From Candidatus Polarisedimenticolia bacterium (GTDB lineage Bacteria > Acidobacteriota > Polarisedimenticolia > Gp22-AA2 > AA152): a stretch of DNA of 42,662 nt. Positions 1 through 42,662 of the stretch are shown in pieces. The translations under genes were made by a program, and so were the position numbers. The stretch lies in contig DASYRE010000038.1 in NCBI GenBank assembly GCA_036004685.1, positions 1-42,662 on the forward strand. The letters run 5' to 3'. Each line of letters opens with the position of its first letter. Position 1 is the stretch's first letter. The notes under the pieces are model-generated. The model did no database searches, was not told the DNA's origin, and saw only the letters and a list, made by a program, of their open reading frames with translations.

Positions 1-396
1 GATCCCGGAGCGGGGCCTCAGGGCCGAGGTTCGATCCTCGCGGCGCGACAGGAGCCAGGATTGCAGATCGGCGCGACCCTCTCCGCCGGCGTAGCCGGGG
101 AGATAGGCGGAATAAAGCCGGCTCGTGCCGGGACTGACGACTTTCAAGAGAGCGGGCGGAAGCGGGACCATCTGCAGGAAGGACCAGCATACAAAGGTCC
201 CCGCGATGAGCGCGAGTCCGGGGGGGAGGGGAAGGACGCGCTCCGGTCGCCACCAGCCGGCGAGGAGAAGAAGGAAGCAAGCCCCTTCGATCAGCGCGAG
301 GGCGAGCTCGGAGACCGAGCCGAGCGCCAGCGGAGAGACGATCAGGAGGGTCCAGAGAATCGCTTCGACGCCGATTCGGAGCCAGCGCGGGGTCAC
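1..396 (-). CDS. O-antigen ligase/polymerase-like membrane protein, N-terminal part only
   Basis: Partial gene running off the left edge; 132 codons are readable from a GTG at 396, and a TTG at 441 is an alternative start. The translation shows a first hydrophobic segment containing LLIVSPLALGSVSE, a second one (FLLLLAG), and a third segment that ends in SFLQMVPLPPALL followed by SPGTSRLY. This 'PLA-GSV ... LQ-PLPP ... LSP' pattern is typical of the N-terminus of Wzy/WaaL-type O-antigen ligase family proteins, which join or polymerise lipid-linked glycans on the periplasmic face of the inner membrane. The catalytic periplasmic loop lies outside the window, so ligase and polymerase cannot be told apart. 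It lies about 50 bases after the manC stop on the same strand and is probably the next gene of the polysaccharide operon. Confidence 0.7.
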   Translation of the reverse strand, partial: MTPRWLRIGVEAILWTLLIVSPLALGSVSELALALIEGACFLLLLAGWWRPERVLPLPPGLALIAGTFVCWSFLQMVPLPPALLKVVSPGTSRLYSAYLPGYAGGEGRADLQSWLLSRREDRTSALRPRSGI

Positions 397-445
397 GCCA
401 TCCGCCGGAGCCGGGCGGGCGCCGGATTCGCGCCGCGGCAACGCT

Positions 446-1480
446 TCAAAGGTGGTCGACGTGGCCCGCCTCCCGCAATTGCTGAACGATGTCCTTCATG
501 GCGTTCGCCCGGGTTCGCGGGCAGACGAGCAGAACTCTCCCGGCGTTCACCACGAGAAGATCCCGGACTCCGGCAAGGACGGTAAGCCCGCGCGGGTGGA
601 ACACCAGGTTTCCACGGCTCTCCAGCGCGACGAGCTCACCCCAGCCGGCATTACCCCGCTTGTCCGGCCGCAGGAGATCATAAAGAGATCTCCAGGATCC
701 GAGATCCGACCAGCCGAAGCGCGCCGGGATCACGGCCACGCGGCGGGATTTCTCCATGACGGCCCGGTCGACCGAGAGGCGCCGCAGGCTCGCGAAGGAC
801 TTCCGGGCCGAGACGGCGCTCCGTCGCTTTTTCTGGTTTTCGAGCCAGACGGCGAAGCTCGGCTCGCATCGGGAGGCCTCGTCCAGGAACGCGTCCGCCC
901 TCCACAGGAACATGCCGGAGTTCCAGAGCGCCGAATCGTTGCGAATCAAGGCTGCCGCGCGAGACCGCGACGGCTTTTCGACGAACCGGCGCACTTCGAA
1001 CGCGCTCCGCTCCAGGCGCTTGCCGGGAACGACGTAGCCAAACTCGGAATCCGGGCGGCTGGGAGCCACTCCGAAGACGACGAGATATCCGGCCCGGGCC
1101 AGTTTCCGCGCGCGCGCCACGGCCGAGCGGAACGCCGCCTCACCCTCGATGTGATGGTCGGCCGGGAGAACGAGCACCTCGGATCGCGGGTCCTCCTTCC
1201 AGGCGGTCCAGGTCGCCAGGAGGGCCGCGGGTCCGGTATCCCGTGCCGCCGGCTCGAAGAGCCACCCAGCACGGCCCCGGTTTCCCGCCTGCCGGCGGAG
1301 GATGCGGGACAGCGGCGCGCTGGCCACCACGCGGATCGCCCGGCGAGGGGCCAGTCCCTCGGCCCGCCGAAGCGTCGCGCCCAGAAGCGTCTCCCCGAGG
1401 CCCAGGTCGAGCAGAGGCTTGGGACGATGGACGCGGGAGAGCGGCCAGAAACGCTCGCCCCGGCCCCCCGCCAGAATCAT
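446..1480 (-). CDS. manC: Mannose-1-phosphate guanylyltransferase (GDP-mannose pyrophosphorylase)
   Basis: Nucleotidyltransferase of about 344 residues that makes GDP-mannose from GTP and mannose-1-phosphate. The signature loop MILAGGRGERFWPLSR opens the protein, followed by LPADHHI (metal/nucleotide site), EFGYV, FVEKP and SDLGSW, all typical of the ManC family. It lacks the C-terminal phosphomannose isomerase cupin found in bifunctional ManC/AlgA. I chose the ATG at 1480 because the family normally begins at this loop and a GAGG lies nine bases upstream. A GTG just before it (1483) or one at 1522 would add 1 or 14 residues. It sits between a GT2 glycosyltransferase and an O-antigen-ligase-like gene, so GDP-mannose for the surface glycan is the natural role. 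GDP-glucose or GDP-heptose specificity is not excluded. Confidence 0.88.
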   Translation of the reverse strand: MILAGGRGERFWPLSRVHRPKPLLDLGLGETLLGATLRRAEGLAPRRAIRVVASAPLSRILRRQAGNRGRAGWLFEPAARDTGPAALLATWTAWKEDPRSEVLVLPADHHIEGEAAFRSAVARARKLARAGYLVVFGVAPSRPDSEFGYVVPGKRLERSAFEVRRFVEKPSRSRAAALIRNDSALWNSGMFLWRADAFLDEASRCEPSFAVWLENQKKRRSAVSARKSFASLRRLSVDRAVMEKSRRVAVIPARFGWSDLGSWRSLYDLLRPDKRGNAGWGELVALESRGNLVFHPRGLTVLAGVRDLLVVNAGRVLLVCPRTRANAMKDIVQQLREAGHVDHL

Positions 1481-1562
1481 CACGCAAAGCCTCGACGCCC
1501 GACTTCTCAACCAAGCTCCCACGCGCCGCCGCCGCGTGTCCCGCGAATGTCCGGCCGGGACG

Positions 1563-2243
1563 TCAATCGAAGAAGTGATAGTAGACGATGGCCACGAGAG
1601 CCCTGAATCCGTCGCGCCAGGTGATCTTCTTGCCGGCCGCGTAGTCCCTTCCGTGGTACGAGATCGACGTCTCGTAGACCCGGAAGCCGTGCCGGGCGAT
1701 CTTGGCCGTGATCTCGGGCTCGATGCCGAACCGGTTCGAGCGGAAGCTGAGGCTGCGGACGACTTCGACTCGGCAGGCCTTGTAGCAGGTCTCCATGTCG
1801 GTGAGGTTCAAGTTCGTGAACATGTTGGAGAGCGTCGTCAGCAGGCGGTTCCCCACATAGTGCCAGAAGAACAGCACGCGGTGGGTCTCTCCCGAGAACC
1901 GCGAGCCGTACACGACGTCGGCGAGGCCGGCTTCGATCGGCGCCAGAAGGCGGGCATAGTCGGAAGGATCGTATTCGAGGTCGGCATCCTGGATGATCAC
2001 GAGGTCCCCTTGCACCTTCCCGAAGGCGGTGCGAAGAGCCGCGCCCTTTCCCTGGTTCCTATCGTGACGAAACGCCCTGACGCGCGGGTCCGAAACCCGG
2101 CCCAGGGCGGCGGACGTCGAATCGGTCGAAGCATCGTCCACGACGACGAGCTCGAAGACTCCCGGAGCTCGCAGGACCCGCCCGATGATCGTCTCGACGG
2201 TCTTCTCCTCGTTGAAGACCGGCATGACCACCGAGACTCTCAT
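1563..2243 (-). CDS. Glycosyltransferase family 2 (dolichyl/polyprenyl-phosphate sugar synthase-like)
   Basis: 226-residue GT-A glycosyltransferase. It starts MRVSVVMPVFNE, carries VVVDDASTD at about 33-41 for nucleotide-sugar binding, and has the metal-binding DAD at 86-88. YGSRF at about 112-116 and FGIEPEITAKIA at about 172-183 are characteristic of DPM1-like enzymes that transfer mannose or glucose to a polyprenyl phosphate. There is no clear C-terminal transmembrane pair, so it is probably cytosolic or membrane-associated. The ATG at 2243 overlaps the stop of the upstream epimerase in an ATGA junction, which fixes the start and suggests translational coupling. With GDP-mannose made by the next gene, a polyprenyl-phosphate-mannose synthase is plausible, but the donor is not shown by sequence. 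Confidence 0.85.
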   Translation of the reverse strand: MRVSVVMPVFNEEKTVETIIGRVLRAPGVFELVVVDDASTDSTSAALGRVSDPRVRAFRHDRNQGKGAALRTAFGKVQGDLVIIQDADLEYDPSDYARLLAPIEAGLADVVYGSRFSGETHRVLFFWHYVGNRLLTTLSNMFTNLNLTDMETCYKACRVEVVRSLSFRSNRFGIEPEITAKIARHGFRVYETSISYHGRDYAAGKKITWRDGFRALVAIVYYHFFD

Positions 2244-3184
2244 GCGGGGCTTGAGGTTGCGAAGGACTCCAAGGTCCGCTTCAGGCCCTCGTCGAGGGAG
2301 ATCCGAGGGCGATAGCCGAGGAGGCGCTCGGCTTTGCGGACATCGGCGAGGGAGGCCCGCACGTCCCCCTTGCGGCCCGGCTCGAACCGCGGGTCGACGG
2401 AGGAACCGAGGAGCTCCTTCATCCTGTTCAGGAGATCCAGCAGGGTCACGGCCTGGCCCGTGGCGATGTTGAACGCTTCCCCCGCCGCCTCCTTCCCGGC
2501 GGAGCACGCCGAGAGGTTCGCCTGCACGACGTTGTCGATGTAGGTGAAGTCCCGCGACTGGAGCCCGTCTCCGAAGACCACCGGCGGGTGCCCCGCCTTG
2601 AGGGCGGCGATGAAGCGCGGCACCACCGCGGCATACTGCGAATCGGGGGACTGGCCCGGGCCGAAAACGTTGAAGTATCGCAGCGACACGGTCTCGAGCC
2701 CGTGCAGACGATGGAAGACCCTGCAGTAGAGCTCTCCTCCCAGCTTCCCGACCGCGTAGGGCGAGAGGGGATCGGTCGGCATCGTTTCCACTTTGGGAAG
2801 CGTCGGGCTGTCGCCGTAGACCGACGACGAGGAGGCGTAGACGAAGCGCCGCGCCCCGGCGGCCGCCGCGGCCTGCAGAAGAACGAGGGTACCCGTCAGA
2901 TTCGCGGCGTGGGATTCCACCGGCGCTTCGACCGAGCGCTGCACCGAGGGAAGCGCGGCCTGGTGCAGGACGTAGTCGATGCCCTGCATCGCCGTCGCGA
3001 CGGTGCCGGGCTCCTCCACCCGGCCCTCGACCACCTCGATCCGGCCCGCGAGGGATCGGAGGTTGTCGCGCCGTCCCGTGGCGAAATTGTCGAGCACCCG
3101 CACCTGCTCTCCGCGCGCGACCAGCTCCCGCACGAGGCTCGACCCGATGAAGCCCGCCCCTCCGGTGACGAGAAAACGCGGCAC
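2240..3184 (-). CDS. NAD-dependent epimerase/dehydratase, UDP-(N-acetyl)glucosamine 4-epimerase-like
   Basis: 314-residue extended SDR enzyme. The Rossmann motif TGGAGFIGS lies at 7-15, the SSSSVYG serine region at about 118-124, and the catalytic Tyr-Lys pair at Y143/K147 (SPYAVGK). The stretch HQAALPSVQRSVEAP at about 74-88 resembles WbpP/WbgU-type UDP-HexNAc 4-epimerases more than dedicated UDP-glucose enzymes. FNVFGPGQSP and GDGLQSRDFTYIDNV are family landmarks of the C-terminal sugar-binding half. The start is a GTG at 3184. It follows Ugd by 25 bases and overlaps the GT2 gene by four. A UDP-GlcNAc/UDP-GalNAc interconversion would feed the same glycan as its neighbours, but a UDP-glucose 4-epimerase role is equally compatible. 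Confidence 0.85.
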   Translation of the reverse strand: MPRFLVTGGAGFIGSSLVRELVARGEQVRVLDNFATGRRDNLRSLAGRIEVVEGRVEEPGTVATAMQGIDYVLHQAALPSVQRSVEAPVESHAANLTGTLVLLQAAAAAGARRFVYASSSSVYGDSPTLPKVETMPTDPLSPYAVGKLGGELYCRVFHRLHGLETVSLRYFNVFGPGQSPDSQYAAVVPRFIAALKAGHPPVVFGDGLQSRDFTYIDNVVQANLSACSAGKEAAGEAFNIATGQAVTLLDLLNRMKELLGSSVDPRFEPGRKGDVRASLADVRKAERLLGYRPRISLDEGLKRTLESFATSSPA

Positions 3185-3209
3185 GGCACCCGGTCCTTTC
3201 TTCGCCCGA

Positions 3210-4508
3210 TCAGCGGCCGACGGCCGCGTACCGGAAACCGAGCCGGGCCATGTCCCCCGGCTCGTAGACGTTGCGCAGATCGATCAGAACCGGCGATCGC
3301 ATCAGCTCTTTGAGGCGCGGGAGATCGAGGTTCCGAAACTGATTCCACTCGGTCGCGAGGACCAGCGCGTCGCAGCCCGTCGCCGTATCGTAGGCGTCAC
3401 TCCCCATTTCGACGCTCCCCAGGAGCGTTCTGGCCTCCGGCATCGCGACGGGATCGTAGGCGCGCACCGAGGCGCCCAAGTCGAGCAGCGCCGTGATGAT
3501 TCGCATGGCCGGCGATTCCCGGATGTCGCTCGTGTTCGGCTTGAACGAGAGTCCCAGTACGCCGATCTTCTTCCCCTTCAACGCTCCCAGACCCTGCTCG
3601 ATCTTGCGCACCATACGCTCGACCTGGTCGTCGTTCACCTCCACGGCCGACCGGATCACCCGGAGATCGACGCCGTTCTCCCGTGCCACCTTGAGAATCG
3701 CCAGCGTGTCCTTCGGAAAGCAGGACCCTCCATAGCCCGGCCCCGGGTGCAGGAAGAGCCTGCCGATCCGATGATCGAGTCCCATCCCCTTGGCCACGTC
3801 GTGCACGTCGGCGCCGACCTTCTCGCACAGATGCGCGATGTCGTTGATGAACGAAATCTTAGTGGCGAGAAACGCGTTGCTCGCGTATTTGATCATCTCG
3901 GCGCTGATCACCGTGGTGATCAGGAACGGCGCCTCGATCAGGTACAGGGGGTTGTAGAGCTCCTTGAGGATCTCGATGGCGGGCGGATCGTCGGCTCCGA
4001 TCACGACGCGGTTCGGCCTCATGAAATCTTCGATGGCCGAGCCTTCCCGCAGGAACTCGGGATTGGAGGCGACGGAGAACTCCACCGGAGTCGCTTGCTC
4101 CTCGCGGATGAGCTTTCGGATCATGGCCCCCGTCCCCATGGGCACCGTGCTCTTCGTGACCACCACCTTGTAATCCTTCATCGAACGGGCGATCCCTCGC
4201 GCGACCTGCCGGACGAAGCTGAGATCGGCGGCGCCGTCCTCCCCCTGAGGAGTCCCGACGGCGATGAAGATCACTTGCGACGCCTTGACCGCGGCGTCGA
4301 GATCGGTCGTGAAGGAGAGGCGCTTTTCCGCGAGGTTCCTCCGTACCATCTCCTCGAGCCCCGGCTCGAAGATGGGGACCTTCCCCTCGCGGAGCTGGGA
4401 GATCTTGGCCGTGTCCACGTCGACGCAGCTGACGTTGACGCCGAACTCTGCGAAACACGTTCCCGTGACGAGACCGACGTAGCCCGTTCCGACCACGGCA
4501 ATATTCAT
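3210..4508 (-). CDS. ugd: UDP-glucose 6-dehydrogenase
   Basis: 432 residues, the usual length. It oxidises UDP-glucose to UDP-glucuronate with two NAD+. Visible are the N-terminal Rossmann motif VGTGYVGLVTG (6-16), the TKSTVPMGTG loop (about 118-127), SNPEFLREG (148-156), the EMIKYASN lysine (K207), and the catalytic nucleophile C263 in GPGYGGSCFPKD. GLSFKPNTSDIRESP starts the C-terminal domain. It is bracketed by two epimerases: the upstream one looks like UDP-glucuronate 4-epimerase and would turn the product into UDP-galacturonate. Spacing to its neighbours is 25-27 bases, consistent with one operon. Confidence 0.95.
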   Translation of the reverse strand: MNIAVVGTGYVGLVTGTCFAEFGVNVSCVDVDTAKISQLREGKVPIFEPGLEEMVRRNLAEKRLSFTTDLDAAVKASQVIFIAVGTPQGEDGAADLSFVRQVARGIARSMKDYKVVVTKSTVPMGTGAMIRKLIREEQATPVEFSVASNPEFLREGSAIEDFMRPNRVVIGADDPPAIEILKELYNPLYLIEAPFLITTVISAEMIKYASNAFLATKISFINDIAHLCEKVGADVHDVAKGMGLDHRIGRLFLHPGPGYGGSCFPKDTLAILKVARENGVDLRVIRSAVEVNDDQVERMVRKIEQGLGALKGKKIGVLGLSFKPNTSDIRESPAMRIITALLDLGASVRAYDPVAMPEARTLLGSVEMGSDAYDTATGCDALVLATEWNQFRNLDLPRLKELMRSPVLIDLRNVYEPGDMARLGFRYAAVGR

Positions 4509-4535
4509 GACTCGGTTCGCTCTCCGTAAGGGGCG

Positions 4536-5492
4536 TCAGGAGGGGGGCTGCGCGCGGTACCACTCCACGAAACGCCCGATCCCCTCTTCGATTCCCACCT
4601 TCGGCTCGTAGCCGAGGATTTCCCGGGCGCGGGACACGTCGGCGCACGTTTGGCGCACGTCCCCGGGCTGCTCGGTTTGGCGGGTGATCCTCGCCTTCTT
4701 GCCGAGGGCGCGCTCGAGGTGGCCCAGCAGCTCCGTGAGCGTGACCACTTCGGCGCGCCCGAGGTTGATCGTCTGAAAGCCTTGAACGCGATCGACCGCC
4801 GCGGCGACGCCGCTGACGATATCGTCGACGTAGGTGTAATCGCGCGCCGAGCTGCCGTCTCCGAAAACGGGCACCGCGTCGCCGCGGTCGATCAGGCGCG
4901 CGAACTTGTGAATGGCCATCTCCGGCCTCTGCCGGGGACCGTAGACGGTGAAGAACCGGAGGCAACCCACGTCCATGCCGTACAGGTGATGGTAGGTGTA
5001 GGCGAGCAGCTCGCCCGCGCGCTTCGTCGCTGCGTAGGGGGACACCGGCTCGGCGGCGGGCGCCGACTCCGAGAACGGGGCCGTCTCGCTGTTTCCATAC
5101 ACCGAGGAGGACGATCCGAAGAGGAACCTCCTCACCTTGAAGGTCCGCGAGTGCTCGAGCAGCGACGCGGTTCCCGTCACGTTGACGTCCGCGTAAAGCC
5201 GCGGCATCTCCAACGAGGGGCGCACCCCGGCCCGGGCGGCAAGATGGACCACCGCGTCGAGGGCGTGGTGGCCGAACAGGTTCTCCAGGAGCGCGGGGTC
5301 GCGGATGTCCCCCTCGTAGAGATGAAAGCGCTCCTCCGATTTCAGGGCCTCGATGTTCCGCAGCTTGACGGTCTTGGCGTAGAAATTGTCGAAGACGTCG
5401 AGGCAGACGACCTCCCGGCCGCCGCGGATGAGGCGCTCGCACAGATGAGACCCGATGAATCCCGCTCCTCCGGTGACCAGGATGGCGCCCAA
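4536..5492 (-). CDS. UDP-glucuronate 4-epimerase-like SDR
   Basis: 318-residue extended SDR. It has TGGAGFIGS at 7-15, the serine run at 127-130 (GSSSSVYG), and Y153/K157 in SPYAATK. The N-terminal DVFDNFYAKTVKLRN corresponds to the 'DNFNDYYD..LK..R' stretch of UDP-glucuronate epimerases (CapI/LspL group), and AARAGVRPSLE at about 85-95 is also typical of that group. The start is a TTG at 5492 preceded by AAGGAG at six-base spacing. It lies 11 bases from the sugar dehydrogenase upstream and 27 bases before ugd, which fits a Ugd-epimerase pair producing UDP-galacturonate. Substrate assignment rests on family resemblance and context. Confidence 0.82.
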   Translation of the reverse strand: MGAILVTGGAGFIGSHLCERLIRGGREVVCLDVFDNFYAKTVKLRNIEALKSEERFHLYEGDIRDPALLENLFGHHALDAVVHLAARAGVRPSLEMPRLYADVNVTGTASLLEHSRTFKVRRFLFGSSSSVYGNSETAPFSESAPAAEPVSPYAATKRAGELLAYTYHHLYGMDVGCLRFFTVYGPRQRPEMAIHKFARLIDRGDAVPVFGDGSSARDYTYVDDIVSGVAAAVDRVQGFQTINLGRAEVVTLTELLGHLERALGKKARITRQTEQPGDVRQTCADVSRAREILGYEPKVGIEEGIGRFVEWYRAQPPS

Positions 5493-5503
5493 GGTTCGCT
5501 CCT

Positions 5504-6805
5504 TCAGATCTTGCGGATCTTCTCGCGGCCCTCGCGAATGTCCCGTGTGGCATTGCGCGTGTCCACCACGAGGCGCGACTTCTCTACGATCCGCGCGTAA
5601 TCATAGGACGAATGATTCGTCACGATCACCGTGCAATCGGCGGCGGCGAGGACCTCGTCGCCCAGCGGCACCGATTGGAGAACACCGTGGTCGAGGTGGA
5701 TTTCCCCGGCGTACGGGTCGTTCATGAGGACCTCCGCCCCGCGATCCTGCAGCAGCTTGATGACGTCCAGGGCCGGGGATTCGCGCACGTCCCCGATGTC
5801 CTTCTTGTAGGCCACCCCCAACACCAGGATGCGCGAGCCGTTCACCGATTTCCGGTGCGCGTTCAGCGCGTCCGCGATCTTGCTGACGACGTAATGCGGC
5901 ATGTTGCCGTTGATTTCGCTGGCCAGCTCGATGAATTTCGCGTAGTAGTTCAGCGTCTTGAGCTTCCAGGAAAGGTAATGCGGGTCGATGGGGATGCAGT
6001 GCCCTCCGAGCCCCGGTCCCGGGTAGAAGGGCATGAAGCCGAACGGCTTGGTGGCTGCCGCGTCAATCACTTCCCACACGTCCAGTCCGAGGCGATCGCA
6101 CATGAGCGCGATTTCGTTCACCAGTCCGATGTTCACGCTCCGGAACGTGTTCTCCAGGAGCTTGATCATCTCCGCGGACTGGGTCGAGGACACTTCGATG
6201 ACCGTGTCCACGGCCTTGCGATACAGCGAGGCCGCCATGGCCCCGCACGCGGGAGTCACGCCTCCAACGATTTTCGGGGTGTTGCGCGTGTTGAAGCGCG
6301 CGTTGCCGGGGTCCACCCTTTCGGGCGAAAACGCCAGGAAGAAATCGCGCCCCGCCTTGAGTCCGTTGGCCTCCAGGCGGGGGCGGATCACCTCCTCGGT
6401 CGTTCCGGGATAGGTCGTGCTCTCGAGAATCACGAGCATCTCGGAATGCATCTCGCGGGCGATGCCGTCGACCGCGGCGACGATGTAGGAGATGTCGGGG
6501 TCCCGGGTCTTGCGCAGCGGAGTCGGCACGCAGATGATCACCGCGTCACATTCCCTCAGGGACGCGACGTCGCTCGTCGCCGTCAGGCCCTTCTCTCCGA
6601 TGCGGGCGCGGAGCGCCTCGTCGGAGACGTCCTGGACGTACGAGGATCCGCGGTTGACGCGCTCCACCTTGGACGCGTCGTTGTCGATTCCGATCACCCG
6701 GAATCCGGCGCGCACGTATTCGCACGCGAGCGGCAGCCCCACGTACCCCAGCCCGATGATCCCGATCCGCGCGCTTCCCGATTCGATTTTTTCCTTCAGT
6801 CCCAC
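5504..6805 (-). CDS. wbpA: Nucleotide-sugar 6-dehydrogenase, UDP-GlcNAc (WbpA/WecC) type
   Basis: 433 residues. It oxidises the C6 hydroxyl of a UDP-HexNAc to a uronic acid. Motifs are IGLGYVGLPLA (17-27), ESTTYPGTTEEVI (128-140), AFSPERVDPGN (158-168), and the catalytic Cys at 270 in GPGLGGHCIPIDP. SPERVDPGN and GGHCIPIDP separate it from the UDP-glucose dehydrogenase encoded nearby and place it with UDP-GlcNAc or UDP-ManNAc dehydrogenases. The start is a GTG at 6805 preceded by GAGAGG. It follows mlaD by only 13 bases and begins the sugar-nucleotide part of the operon. Which HexNAc is oxidised cannot be read from the sequence. Confidence 0.85.
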   Translation of the reverse strand: MGLKEKIESGSARIGIIGLGYVGLPLACEYVRAGFRVIGIDNDASKVERVNRGSSYVQDVSDEALRARIGEKGLTATSDVASLRECDAVIICVPTPLRKTRDPDISYIVAAVDGIAREMHSEMLVILESTTYPGTTEEVIRPRLEANGLKAGRDFFLAFSPERVDPGNARFNTRNTPKIVGGVTPACGAMAASLYRKAVDTVIEVSSTQSAEMIKLLENTFRSVNIGLVNEIALMCDRLGLDVWEVIDAAATKPFGFMPFYPGPGLGGHCIPIDPHYLSWKLKTLNYYAKFIELASEINGNMPHYVVSKIADALNAHRKSVNGSRILVLGVAYKKDIGDVRESPALDVIKLLQDRGAEVLMNDPYAGEIHLDHGVLQSVPLGDEVLAAADCTVIVTNHSSYDYARIVEKSRLVVDTRNATRDIREGREKIRKI

Positions 6806-6818
6806 GATCCTCTCCCGC

Positions 6819-7979
6819 TCACGGATTCTCGGCCGGAGGCGGATTCTGTTCTGGATTCTGCTCCGGATTCTGCTCCGAGCGCTCGCGGTTCCCTTTCTTC
6901 TGGTAATGATGGATGACGCCCTTCCCCATGCGGCTCTTGCGAATTCCCGCCACCACGTCGCGGAGCCCTTCGTACACTTCCGGGTCGTTGATCAGCGCCC
7001 CGACGCTTCCCTGCCCCCGATCGATCTTGGCGGTGATCGATTCCAGGTGCGCCGTCGTCTTCTGCAGGTTCGAGAGGATCGCCTTCGCCGCCGCGTCGTC
7101 CTGAATGAGCCTTCCCGCCAGGCCTTCGCCCCCCTTGATCCGAGTGGTCACGTCCTTGAGGTCGGTGGTGGTCGCCAGGAGGCTGTCGAGGAGCTTCTCT
7201 CCCTTTCCCCCTTCCGCGAGCAGCTCGCCCGCCGCGCCGTGTCCCGACTCGAGCTTCTCGAGGACGCTGCGCAGGCGATCCAGGGACGACTCGAGGCTCG
7301 CCATCTGCCGCGACGCATATTCCTTGTTCATGAGGAGCTGGCCCGCCAATCCCTCCCCCTTCTCGATTCTTCCCGTGATTCGCTGGATCGACGTCACCGT
7401 GTCCTGGACCCCCTGGAGGCTCTCCTTTCCGAAATCGGGATTCCGAATCATCTCCGGAAGGATCCCGCCTCCTTTGTTCAGGGACATGAGCAACTCCCGG
7501 AGCTGGGCGGTGATGTCCTTGACGTCGTCCGCGATGCCCCGCCCCATCTCCGTCAGCTCCGCGAGGCCGGAAAGTCCGGGCTCGATCCGGCTCCCCGGGC
7601 GCAGGACGGGCCGATCGGGATCGCCGGGGGTGAGCTCGATGTAGCGCTCCTGCGAAACGTAGGAGAGGGACTTGAGCAGCGCCTGCGTTCCCTCCCGGAT
7701 GCGGTCGGCGTACGAGCGCTCCACCAGAATCGTCACGCGAATCTGCCGGTCTCCCAGATCGGGCGAAAAATCGACGCGGCTGACCGTCCCCACCCGGACG
7801 CCGACGAGCTGAACCGGCGAGCCCTCCGAAAGGCCCGAAACGTTCGGGAAAGCGGTCCAGTATTCCACCTTGCGGGTGAACAGACGAGATTCCTTGCCGA
7901 CGGCGAGGATCCCCACGATCAGGACGACCCCCGCGAGGAGCATCGTGAAGCCCACGGTCACTTCCTTCGAGCTAGGCAA
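6819..7979 (-). CDS. mlaD: MCE/MlaD-family lipid-transport substrate-binding protein
   Basis: 386 residues: one N-terminal transmembrane helix (about 8-27), an MCE domain (about 37-118, including GSPVQLVGVRVGTVSRVDF), then a long helical region rich in 'GEGLAGRL/GQGSVGALI'-like repeats, and a low-complexity tail of EQNP repeats. It is anchored in the inner membrane, and its MCE ring carries phospholipid between MlaE/MlaF and the outer membrane. It is longer than the roughly 180-residue E. coli MlaD and more like the longer MCE proteins with C-terminal helices. The TTG start at 7979 overlaps the mlaF stop by eight bases, with GGGGAG seven bases upstream. A tandem DNA repeat encodes the tail. 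Confidence 0.88.
   Translation of the reverse strand: MPSSKEVTVGFTMLLAGVVLIVGILAVGKESRLFTRKVEYWTAFPNVSGLSEGSPVQLVGVRVGTVSRVDFSPDLGDRQIRVTILVERSYADRIREGTQALLKSLSYVSQERYIELTPGDPDRPVLRPGSRIEPGLSGLAELTEMGRGIADDVKDITAQLRELLMSLNKGGGILPEMIRNPDFGKESLQGVQDTVTSIQRITGRIEKGEGLAGQLLMNKEYASRQMASLESSLDRLRSVLEKLESGHGAAGELLAEGGKGEKLLDSLLATTTDLKDVTTRIKGGEGLAGRLIQDDAAAKAILSNLQKTTAHLESITAKIDRGQGSVGALINDPEVYEGLRDVVAGIRKSRMGKGVIHHYQKKGNRERSEQNPEQNPEQNPPPAENP
6841..6876. repeat. Three tandem 12-base units within mlaD
   Basis: The plus strand reads ggattctgttct, ggattctgctcc, ggattctgctcc, with a single base-pair pattern change between units. On the minus strand each unit encodes one EQNP step of the MlaD C-terminal tail. 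Being an in-frame short tandem repeat, it could vary in copy number without breaking the gene. Confidence 0.8.
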
Positions 7980-8727
7980 GCTCCTGCTCCCCTCCGCCCG
8001 TCAGGAAGCTCCTCAGGCGCGCGTCCCGGGAACTCCGGGCCTCTTCGACGCTGCCCACGAACGCCATCTGTCCCTCGTCGAGAAAGGCGATCCGATCCCC
8101 GACCTGATAGGCGCTGGCGATGTCGTGGGTCACGACGATCGACGTCACCTGGAGCGTCCGCTGGAGGCTTCGGATCATCAGGTTGATGGCGTGGGCCGTC
8201 AGGGGATCGAGGCCCGTCGTCGGCTCGTCGTAGAGGATGCCCCGCGGCTCCAGGGCGATCGATCGGGCCAGGGCCACGCGCTTGCGCATCCCCCCGGAGA
8301 GATCGCTGGGCATCAGCCTTTCCACCGAGGGCTCGAGCTCCACGAGGGCGAGCTTCTCGCGGACCCGCTCGGCGATCTGCTCCTCCGACAAGTCGGTATG
8401 CTCCCGAAGCGCGTAGGCGACGTTCTCGAAGACGTCCATCGAGTCGAAGAGCGCCCCGCCCTGGAAGAGCATTCCGATCTTCTTCCGGACGGGCACGAGG
8501 GCCTCCTCGCTGAGCCCGCTGAGATCGGTTCCCTCGACCAGGACCCTTCCCCGGTCGGGCGACATCAACCCGATCGTATGACGGAGCAAAACCGATTTGC
8601 CCGAGCCGCTGCCGCCGAGAATCACCATGGTCTCGGCCTCCCGCACGCGCAGGTTCACGCCGCGCAGCACGGTCTTGGCTCCGAAGCTCTTGTGAAGGTC
8701 CTCGTAATCGATGAACGTTGCTTCCAT
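7972..8727 (-). CDS. mlaF: ABC transporter ATPase, MlaF type
   Basis: 251 residues. Walker A GGSGSGKS is at 38-45, Q-loop Q89, ABC signature LSGGM at 143-147, and Walker B ILYDE at 164-168 followed by the D-loop TGLDP. LSGGMRKRVALARSIALEP is the form typical of MlaF/Mkl ATPases of MCE transport systems. It energises lipid movement through the MlaE permease. It starts three bases after the mlaE stop and overlaps mlaD, so the order is mlaE-mlaF-mlaD. No mlaB (STAS) or mlaC gene is next to it. Confidence 0.93.
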   Translation of the reverse strand: MEATFIDYEDLHKSFGAKTVLRGVNLRVREAETMVILGGSGSGKSVLLRHTIGLMSPDRGRVLVEGTDLSGLSEEALVPVRKKIGMLFQGGALFDSMDVFENVAYALREHTDLSEEQIAERVREKLALVELEPSVERLMPSDLSGGMRKRVALARSIALEPRGILYDEPTTGLDPLTAHAINLMIRSLQRTLQVTSIVVTHDIASAYQVGDRIAFLDEGQMAFVGSVEEARSSRDARLRSFLTGGGEQELA

Positions 8728-8730
8728 AGC

Positions 8731-9483
8731 CTAGAACATCAGGAACAGCTTCGTGAGAAAGAAATCCGACACCAAGACGGAGATCGACGCGGCGACCACC
8801 GTCTGCGTGGTCGCCCGGCCCACCCCGTCCGCGCCTCCCGTGGCTCTCAAGCCGTTGTAGCAGGCGATGGCGGAGATGAAGAGCGCGAAGAAGAAAGTCT
8901 TGCCGATGCCGCTGAAAATGTCATGCACCTCGAGGGCCGAGCGCACGTGCTTCAAGTAGAACTCCGAAGTTTGGTTCAGCTCGCTGCTTGCGATGAGCAG
9001 GCCCCCCAGAATCCCCACGAAGTTCGCCAGGATGGTGAGGATCGGAAGCATGATCAGCGTGGCCAGGACCTTGGGGAAGACCAGCTTCTTGACGGGGTCC
9101 GCGGCCAGGGCGCGAATGGCGTCCACCTGCTCCGTGACCTTCATGCTGCCGATTTCGGCGGTGATCCCCGCTCCGACTCTGCCTCCGATCATCAATGCCG
9201 ACAGCACGGGCCCGAGCTCCCGCACGATCGACAACGCCACGACGTCCCCGATCAGGAACTTCCCGAACGCCACCCATGAGGCGGCGGTCTGCAACGCCAG
9301 GACCATCCCCGTGAACAGCGCGGTCGTGAGGACGATCGGCGCCGAGCCGACTCCGAGATGATGCAATTGCTCGATACAGATCCGCCATTCGCGAGGGCGG
9401 CGAAGTCCCTGGCGGAAGGTGTCCCTGACGAGCAGCCCTAGTCCCCCGACGTGTTCCAAGGCTCGGATCAGGAATTCGACCAA
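8731..9483 (-). CDS. mlaE: MlaE/YrbE-family lipid ABC permease
   Basis: 250-residue membrane protein of the MlaE family. It contains the conserved stretches LQTAASWVAFG, REL.PVLSALMIGGRVGAG, AEIGSMKVTEQVDAI and the helical C-terminus. Family members have an amphipathic N-terminal helix and about five membrane spans, and work as a dimer with MlaF. The start is a TTG at 9483 directly behind GGGGAGGCGGA, a very strong ribosome site, and an in-frame stop lies shortly upstream. It is the first gene after a promoter-like site at 9544-9572 and so heads the long minus-strand operon. Confidence 0.92.
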   Translation of the reverse strand: MVEFLIRALEHVGGLGLLVRDTFRQGLRRPREWRICIEQLHHLGVGSAPIVLTTALFTGMVLALQTAASWVAFGKFLIGDVVALSIVRELGPVLSALMIGGRVGAGITAEIGSMKVTEQVDAIRALAADPVKKLVFPKVLATLIMLPILTILANFVGILGGLLIASSELNQTSEFYLKHVRSALEVHDIFSGIGKTFFFALFISAIACYNGLRATGGADGVGRATTQTVVAASISVLVSDFFLTKLFLMF

Positions 9484-9543
9484 TCCGCCTCCCCGGCGGC
9501 GGCGCTAGGTATTGACGAAGCAAGGACTTGGAAACCCGCGGTA

Positions 9544-9568
9544 GTTTAAACAACCCCTCTCGCGCAAG

Positions 9569-9572
<4 letters not shown>
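9544..9572 (-). promoter_or_regulatory. Sigma-70-like promoter for the mla/polysaccharide operon
   Basis: Minus strand: TTGACT (9572-9567), then TTAAAC after a 17-base spacer or TTTAAA after 16, about 60 bases ahead of the mlaE start. The -35 overlaps the last codons of hyuB. The intergenic stretch is locally AT-rich compared with its surroundings. Confidence 0.5.
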
Positions 9573-11163
<1,591 letters not shown>

Positions 11164-11167
<4 letters not shown>

Positions 11168-13170
11168 GGTCTTGCAGCCCGGCGGCGCAGGTGGAGGAGG
11201 CCCATTCGATCCACCTCCAGCCAGTAATCCGGAGCCAGATACGTGGTCGCGCTGTACTCGGTGATGAGAGCCGGCCCGTGAAGACGGCGCCCCGCGGGGA
11301 GATCCTCACGGCGATGACGCGGCAGCGCTCCGGATCTTCGCAGCGGACCGGCCTCCGGGGCAACGCGCCGTGCCGATGCCGGGGACCGCGGGTGGGACGA
11401 GCGGGCCGTCGCGAGCCGAGGGGCCGGTGCCAAGGCCCGCACCCGCAGGTTGACCAGTTCCACGTCGTCGTCCCGGCGGTCGTATCCGAAGCGCTCGCCG
11501 TGCGCCCGATGGAAAGCCTCTCTCAGATCAGCCCTGACCGGAACGCTCAGCTCATGGGATTGGCCGCGGTATCGCAGGTCCGCTTCCCGTTCGAGGCGCA
11601 GAGAGGAGGCCGGGTGTCCGTCCCGCACGAGGGCTGCCACCGCTTCCTCTTCCAACGGTCCGAGCCAGCGCCTCAGCTCTCGCGCTTCGAGACCGGCAGC
11701 CCGGCCGATGACGGTGCGCGAGACTTCCCAAATCGGTGGGCTGGAGCACAGGCCGAACGCCGAGAAAGCACCCGGATCGCGAGGAATGACGATGCGCTCA
11801 ATTCCCAGCGCCGACGCCAGCGGGCAGGCCAGCAGCCCGCCGGCGCCTCCGAAAGCCAGCAGCGCGAAGCGCGCGGGGTGATGGCCCCGGCCCGCGGAGA
11901 TTCTCCGGACCGCCGTTTCGAGGGCGGCGTTGGCGACCTGCAGGATGCCATGCGCCGCCGCGCGCGCCGAAACGCCCAGGCGCTGGCCAATCCGACGGAG
12001 CGACCGCTCGGCCGCCGCCCGATCCAGGGGGATTTCGCCTCCCAACAGCCCCTCCTCGGGCAGGCGGCCCAGGAAGAAAAGGGCGTCGGTCACGGTCGCC
12101 TCCGTCCCGCCGCGACTGTAGCAGGCCGGCCCGGGATCGGCTCCGGCGCTCTCGGGACCGACGCGCAGCGCCCCTCCCGCGTCCACCCGCGCCTGGGAGC
12201 CGCCGCCCGCTCCGATGCTCTGAATATCGAGGCTGGGAATCCTCAGGGGAATCCGTTCAAGCACGGTGCCCTGAATCCGGGGCTCCCGCCCCTCGCACAC
12301 CGAGATGTCGGTCGAAGTTCCGCCCACGTCGAGCGTGATCAGGCGATCGATTCCGCAGGCGCGGCCCGCGCTCATGGCGGCGACGATGCCGCCGGCGGGA
12401 CCCGAGAGAACGGTCCGGACGGGTTGCGCGGCCGCGCGCCAGGCCGGAATCCATCCGCCGCTGCTCGACATGATCCGCAGGCGCCGGCTCCCCAGGCGTC
12501 GGCGGAGAGTCCCCAGGTAGGCCTCCATCGGCGGGACGAGCAGGGCGTTGGCCACCGTCGTGCAAGTGCGCTCATATTCGCGGAACTCGCCCGCCACCCG
12601 ATGGGACAGCGACAGATGCCAGCCCGAGCCGCGCAGCGCGCGCGCCACCTCCCTTTCGTGCCGGGGATTGGCGTAGGCATGGAGCAGGCAGACGGCGACC
12701 GACTCCACGTTCAGGCGTCGGAGCCGGGCGCGGAGACGCCGCAGAGAAGCCGGTTTCAGCCGCCGCAGGACTTCTCCTCGCGGACCGCAGCGCTCCGCGA
12801 CCCCGAGGCGAAAGCGATCGGCGAGCAGGGGCTCCCGCGCCGGAGGATCCAGGCGGAACAGGAGCGGCCGGTTCTGGCGGCCCAGCGCCAGGACGTCTTC
12901 GAATCCCGCGGTCGTGACCAGCGCGACTCTCCCGCCGCGCCTTTGAAGGAGCGCGTTGGTCGCCACGGTGGTCCCATGCACCACCCGGATCGACGAGCGC
13001 TCCAGGCCCAGGGCCGCGAGCCCCTGCAGCACGGCGCGCGACGGGTCTTCCGGCGTGGACCTCACCTTGAGCACCGCGACCGGGCCGCGTCGCGCCGCCA
13101 CCACGAGATCGGTGAAGGTTCCGCCGGTATCGACGCCCACGCGGAGCATCGGGTGCGGTTTCGAGGCCAT
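11164..13170 (-). CDS. hyuA: Hydantoinase A / 5-oxoprolinase alpha-type subunit
   Basis: 668 residues. The ASKHA-type phosphate-binding loop GVDTGGTFTD lies at 12-21, VHGTTVATNALLQR at about 64-77, SGPAGGIVAAM and LDVGGTSTDIS mid-protein, and GAGGGSQARVD. These are the standard features of the ATP-dependent HyuA/HydA family. It activates the substrate that HyuB cleaves; the length is normal for the family. The ATG at 13170 is preceded by GAGGG at four-base spacing, and a second ATG seven codons later is possible. The gene is divergent from plsC with only 62 bases between them. Confidence 0.9.
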
Positions 13171-13171
13171 C

Positions 13172-13200
13172 TTGCCCTCTTTCGAAAGGGTCCCTATACT
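13172..13200 (+). promoter_or_regulatory. Sigma-70-like promoter for plsC
   Basis: TTGCCC (13172-13177), 17-base spacer, TATACT (13195-13200), about 33 bases before the plsC start. The spacer holds the 10-base palindrome ctttcgaaag, a possible operator in this short divergent hyuA/plsC region. Confidence 0.45.
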
Positions 13201-13232
13201 AACGCACCTTCCGCACGCTCCCCGGAGCCGCC

Positions 13233-13943
13233 ATGCTCAATCTCGTCCGCATTTCTCTGATCGTTCTGGTCACGGCCATCGCGGGATCGCTCGGGATATT
13301 GAGCTGCCTCGTGCTCCCTAGCGGGGACGGCGTGCTGGCCCTGGCGAGAGTGTGGGCGCGGCTCGTGCTGGGACTTTGCGGCGTGCGGGTCGTCGTCGAG
13401 GGACGCGACAAGATTCGCCCGCCGGGACCTTACGTCTTCTTGTCGAACCATCAGAGCCAGTTCGACATCCCGGCTGCAGTGCTCGCCATCCCCATCCAGT
13501 TCCGGATCCTCGCGAAGCAGGAGCTGTTCCACATCCCTATTTTCGGGTGGGCGCTTCGGCTGTCGGGATTCGTCGCGATCGATCGGCGCAACCGGGACAA
13601 GGCGATCGCCAGCCTGGACCGGGCGGCCGAGAGAATCCGGCGCGGGCGATCCCTGCTGATCTTCGCGGAGGGAACCCGCTCTCCCGACGGCAGACTCCTG
13701 CCTTTCAAGAAGGGGGCGTTCGTGCTCGCCATCCAGGCCGGTGTGCCGGTCGTTCCCCTGGCCATCCGGGGCAGCCGCGCGGTGCTTCCGAAAGGCAGTC
13801 TGTCCATCCGTCCCGGGATCATCACGGTGGTGGTGGGCGATCCGATCGATCCCCGGCCGTTCAGCGTGGATCAGAAGGAAGCTCTGATGACGCGGGTTCG
13901 ATCGGCGCTGGAGGCCGCGCTGGGGGCCGGCACGGCGGCCTAG
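13233..13943 (+). CDS. plsC: 1-acyl-sn-glycerol-3-phosphate acyltransferase
   Basis: 236 residues. It makes phosphatidic acid from lysophosphatidic acid at the inner membrane. An N-terminal hydrophobic helix (about 5-28) precedes the acyltransferase motifs: block I NHQSQFD at 72-78 with the catalytic His-Asp, a glycerol-phosphate binding region around FVAIDRRN, block III FAEGTRS at 144-150, and VPVVPLAIRG. The ATG has GGAG at five-base spacing. The TAG stop shares the bases CTAG with the stop of the oppositely oriented barrel gene. Acyl transfer to another lysophospholipid is possible. Confidence 0.9.
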   Translation: MLNLVRISLIVLVTAIAGSLGILSCLVLPSGDGVLALARVWARLVLGLCGVRVVVEGRDKIRPPGPYVFLSNHQSQFDIPAAVLAIPIQFRILAKQELFHIPIFGWALRLSGFVAIDRRNRDKAIASLDRAAERIRRGRSLLIFAEGTRSPDGRLLPFKKGAFVLAIQAGVPVVPLAIRGSRAVLPKGSLSIRPGIITVVVGDPIDPRPFSVDQKEALMTRVRSALEAALGAGTAA

Positions 13944-16900
13944 AAGAACTTGAGCAGGGTGACCTGGGCTTCCTGCCTGCCGGCGAGGCCGGGAATGTCC
14001 GACTTCACCGCGATTCCCCAATCGAATCGGAGCAGCGTGCTCCAGGGGCCCATCACGTTCCCGGCGATCCCGAACCCCCCGAAACTTTGATCGCATCCCA
14101 GACAGCTCACTTCGGAGGGAGCTGGGAGCGGGGGGGGCAAGCCGTTCAAGGTCGAGTCCCGGACTCTCGCGTAATCGAGCGTCCCCTCGAGGCGCAGCGC
14201 TTCGGCGAAATTGAACCCGTAAGTGATCGAAGCGAGGAGCGCGCGGTCGAACTTGACTCCGGATCCCGAAAACCCCCGGACCCGGTTGCCGAAGAACCCG
14301 AAGCTGAACTTGCTGAACCGATCCTGATTCTCCCCGGTGAGGTACTCGGCGCGCAGCGACAGCTTTTGGAACAAGGGAAGGATGAACTGCTTCGCCAGCA
14401 GGGCGCCGGCCTCCGAATAACTCTTCTGGGTCGGATCGAAATCGATCAACCGCGTGCCGACGGCCACCGACGCGGGATCGGTATCCCCCCAGGGACCCCA
14501 GCGCCCGCGGCGGTGCCGCTCCCAATGGGCCCGGGCGGTGACGCCCCAACGGTTGAACTCTCCGGACGCGCCGTAGCCAGCGATCGACGTATCCCCGGGA
14601 ACGCGGAAAGACTCGGTGTGCTTCCCACCTCCGAACTGCTCGAACTCCCACATCCCGATGAGCTTCAGCTTCAGGAAATTCCCCATCGGGACCCCGAGAT
14701 TCAGCGAAGCGCTCTGGGTGCGCTGGCGAACCTCTTCCTCCTCGAGCTTCCGATCCCCGAGGTAGTAGTTGTCCGTTCCGCTGAAGGCCACCCCGAGGAC
14801 GCTCGCGCCGGCGTCCAGACGGCTTCCCAGGAAACGCGGGCTCTGGATCGACGCCTGCAGCAGCGCCCCCGCAAAAAAGAAGTTGACCTGGCTGCCGGTG
14901 TTCTTGAAGTTGAAATCGAAGTAGTCGATCCCCGCGAGGGGCACGGGGAAGTCCAGGTCCTGCTCGTAGAACACCCCGACGGCCCCCAGAAGCGTCCGCT
15001 TGGTCAGCCCTTCCCGGACGACCCGCTCGCCCGAGCCGGTTCGGTCGAGGTAGCGGAAGCCCTTCTCCGTGTCGCGCAGCATCACGTGGGTCGATTGATG
15101 GGCCGCGGCGCGCTGCGCCTCGAAATCGGGCGCGTTGAGCGCGAAGTCGCTGAACTCGATCTCGCGCTGGACCACCAGGTTCACTCCGGAGATGTTCCAG
15201 ATCTGCTGTCCCACGATCCGCTGCAGGACCCAGAGCGGGCGCTCTCCGGAGCCCGGGGCCGGCCCGTAGTGATCGCGCTCGTCGTTGCTGGTCACGGGCG
15301 GCTCCAGGCCGGTCTGGACGGAGGCGATGCGGATCTTCGCGAAACTCTTCCGATCGATCCACACCTTTCCCTGGTAGAGGCTCTTTCCTGGGGTGACGGG
15401 CGTGAAGTCCAGGACGTAGCAGTCCCGGCCGTCCGCGGTGTCGGTCCCGGCGTAGCGGTAGGCATAATCTTTGTTGAGATTGATGTTCAGCGGCAGGGTG
15501 ATCACTTTTTCGGGCTGGATGAGCGGCAGGTCGGGGAGCTTCTTCCCGGTCCAGCGGACGCCGTTGAAAAGGAAGTCGGTCTGCTCCCATTCGCCGCCGG
15601 TCTTGGGGTCCCAATAGAAGTTGTTGAGCGTCGTCACGTCGACCGAGACGTCGGCGCTGGCGACCTTGTAGAGGTAGCGGATCTTCGCGGCCGCCCTCAG
15701 CGTGCGCAGCCGGCTGTCCTGGTCCGCCTGGAATTCCTGATGGTGCGCGATGATCTCCTCGGCGGTGATCTCGTGCTTGCCTCCCACGTCCACCGATTTC
15801 GGATTCCTGAGGTAGCCGGGCGTCGCGAACCGCTGGTAACGCAAGATCAGCGGCGTGGCGGCAAGCGGGACGGTCAATCGCGTGGTGTTGCTCTTCGCGT
15901 CGGGGGCGAGATCCGGCAGCGCCTTTTCGCTGTTCGCCAGCAAGTCGTCGAGGGCCGCGCCCGTCACGTCGGCGGTGTCGAGGAGGAGGCCCGCTTCGGA
16001 GGAGATCGGGGGGTCCTCCTTCGACCGATAGGCGAGGAGCACCTGAAAGGTCGAAGCGTCGAAGAACTTCCAGGCTTGCACCGCGGGCGCCCTTCCCGCC
16101 GCGGGGGCGCCGAAGCGTGTCTTGGAAGTCCCTTCGGGCGCCGGACCTACGGTGGGCGGGAAGAGTCGGCGCAGCAGGACGCACAAAAGCGACGCTTCCG
16201 GAGCGCCGGAAGCCTCGGGGCGAAGCTCGAAGAGCGTCAGTCTCGAGCCCCCGCTGAGGGCCCCGAGGTAGGTCTCGATCAAGGACGCCTCGCGAACCCG
16301 CGGGGCGCGCTGCGGCTCGGGAGCGGGCGCGGCGCTTCCCGCCGCCGGCCCTGGAGTTTCGGTCGCTACCGGCGAGGACGGAGGCGTCTCGTTCGTTGGG
16401 CTCGGCGCGAGTTGTTCTTCGGTTCCGGCTTCGGGAGGAACTGGCCCTGCCGGAGCCGCGGCCGGCGCTTCGGGAAGAGGCTGGGCCACCAGCCAGAGGG
16501 AGGCGGCCGGCAGGTGGCGCAGGAGCAGGGTCCCGGCCTGATCCAAGCCCGCAGCGGGGTCGATTCCTGCTTCGCCGCGGAGGGGAACGGCGTCCAGATA
16601 CGGACCGAGGTCCTCTTGCAGGATCTTCTCGAGCAGATCGAGCCGGCGGATTCCCACCGAGCCCAGCACGATGAGAGCTTCCGGGTCCGCTCCACGGATC
16701 TCCACCGCGCCGTTCTTGATCAAGAACGCGAATTCCCTTGGCCCCGCGCCCGAGCCCAGCGTTCCCGGCAGATCGGGATGGTCGCCGATCTCGTAGAAGC
16801 GAACCTTGCCTCGAAACGTCTCGGCCACCTTGCGGAGGAACGCGCGCCAGGCCGTCAGATACTCGGCCTGCGAGGGAAGCGGGAGCTCGGCGCCGCCATA

Positions 16901-17251
16901 GAGGGGATTCCCGCCGACGGGAGTCAGGATCACGTCGAAGCCGGCTTCCCGGAACCGGCCTACGGTCGACTCCAGCTCCTCGAAGCGGAAAACCCCGCGT
17001 TCGGTCTCGATGCGGCTCCACGAAAAATGAACCCGTGCGTAGAGCGGCTGGGCCCCGCGGGCCTCGACCTCCGCGGCCCGGATCGGCCCCGGGCGCTGCT
17101 CTCCCGGCTTGTCCAGATCGACCTCGTATCCGAGGCCGGTCTTCGGAGGCTGCCACTTAGGAATCTCCCCGGCGGCCCCGAGCTTCGGGGACCCAACCAA
17201 GGCGCCGAGGGCGAGCAGGATCGCGGACGGGATAATGAAAGGAAGGCGCAA
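13940..17251 (-). CDS. Large secreted protein: glycosidase-like domain, sorting-protein-like domain, C-terminal outer-membrane beta-barrel
   Basis: 1103 residues from a TTG at 17251 (GGAG nine bases upstream; a GTG at 17287 would add 12 residues). A signal peptide (about 1-28, ending LGAAGEIP) suggests export. Residues about 65-215 resemble the first half of a GH42/GH39-like TIM barrel (HFSWSRIETERGVFRFEEL, FDVILTPVGG), but the place of the usual NEP acid/base motif reads YEIGDHPD. A Pro/Ala/Glu-rich linker fills about 255-320. Residues about 490-740 resemble outer-membrane lipoprotein-sorting proteins (RDCYVLDFTPV, GKVWIDRKSFAKIRI). Residues about 750-1103 alternate polar and hydrophobic residues like a beta-barrel and end VTLLKFF, a C-terminal Phe as in BAM substrates. 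It follows ubiA by 77 bases. I do not recognise the whole architecture; a role in envelope glycan or lipid export is inference. Confidence 0.75.
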   Translation of the reverse strand: MRLPFIIPSAILLALGALVGSPKLGAAGEIPKWQPPKTGLGYEVDLDKPGEQRPGPIRAAEVEARGAQPLYARVHFSWSRIETERGVFRFEELESTVGRFREAGFDVILTPVGGNPLYGGAELPLPSQAEYLTAWRAFLRKVAETFRGKVRFYEIGDHPDLPGTLGSGAGPREFAFLIKNGAVEIRGADPEALIVLGSVGIRRLDLLEKILQEDLGPYLDAVPLRGEAGIDPAAGLDQAGTLLLRHLPAASLWLVAQPLPEAPAAAPAGPVPPEAGTEEQLAPSPTNETPPSSPVATETPGPAAGSAAPAPEPQRAPRVREASLIETYLGALSGGSRLTLFELRPEASGAPEASLLCVLLRRLFPPTVGPAPEGTSKTRFGAPAAGRAPAVQAWKFFDASTFQVLLAYRSKEDPPISSEAGLLLDTADVTGAALDDLLANSEKALPDLAPDAKSNTTRLTVPLAATPLILRYQRFATPGYLRNPKSVDVGGKHEITAEEIIAHHQEFQADQDSRLRTLRAAAKIRYLYKVASADVSVDVTTLNNFYWDPKTGGEWEQTDFLFNGVRWTGKKLPDLPLIQPEKVITLPLNINLNKDYAYRYAGTDTADGRDCYVLDFTPVTPGKSLYQGKVWIDRKSFAKIRIASVQTGLEPPVTSNDERDHYGPAPGSGERPLWVLQRIVGQQIWNISGVNLVVQREIEFSDFALNAPDFEAQRAAAHQSTHVMLRDTEKGFRYLDRTGSGERVVREGLTKRTLLGAVGVFYEQDLDFPVPLAGIDYFDFNFKNTGSQVNFFFAGALLQASIQSPRFLGSRLDAGASVLGVAFSGTDNYYLGDRKLEEEEVRQRTQSASLNLGVPMGNFLKLKLIGMWEFEQFGGGKHTESFRVPGDTSIAGYGASGEFNRWGVTARAHWERHRRGRWGPWGDTDPASVAVGTRLIDFDPTQKSYSEAGALLAKQFILPLFQKLSLRAEYLTGENQDRFSKFSFGFFGNRVRGFSGSGVKFDRALLASITYGFNFAEALRLEGTLDYARVRDSTLNGLPPPLPAPSEVSCLGCDQSFGGFGIAGNVMGPWSTLLRFDWGIAVKSDIPGLAGRQEAQVTLLKFF

Positions 17252-17328
17252 ACGGGTGTCTCTCCGGAAGGTACGCGCGGCGGTCACGTTACCAGACGGG
17301 ATCAAGCGGGTCAAACGGCGCGGGGCCA

Positions 17329-18285
17329 CTACCATCCGCGCACCGCGATCCCGAGCCATCTTTCCAGTGAGGGAAGGTGCAGCACCGAAAGGACGGATAT
17401 CGTCACGACGATCAGGATCGTCAGGAACATCAGCAGCGGGTCGCGATAGAGCTTCTCGGGGTTCTGCGCGACGCTCTCCTCCTGGTAGGCCAGATGCGTG
17501 TAGTACCCCAGGTAAATCATCAGCAGAGGACAGGCTATGATGTACTCGACATGGTACTTCACCAGGATTACCCCTACGAAAAACATGAAGCCCGAAGCGT
17601 AGGCCATCATGGCCGTGGCCAGGCGCTCCTCGGTGTAGTAGCGGAACGAGGAGCGATAGCGCGCCGCGCGCTCCGGGTCGCCGATGGAGCGGTACTCCGC
17701 GAAGCGCTTGGCAGCCATGAGATAGGCGCCGATGAGCCAGTAGGCCAGGAGGAAGGAAGAGGGCGGCAAGACGGACCCGCCGACGGCATACCACCCCAGC
17801 AGGAGGCGGATCGGGTTGTTGATCGCCTCCGAGAGAACGTCGAGATACAGCACCTCCTTCGTGCGGATTGGGGGAACGTTGTAGATCAGTCCCATGGTCC
17901 AGAGGGCGAGGAGAGAAACGAGGAGAGGCGTGGAGACGAGCGCGCCCAACAGCAGCCCCGCGGCGCCAAGCAGGGCCCACTCGGCGTACGCGAAAGGCAG
18001 ACGGACCCTTCCGGCGACGACGGGTCGATTCTTCTTGGAAGGGTGATGGCGGTCGGTTCCCGCGTCGAGAATTTCGTTGAGCACGTAATTGCTGGAAGCC
18101 ACCAGACAGGCGGACAGAATCGCGATGAAGGTGCCGAAGGCGTTCGAGGGGTTCCGGGTCGAGGGCTCCAGGAGCAGCGCGGCGGCGATCCCGGGCACGA
18201 TGAAGATGTTCTTGAACCAATGATCGATCCGTGCCAGCTCGACGTACGGGCGAAGTCCTTCGTGCCTGGTTCCGCCGGCCGTCAT
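17329..18285 (-). CDS. UbiA-family prenyltransferase, decaprenyl-phosphate phosphoribosyltransferase-like
   Basis: 318 residues with about eight to nine hydrophobic helices. The first Asp-rich motif is NEILDAGTDRHHPSKKNRP at 70-88, the NDxxDxxxD/HPxKxxRP form seen in DPPR synthases that attach phosphoribose to a polyprenyl phosphate. KRFAEYRSIG follows in the second loop region. The classical homologue works in arabinan synthesis, and related enzymes occur in some Gram-negative arabinose-containing glycans. No DprE1/DprE2-like epimerase is in the window. The ATG overlaps the methyltransferase stop (ATGA). Homogentisate or menaquinone prenyltransferase roles are less likely given the motif and neighbours. 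Confidence 0.8.
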   Translation of the reverse strand: MTAGGTRHEGLRPYVELARIDHWFKNIFIVPGIAAALLLEPSTRNPSNAFGTFIAILSACLVASSNYVLNEILDAGTDRHHPSKKNRPVVAGRVRLPFAYAEWALLGAAGLLLGALVSTPLLVSLLALWTMGLIYNVPPIRTKEVLYLDVLSEAINNPIRLLLGWYAVGGSVLPPSSFLLAYWLIGAYLMAAKRFAEYRSIGDPERAARYRSSFRYYTEERLATAMMAYASGFMFFVGVILVKYHVEYIIACPLLMIYLGYYTHLAYQEESVAQNPEKLYRDPLLMFLTILIVVTISVLSVLHLPSLERWLGIAVRGW

Positions 18286-19193
18286 CGCTGAGGCCCCTCC
18301 CCAATCTTCCGGGAATAGTAGGTCATCGAATCATGAAGGTTGACCGGGACGGTCCACGAGAAGATCGATCTTCCCCACGACGCGGCCGAGAGCTTCCGGC
18401 GCAACGGGCCCACCGGCAGATAACGCTCCAGACGCTCCGCCACGTAGCCGACCGAAAAGTACCACGTGTAACGCTCCTGGCGCTCCAAGGACAGCCGCGC
18501 GCTTTGCAGCGCCGAGCGCATCGTCTTGCGGTTGAAGTAGCAGACGTGCGCGACTCGATAGTGCCACCACCTCCGGCCGAGCAGGCGGGCAGCCAGACTC
18601 GAGGAATCGGGCGTGGTCACCACCAAGATGCCGCCGGGGTTCAGCGCCGCCGCCAAATTCCGGAGAAGCCCGAGGGGATCGGTGACATGCTCGATAACGT
18701 CGATGAGGGTGAGGATGTCGAAACGACGCCCCTGCAGCGCGGGGTGCGGATAGGACCCCTGCAGAAGCTCCACGCCCTCGCGGGCAGAGGCGATTTTCAC
18801 GGCCCAGGAGCTCGGCTCGACCCCGGTGGCGTCCAGGCCCAGCTCTCGGGCCGCGCGGCACAGCAGGCCGATCCCCGCGCCCACGTCCAGAACGGTACGG
18901 GCTCCGGGCGCCATCCTGAGACAACGCCTCAGGATGCGCCTGAACGGACGAATCCGTCCCTCGCTTCCCGCGCTGTAATCCGGATCCTCCAATTCCGCAT
19001 AGAGGCGGACGAGCTCCGAGCTGGGAAGCGGATCCGCGAAACGGAAGCCGCAGGCCTGGCATTCGACGATCCGGGCGGTCCTTCCGTAATGCGAGTCCGA
19101 TATCCTGAGATCGCCGCTGCGGATCTCGCCTTCCACCGTGGAGGGAAGGAACTCCCTCGAGCGCTCCGATCCGCAAAGCCAGCACCTGCTCAC
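18282..19193 (-). CDS. SAM-dependent methyltransferase with N-terminal zinc ribbon
   Basis: 303 residues from a GTG at 19193 preceded by GGGAGGA. An N-terminal CxxC pair (SRCWLCGSE) and a second one (VECQACGFRF) form a probable zinc ribbon, followed by a class I Rossmann methyltransferase: VLDVGAGIGLLCRAA, GVEPS, LTLIDVIEHVTDP, NPGGILVVTTPD. This layout is common among methyltransferases in polysaccharide and surface-glycan clusters. It is the first gene of a three-gene minus-strand operon with ubiA (ATGA overlap) and the barrel protein. The acceptor is unknown; glycan or lipid-linked sugar methylation is inferred from context. Confidence 0.85.
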   Translation of the reverse strand: MSRCWLCGSERSREFLPSTVEGEIRSGDLRISDSHYGRTARIVECQACGFRFADPLPSSELVRLYAELEDPDYSAGSEGRIRPFRRILRRCLRMAPGARTVLDVGAGIGLLCRAARELGLDATGVEPSSWAVKIASAREGVELLQGSYPHPALQGRRFDILTLIDVIEHVTDPLGLLRNLAAALNPGGILVVTTPDSSSLAARLLGRRWWHYRVAHVCYFNRKTMRSALQSARLSLERQERYTWYFSVGYVAERLERYLPVGPLRRKLSAASWGRSIFSWTVPVNLHDSMTYYSRKIGEGPQR

Positions 19194-19226
19194 GCGTCCT
19201 CCCGGGCGCGGCGCATTATGCACCGT

Positions 19227-19256
19227 TTGATTCCCCCGCGCACCTGTTTCTATAAT
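19227..19256 (+). promoter_or_regulatory. Sigma-70-like promoter for the GT39-like gene
   Basis: TTGATT (19227-19232), 18-base spacer, consensus TATAAT (19251-19256), 49 bases before the ATG at 19306. It lies in the 112-base divergent region shared with the methyltransferase operon. On the opposite strand CATAAT (19220-19215) could be a weak -10 for that operon, with no convincing -35. Confidence 0.55.
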
Positions 19257-19305
19257 TCCGCGAAGTCCCGCCGGGCGGGCGAGCCACCCACGAGGCATTC
19301 GACCG

Positions 19306-20610
19306 ATGACGAGATCGGATAACACGTCCGCAGGCCGCCTGCTGCGCGCCTTCTATGTCGCGGCCTTAGTACTCTGCATTCTGCTTCGCGCGCTCTACGT
19401 GGTCATGTCCGATGCCTCCAGCCTCTACACCCAGTGGTCCACGGCCAGAGATGCGGAGGTCTACGATCGATTCGGCTGGAATCTCGCCGTTCACGGAACT
19501 CTCGGAGTCGGAAATCAGCCCAGTGGATTCGCCATGCCCGCCTACCCTCTTTTTCTGGCGGCGATCTACCGCGTCGCGGGCCACCTTCCCGGAGCGGCGC
19601 GCTGGATTCAGATCCTTCTCGGCGTCGTCACGATCGTCGCGCTGGGCCAGTTCGCCCGGATCCTGGGAGGCCCTCGCGCCAGGGCGCTCGCCGTGGCCAT
19701 CGGCGCGGTCTATCCGTTCTTCATCTATTTCACCGGGGAAATCCTGACCGAGACCCTCTTCCTGGCCGCGTTCTCCGGAATGATTCTGACCGCCGCACGT
19801 CTGGGGGAGCGCGGACGCCTCCTCGACGGCGTCTTTCACGGATTGTGCCTTGCCCTGGCCTTCCTGACTCGCCCGGTCGGCCTTTTCCTGGAGCCGGCGG
19901 CACTCATCCTGGCCCGGCCGTGGAGCCCGGTGAACCGCCGATCCCGACTCGCCGGATTGGGGATCGGCTTCCTGCTCTTCGGCCTGGCCTGGGGGGGCTG
20001 GATTGCGCGCAACCGATCGGCGCTCGGCGAGACGGTTCTGCTCGATACGCACTCCGGCATGGCGCTATATCTGGGCCACCTCGAGTCGATCGGGGTGAGC
20101 CAGGAGGAAATCGGGCACCGACTCTGGTATGGGCACAGGGACATTGCTCGGGGCACTCTGCCGGGAGGCCCTGCCGGCGAGCTCGAGGCGAACCGGCGGG
20201 CCGGTGAGCTCGCGCGGCAGAGCATTCGCGCCGATCCCGGTCGGTTCCTGCGCAGCGTCGCCCGCAACATCGCGAGGATTTGGCTGCACCTCGACTTTTC
20301 CGAGGTGGGCTCTCCGACCGGCACGGTGGGGCTCGCGACCTTCGTGGGATGGGCCTCCTATGCGCCGGTCCTATTTCTGGCCGGCGCCGGCCTGGTTCGG
20401 CTGAGGCGCCTCCGGAGCCACGCTTTCACGGCGATCTTGGCGCTCTTCGCCACCAGCTCGCTGATACACGGAATCTTCATCGGCGGCCAGCGTTACCGGG
20501 TGGGGACCGTGGATCCCCTCCTGATCGTCCTCGCCGCCGTGGCGCTCGACGAGTGGCTCGGGCGATTTCCGCGAATCCGCCGATTGACTGGCGCGGAGAA
20601 CCCCTCCTAA
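19306..20610 (+). CDS. GT39-like (dolichyl-phosphate-mannose-protein mannosyltransferase family) membrane glycosyltransferase
   Basis: 434 residues with some ten to twelve hydrophobic segments. The first extracytoplasmic loop carries TARDAEVYDRFGWNLAVHG, matching the acidic-residue loop of GT-C enzymes of the PMT/ArnT group, followed by FAMPAYPLFLAAIYR. Such enzymes take sugars from polyprenyl-phosphate donors on the periplasmic side and place them on proteins, lipids or glycans. The ATG at 19306 follows a promoter at 19227-19256. The C-terminal half is shorter than in ArnT, with no large periplasmic domain. A polyprenyl-phosphate sugar made by the GT2 or UbiA enzymes of this window would be a suitable donor, which is inference. 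Confidence 0.75.
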   Translation: MTRSDNTSAGRLLRAFYVAALVLCILLRALYVVMSDASSLYTQWSTARDAEVYDRFGWNLAVHGTLGVGNQPSGFAMPAYPLFLAAIYRVAGHLPGAARWIQILLGVVTIVALGQFARILGGPRARALAVAIGAVYPFFIYFTGEILTETLFLAAFSGMILTAARLGERGRLLDGVFHGLCLALAFLTRPVGLFLEPAALILARPWSPVNRRSRLAGLGIGFLLFGLAWGGWIARNRSALGETVLLDTHSGMALYLGHLESIGVSQEEIGHRLWYGHRDIARGTLPGGPAGELEANRRAGELARQSIRADPGRFLRSVARNIARIWLHLDFSEVGSPTGTVGLATFVGWASYAPVLFLAGAGLVRLRRLRSHAFTAILALFATSSLIHGIFIGGQRYRVGTVDPLLIVLAAVALDEWLGRFPRIRRLTGAENPS

Positions 20611-20642
20611 TATCGGCTCGGTTCCGGTTTCATGGAGGACTT

Positions 20643-21461
20643 TTGGGCAACCCGGCCTTGACCCCCACGCCGATGGTCACCTTGACCACCGATTTTGGAG
20701 ACCGGGATCATTACGTCGCCTCCATGAAGGGGGCTCTCCTCTCGCTGAACCCTTCGCTGAAAATCATCGATATCACGCACCAGATCGCGCCGCACCAGAT
20801 CGCCGAGGCGGCGTTCACTTTGGGCTGCGCCGTGCCGACGTTTCCGGACGGAACCATCCATATCGTGGTCGTGGATCCCGGCGTCGGAACCCGGCGCCGC
20901 CTCCTTCTCGCGAGCACCGAGCGTCATTACTTCCTGGCCCCCGACAACGGAACGCTCGGGCTGGTTTTCGACGCCGAGCCGGCCCTCCAGGTGGTGCAAC
21001 TCACCCAGGCCCGCTATTTCCGCCAGGACGTCAGTTCCACCTTCCACGGCCGGGACATTCTCGCCCCGGTGGCCGCTCACCTTTCCCTCGGCACCGACAT
21101 GAGCCAGTTCGGCGATCCGGTCCAGGATTGGATGCCTTGCGCCTTCTCCGCTCCGGTCGGCCCGGTCGCGGGTAGGCTGGGGCTCAAGGTTCTGGCCGTG
21201 GACCGGTTCGGAAACGTGATTCTCAACCTCAAGCGGCGCGCCTACCGGGAGGCGGGGGGAAGACCCGCGCCCGGGGCCCTCACGCTGGAAATCGGCGGGC
21301 GGACCATCCGGCGCCTCCTCCTCACCTACGACGAGGCGGACGACGGCGAGCCGTTCGCGCTTTTCAACAGCTGCGACTATCTTGAAATCGCCGCCCGCCA
21401 AGGCTCGGCGGCGGCCGTTCTCGGAGTGCTCGCCGGGCATCCCGCCACTGTCGTGCTTTGA
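20643..21461 (+). CDS. SAM hydroxide adenosyltransferase (DUF62, SAM-dependent chlorinase/fluorinase family)
   Basis: 272 residues. It hydrolyses S-adenosylmethionine to adenosine and methionine in characterised family members. Motifs are TLTTDFGDRDHYVASMKG near the N-terminus, IVVVDPGVGTRRR, APDNGTLG, STFHGRDILAPVAAHL and VDRFGNVILNL, covering the SAM-binding trimer-interface residues and the Asp-Arg-His set. It lacks features of the halogenase loop as far as can be judged by eye. I chose the TTG at 20643 because GGAGGA lies just upstream. The ATG at 20673, where most homologues begin, has no ribosome site. It follows the GT39-like gene by 32 bases. Confidence 0.88.
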   Translation: MGNPALTPTPMVTLTTDFGDRDHYVASMKGALLSLNPSLKIIDITHQIAPHQIAEAAFTLGCAVPTFPDGTIHIVVVDPGVGTRRRLLLASTERHYFLAPDNGTLGLVFDAEPALQVVQLTQARYFRQDVSSTFHGRDILAPVAAHLSLGTDMSQFGDPVQDWMPCAFSAPVGPVAGRLGLKVLAVDRFGNVILNLKRRAYREAGGRPAPGALTLEIGGRTIRRLLLTYDEADDGEPFALFNSCDYLEIAARQGSAAAVLGVLAGHPATVVL

Positions 21462-21475
21462 CGCCTCGATGTCGG

Positions 21476-21504
21476 TTGTGACGCCGCGGACGCTCGGGTA
21501 GAAT
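21476..21504 (+). promoter_or_regulatory. Sigma-70-like promoter for thiolase-gcdH
   Basis: TTGTGA (21476-21481), 17-base spacer, TAGAAT (21499-21504), about 100 bases before the thiolase start. The remaining leader has no other feature I can support. Confidence 0.5.
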
Positions 21505-21607
21505 CGCTTCCTCTGACTGCCTACGCCGATCTCGGCGGCGAACAGGCCGTTCGCGCTCCTCCCGGGAAAGATCAAGGAACGCGGCGGCGCGACGGATCGA
21601 GGCCGGA

Positions 21608-22810
21608 TTGACTCCAGTCTATCTTCGCGGAGCCGTGCGCACGCCGATCGGGCGCTTTGGGGGCGCTCTTTCTTCCCTGACCGCGCCCGAGCTTGGTGGA
21701 AAAGCGGCGGCGGAAGCGATCTCGCGGGCTGGCGTCCGACCCGAGGAGATCGGAGAGACGATCTTCGGGTGCGCGCGCCAGGCCGGTGTCGGGCCGAATC
21801 CCGGCCGACAAGTCTCAAGGCTGGCGGGCGTCCCCGACTCGGTTCCCGCCTTCACCGTGAACCAGGCTTGCGCCTCGGGGATGAAAGCCGTCCTTCTCGC
21901 CGCCCAGGCGGTGCTGCTCGGTGAGGCCGACACCCTCCTGGCGGGAGGCACCGAGAGCATGAGCCGGGTCCCCTACCTGCTTCCGGGAGCTCGCTTCGGC
22001 ATGCGCATGGGGCGCCAGGAGCTCGTCGACGGCATGTTCCGCGACGGATTTTTTTGTCCGCTGTGCGGCGAGCTGATGGGCGAAACCGCGGAGGCCCTCG
22101 CCCGGGATTATGGCATCGGCCGGCAGGAGCAGGATCGCTTTGCCGCCGAAAGCCAGCGACGCTGCCAGGAGGCGCGCGACCAGGGATTGTTCCGCGACGA
22201 GATCGCCCCGGTGGAAGTTCCGGGACCACGAGGCATCGTCCTCGTCGAAGCCGACGAGCATCCGCGGGTCGGAATCACCGAAGCTTCTCTCGCGAAGCTC
22301 CCGCCTGTTTTTGCTCCCGAAGGCAGCGTGACCGCGGGCTCCTCGTCGGGGATCACCGACGGCGCCGCGGCGCTGATCGTGTCCTCCTCGCCCGGAAGCG
22401 CGGCAGATCGAGGGCCGGTCGTGCGATTGTCAGCCTGGGCGAGCGCCGGCGTGGATCCGCGGCGGATGGGAATCGGACCCGTCCCGGCGGTGCGGCGGCT
22501 CTTGCAGCGCGCTTCGCTCTCCATCGACCAAATCGACGTGGTGGAAATCAACGAGGCCTTCGCCGCCCAGGTCCTCGCCTGCCAGCGCGAGCTCCGGATC
22601 GATCCGTCGCGCCTGAATCCGCGTGGCGGCGCCATTGCCCTGGGGCATCCCATCGGGTGCAGCGGCGCGCGACTCCTCGTGACCCTGTCCCACGAAATGA
22701 CCCGACGGGACGCCCGCTATGGCATCGCCTCTCTCTGCGTGAGCGGAGGCATGGGAGTGGCGGCGCTTCTCGAGCGCGCCGCCTCAGACCGGCGTCCCGG
22801 AGACGCGTGA
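21608..22810 (+). CDS. Acetyl-CoA C-acyltransferase (thiolase)
   Basis: 400 residues of the thiolase II family. The catalytic triad is visible: nucleophile C88 in NQACASGMKAV, H347 in ALGHPIGCSGAR, and C377 in SLCVSGGMG. It makes or cleaves acetoacetyl-CoA or longer 3-ketoacyl-CoA. The start is a TTG at 21608 with GAGG at five-base spacing. The stop overlaps the glutaryl-CoA dehydrogenase start by one base (TGATG), so the two are likely coupled. Together they could act at the ends of glutaryl-CoA degradation: glutaryl-CoA to crotonyl-CoA, then acetoacetyl-CoA to acetyl-CoA. Chain-length preference is not readable. Confidence 0.93.
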   Translation: MTPVYLRGAVRTPIGRFGGALSSLTAPELGGKAAAEAISRAGVRPEEIGETIFGCARQAGVGPNPGRQVSRLAGVPDSVPAFTVNQACASGMKAVLLAAQAVLLGEADTLLAGGTESMSRVPYLLPGARFGMRMGRQELVDGMFRDGFFCPLCGELMGETAEALARDYGIGRQEQDRFAAESQRRCQEARDQGLFRDEIAPVEVPGPRGIVLVEADEHPRVGITEASLAKLPPVFAPEGSVTAGSSSGITDGAAALIVSSSPGSAADRGPVVRLSAWASAGVDPRRMGIGPVPAVRRLLQRASLSIDQIDVVEINEAFAAQVLACQRELRIDPSRLNPRGGAIALGHPIGCSGARLLVTLSHEMTRRDARYGIASLCVSGGMGVAALLERAASDRRPGDA

Positions 22811-23973
22811 TGCCGTTCAAAGCCCTTGACTACTACGACGTCGAGTCCCTCCTCACCGAGGAGGAGCGCCTGATTCGGGACACGGTCCGGGGGTTCGTGT
22901 CCGATCAGGTGATGCCCCGCATCGAGAAGCACTATCGGGATGGGACGTTTCCCGTCGAGCTGATCCCCGGGCTCGCGGAGCTGGGAACGCTCGGGGCCAC
23001 GCTCGAGGGATATGAATGCGCCGGCCTCGGACCCGTGGCGTACGGCCTGATCATGCGGGAGCTGGAGCGGGGAGATTCTGGGCTCCGGAGCTTCGTGTCG
23101 GTGCAGGGCGGCCTGGTCATGTTTCCCTTGCACGCCTTCGGCTCGGAGGCGCAAAAAGAGAGATGGCTTCCCGCCATGGCCCGGGGGGAGAAGATCGGCT
23201 GCTTCGGCCTGACCGAGCCGGACTATGGATCGAACCCGGCTGGAATGTTGACCCGCGCCGTGAAGCGGAACGACCGCTACGTGCTGAACGGCACGAAAGC
23301 CTGGATCACGAACGGGACCCTGGCCGATCTCGCCGTCGTCTGGGCGAAGCTCGACGGCGAGATCGGCGCCTTCCTCGTGGAGAAAGGGACGCCCGGATTC
23401 AGCGCCCGGGACCACGAGGGCAAGTTCTCGCTCAGAGCCTCGGTGACGTCCGAGCTGGCCCTGCAGGATTGTGCCATTCCCCTCGAGAACCGGCTCGAGG
23501 GAGCCCAGGGCCTGAAGGCGGCGCTCGCCTGCCTGAATCAGGCCCGGTACGGCATCGCCTGGGGAGTCGTCGGATCCGCCATGGCGGTCTTCGACGAAGC
23601 CCTGGAATACGCCAAGACGCGCATCGTCTTCGGCAAACCGGTGGCGGGTCACCAGCTCCAGCAGCGCAAGCTGGTCTGGATGGCCACAGAGATCACCAAG
23701 GCGCAGCTTCTCTGTCTTCAGCTGGGCCGGCTGAAGGAGCGCGGTCGCGCCACTCCACAGCAAGTGTCCATGGCCAAAATGAACAACTGCTCGATGGCGC
23801 GGGAATGTGCCCGCCTGGGTCGGGAGATTCTGGGTGCCAGCGGCATCACCGACGAGTACCAGGTCGGCCGCCACCTCTGCAACATCGAATCGGTCTATAC
23901 CTACGAAGGAACCCACGACATCCACACCCTGATCGTGGGCCAGGATCTCACCGAGCTCAGCGCCTTCTCCTAG
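22810..23973 (+). CDS. gcdH: Glutaryl-CoA dehydrogenase
   Basis: 387 residues, a normal length. This FAD enzyme oxidatively decarboxylates glutaryl-CoA to crotonyl-CoA in lysine, tryptophan and aromatic breakdown. The catalytic base is E366 in TYEGTHDIHTLI. CFGLTEPDYGSNP, NGTKAWITNG, LRSFVSVQGGLVM (with the Arg that binds the glutaryl carboxylate in known enzymes) and ARYGIAWGVVGSA closely match the human and bacterial GCDH family rather than short-chain acyl-CoA dehydrogenases. The ATG at 22810 overlaps the thiolase stop. No electron-transfer flavoprotein or enoyl-CoA hydratase gene is in the window. Confidence 0.93.
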   Translation: MPFKALDYYDVESLLTEEERLIRDTVRGFVSDQVMPRIEKHYRDGTFPVELIPGLAELGTLGATLEGYECAGLGPVAYGLIMRELERGDSGLRSFVSVQGGLVMFPLHAFGSEAQKERWLPAMARGEKIGCFGLTEPDYGSNPAGMLTRAVKRNDRYVLNGTKAWITNGTLADLAVVWAKLDGEIGAFLVEKGTPGFSARDHEGKFSLRASVTSELALQDCAIPLENRLEGAQGLKAALACLNQARYGIAWGVVGSAMAVFDEALEYAKTRIVFGKPVAGHQLQQRKLVWMATEITKAQLLCLQLGRLKERGRATPQQVSMAKMNNCSMARECARLGREILGASGITDEYQVGRHLCNIESVYTYEGTHDIHTLIVGQDLTELSAFS

Positions 23974-24009
23974 CTCGGCCGACCGGGCGATCTCTCTTCC
24001 GGCCGAGCT
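23972..24009. terminator. Hairpin between convergent genes, possible bidirectional terminator
   Basis: A perfect 10-base inverted repeat, AGCTCGGCCG (23972-23981) and CGGCCGAGCT (24000-24009), with an 18-base loop, fills most of the 47-base gap between gcdH and the convergent methyltransferase. Neither side has a T-tract, so intrinsic termination is uncertain. Confidence 0.35.
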
Positions 24010-24020
24010 TGGCCTGAGAT

Positions 24021-24950
24021 TCAGCGGGGACGGCGTCCACTGACGGCGATCGCCCAGTCATGAACGCGAATTTCCACGAGACCCGCCTCCTCGAACCAGC
24101 CGAACACTTCCGGAAATGTGTGCTTGAACTGGAATCGCGGTGAGTACCAGTCGTAGGTGCCCAGCACCACCGATTGCCACGGTCCGCCGCCCGCGACTCG
24201 GACGACGCGAAAAGGAATGCCGAGGACCGGAATGCTCTGCAGGGCGTCGAGAGGGACCGCCAGATGGCATAAGGCGTAAAGAAGATGAGGAGGCAGGTGG
24301 ACGGTGATTTTTCGCAGCAAGTCCGACGCCGCATAGCCATACCGCCCGTACGCCGAATAGACCCAGATGGCGATGAGCCCTCCCGGACGGACCAAGCGGG
24401 TCAGACGAAGAAAAGCCTCCCGTGTGTTGCTCGTGTGATGCAGGACCCCCATGCTGAATACCGCATCGAACGAAGCGTCGGCCAAAGGAGGGACGAGGAT
24501 GTTGCCTCGCACGAAGTGCGGGCGGGGCAGCTCCGGACTCCGTTTCGCCGCGACCCAGACACCTTCGCTCATGTCCAGGCCCACGGCCTCCGCTCCATGC
24601 TCGGCCATCAGGAGGCTGAAGGCGCCGCTGCCGCATCCCGCGTCGAGCACGCGCTTTCCGGCCAGGCGGTCCGGAGCAACCCCGATCGTTGCGAGAAACG
24701 AGCTGTTGACCTCGCGAGCCAGGCGGTTGTCCAGGGGGGAGTTCTCGCGGAACTGCCATTGGTAGGAGAAGCTCTTGACGTAGGTTTCCGGGAGGAACTC
24801 CGGGATGCCCTGTCGCACCGGATAGACGGCGCCGCACTCGCAGGCGAGCTGCCCCTCCACGATCTCGCCCGACATTTCCTGGCTGGCGGAGGCTCGCAAT
24901 CCGTGCCCGCAGCGGACACAGGCGAGGAACGACAACGCACTGTACTTCAA
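24021..24950 (-). CDS. SAM-dependent methyltransferase with Trm112-like zinc domain
   Basis: 309 residues. An N-terminal Trm112/YcaR-like zinc domain (C11, C14, C37, C39; CVRCGHGL and CECGAVYPV) is fused to a class I methyltransferase with VLDAGCGSGAFSLL (101-114), GLDMSEG, FDAVFSMGVLHHTSN and RPGGLIAIWVYS. HHTSN and the long hydrophobic HLPPHLLYALCHLAVPL insertion are typical of methyltransferases acting on lipids or surface glycans, but the substrate is not identifiable. The start is a TTG at 24950 with AAGGAG at six-base spacing. It stands alone on its strand, divergent from the DUF4388 gene and convergent with gcdH. Confidence 0.85.
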   Translation of the reverse strand: MKYSALSFLACVRCGHGLRASASQEMSGEIVEGQLACECGAVYPVRQGIPEFLPETYVKSFSYQWQFRENSPLDNRLAREVNSSFLATIGVAPDRLAGKRVLDAGCGSGAFSLLMAEHGAEAVGLDMSEGVWVAAKRSPELPRPHFVRGNILVPPLADASFDAVFSMGVLHHTSNTREAFLRLTRLVRPGGLIAIWVYSAYGRYGYAASDLLRKITVHLPPHLLYALCHLAVPLDALQSIPVLGIPFRVVRVAGGGPWQSVVLGTYDWYSPRFQFKHTFPEVFGWFEEAGLVEIRVHDWAIAVSGRRPR

Positions 24951-25037
24951 GGAATTCTCCTTTCCTAGCGGGGTTTTAACTTAGCACAATCTCGCTCCGG
25001 GCGCAGCCTTCCCGGCGGCGCGGCGTTTCGGCGCGGG

Positions 25038-25067
25038 TTGAATTCCCCCGCATCGCGATGCTATATT
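25038..25067 (+). promoter_or_regulatory. Sigma-70-like promoter for the DUF4388 gene
   Basis: TTGAAT (25038-25043), 18-base spacer, TATATT (25062-25067), 45 bases before the TTG start at 25112. It lies in the 161-base divergent region shared with the methyltransferase at 24950. Confidence 0.5.
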
Positions 25068-25111
25068 CCGGGCTCGATCGGCGCCGACGGCCCGCCGCAT
25101 GTGGAGCGCGC

Positions 25112-26242
25112 TTGCCTTCCCAGTCTGGACTCACCGGAAACCTCCGGACGATGCCGCTTCCCGATCTCCTGCAATGGCTCGGGCAGGGGCGCAAGACCGG
25201 GACGCTGGTCCTCCAGCGGGATTCGGCCAAGAAGCGCCTCTTCGTGGTCGACGGAAACATCGTGTCTTCCGGCTCGAACGATCCGCGCGAGTTCCTCGGA
25301 CAAATCCTGGTGAGTCAGCAGCTCCTCACCGAGGCCCAGCTGAAGGAAGCCTTCGACCTGCAAGAGAAGAGCCGGGTCATGCTGGGCCGCGTGGTGGTGC
25401 AGAAAGGATGGATTCCCGAAGAGGTGGTGGTCCAGGCCCTGAAGCGCAAGACGGAGGAGACGCTCTACAGCCTCTTCCTGTGGCCCGATGGCGAATTCGC
25501 GTTCGAGCAGGGGGCCGTGCGCGAGATGGACTCGATTCCCATCTGCCTCAAGGTCGAGGAGGTGCTGCTCGAGGGTCTGCGCCGCTACGATCTGGCCCAG
25601 CGGATCCGGAAAGCCTTCCCGAGCACCGCCGTCGTCCTGTCCCGCACCGAAACCCAGCCGCCCGCCGACCTCCTCGTGAACCTGTTCGCCAAGCGGGCGC
25701 TCGAGCTCGTCGACGGAAGCCGCTCGATCCGGGAGATCAGCCTGGAGCTTCACGCTCCGGAATTCACGGTGAGCTATTTTCTGCTCTCGGCGCTGGAGCG
25801 CGGCTACGTGCGCATCGCCGAGCAGGGACCCGCGGCCCCGGGATCGCCGCCCGACCGGTCGCACGCGGACGGGCTCCGCCAGGCGAAGGAGCTGCTGCGC
25901 TCGGGGGCCTTCGAAGAGGCGCTGGCGATTTTGGACCGGATGGCGGGTCCGGTGGAGAGGACGTCGGAGGTGAACGAGCTCACCAAGACCGCGGAGCTGA
26001 ACCTGGTCGATCGCCTGTATCGGGGGCCGCTGCCCGCCAAGCGGGTGCCCACTCTCGCGCGGCCCCTCGAGTCGCTCCTGGGCGAGGCGCTCACTCCGGA
26101 AGAGGTCTTCCTGGTGAGCCGAATCAACGGATCATGGGATCTCAAGTCGATCGTGAGCATCTCGCCGCTTCGCGAGGTCGACGCCCTGAGGGTCCTGAAG
26201 CGGCTGAAAGAGCGCGGCATCATCTCCTTGAAAGAGCCCTAG
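25112..26242 (+). CDS. DUF4388 (PATAN-type) protein with MshEN/T2SSE-N-like region
   Basis: 376 residues from a TTG at 25112 with GGAG at five-base spacing. Residues 5-62 form a DUF4388 domain (LTGNLRTMPLPDLLQWLGQG, KTGTLVLQR, LFVVDGNIVSSGS). Residues about 61-125 resemble the N-terminal domain of GspE/PilB ATPases, a c-di-GMP-binding MshEN-like fold in some proteins (FLGQILVSQQLLTEAQLKEA, LGRVVVQKGWIPEEVVVQAL). Two later segments (LVDGSRSIREISLEL and INGSWDLKSIVSIS) look like repeats of one short helical module. No membrane segment or enzymatic motif is seen. DUF4388 proteins are linked to motility and two-component signalling in several phyla. A regulatory role is inferred. Confidence 0.78.
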   Translation: MPSQSGLTGNLRTMPLPDLLQWLGQGRKTGTLVLQRDSAKKRLFVVDGNIVSSGSNDPREFLGQILVSQQLLTEAQLKEAFDLQEKSRVMLGRVVVQKGWIPEEVVVQALKRKTEETLYSLFLWPDGEFAFEQGAVREMDSIPICLKVEEVLLEGLRRYDLAQRIRKAFPSTAVVLSRTETQPPADLLVNLFAKRALELVDGSRSIREISLELHAPEFTVSYFLLSALERGYVRIAEQGPAAPGSPPDRSHADGLRQAKELLRSGAFEEALAILDRMAGPVERTSEVNELTKTAELNLVDRLYRGPLPAKRVPTLARPLESLLGEALTPEEVFLVSRINGSWDLKSIVSISPLREVDALRVLKRLKERGIISLKEP

Positions 26243-26320
26243 GCGGCGTCTTTCCACGTCCTTCCATGAACGCCTGCATGCCGGACCGTCGGCTTCGCTC
26301 GGCACCGCGGCCGGAGCCTC

Positions 26321-27232
26321 TCAGATCGATCTCGCCTGGGGAGGATGGACCTCTCCGATCTCCTCGTACCGCTCCGACTCCATCTGAATCGTGGTGTGGC
26401 AGATTCCGAAACGCTCCTCCAGCATCTCCTTGATGCGGTTCAGCGTCCGATCGCTGTCGGCCAGGAATCGATCCCTCACCACGACGTGGCCGCTGAGCGC
26501 CGGCATCCCCGTCGTGATGCACCAAACGTGGAGATCGTGGAGCTCGCAAACCCCTTCCACCGATTCGATCGCCCGCGCGATGTCGGGGAGGACGGTCTGC
26601 GACGGCGCCGCCTCGAGCAGAATGTCGCAGGCCTCCTTCATCAGTCGCAGGGCGCCCCAGAGAATCACGACGCCGATCCCGAGGGAGATCAAAGGGTCGG
26701 CACGATACCATCCCGTGAAGCGCATCACGAGGCCGCCGGCGATCACTCCCAATGAGGAGAAGGCGTCGCCCAGGACGTGCAGCAGCGCCCCGCGGACGTT
26801 CAGATTCTGGCGGGACGGCGAGAGCAGGGCGATTCCCGCGAGATTCGCGACCAGCCCGATCACCGCGATCCAAAGCATGAGAGTCGTCTGGACCGGACGG
26901 GGATGCATGAGACGCCGGAAGGCCTCGTAGAACAGATAGAGCGACAGCACGGCGAGGAGCGTTCCGTTGAAGAGCGCGGTCAGGATCTCGAGGCGGTAAT
27001 AGCCGAAGGTCTTGCGGTCGGTCGCCGGCTTCGACGCGAAGCCCATGGCGAACAGGCACAGCAGGAGGGCCAGGAGATCGGTCATCATGTGGCCCGAATC
27101 GGATAGCAGCGCCAGGCTCTGCGCCAGCAGGCCGCCCACGGCTTCCAGGACCAGGATGGTCGCCGTCAGGCCCACGCACCAGCGCAGGCGGACTCGGTCC
27201 CGATCGGCCCGGCCGGCGTGATGGCCGCTCAA
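26321..27232 (-). CDS. Cation diffusion facilitator family transporter
   Basis: 303 residues, about six membrane helices plus a cytoplasmic C-terminal domain. The transport site shows D45, H48 and D52 in LSDSGHMMTDL, and a second HxxxD (HVLGDAFSS), the pattern of Zn2+/Co2+/Cd2+ exporters. The C-terminal part (ELHDLHVWCITTGMPALSGHVVV) is the usual dimerising metal-binding domain. The start is a TTG at 27232 overlapping the acpS stop (TTGA), with GGAGG at six-base spacing. It is the last gene of the TPR-lpxH-acpS operon. Zn2+ is the default expectation, but other metals are possible. Confidence 0.92.
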   Translation of the reverse strand: MSGHHAGRADRDRVRLRWCVGLTATILVLEAVGGLLAQSLALLSDSGHMMTDLLALLLCLFAMGFASKPATDRKTFGYYRLEILTALFNGTLLAVLSLYLFYEAFRRLMHPRPVQTTLMLWIAVIGLVANLAGIALLSPSRQNLNVRGALLHVLGDAFSSLGVIAGGLVMRFTGWYRADPLISLGIGVVILWGALRLMKEACDILLEAAPSQTVLPDIARAIESVEGVCELHDLHVWCITTGMPALSGHVVVRDRFLADSDRTLNRIKEMLEERFGICHTTIQMESERYEEIGEVHPPQARSI

Positions 27233-27609
27233 GGCGGGCCTCCTTCGAGAACCACCACCGCGGCCGCCGACTCCGCGCTGTGGGTGAGGCTGAGGTGAGC
27301 CCGCCGCAATCCGCGGCGTTCCATCACTTCCTCCGCCCTCCCCGACAGGGCAAGCTCCGGACGCCCCGAGGGCCCTCGCACCACCTCCACCTGCCACCAT
27401 CCCAGCCGCCATCCGGTGCCCACGGCCTTCATGAAAGCCTCCTTGGCGGCGAAACGGGCGGCGTAGTGGATCGCGGGACGCCGGCGCCCCTCGCAATACG
27501 CCGCTTCCGCCTCGAGGAACACCCGGCGCACGAAGCGGCTGCGATCCTTTTCCAGAAGCCGGCGAATACGCTCCACGTCGCACAGATCGATGCCGATTCC
27601 CAGGATCAT
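27229..27609 (-). CDS. acpS: Holo-[acyl-carrier-protein] synthase
   Basis: 126 residues. It transfers 4'-phosphopantetheine from CoA to acyl carrier protein. Mg2+/CoA motifs are IGIDLCDVERI near the start (D8) and RFAAKEAFMKA (E57), with LSLTHSAESAAAVVV at the end. The ATG at 27609 has GGAG at seven-base spacing and lies four bases after the lpxH stop. Its own stop overlaps the CDF gene. Size and motifs are fully typical of the AcpS group rather than the Sfp group. Confidence 0.92.
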   Translation of the reverse strand: MILGIGIDLCDVERIRRLLEKDRSRFVRRVFLEAEAAYCEGRRRPAIHYAARFAAKEAFMKAVGTGWRLGWWQVEVVRGPSGRPELALSGRAEEVMERRGLRRAHLSLTHSAESAAAVVVLEGGPP

Positions 27610-27613
27610 CCTC

Positions 27614-28357
27614 TCACTCCGCGGCGGCGCGGCGCCGGAACGATTCGAAGCGGGCCGTCCCTTCGGCTCCAATCTTCAAGTACCTCCTCGCGTCGCGCCA
27701 CGCGGGAAGCACGAACACCTCCACCCGGCCCTCGCGCCCCACGTAGCTGCGCTCGAGCTCCTGGTGGAAGTGCCCGAGGACCAGAGTGTCGAATCCGGCG
27801 CTCCTTCCCTTCAGGGCGTAGTCCCGGCATTCCTCCTCGGGGAAGCTCGCCCGGTGCCGGGCGTTGGTGCGGGCCATCGACCGCTCCAGTCGCGCGGCCA
27901 GCTGCACGGCCCGGCGCGCCGGAAGAAGGTTCAGCAAAGCGGGCAGAATCGGCCCTTTCGACACCCAGCGCCAGAGCCGGTACGGAACGTCCTTCCGGTT
28001 GACGCAATCACCATGGGCGAGAAGCAGGCGGCGGCTCCCGAAAGAGATCTCGAGAGCCTCCTCCACGAGCTGGTCGAACGGATCGCCGTGATACGAGGAG
28101 CGCAGGTGGTAATCGCGGTTCCCCTCGACGTAGGCGATCTTCACCCCCCGCTGGCGCACCTCGCGGAGCGCCGCCACGACGCGCCGGTGGCTCGGTCCGA
28201 TCAACGAAGGGTTCCCGATCCACAGGTCGAACAGATCGCCGAGCAGGTAGAGGCCCGTGACGTCTGCGGGGAGGGTCTCGAGGAACTCGACGAACGCCTC
28301 GACCTCGGGATCGCCGTCCCGCAGATGGGCGTCACCGAGCAGGAGGATCCAGCTCAT
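27614..28357 (-). CDS. lpxH: UDP-2,3-diacylglucosamine diphosphatase-like metallophosphoesterase
   Basis: 247 residues of the calcineurin-like fold: D9/H11 (LGDAH), D41 (LLGDLFDLW), N80 (EGNRD), H115 (LAHGD), and H196/H198 (LGHFH). Length, the GDLFDLW form and the helical insertion around 125-175 match LpxH, which cleaves UDP-diacylglucosamine to lipid X in lipid A synthesis at the inner membrane. The ATG at 28357 overlaps the TPR gene stop (ATGA), and acpS follows four bases later. Another phosphoesterase role cannot be excluded because no other lpx gene is present. Confidence 0.78.
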   Translation of the reverse strand: MSWILLLGDAHLRDGDPEVEAFVEFLETLPADVTGLYLLGDLFDLWIGNPSLIGPSHRRVVAALREVRQRGVKIAYVEGNRDYHLRSSYHGDPFDQLVEEALEISFGSRRLLLAHGDCVNRKDVPYRLWRWVSKGPILPALLNLLPARRAVQLAARLERSMARTNARHRASFPEEECRDYALKGRSAGFDTLVLGHFHQELERSYVGREGRVEVFVLPAWRDARRYLKIGAEGTARFESFRRRAAAE

Positions 28358-29409
28358 TGGCGAATGAGATCGGCGTACCCTCCGGAAAGAGCCTGCTCCC
28401 GGATCGAATTTCCTCGAAGCATCCACTCGGCGACCAGGCTGAAAAAGACGCGCTCGGACGCGCGCCGCGTCTCGCCGCCACCCTTCCCCGCGGCTTCCGC
28501 ACCCCGCGCCGCTTTCAATCCTTCCGCCGCCTTCTGAATCGCCTCTCCGAGGGCGGCGCTGTCCAGCTCCAGGAGGCTCTTGCCTTCGGAGGTCTTGTCG
28601 GTTGCGCCTCCGGCGGCGCCCAGCCGGCGGGCCACGTCCGCCCCGTACTGCGCCTCCGTCAGGAGATTCTCGTCCCGCACCTGGGCGAATTCGGCCGCCG
28701 CCTTCTCCAGATCGCCCGCGCCGAGGTGCGTGAGCGCCCTCTCGTAGAGGGGCGGGGCGAGCCGGGGGGCCAGTGCCGCGGCCCGGTCGAGTTTCTTGGA
28801 GGCCTCGGCGTAACGGTGGGAGCTGAAATCGGTTCGCGCGTCGGCGAGCAGCGCGAGCGCGAAGAGCACCGGGTTGGGGTGGGCGGCAGCCGTGAACGCC
28901 TCCACCGAGCGACGATACGCCGCGGCGCCGCGGGATCCGTCCCCCGCGAACTGATACAGGCGCCCGAGCCGGAACTGATCTTCCGCGGAGAGGCCGGTCT
29001 TTTCGCCATATCGGGAGATCCCCTCGCGGGAGGCTTTTGCGACGTCGTCGGTGCGGTCGAGGTTGGCATAGACGGCGGTGAGGTAGTACCAGCTTTCCAG
29101 GTTGCCCTCCTTCGCGCGCGCCTTCTTTTCCAGGAGCGGAACCGCCCTCTCCCGGTAGGACCGGCTCTTGTCGGCCATCGACTTGAGATCGTAGACGTAG
29201 GCGAGCTGGTAGAAGAGCTCCCCGTCATCGATCCCCTGGTCGGCTGCCTTCTCCAGCAGGGGAAGCGCCTCATCGTACTTCCCCTCGTCGTAGAGGCGGC
29301 CTCCCTCCTCGGCCGCGCGTTTCGCCGCGGAGGCGGCGCAGGCGCCGGCGAGCAGCAACAGCAAGGCCAGCGTGGAGAGCGCGACGGAGGCGTGTCGGCG
29401 GAGGGCCAT
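28354..29409 (-). CDS. Exported TPR-repeat protein
   Basis: 351 residues. The N-terminal hydrophobic stretch STLALLLLLAGACAASAA fits a signal peptide. The Cys could be a poor lipobox (AGAC) or cleavage could occur at ASAA. It is followed by several TPR-like helical pairs (EEGGRLYDEGKYDEALPLLEKA, ESWYYLTAVYANLDRTDDV, RLGRLYQFAGDGSRGAAAYRR, PPLYERALTHLGAGDLEKAAAEF, each quoted in part) and an Ala/Lys/Glu-rich C-terminus. No enzymatic motif is seen. A periplasmic scaffold role is a guess. The ATG has AAGGAG at five-base spacing. It heads the lpxH-acpS-CDF operon, 74 bases after tgt, with a promoter at 29458-29487. Confidence 0.75.
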   Translation of the reverse strand: MALRRHASVALSTLALLLLLAGACAASAAKRAAEEGGRLYDEGKYDEALPLLEKAADQGIDDGELFYQLAYVYDLKSMADKSRSYRERAVPLLEKKARAKEGNLESWYYLTAVYANLDRTDDVAKASREGISRYGEKTGLSAEDQFRLGRLYQFAGDGSRGAAAYRRSVEAFTAAAHPNPVLFALALLADARTDFSSHRYAEASKKLDRAAALAPRLAPPLYERALTHLGAGDLEKAAAEFAQVRDENLLTEAQYGADVARRLGAAGGATDKTSEGKSLLELDSAALGEAIQKAAEGLKAARGAEAAGKGGGETRRASERVFFSLVAEWMLRGNSIREQALSGGYADLIRQ

Positions 29410-29457
29410 GGAGTCTCCTTCGGGTTCGCGGGATCGTCAAGAGCGCGGCGCGCCGCC

Positions 29458-29487
29458 ATGATAGCACCCGCCGTTTCACCGGTTCAA
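29458..29487 (-). promoter_or_regulatory. Sigma-70-like promoter for the TPR-lpxH-acpS-CDF operon
   Basis: Minus strand: TTGAAC (29487-29482), 18-base spacer, extended -10 TGcTATCAT with TATCAT at 29463-29458. The perfect 12-base palindrome gcggcgcgccgc (29445-29456) lies where transcription should begin; it may be an operator or chance in GC-rich DNA. Confidence 0.5.
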
Positions 29488-30608
29488 GAATCCTCCGGCG
29501 ACGGGTCGCGCGGGCGCGTGAACTCGTCGAGCCTGCGGAAGCGATCGTAGTCGCCGGATAGGATCGCCCGCCGGGCGCGCGCGATGACGGAGGCGAAATA
29601 GGCGAGGTTGTGAAGGGTGTTCAGCCGCGCCGCGAGAATCTCGCCCGATTGATAGAGGTGCCGCAGATAGGCGCGGGAGTAGCGGCCGCAGACGCCGCAC
29701 GCGCAGCTGGGATCGAGCGGGCCCGCATCCTCGCGGAATTCGTTGCGCTTGATGTTGATTCTTCCGACCGACGTGAACAGCGTTCCATTGCGGGCGTTGC
29801 GCGTGGGGAGCACGCAATCGAAGAGATCGACGCCCTCCCCGATGAGATCGACGATCTGTTCCGGCGTCCCAATCCCCATGACGTAGCGCGGAGAATCCGA
29901 GGGCAGCATCGGCGTCACGGAGGAGACCACGTCGCGCGCCAGGGGCGGCGGCTCGCCGACGCCGACGCCTCCAATCGCCAGCCCGTCGAATCCCAGCGAG
30001 CCGATCTCCTCGGCGCTGCGCCTCCGAAGGTCGGCGTGGACGCCGCCCTGGACGATTCCGAAGCGGCGTGTCCCGGCGGCGAGCGGCGTATCGAGGCTCA
30101 TCCGGGCCCAGCGCGTCGTCCGCGCCACGGCCTGCTCGACCCGGTCGCGCTCCGCCGGATAGGGCGGGCAGTCGTCCAGGGGCATCACCAGGTCGGAGCC
30201 GAGCGCCGCCTGGATTTCGACGCAAAGCGCGGGAGTCATCCGAAAGCGGCGTCCGTCGACGTGGCTTGCGAACTCGACCCCCGTCTCATCGATGCGCCGC
30301 AGACTCGCCAGGCTGAAGACCTGGAACCCGCCGCTGTCGGTCAGGATGGCGCCGTCCCACCCCATGAATCGATGCAACCCCCCGAGCTTCCGGATGGTGT
30401 CCGACCCCGGACGCAGAAAGAGATGGTAGGCGTTCCCCAAGATCAGCTCGAAACCCAGCTCCCGAAGGTCGCGCGGCTCCACCGCCTTCACGCTGCCCAG
30501 GGTCCCGACCGGCATGAAGGCGGGGGTCGAGACGCTGCCGTGCCGCGTCTCCATCCTCCCGAGGCGCGCCCGGGAGGCTGGGTCGCGTGCCGTGACCTGG
30601 AAGAACAA
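29484..30608 (-). CDS. tgt: tRNA-guanine(34) transglycosylase
   Basis: 374 residues. It exchanges guanine-34 for preQ1 in tRNAs with GUN anticodons. The catalytic residues D91 (DSGGFQ) and D264 (DLFDCVLPTRNARNG) and zinc ligands C302, C304, C307 and H333 fall at the numbers used for the E. coli enzyme. The preQ1 pocket motifs GIVQGG and LAIGGVGVGE are present. It is the last gene of the queuosine cluster, 15 bases after queA. The C-terminal end overlaps the -35 of the next operon. Confidence 0.96.
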   Translation of the reverse strand: MFFQVTARDPASRARLGRMETRHGSVSTPAFMPVGTLGSVKAVEPRDLRELGFELILGNAYHLFLRPGSDTIRKLGGLHRFMGWDGAILTDSGGFQVFSLASLRRIDETGVEFASHVDGRRFRMTPALCVEIQAALGSDLVMPLDDCPPYPAERDRVEQAVARTTRWARMSLDTPLAAGTRRFGIVQGGVHADLRRRSAEEIGSLGFDGLAIGGVGVGEPPPLARDVVSSVTPMLPSDSPRYVMGIGTPEQIVDLIGEGVDLFDCVLPTRNARNGTLFTSVGRINIKRNEFREDAGPLDPSCACGVCGRYSRAYLRHLYQSGEILAARLNTLHNLAYFASVIARARRAILSGDYDRFRRLDEFTRPRDPSPEDS

Positions 30609-30623
30609 GCTCCCTCCCGAGGC

Positions 30624-31718
30624 TCAGAGAATCAGCATGGCGTCGCCGTAGCTGTAGAACCGATAACCGCTCTCGACCGCCCGGCGATAGGCGACGAGAA
30701 TCCTGTCGCGGCCGGCGAAGGCGCAGACGAACAGGAGAAGCGTGGAGCGCGGCAGATGGAAATTCGTGATCAGGGCGTCGACGCAGCGGAAGCGGTGGCC
30801 GGGAAGGACGTAGAGCGTGCATTCGCCCTCGTCTTCCCGCAGCAGATGGTCCCGCCCGGCGGCCTGCTCCAGGACCCGCGCGGTCGTGGTCCCGACGGCG
30901 ACGATCCTCCCGCCGCGCCGCTTCGCGTCGCGGATCGCGGCGGCGGTCGCTTCCGGAAGCCGAAACCGCTCGGCATGGATTCGGTGGGAGCGCGCGTCCT
31001 CGGTTCGTATCGGAAGAAAGGTGCCGGGCCCGACGTCCAGCGTCAGGAAAGCGAGGCGCACGCCCCGCTCCCCCAGCCGCTGCATGAGCTCGGCGGTGAA
31101 GTGAAGTCCCGCGGTCGGGGCGGCGACCGAGCCGGCCTGCCGCGCGTAGATCGTCTGATACCGTTCGGCATCACCGGGGGATCGCCGATCGCTCGCCGCG
31201 CGCCGGATGTAGGGCGGCAGGGGGACGGAGCCGCAGCGCGCCAGCAGCGATCTCACGTCGCACTCCGCGGGGAACGCCAGAACGATCGACTCGCCCGATC
31301 TTCCGAGCACCTCCGCGCTCGCTTCCCCGAAGCGCAGCGTCATCCCGGGACGCAGCTCGCGGACCCCTTCGCACAGCGCCTCCCAGACTCCCGGACGAGG
31401 GCGCTCGCGCACCAAGAGAAAGTCCATCCGGCCGCCGGTGGCTTTCCTGCCTTCGATCCGGGCGGGGAAGACCCGCGTGTCGTTCAGGACGAGAAGATCT
31501 CCGGGCTCGAGCCTGCCGGGAAGATCCGCGAAGCTCGCGTGATCCGCCGTCTCCCGGCGGCGATCCAGGACCATAAGCTTCGATTGATCCCGGATGGCCA
31601 CCGGCTCCTGCGCGATCTGCGCGGGAGGCAGGATGTAATCGTAATCCGACAGGAGGATAGGCGCTTCTCCGGGGGCGCTTCCACCGGGATCCGTCCCGGC
31701 GCGCTCCGCGCCGCTCAC
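30624..31718 (-). CDS. queA: tRNA preQ1(34) S-adenosylmethionine ribosyltransferase-isomerase
   Basis: 364 residues. It converts preQ1-modified tRNA to epoxyqueuosine, using the ribosyl group of SAM. Family stretches are SDYDYILPPAQIAQEP, RDQSKLMVLDR, GDLLVLNDTRVFPARI, PTAGLHFTAEL, TLDVGPGTFLPI, INNFHLPRS-like (ITNFHLPRSTLL) and FYSYGDAMLI. I place the start at the GTG at 31718, which overlaps the queC stop (GTGA). It gives a non-conserved 23-residue leader before the family starts, and there is no ATG nearer the conserved part. Tgt, its functional partner, follows. Confidence 0.93.
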   Translation of the reverse strand: MSGAERAGTDPGGSAPGEAPILLSDYDYILPPAQIAQEPVAIRDQSKLMVLDRRRETADHASFADLPGRLEPGDLLVLNDTRVFPARIEGRKATGGRMDFLLVRERPRPGVWEALCEGVRELRPGMTLRFGEASAEVLGRSGESIVLAFPAECDVRSLLARCGSVPLPPYIRRAASDRRSPGDAERYQTIYARQAGSVAAPTAGLHFTAELMQRLGERGVRLAFLTLDVGPGTFLPIRTEDARSHRIHAERFRLPEATAAAIRDAKRRGGRIVAVGTTTARVLEQAAGRDHLLREDEGECTLYVLPGHRFRCVDALITNFHLPRSTLLLFVCAFAGRDRILVAYRRAVESGYRFYSYGDAMLIL

Positions 31719-32392
31719 GGCGCCTTCCGGTAGGGAATCGGATCGGCGACACCCGCCTCGCGAAAGCCCTTCAGGCGGAGGCGGCACGAGTCGCACTCTC
31801 CGCAGGCCGTCTCTCCTCCTTCATAGCACGACCAGGTGAGATGAAAAGGAGCCCCCAGACGAATCCCTTCGGCGACGATCTCCCCTTTCCTCATGTGGAT
31901 CAACGGGGCGAGCACGCTGAGACGGGTCTCCGGCCGCGTGCCTTGCCGCACCAGCTCATTGAAGGCGCGCAGATAGGCCTCGCGGCAATCGGGGTAACCG
32001 GAGCTGTCCTCCTCCACCGCCCCGTAATAGATGCGGGTCGCTCCGAGAACCTCGGCCCACGAGACGGCGGTGGCGAGGAGATGCGTGTTGCGGAACGGGA
32101 CGTAGGTGGCGGGAATCGCCGAGCCACTCGGCGCCGACAACGGCAGCGACAGGTCGGTCAGGCTCGAGCCTCCGATGGCGCCCAGCGGATCGACGCGCGC
32201 CAGGAGGCGGCGTCGCACGGCATAGTGATCGGCAATCGCCTCGAAGGCGCGCCGCTCCCGCTCCCGCGCCCTTTGCGAATAGTCCAGATGGAGAAAGGCC
32301 GGCTCGTGATCCCGGCAGACCATCGCGGCCACGACGGCGGAGTCCATGCCCCCGCTGACCAGGGCGACGGCCAGCTCCCCTCTCCCCTTCAT
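31715..32392 (-). CDS. queC: 7-cyano-7-deazaguanine synthase
   Basis: 225 residues. It makes preQ0 from 7-carboxy-7-deazaguanine, ammonia and ATP in the cytosol. The PP-loop SGGMDS is at 13-18, and the zinc site CxxxxxxxCGxCxxC is at the C-terminus (C189, C197, C200, C203). HLDYSQRARERE and PFRNTHLLATA are family features. The ATG at 32392 shares one base with the queE stop (TGATG), and its own stop overlaps queA. Confidence 0.95.
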   Translation of the reverse strand: MKGRGELAVALVSGGMDSAVVAAMVCRDHEPAFLHLDYSQRARERERRAFEAIADHYAVRRRLLARVDPLGAIGGSSLTDLSLPLSAPSGSAIPATYVPFRNTHLLATAVSWAEVLGATRIYYGAVEEDSSGYPDCREAYLRAFNELVRQGTRPETRLSVLAPLIHMRKGEIVAEGIRLGAPFHLTWSCYEGGETACGECDSCRLRLKGFREAGVADPIPYRKAP

Positions 32393-33048
32393 CAAACCCC
32401 CCGCGTCCCGGGAAGCCAGATGGTCTTGTGCAGCTGGGTCTGCAGGCGCACTTCGAGCCGGTCCTCCAGGATCCACTCCGCCAAGGAGCGGAGGGGAAGC
32501 ACGCCGAAGACCGGAGAGAAAAGCACCTCGTGCGCTTCCGCCAGACGCCGCTCGCGCACGAGGCGCCGGGCCCATTCGTAATCGGGGCGATCCTGGATGA
32601 CGAACTTGACCTCGTCGGAGGGCTTCAGCCGCGGCAGGTTCTCCCAAAGATTGCGCGCGACCATGCCGCTCGCGGGGCACTTGAGGTCCATCACGATGCG
32701 GACCCGGCGATCCACGCCGCCGATGTCGAGACTTCCCCCGGTCTCGAGCATCACCTCCTTCCCCTGCTCGAGAAGCGATCCCATGAGGGCGTGCACCGAG
32801 GGCTGGGCCAGAGGCTCTCCTCCGGTCACCAGTATGAGACGAGTCCCGTGCGCCGCCAGCCGCTCCAGGATCGCCTGCACGGTCATCGCCTCCCCTCCCT
32901 CGAACGCGTAGGACGTGTCGCACCAGACGCAGCGCAGGTTGCAGCCGGTCAGGCGGACGAAGGAGCAGGGACGTCCCGTCTGGGTCGATTCGCCCTGGAT
33001 GCTGTGGAAGATCTCGGTGATCTGGAGCGTCTCCGCCTCTCTCGTCAT
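32392..33048 (-). CDS. queE: 7-carboxy-7-deazaguanine synthase (radical SAM)
   Basis: 218 residues. It performs the ring contraction of 6-carboxy-tetrahydropterin to 7-carboxy-7-deazaguanine with SAM, Mg2+ and a 4Fe-4S cluster. The cluster ligands are C36, C40 and C43 in TGCNLRCVWCDT. EIFHSIQGES opens the protein, VTGGEPL contacts SAM, and LQTQLHKTIW closes it. The start overlaps the nfo stop (ATGA). No queD for its substrate is in the window. Confidence 0.95.
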   Translation of the reverse strand: MTREAETLQITEIFHSIQGESTQTGRPCSFVRLTGCNLRCVWCDTSYAFEGGEAMTVQAILERLAAHGTRLILVTGGEPLAQPSVHALMGSLLEQGKEVMLETGGSLDIGGVDRRVRIVMDLKCPASGMVARNLWENLPRLKPSDEVKFVIQDRPDYEWARRLVRERRLAEAHEVLFSPVFGVLPLRSLAEWILEDRLEVRLQTQLHKTIWLPGTRGV

Positions 33049-33953
33049 GCGATCAGGCTCCGCAACAACGCCAGGTTCACCTTGTCCTCCGCGTAATCGG
33101 GGCCCTTCGGCGTTTCAAGCACCATGGGAACGTCCTGGAGCCTCGAATCGACGAGCAGAAGCCGGAACGCCTCGATCCCCAGATGCCCTTTGCCGATCTG
33201 CTCGTGGCGATCAACCCGGCTTCCCAGCTCCCTCTTGGAGTCGTTGAGATGAATCGCCTGCAGCTTGGAGGTCCCGACCCTCGAATCGAACTCCTCGAGG
33301 GTCCGCGCGTAGCTCGAAGCGGTGCGGAGATCATACCCCGCCGCGAACACGTGACAAGTGTCCAGGCACACTCCGACCCGTGCGGGGTCGTCGACCGCCT
33401 TCAGGACGGCGCCGAGATGATCGAAGCGATGCCCGAGGCCGGAGCCCTGGCCGGCCGTCGTCTCCAGGAGGATTTTCACGCGGTGGCTCGGGTATTTCGC
33501 GTGCACCCGATCGATGCCGCGGGACAGCCGCGCCAGCCCCGCCCTCTCGCCCGATCCCATGTGGCATCCGGGGTGCGTGACCAGGTAAGGAATCCCCAGC
33601 GTTTCGCAGCGCTCGAGCTCCACCGCGAAGGCTTGGATCGACTTCTCCCAAAGGGCGTCGTCGGGAGAGCAGAGATTGATGAGATACGAGTCATGGGCGA
33701 TGACGGGGCCGAGACCGGTCATCCGGAGATTGGCGGCAAAGCGCTCCGCTTCCCCGGCGCGGAAGGGGGCGGCCCGCCACTGGTTGCTGCTCTTGACGAA
33801 GATCTGGAGGGCCTCGCAACCGACGGTCTTTCCTCTCAGGACGGCGCGATCCACTCCTCCCGCGATCGAGATGTGGCTTCCGAGCCGGGCGCGCGCGGGA
33901 GCCGGCGGGGGCGTCCCGCGCTTCCGTCGCTCCGCCCGCTTCTTGGGCCTCAC
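33045..33953 (-). CDS. nfo: Deoxyribonuclease IV (AP endonuclease)
   Basis: About 302 residues. It cuts 5' to abasic sites in DNA base-excision repair. The three-metal TIM-barrel motifs are all visible: GSHISIAGG, AHDSYLINLCSP, THPGCHMG, ILLETTAGQG, VCLDTCHVFAAGYD, HLNDSKRELGSRVDRHE and LETPKG. The start is uncertain. A GTG at 33953 gives a 25-residue basic, Pro-rich leader; an ATG at 34082 would give a 68-residue Arg/Ala/Pro-rich leader. Neither has a good ribosome site. It heads the queE-queC-queA-tgt series through an ATGA overlap. Confidence 0.92.
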   Translation of the reverse strand: MRPKKRAERRKRGTPPPAPARARLGSHISIAGGVDRAVLRGKTVGCEALQIFVKSSNQWRAAPFRAGEAERFAANLRMTGLGPVIAHDSYLINLCSPDDALWEKSIQAFAVELERCETLGIPYLVTHPGCHMGSGERAGLARLSRGIDRVHAKYPSHRVKILLETTAGQGSGLGHRFDHLGAVLKAVDDPARVGVCLDTCHVFAAGYDLRTASSYARTLEEFDSRVGTSKLQAIHLNDSKRELGSRVDRHEQIGKGHLGIEAFRLLLVDSRLQDVPMVLETPKGPDYAEDKVNLALLRSLIA

Positions 33954-34186
33954 GGCAGGCAAATCGGCCGGACGATTCCGTGGGCCGGCGAGGACGCGAT
34001 CCGGCCCGCGATCTCCCGCTCTTTCCGCTCCGGATGGCGCCGCACTCGGCCCCGATCGCTCCTCCGAAAGAGTCGATCCCATTCGGCAACAGGTCGATTG
34101 AGACAATTCTGACGACGCGGACGGGCCATCGGGGAGCTGCGACCTCTTGAGAACGGGCGGGAGGGACTGGAATAGCGCCTGCTTGA

Positions 34187-34216
34187 AGCGTAGCATCGCG
34201 CTTCTCGGACTGTCAA
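34187..34216 (-). promoter_or_regulatory. Sigma-70-like promoter for nfo-queECA-tgt
   Basis: Minus strand: consensus TTGACA (34216-34211), 18-base spacer, extended -10 TGcTACGCT with TACGCT at 34192-34187. It excludes starts of nfo upstream of about 34180 and leaves the ATG at 34082 or the GTG at 33953. Confidence 0.5.
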
Positions 34217-34280
34217 ACTCCGAGGCCGGCGCCGAGCCCGGCTCACGGCGCGCCTCGCCGGCGGCCGATCGGCGCATTCC

Positions 34281-34309
34281 TTGACGGGACAAGGCGTTTC
34301 GGCTATCTT
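34281..34309 (+). promoter_or_regulatory. Sigma-70-like promoter for the small cysteine-rich secreted protein
   Basis: TTGACG (34281-34286), 17-base spacer, TATCTT (34304-34309), giving a leader of about 50 bases before the GTG at 34369. Confidence 0.55.
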
Positions 34310-34368
34310 GAGTTTCGCATCATGGCGCGGCGCGAGGCGCCGAAAACCCCAAGTCAAGGAGATTCGAC

Positions 34369-34779
34369 GTGAGATTCCGCCGATCCATCGCCGTGGCGGT
34401 TCTTCTGGCATTCTCCGCGATCGGCCCGGCGTTGCTGGCAGCCGCGGACACGAAGCCCGCCTCCAAGAAGAAGCCGAAGACCCCTCCCGCCGAAGCGAAG
34501 AAGGCCCCCCCTCAGACCGGCCCGGCCACCAACGTCACGGTCCAGACCCAGGGCGAGGTCACCGTCGTGGAGAATTACTACCTGGACCTTCCTGGGATCG
34601 ACCTCTCCACGCTGACCCCGAAGCAGAAGCAGAAGTACCTCGACCGCGTGAACAAGGAATTCTGCAGCTGTGGCTGTCCCAACGACACGATTGCGCGCTG
34701 CCTGGTGAACGATCCCAAGTGTCCGACCGTCCGCGGGCTCGCTGAAAAAGTCCTCAGCGAGATCAAGGCGGGCGGCTAG
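34369..34779 (+). CDS. Small secreted cysteine-rich protein of unknown function
   Basis: 136 residues from a GTG at 34369 with AAGGAG at an ideal seven-base spacing. A signal peptide (about 1-26, ending ALLAAADT) is followed by a Lys/Pro/Ala-rich linker (about 28-52), then a short beta-like stretch (TNVTVQTQGEVTVVENYY). The C-terminal domain has five Cys: C99, C101 and C103 (FCSCGCPND), C111 and C118, then LAEKVLSEIKAGG. The CxCxC...C...C cluster recalls cysteine-rich segments in periplasmic thiol-disulfide or metal-handling proteins, but I do not recognise a family. It has its own promoter and is separated from the EF-G-like gene by 168 bases with another promoter, so it may be monocistronic. 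Confidence 0.75.
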   Translation: MRFRRSIAVAVLLAFSAIGPALLAAADTKPASKKKPKTPPAEAKKAPPQTGPATNVTVQTQGEVTVVENYYLDLPGIDLSTLTPKQKQKYLDRVNKEFCSCGCPNDTIARCLVNDPKCPTVRGLAEKVLSEIKAGG

Positions 34780-34798
34780 CCCCGCGAAAAAGTCGCCG

Positions 34799-34827
34799 TT
34801 GTGGGCTCCTGATGCGTGTGCTATATT
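34799..34827 (+). promoter_or_regulatory. Sigma-70-like promoter for the EF-G-like/asnS/rimO series
   Basis: TTGTGG (34799-34804), 17-base spacer, TATATT (34822-34827), leaving a leader of about 115 bases before the ATG at 34948. Confidence 0.5.
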
Positions 34828-34879
34828 GACGCGCCATTTCATTGCTCGCATTGAACCTTTCCACGGACCGGCCTCCCGG

Positions 34880-34915
34880 GGCCGTCCCCATCGGCGCGCC
34901 CCGGTCGGGACGGCC
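34880..34915 (+). other. Hairpin in the leader of the EF-G-like gene
   Basis: Perfect 9-base stem GGCCGTCCC (34880-34888) and GGGACGGCC (34907-34915) with an 18-base loop that is itself GC-rich. It lies between the promoter and the ribosome site (AGGAG at 34934-34938). No T-tract follows, so a terminator or attenuator is not evident. Confidence 0.35.
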
Positions 34916-34947
34916 GGCCCGCGGCGAGGTCACAGGAGAGTCCGGGC

Positions 34948-37044
34948 ATGAAGGTCTTTGACGTCTCCGAAATCCGCAATGTGGGATTGATTGGCCATGG
35001 AGCGGCCGGCAAGACCTCCCTCGCTTCGGCGCTGCTTTTCGATTCGGGAGCCGTGAACCGCCTGGGGAAGGTGGAGAACGGCACGACGGTGACGGATTAC
35101 GACGAGGAAGAGATCCACAGAAAGGTCTCCATCGCCTCGAGCCTCTGCCATTGCGAGTGGAGGAAGCAGAAGATCAACGTGATCGACACGCCGGGGTACG
35201 GCACCTTCATCGCCGGGGCCAAGGGAGCGCTCCGGGTGACCGACGCCGCCGTGACGGTCGTCTGCGGCGTGTCGGGCGTCGAGGTGCAGACCGAGAAAGC
35301 CTGGTCCTTCGCCGACGAATTCCAGCTTCCGCGCCTTCTCTTCATCAACAAGCTCGACCGCGAGCGCTCCAGCCACGCCCGCGCCCTGGAATCGATCCAG
35401 AGCCGGTTCGGGAGGACCGCGATCCCCGTGCAGCTGCCAATCGGATCGGAGAAGGACTTCCGCGGCTTGGTGAACCTCCTGGACATGACCGCCCTGCTCT
35501 GGAGCCGCGACGAGAGCGGCAAGTTCGAATCGGGACCCATCCCCGCGGATTTGGCCGACGAGGCGAAGGTGGCCCGAGAGAAGCTGATCGAGATGGTCGC
35601 GGAAACCGACGAGGCCCTCATGGAGAAGTTCTTCGAGGCGGGCGATCTCTCGGGCGACGACCTGCGCGCCGGGCTGCGGGCGGCGGTCCGAGCACTCAAG
35701 ATCTTCCCGGTGCTTTGCGGGTCCGCCCTGCTCAACGTCGGCGCCCAGCCCGTCCTCGACGCCATGGTCGATCTCCTTCCCTCCCCCGCCGATCGCGGCG
35801 AGGTGAAGGGGGTGGATCCGCGCACCAACACCGAGGTGGCCCGCCGGCCGATCCCCGAAGAGCATGCCTCCGCCTTCGTGTTTCGGACCATCGCCGATCC
35901 TTTCTCGGGAAGGATCAGCCTGTTCCGCGTCTTCAGCGGCGTGCTGAAGTCGGACAGCGTCGTCCACAACGTGAACCGCGGCGCCGCCGAGAGGTTCGGC
36001 GCCATCTCCCTGATGCAGGGAAAGGAGCTGATTCACGTCGACGAGGTCCGCGCCGGGGACATCGCCGCCATTCCGAAGCTCAAAGAGACGCACACGGGAG
36101 ACACCCTGGCCGACAAGGCGCACCCCGTCCTCTACCGGCCGGTCGTCTTCCCCGAGCCCTCCATCTCCTTCGCCATCGAGCCCAAGAGCCGCGGCGACGA
36201 GGACAAGATCTCGAGCGCCCTGGCCCGCATCGCCGACGAGGATCCGACCATCAAGGTCTCGCGGGACCCCCGGACCCACGAAATGCTGATCTCCGGGACC
36301 GGCGAGCTGCACGTCGAGGTCGCCGTGGCCAAGATGAAGAAGAAGTTCGGCGTCGATGCCATCCTCCACGCCCCCAAGGTTCCCTATCTCGAGACGATCA
36401 AGGCGCGCGCCGAGGCGCAGGGACGCCACAAGAAGCAGACCGGGGGGCACGGACAGTTCGGCGACTGCAAGATCCGCATCGAGCCCCTGCCGCGCGGCGG
36501 CGGCTTCGAGTTCGTCGACGAGATCTTCGGGGGCGCCATTCCCCAGAACTTCCGGCCAGCGGTGGAGAAGGGGATCCAGGAATCGCGGATGCGCGGGTAT
36601 CTCGCAGGCTTCCCGGTCGTCGATTTTCGCGTCGTCCTCCACGACGGCTCGTATCACACCGTCGACTCCTCGGAGCTCGCGTTCAAGATCGCCGGCTCCC
36701 TGGCGTTCAAGAAGGCGATGGAGCAGGCGAGGCCGACGCTGCTCGAGCCGATCATGAACGTCTCGGTCGAGACACCTGAGGAGTTCATGGGCGACATCAT
36801 GGGCGACTTGAACAGCCGGCGCGGCCGCGTGCAAGGCGTCGACTCCCAAGGCTCCGCGCAGGTGATTCGCGCCCAGGTGCCGATGTCGGAGATGCTCACC
36901 TATTCTTCCTCCCTCAAGTCGATCACCGGAGGGCGCGGCTCCTATCACATGGAGCTCTCCCACTACGAGGAAACTCCCGCCCAGATCCAGACCCGGATCA
37001 TCGCCGAGCACAAGCCGCAGAAGGCCCAGGAAGAGGAAGCCTGA
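34948..37044 (+). CDS. Elongation factor G-like GTPase (EF-G II/FusA2 subfamily)
   Basis: 698 residues with the full EF-G domain layout. The G domain has P-loop GHGAAGKT (16-23), a diverged switch I (HRKVSI instead of RGITI), DTPGYGTF at 80-87 and NKLD at 134-137; domains II to V follow, with GTGELHVEVAV and KKQTGGHGQFGD. The catalytic His of DTPGHVDF is Tyr here, as in the EF-G II group that includes T. thermophilus EF-G-2 and mycobacterial FusA2. It is therefore unlikely to be the cell's main translocase; the function of this subfamily is poorly defined. The ATG has AGGAG at nine-base spacing. asnS begins seven bases after its stop, linking it to translation genes. Confidence 0.88.
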   Translation: MKVFDVSEIRNVGLIGHGAAGKTSLASALLFDSGAVNRLGKVENGTTVTDYDEEEIHRKVSIASSLCHCEWRKQKINVIDTPGYGTFIAGAKGALRVTDAAVTVVCGVSGVEVQTEKAWSFADEFQLPRLLFINKLDRERSSHARALESIQSRFGRTAIPVQLPIGSEKDFRGLVNLLDMTALLWSRDESGKFESGPIPADLADEAKVAREKLIEMVAETDEALMEKFFEAGDLSGDDLRAGLRAAVRALKIFPVLCGSALLNVGAQPVLDAMVDLLPSPADRGEVKGVDPRTNTEVARRPIPEEHASAFVFRTIADPFSGRISLFRVFSGVLKSDSVVHNVNRGAAERFGAISLMQGKELIHVDEVRAGDIAAIPKLKETHTGDTLADKAHPVLYRPVVFPEPSISFAIEPKSRGDEDKISSALARIADEDPTIKVSRDPRTHEMLISGTGELHVEVAVAKMKKKFGVDAILHAPKVPYLETIKARAEAQGRHKKQTGGHGQFGDCKIRIEPLPRGGGFEFVDEIFGGAIPQNFRPAVEKGIQESRMRGYLAGFPVVDFRVVLHDGSYHTVDSSELAFKIAGSLAFKKAMEQARPTLLEPIMNVSVETPEEFMGDIMGDLNSRRGRVQGVDSQGSAQVIRAQVPMSEMLTYSSSLKSITGGRGSYHMELSHYEETPAQIQTRIIAEHKPQKAQEEEA

Positions 37045-37051
37045 GGCCGTG

Positions 37052-38377
37052 ATGCAGGAGCACACCGAAATCCGCGACCTCGGCAGCCGCGAGAATCAGG
37101 AGGCGATCGTCCGCGGATGGCTCTACGCCCGCCGCGAGTCGGGAAAAATCCGCTTCCTCGTCGTCCGGGACGGCACTGGATATCTTCAATGTGTGGCCGC
37201 GGCGCAGGAGATTCCTCCGGAGGTCTTCGCATTGTGTGGGACCCTGGGGCAGGAATCTTCGGTGGAGGTCCGGGGGCCGGTCCGCCGGGAGGCTCGCGCC
37301 CCGGGGGGATTCGAGATGGGGCTGCGCGACCTGAAGGTCCTGCATGCCGCCCATGACTATCCCATCACCCCGAAGGAGCACGGCCCGGAGTTTCTCCTGG
37401 ATCACCGGCACCTTTGGCTCCGGTCGTCGCGCCCCCACGCCCTGCTGAGGATCCGGAACGAGGTCTGCCAGGGCTGCCGGGAGTTCTTCTACTCCCGGGG
37501 CTACGTTCTCATCGACTCTCCGATGTTCACGCCGGCGGCCTGCGAGGGGACCTCCACCCTCTTCGAGACCGATTACTTCGGCGAGAAGGCCTACCTGACG
37601 CAGTCCGGCCAGCTCTACCTGGAACCGGCCTGCATGGCGTTCGGAAAGGTCTATTGCTTCGGCCCGACGTTCCGGGCCGAGAAATCGAAGACCCGCCGCC
37701 ACCTCACGGAGTTCTGGATGCTCGAGCCGGAGATCGCCTTCGCCGAGCTCCCCGACATCATGGCGCTGGCCGAGGAGCTCGTCGTCGCCCTCGTCGTCCG
37801 GGTGCTCGACCGGAGCCGGGAGGATCTCAAGGTCCTGGAGCGCGACACCTCCCGCCTGGAGAAGATCGTCGCCCCCTTTCACCGCATGAGCTACGACGAG
37901 GCGGCCCAGGCGCTGTCCGATCCCGCGGTGCAGGCGCGTGCCCGCGAGCAGGGCGCTCCTCCGTTCGAGCCGGGCGGCGACTTCGGGGGCTTTGACGAGA
38001 CCGTTCTCACCGAGAAGCTGGACCGCCCCGTGATCGTCACGCACTATCCCACCGCGCTGAAGGCCTTCTACATGCAGCCCGATCCCGCGAACCCGGAGCG
38101 GGTGCTCTGCATGGACGTGCTGGCTCCCGAGGGATACGGGGAGATCATCGGCGGCAGCCAGCGCATCCACGATCACGATCTGCTCCTATCGCGGATTCGC
38201 GAGCATCGCCTTCCGGAAGAGGCGTTCCGGTGGTATCTCGAGATTCGCAAGTACGGAACGGTTCCCCACGCCGGATTCGGCATGGGGATCGAGCGCCTTG
38301 TTTCGTGGATCGCGGGCGTGCGGCATCTCCGGGAGGCGATTCCTTATCCCCGGATGCTCCATCGCCTCTATCCCTGA
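37052..38377 (+). CDS. asnS: Asparagine-tRNA ligase
   Basis: 441 residues, class II aminoacyl-tRNA synthetase that charges tRNA-Asn. An N-terminal OB-fold anticodon domain (VRGWLYARRESGKIRFLVVRD) precedes the catalytic core with DHRHLWLRSSR, CEGTSTLFETDYFGEKA, LTQSGQLYLEPA, motif 2 FRAEKSKTRRHLTEFW, and motif 3 GFGMGIERLVSW. The TDYFGEKAYLTQSGQLY form and EFWMLEPE distinguish it from aspartyl-tRNA synthetase. I use the ATG at 37052 (GAGG at five-base spacing) rather than the adjacent GTG at 37049. Its presence suggests direct Asn-tRNA formation, although GatCAB could coexist. Confidence 0.95.
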   Translation: MQEHTEIRDLGSRENQEAIVRGWLYARRESGKIRFLVVRDGTGYLQCVAAAQEIPPEVFALCGTLGQESSVEVRGPVRREARAPGGFEMGLRDLKVLHAAHDYPITPKEHGPEFLLDHRHLWLRSSRPHALLRIRNEVCQGCREFFYSRGYVLIDSPMFTPAACEGTSTLFETDYFGEKAYLTQSGQLYLEPACMAFGKVYCFGPTFRAEKSKTRRHLTEFWMLEPEIAFAELPDIMALAEELVVALVVRVLDRSREDLKVLERDTSRLEKIVAPFHRMSYDEAAQALSDPAVQARAREQGAPPFEPGGDFGGFDETVLTEKLDRPVIVTHYPTALKAFYMQPDPANPERVLCMDVLAPEGYGEIIGGSQRIHDHDLLLSRIREHRLPEEAFRWYLEIRKYGTVPHAGFGMGIERLVSWIAGVRHLREAIPYPRMLHRLYP

Positions 38378-38398
38378 AGCGGCGGGAAAGCGACCCCC

Positions 38399-39757
38399 AT
38401 GCCCGTCCCCGCACCGGTCCGCGTCGGCTTCGTCAGCCTCGGCTGCCCCAAGAACCTCGTCGATTCGGAGGTGATGCTCGGCAGCCTGCGCGGCAGCGGC
38501 TGCGAGCTCTCCGCCGACCCCGCGGATTCCGACGTCATCGTCGTGAACACGTGTGGCTTCATCGAGTCGGCGAAGCGCGAGTCGATCGACACCATCCTGG
38601 AGATGGCGGAGCACCGCAAGAAGGGGCGGTGCCGCCGGCTCGTCGTGGCCGGATGCCTGGTGCAGCGCTATCACCGGGAGCTGCGCGATGAGATTCCGGA
38701 GATCGACGCCTTCGTGGGGCTCGACGAGCTCGACAAGATCGTCCAGGCGGTCCGGGGGGATCTCGCCTCCGCCGCCTCCGATCCCGCCGCCGCGATCTCG
38801 GGAATGGCCCGGGCCCTCTATGATCATCGCGCCGCCCGGGTCCTCGCGACCCGGCCGCATCTCGCCTACCTCAAGATCTCCGAAGGGTGCGATCACGTCT
38901 GCTCCTTCTGCGCCATTCCCTCCATGCGGGGCCGGATGCGCTCCCGGAGCGTCGCGTCCCTCCGCCTGGAGGCCGAGGCTCTGGCGCGGCGCGGCGTGAA
39001 GGAGTTGATTCTGATCGCCCAGGACAGCACCGACTACGGAGCGGATCTCGGCGACGGCGCCGATCTCGCGGGCCTGCTCCGAACCCTCGACGCCGTCCCC
39101 GGGATCGAGTGGATTCGGATCCATTACGCCTACCCGAACCGGGTCAGCGACGCGCTGCTCCACGCCATGGCCGCTTCCCCGAAGGTCTGCCGGTATCTGG
39201 ACATCCCCTTGCAGCACGCCGATCCGGCGATCCTGAGGAGCATGCGACGGGGAGGCGGCGGCGCCGCGCACCTCCGGCTGATCCGCAAGATCCGCCGGAT
39301 CCTTCCCGGCTGCGCGCTGCGGACCACCTTCATCGTCGGGTTTCCGGGGGAGACCCGACATTCCTTTCGGATGCTCTGCGATTTCGTGCGCGAGGCTCGG
39401 TTCGAGCACGCCGGTGTGTTCGCCTACTCGCACGAAGAGGGCACGGCCGCGTTCTCCCGTCGGGACGACGTGTCCGCGGCCCTCAAGAGCCGGCGCCGCG
39501 ATCGTCTCATGGAGATTCAGGCCGCCATCGCTCTCGAGCATAACCGCGCCCGGATCGGGCGGCTGCTTCCGGTGCGCATCGACGGTCTCGAGACGGAGAC
39601 GCGGATGCTCCTGACGGGGCGCACCGAGTTCCAGTCGCCGGACGTCGACGGCCGTGTCCTGATCACCGACGGGGTCTCGGCGCCGGGAACGCTCGCGCCG
39701 GTGCGCATCCTCGAAGCGCATCCCTACGATCTGGTCGGGCACATCGAGCGGACGTGA
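38399..39757 (+). CDS. rimO: Ribosomal protein S12 methylthiotransferase
   Basis: 452 residues. It adds a methylthio group to Asp-88/89 of ribosomal protein S12. The N-terminal UPF0004 domain holds the second cluster ligands C15 (LGCPKN), C52 (NTCGF) and C86 (AGCLVQR). Radical-SAM ligands are C164, C168 and C171 in EGCDHVCSFCAIPSMRGRMRS. A C-terminal TRAM-like domain follows (RTEFQSPDVDG). VSLGCPKNLVDSE is diagnostic of RimO against MiaB. It lies 21 bases after asnS, in keeping with the translation theme of this segment. Confidence 0.95.
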   Translation: MPVPAPVRVGFVSLGCPKNLVDSEVMLGSLRGSGCELSADPADSDVIVVNTCGFIESAKRESIDTILEMAEHRKKGRCRRLVVAGCLVQRYHRELRDEIPEIDAFVGLDELDKIVQAVRGDLASAASDPAAAISGMARALYDHRAARVLATRPHLAYLKISEGCDHVCSFCAIPSMRGRMRSRSVASLRLEAEALARRGVKELILIAQDSTDYGADLGDGADLAGLLRTLDAVPGIEWIRIHYAYPNRVSDALLHAMAASPKVCRYLDIPLQHADPAILRSMRRGGGGAAHLRLIRKIRRILPGCALRTTFIVGFPGETRHSFRMLCDFVREARFEHAGVFAYSHEEGTAAFSRRDDVSAALKSRRRDRLMEIQAAIALEHNRARIGRLLPVRIDGLETETRMLLTGRTEFQSPDVDGRVLITDGVSAPGTLAPVRILEAHPYDLVGHIERT

Positions 39758-39779
39758 ACGCCTCCTGCGGAAGAGCCTC

Positions 39780-40256
39780 TTGAAGCGACGCGGCGCGCGC
39801 CTGGCACTGGCGTATCTGGTGGCCACGGCCGGCAACGTGGGACGGATCCCCTTCGTCCCCGGAACGTTCGGGACCCTGGCCGCCGTGCCGCTCGCCTACC
39901 TCGTGGCGCGGGCCGACCGCCCTTGGGTTTTCCTGGCCGCCGTGGCGACGGCGACCGTCGCCGGCGTCTGGGCCGCCGGGGTGGTCGAGAGGCAGGAGGA
40001 GCGTACCGATCCCACGCTGGTCGTCGTCGACGAGGTGGCGGGATTCCTGGTGACGATGGCCTTCCTTCCGGCGACCCCCTGCCTCCTCCTGGGCGGCTTT
40101 CTCCTCTTTCGGGTGCTGGACGTTCTCAAGCCTCCTCCGGCCGGCTGGGCCGAGAAGTTGCCCGGCGGATTCGGTATCATGGCGGACGATCTGATCGTCG
40201 GCGTCTATGCCAACCTGATCCTGCGGGCGGGGATCCACTTCATCGGCCGATCATGA
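39780..40256 (+). CDS. pgpA: Phosphatidylglycerophosphatase A
   Basis: 158 residues. It dephosphorylates phosphatidylglycerol phosphate in the inner membrane. Motifs are FVPGTFGTLAAVPL (25-38), VVVDEVAGF (81-89), FRVLDVLKPPP (110-120) and GGFGIMADDLIVGVYANL (129-146), all typical of PgpA, with three to four membrane helices. The start is a TTG at 39780 preceded by GGAAGAG. Its stop overlaps the ribF start (ATGA). Confidence 0.92.
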   Translation: MKRRGARLALAYLVATAGNVGRIPFVPGTFGTLAAVPLAYLVARADRPWVFLAAVATATVAGVWAAGVVERQEERTDPTLVVVDEVAGFLVTMAFLPATPCLLLGGFLLFRVLDVLKPPPAGWAEKLPGGFGIMADDLIVGVYANLILRAGIHFIGRS

Positions 40257-41206
40257 AGACCTATGCGAGCGCCGGCGAGATCTCGCCGGCGCTGGAGCGT
40301 CCCCTGGTGACGCTCGGAAATTTCGACGGGGTCCACCGCGGCCACCAGTTCGTCATCGGAGAAGTGCTGAAGCGCTCCGCGCAGACGGGGCGGCCGGCGC
40401 TGCTGGTCACGTTCCACCCCCATCCGCTCAAAATCATCCGCCCGCAATCGGCGCCGCCGCTCCTGATCAGCCACGAAGAGAAGATGGCCCGCCTGGAGGC
40501 GCTCGGCGTCGAACACGCGGTCGTGATTCCCTTCACCCCCGCGTTCGCCGCCCTTTCGGCGGAGCGCTTCGTGCGCGACGTCCTGCACCGGGACCTCAAG
40601 GCCTCGGCCGTCTTCGTCGGGAACAACTTCAATTTCGGGAGGGGCCGCGAGGGAAACGTCGGTCTCCTCCGGCGGATGGGGCGCGACCTCCGCTTCGACG
40701 TGCCCGAGCTTCCCGACCTTTTGATCCTCGGCAGCCCCGCGAGCTCCAGCCGCATCCGCCGCGCCGTCCGCTCGGGAGAGGTCGAGCTGGCCCGCGAGCT
40801 TCTCGGTCGGCCCTTCACCGTGCCGGGGCGGGTGATCCGCGGCGACGCCCGCGGAGCCGCCCTCGGCTATCCCACGGCCAACCTCTCGCCGTCGGCCGAG
40901 ATTCTTCCCGCGGACGGCGTCTACGTCACGCGCGCCCGCGCCTTCGGAGCCGAGCACGACGCGGTGTCGAACGTCGGGAGCCGGCCGACTTTCGAAGGGG
41001 CCGGGTTTGCGATCGAGACGCACTTCCTCGATCGGGCCCCGGAGCTTTCCGGTCTCTACGACGAATGGATCGAGATCGCCTTTCTGGCGCGACTTCGGAG
41101 CGAAGTCCGCTTCGACTCCGCCGACCAGCTGAAACGCCAGATCGCCGCGGACGTGGCCCGCGCGCGTCGCTTCTTCGAACAGCTCGCGCCGCCAGGCGGC
41201 GGCTGA
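40253..41206 (+). CDS. ribF: Bifunctional riboflavin kinase/FAD synthetase
   Basis: 317 residues. It makes FMN and FAD. The N-terminal FMN adenylyltransferase domain has GNFDGVHRGHQ (22-32, HxGH nucleotide site) and VGNNFNFGRGREG. SSSRIRRAVRSGEVELA links to the C-terminal flavokinase with RGDARGAALGYPTANL and SNVGSRPTFEG. The ATG overlaps pgpA by four bases. sdhC follows 15 bases downstream; SdhA, its usual partner, is a flavoprotein, which may be a coincidence of order. Confidence 0.95.
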   Translation: MKTYASAGEISPALERPLVTLGNFDGVHRGHQFVIGEVLKRSAQTGRPALLVTFHPHPLKIIRPQSAPPLLISHEEKMARLEALGVEHAVVIPFTPAFAALSAERFVRDVLHRDLKASAVFVGNNFNFGRGREGNVGLLRRMGRDLRFDVPELPDLLILGSPASSSRIRRAVRSGEVELARELLGRPFTVPGRVIRGDARGAALGYPTANLSPSAEILPADGVYVTRARAFGAEHDAVSNVGSRPTFEGAGFAIETHFLDRAPELSGLYDEWIEIAFLARLRSEVRFDSADQLKRQIAADVARARRFFEQLAPPGGG

Positions 41207-41221
41207 GCGCAGAGGGAGGGA

Positions 41222-41851
41222 ATGAAACGGGATCGTCAGTTCCTTTGGCTTCGCCTTCAGTCCCTGTCGGGCGTGGTGCCGGTGGGACTCTTCGTGCTGC
41301 TGCACCTCTACACCAACTCATTCTCCCTGAAAGGCGCCGGCGCCTACGACGCGCGCCTGCGGCGGCTCAACGAGCTTCCCTTGATGACGCCGTTCGAAAT
41401 CCTCTTCATCTACGTGCCGATCCTCTTCCATGCGATCCTCGGGCTGGTGATCACCTTCCGGGGCCAGGTCAATCTCCTCGCCTACCCCCGGTTGGGGAAT
41501 TGGCGCTACGTGCTTCAGCGCTTGTCGGGGATCGGCGTCCTGCTGTTCGTCGGCGCGCACGTCTACAAGACACGGGTGGAGCCGGCCCTGCGCGGCTTCA
41601 CGCTGGACTTCGCCCACATGCAGGAGGCGATGAGCGAGCCGCTCACATTCACCGTCTACCTCCTCGGGATGCTGGGGACCGCCTACCACCTGGCCAACGG
41701 CTTGTGGACGTTCAGCATCACCTGGGGGATCGCCGCGGACCGGCGCGCCCAGAGCCGGCTCACGGCGGCGGCGATCGCCTTGTTCGTCCTGATCTTCCTG
41801 ATGGGGATCAACAACATGGCGGGATTTCTGGGCCGCGGAGTGGCGTTTTGA
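41222..41851 (+). CDS. sdhC: Succinate dehydrogenase cytochrome b558 subunit
   Basis: 209 residues, five membrane helices, di-heme anchor subunit of succinate:quinone oxidoreductase. The four histidines expected as heme ligands are at H28 (LLHLYTNS), H70 (LFHAILG), H113 (GAHVYKTR) and H156 (AYHLANG), almost the same numbers as in B. subtilis SdhC. RLQSLSGVVPVGLF and NWRYVLQRLSGI are family stretches. The ATG has GGGAGG close upstream. The next gene is not sdhA but a methyltransferase-like membrane protein that overlaps its stop (TTGA). Confidence 0.9.
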   Translation: MKRDRQFLWLRLQSLSGVVPVGLFVLLHLYTNSFSLKGAGAYDARLRRLNELPLMTPFEILFIYVPILFHAILGLVITFRGQVNLLAYPRLGNWRYVLQRLSGIGVLLFVGAHVYKTRVEPALRGFTLDFAHMQEAMSEPLTFTVYLLGMLGTAYHLANGLWTFSITWGIAADRRAQSRLTAAAIALFVLIFLMGINNMAGFLGRGVAF

Positions 41852-42528
41852 GTCGCTCCCCCTCCTGGAGGGAATGGCTCACCGGCAAGGCCGTTCCGAT
41901 GGCCTTCTGGTCTTTGTTCCTGGTGAGCGTCGGCCGCAAGATCCCCGCGTCGATCGCGACGCTGCTCCGGGATGGCTTCGCGCTCTATCCGGCGCTGGAG
42001 CTGGCGCGGCACGTCCTCACCCTGGCCTTCATCGCGCTCGTGGGCAGCACCTACCTCACCCGGATGCGAGCCGTCGACAAGGCGCGCGGTCTGCGCGAGA
42101 TCGTCTTCCCCATGTTCGTCTTCCTGGCGGGGATCGCCGGCATGGCCATCCTGGTGCTGCGCTACAAGGTGCCGCGGCATCCGGCGCTCGTCCTGTCGGG
42201 GCTGGCGCTCGCCTCTTGCGGGATTTGCTGCAGCCTGTGGGCTCTCGTCCACCTCCGCAACTCTTTCTCCATCCTGGCGGAGGCTCGCCGTCCCGTCACC
42301 ACGGGCCCGTACCGTCTCGTGCGGCATCCCCTCTATCTGGGCGAGGCCCTGACGATGCTGGGACTCTGCCTCACTCTCGGGAGCGCCGCCGCCCTTCTGT
42401 TCTGGGCCTCGATCAACGCCCTGCAGCTCTTCCGCGCCCGGATCGAGGAGGACAAGCTGGCCCGCCAATTCGACGAGTATCGCGCCTACCGGGAAAAGAC
42501 CCCCTTCATCCTTCCCGGGCTCCGCTAG
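41848..42528 (+). CDS. Isoprenylcysteine carboxyl methyltransferase-like membrane protein
   Basis: 226 residues from a TTG at 41848 (GGAG at seven-base spacing; overlaps sdhC as TTGA). It has about five to six hydrophobic helices. The C-terminal part has the ICMT/PEMT fold pattern TTGPYRLVRHPLYLGEALTM, then NALQLFRARIEEDKL and FDEYRAYREKTPFILPGLR, the SAM-binding and active-site region of this membrane methyltransferase superfamily (also called the methyltransferase/NnrU-like group). Bacterial members modify small lipophilic or quinone-like molecules, mostly unproven. Linkage to sdhC might hint at a quinone- or heme-related task, which is speculation. Confidence 0.8.
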   Translation: MSRSPSWREWLTGKAVPMAFWSLFLVSVGRKIPASIATLLRDGFALYPALELARHVLTLAFIALVGSTYLTRMRAVDKARGLREIVFPMFVFLAGIAGMAILVLRYKVPRHPALVLSGLALASCGICCSLWALVHLRNSFSILAEARRPVTTGPYRLVRHPLYLGEALTMLGLCLTLGSAAALLFWASINALQLFRARIEEDKLARQFDEYRAYREKTPFILPGLR

Positions 42529-42580
42529 TGTTGCGTTTCGGAAATCATGTTAACACCGAGGTCGCCGAGGCGCCCGGATC

Positions 42581-42640
42581 GCAAGGCGCGCCAGAGCGTC
42601 GCGTACCCAAGGCGGTACGCAAGCGAGGCGCAACGCGGCG
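42581..42640. repeat. REP-like palindromic intergenic element at the right edge
   Basis: In the 134-base stretch after the last gene lies GCGTACC (42601-42607), a six-base loop, and GGTACGC (42614-42620), a perfect 7-base hairpin. It is flanked by related GC-rich words: gcaaggcgcg (42581-42590) on the left and aagcgaggcgcaacgc (42621-42636) on the right. The layout resembles dispersed REP-type elements, but no second copy is visible in this window and the element may continue past the edge. Confidence 0.5.
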
Positions 42641-42662
42641 AGCCGGGATGGATCGGGGGCCG

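Follow-up and report, generated by a model that had tools for sequence, protein, structure and literature searches.

In most diderm bacteria MlaEFD is present whereas MlaA and MlaC are both absent, and most long MlaD proteins are barrel-less (PMC10665443), which calls for another explanation of how lipids enter or leave the outer membrane of these organisms. Could a large gene in an acidobacterial genome supply this step? The gene was studied computationally in a window, i.e. the whole stretch of 42,662 nt analysed, from Candidatus Polarisedimenticolia bacterium (GCA_036004685.1, contig DASYRE010000038.1; class Polarisedimenticolia, Acidobacteriota). We propose, with a probability of about 0.4, that its product is a member of the Omp85 superfamily without POTRA domains which forms the outer-membrane end of MlaEFD in Acidobacteriota lacking MlaA and MlaC.

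The gene has a TTG start at 17251 preceded by a Shine-Dalgarno-like GGAGAG, a TAG stop, and encodes a protein of 1103 residues for which the AlphaFold2 model shows a pLDDT of 83.8. Full-length homologues with 56-61% identity in sister genomes, together with homologues in 42 of 60 relatives, indicate that the gene is real. When genome contigs were searched for homologues, a single-protein query found nothing and an alignment of nine sequences succeeded. The family occurs throughout the Acidobacteriota and was found in 24 of 24 good genomes of the class; among cultured Acidobacteriota, Sulfidibacter corallicola M133 has a homologue. The features of the protein are:

13940..17251, minus strand: full gene for the pseudo-GH39/LolA-like/Omp85-like outer-membrane protein, 1103 aa (translation, homologues, AlphaFold2 model)
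17168..17251, minus strand: predicted Sec signal peptide, residues 1-28 (hydrophobic N-terminus by sequence; homologue N-termini alike)
15830..17146, minus strand: residues 36-474, pseudo-GH39 domain made up of a (beta/alpha)8 barrel and a beta-sandwich (hmmsearch to PslG, VIA)
16772..16795, minus strand: YEIGDHPD, residues 153-160, at the glycosidase acid/base motif, with His158 at the Glu position (alignment to PslG WNEPN, family counts)
16307..16480, minus strand: disordered stretch rich in Pro and Ala, residues 258-315, inserted behind beta-7 of the TIM barrel (pLDDT <60; absent from most homologues)
15008..15799, minus strand: LolA-like domain, residues 485-748, best-conserved part (Pfam LolA_like, Foldseek/VIA, column identity)
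13943..14998, minus strand: Omp85-like 16-strand barrel, residues 752-1103, with terminal Phe (VIA, strand count)
14270..14284, minus strand: RVRGF, residues 990-994, resembling the L6 signature of Omp85 proteins and located between strands 11 and 12 (Gly 34/34, F/Y 34/34)

The predicted three-domain architecture, pseudo-GH39 followed by a LolA-like domain and an Omp85-like barrel, is well supported, and structure prediction (AlphaFold2) with fold search (VIA) recovered both a TIM-type N-terminal fold and a membrane barrel. An earlier note, made from the sequence alone, had placed the open reading frame at the correct coordinates, with a signal-like N-terminus and a terminal Phe that are indeed present; its lipoprotein-sorting-like beta region was borne out by Pfam and fold search as the LolA-like domain, and its C-terminal outer-membrane barrel as a 16-stranded, Omp85-like one. 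The note knew of no standard family with this domain order, and none of the family libraries searched has a name for it. In the literature that was searched, no paper on DUF5686 was found, nor any on fusions of Omp85 and glycosidase domains.

The LolA-like domain has the highest mean column identity (52%, compared with 42% for the barrel and 33% for the glycosidase-like domain). Pfam LolA_like was matched in 33 of 34 family members, and for the predicted fold, an open beta-barrel with helices, the LolA/LolB superfamily ranks top (Foldseek E 2e-8; best VIA Z 11.4). Fold and weak sequence matches link the domain to this superfamily, to PF17131, DUF1329 (4z48) and LolA3 of P. gingivalis; whereas the known proteins are soluble or lipid-anchored carriers, here the domain is part of a membrane protein. 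DUF5686 (PF18939) was rejected as parent family, as its weak matches are confined to the LolA-like region and all lie below the curated cut-off.

LolA folds carry lipoproteins too, which counts against an Mla role, and the protein might be an acceptor and insertase for lipoproteins, its LolA-like domain taking lipidated proteins from LolA and its barrel inserting or flipping them into the outer membrane in place of LolB. The LolA/LolB fold of the middle domain and the absence of LolB from all 60 genomes (0/60) would agree with this, as would a precedent from Borrelia, where the POTRA-less Omp85 protein BBJ25 is associated with a LolA-like protein and lies beside LolA/LolCDE-like genes (PMC13078400), although in that case separate proteins are encoded next to a LolCDE-like ABC transporter and no pseudo-glycosidase is involved. 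Such a function seems unlikely to us, since no lol genes are found among the conserved neighbours, LolA alone suffices for many LolB-less bacteria, and the genomic association described below is with mlaEFD.

The barrel comprises 16 strands (residues 752-1101 in the AlphaFold2 strand list) and reaches a VIA Z of 22 against BamA 8xnb and 9ccg (BamA/CdiB Z 22). The L6 motif (V/I)RG(F/Y) reads VRGF; across 34 members Gly and F/Y are each found in 34/34 and Arg in 19/34, while the FxDxG motif of strand 13 is degenerate, with D/E in 28/34 and A/G two residues further on in 34/34. The 16 strands, an L6-like (V/L)xG(F/Y) and the terminal Phe are shared with the Omp85/TpsB superfamily (BamA, TamA, FhaC/CdiB), with D/E-x-(A/G) in strand 13 as a possible further likeness; the protein differs from this superfamily in having no POTRA domain, its place being taken by the LolA-like domain, in lacking a significant Pfam match to PF01103, and in carrying the pseudo-GH39 domain as well. 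When the barrel alone was searched by sequence against the PDB nothing meaningful was obtained, and the likeness to Omp85 comes from fold comparison only. POTRA domains are typical of the superfamily but not universal, and POTRA-less subfamilies exist. Omp85 barrels usually handle proteins, a further point against an Mla role.

By its barrel, which is nearest to BamA, TamA and CdiB, the protein could be an assembly or translocation factor for outer-membrane proteins, with the LolA-like domain replacing POTRA domains in receiving unfolded barrels; in the consulted parts of PMC4104836, protein assembly is the usual role of Omp85 proteins, and the present architecture is not among the ten subfamilies described there. 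We hold this to be quite improbable, given that POTRA domains are missing, that the same genome has separate PF01103 Omp85 genes and that LolA folds bind acyl chains and not unfolded strands. A lipid-related Omp85 protein is PlpD, the patatin-Omp85 protein of P. aeruginosa, which affects phospholipid levels and is tied to outer-membrane lipid homeostasis (PMC11116518). Like our protein it consists of an enzyme-fold domain, a periplasmic linker domain and an Omp85 barrel; PlpD has patatin and POTRA, whereas here a dead enzyme and a LolA fold are present.

The neighbouring genes that bear on the proposed MlaEFD connection are:

13233..13943, plus strand: convergent gene for a PlsC-type acyltransferase, a neighbour that is conserved within the class (PF01553 6.5e-36, linkage)
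8731..9483, minus strand: MlaE permease, encoded downstream in the same orientation, linked in 18 genomes (PF02405 2.2e-73)
7972..8727, minus strand: MlaF ATPase (PF00005 3.3e-30)
6819..7979, minus strand: long MlaD, 386 aa, with a transmembrane segment, one MCE domain and long helical repeats (PF02470 1.1e-18, sequence)
6891..6992, minus strand: conserved C-terminal motif of the barrel-less MlaD type, INDPEVYEGLRDVVAGIRKSRMGKGVIHHYQKKG (profile from 7 seeds)

Because the convergent plsC sits between them, the gene and mlaE do not form one operon. Still, 18 of the 26 class genomes examined have mlaE no more than 16 kb downstream and in the same orientation, and the linkage holds at varied intergenic distances (1-15 kb) and in several taxonomic families. 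The conserved context is PlsC plus MlaEFD, i.e. lipid transport. By inspection, the long MlaD has no C-terminal barrel, and the profile of its motif matches the barrel-less MlaD of family-bearing genomes; in two genomes with two mlaE each (G003 and G026), the linked mlaE is the one with this MlaD type. Outside the class the mla linkage was not seen, the neighbours there being recA, murB, a DAGK/YegS lipid kinase and DUF4388. This restriction speaks against an Mla role.

Co-occurrence extends beyond the class to where linkage is absent: in a phylum-wide hand count that ignores kinship, the barrel-less MlaD type was present in 29 of 33 family-bearing genomes compared with 4 of 142 others, and in further genomes both partners were found in 22 (intact) plus one (split) of 27. 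MlaE was detected in 58, MlaC in 2 and MlaA in none of 60 genomes, and the protein itself has no Pfam match to MlaA or MlaC. Long MlaD without MlaA and MlaC is also known from Veillonella, where the long MlaD bridge has a barrel fused to it (PMC10665443); here MlaD is barrel-less, and the proposed outer-membrane partner is a protein of its own.

The co-occurrence could reflect joint vertical inheritance, which counts against an Mla role. As a separate reading, the Mla link might be nothing but synteny inherited from a common ancestor, and the protein might have an unrelated envelope role as channel or receptor. Linkage is confined to one class, and genomes with just one partner exist: G052, G134, G187 and G242 have the MlaD type but no family member, and a few genomes, including G062-G064 and G068, have the family but not the MlaD type; in G052 a profile search revealed no diverged family copy, contrary to prediction. 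Since several taxonomic families retain the linkage over distances of 1-15 kb, and in two-copy genomes it is to the same MlaD type, we judge such an unrelated role very unlikely.

The N-terminal domain resembles the GH39 endoglycosidase PslG over its whole length (hmmsearch E 2.4e-7; AlphaFold2 model against 9g17, VIA Z 28.1, 357 residues aligned, rmsd 4.1), and a further profile match (E 2.5e-8) identifies the GH39-type (beta/alpha)8 barrel. The GH42/GH39-like half barrel of the earlier note was right as to fold but is a complete barrel with a C-terminal beta-sandwich, and the supposed Pro/Ala linker, rather than dividing two domains, forms a disordered insertion directly after strand 7 of the TIM barrel, present only in this protein and its nearest sisters. 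The loss of the catalytic motif was recognised correctly, as YEIGDHPD aligns with WNEPN of PslG. The acid/base Glu, which follows Asn in strand 4, is His158, with one credible Glu (L069) in about 90 homologues; where strand 7 ends, the nucleophile Glu is replaced by Ala256, with Glu in L036 only. Both glutamates are missing in nearly all of these homologues, and none keeps both; PslG, in contrast, has them and is not fused to an outer-membrane barrel. Export or anchoring of a glycan or glycolipid, as the note had suggested, with the dead glycosidase binding a surface glycan to whose synthesis the UbiA and methyltransferase genes contribute, would suit the fold of the exopolysaccharide enzyme PslG and those two genes, which do lie 77 bp upstream on the same strand, but it is highly improbable, for tblastn showed this arrangement to be peculiar to the window species (UbiA, methyltransferase or PMT near 0/111 homologous loci), and the glycosidase-like domain is the least conserved part and in one lineage (proteins of 833-853 aa) is swapped for a shorter region.

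Returning to the outer-membrane end of MlaEFD, we infer physical docking, a lipid substrate, a direction of transport and a role for the dead enzyme as follows. The LolA-like and dead GH39 domains would lie in the periplasm, occupying the place of POTRA domains. A hexamer of the long, barrel-less MlaD would serve as the route by which phospholipid, or an acyl lipid like it, crosses the periplasm. At the conserved distal tip of MlaD the LolA-like domain might take or give acyl chains, and the Omp85 barrel may make the outer membrane thinner or open it to allow lipid exchange. The pseudo-glycosidase could be a spacer or an anchor binding peptidoglycan or another glycan. More tentatively, this may be a previously undescribed terminus of MlaEFD, in which an Omp85 barrel that carries its own LolA-like lipid acceptor pairs with a motif-tipped barrel-less MlaD and replaces MlaA/MlaC or an MlaD-fused barrel across much of the phylum.

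With this family the Omp85 superfamily gains an architecture that is free of POTRA domains, and a pseudo-enzyme is seen to be carried as part of the envelope. For the lipid step at the outer membrane the family offers a specific candidate that can be tested, and it does so for an entire phylum.

The window is G+C-rich and holds long overlapping frames on both strands. The gene under study (13940-17251, minus strand) comprises 1103 codons with a TTG start preceded by GGAGAG, and its product has a hydrophobic, signal-like N-terminus. It is established as the coding frame by full-length homologues with 56-61% identity and by the 42 of 60 related genomes that carry one; a profile search gave 44/60, a few of these being weak and partial. 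The family occurs in 37 of the 41 genomes of the window's class and in 24/24 of those that are ≥90% complete and ≤5% contaminated, and nearly all database relatives are Acidobacteriota records (Ca. Polarisedimenticola, Thermoanaerobaculia, Holophagales, Sulfidibacter, Mor1). Second, more diverged copies (L051, L052, L054, L055, L056; genomes G007, G018, G022, G009, G006) are not mla-linked.

An AlphaFold2 model built on 34 homologues (mean pLDDT 83.8, pTM 0.79) shows that residues 36-474 comprise a whole TIM barrel, not the half barrel proposed in the earlier note, with a beta-sandwich after it. The top structural match was the GH39 endoglycosidase PslG (VIA Z 28.1, 357 residues, rmsd 4.1), in concordance with a profile match (E 2.4e-7). 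The Pro/Ala stretch (258-315), once taken for an interdomain linker, is a disordered insertion after TIM-barrel strand 7, present in the nearest lineage only. The suspected lipoprotein-sorting-like region was recovered at residues 485-748, which were predicted as an isolated domain with a pLDDT of 85.5 and matched the LolA/LolB superfamily (Foldseek E 2e-8; VIA Z 11.4 for 3bk5, 11.0 for LolA3 and 10.8 for DUF1329 4z48), and Pfam LolA_like matched 33/34 family members. Likewise, the anticipated C-terminal outer-membrane barrel ending in Phe is found at residues 752-1101, with 16 strands, a BamA/CdiB match (Z 22), VRGF in the strand 11-12 loop and D/E-x-A/G on strand 13. The fold and motif, but not Pfam PF01103, make the protein a new Omp85 variant. 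In the section considered here, a 2014 survey describes Omp85 types with POTRA, WD40, patatin, metalloprotease, lipoprotein or no N-terminus and does not include this architecture (PMC4104836).

Catalytic columns were identified by PslG alignment and the GH39 active site (E165 and E276 in PslG), the strand-7 column being set by motif. As the earlier note had suspected, the acid/base motif is degenerate, with IGDHPD opposite PslG WNEPN. Among about 90 aligned homologues, a single credible acid/base Glu (L069, WDEPN) and a single strand-7 Glu (L036) occur, further acid/base Glu residues in L064 and L124 look misaligned, and none has both. Judged from these alignments, the GH39-like domain is predicted to be enzymatically dead. 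L069 (8889-12065), from a MAG labelled Rokuibacteriota, lacks the strand-7 Glu and is either an intermediate in active-site loss or a mis-binned Acidobacteriota contig.

Mean column identity amounts to 52% in the LolA-like part, 42% in the barrel and 33% in the GH part (the latter computed on 23 of the closer sequences). In a diverged lineage (taxonomic family f32, possibly Holophagaceae), proteins of 833-853 amino acids (L256-L258) keep LolA and barrel behind a shorter, different N-terminus. Together, these observations indicate that the LolA-like domain and the Omp85 barrel form the core, and the f32 homologues are useful for testing the core domains.

The following genes surround the family gene in the window:
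9569-13170, minus strand, HyuA/HyuB pair (caprolactamase/acetophenone carboxylase-like), an insertion that separates plsC from mlaE within the window's taxonomic family
17329-18285, minus strand, UbiA with a DPPR-synthase-like motif (NEILDAGTDRHHPSKKNRP)
18282-19325, minus strand, methyltransferase
19306-20610, PMT
20700-21461, plus strand, SAM hydroxide adenosyltransferase, divergent upstream of the family gene in many class genomes

UbiA and the methyltransferase, which lie between the SAM hydroxide adenosyltransferase gene and the target in the window species only, had been read as an operon link; neither these nor PMT were near any of 111 homologous loci, which makes them an insertion in the window species, and the three possibly form a small glycolipid cassette. 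Class-conserved are a divergent upstream group (thiolase, acyl-CoA dehydrogenase, SAM hydroxide adenosyltransferase) and, downstream, a convergent PlsC acyltransferase followed by mlaE-mlaF-mlaD. In 18 of the 26 class genomes examined (30 genomes overall), mlaE shares the strand of the family gene and lies 1.0-14.7 kb downstream of it. Outside the class no mlaE linkage was found, and the neighbours are recA, murB, lipid kinase or DUF4388 genes. In L037, too, HyuA/HyuB lies downstream of the family gene. At 12 loci from a single Thermoanaerobaculia clade (L087, L088, L091, L092, L094, L095, L108, L111, L114, L117, L120, L134), the family gene has a divergent diacylglycerol-kinase/YegS gene about 2.3 kb upstream.

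MlaE was present in 58/60 relatives and MlaC in 2/60, and neither MlaA nor LolB was found in any of the 60. By inspection, MlaD tails are beta-barrel-like, end in KKYLxxKxSIF, or carry INDPxVYxxLxDVVxGIxxSRxxxxxIRxYxKKG followed by disorder (third type). Beta-barrel-like tails, as in Veillonella, occur in Acidobacteriota loci L151, L152, L153, L155, L162, L167, L168 and L169, mostly from family-lacking genomes. A third-type profile made from seven sequences recognises the MlaD of class members whose mlaD is intact, G025 being the exception. Outside the class, third-type MlaD occurred in 4/4 family-bearing versus 1/13 family-lacking complete genomes (G052) of the 60-genome set (Fisher p 0.002, not phylogeny-corrected). 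In an independent check of further family-bearing genomes it was intact in 22/27 and split in one. Among 198 phylum genomes, an MlaD match extending to the motif was counted by hand outside the class, among the matches listed to E about 3e-26, in 29/33 family-bearing versus 4/~142 other genomes, the latter including the 15-genome f32 group with its diverged homologues. For the association of family and third-type MlaD, Fisher p was 1e-24 when genomes were counted and 2e-8 when taxonomic families were counted (family count approximate), neither phylogeny-corrected. Two genomes, G003 and G026, each carry mlaE twice, and there the family-linked mlaE goes with third-type MlaD.

In Borrelia, an Omp85 barrel that lacks POTRA and is encoded next to LolA/LolCDE-like genes was proposed to handle a non-polar ligand (PMC13078400), and the Omp85 protein PlpD can serve lipid homeostasis (PMC11116518). 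A role in lipoprotein insertion, with a LolA-like domain and no LolB in the 60 relatives, seems unlikely; protein assembly, for which the BamA-like barrel speaks, is somewhat less probable, and a role unrelated to any of these slightly less so again. A glycan function, for which the PslG-like fold speaks, is improbable. Long MlaD proteins of Veillonella and others bear their own barrel and bridge the membranes, and most long MlaD proteins lack both a barrel and a known partner in the outer membrane (PMC10665443); the MlaD of family-bearing genomes is without a barrel. The family, which pairs an Omp85 barrel with a lipid-carrier fold on the periplasmic side in genomes with barrel-less MlaD, fits this gap and is tentatively regarded (probability about 0.42) as a candidate outer-membrane terminus of Mla.
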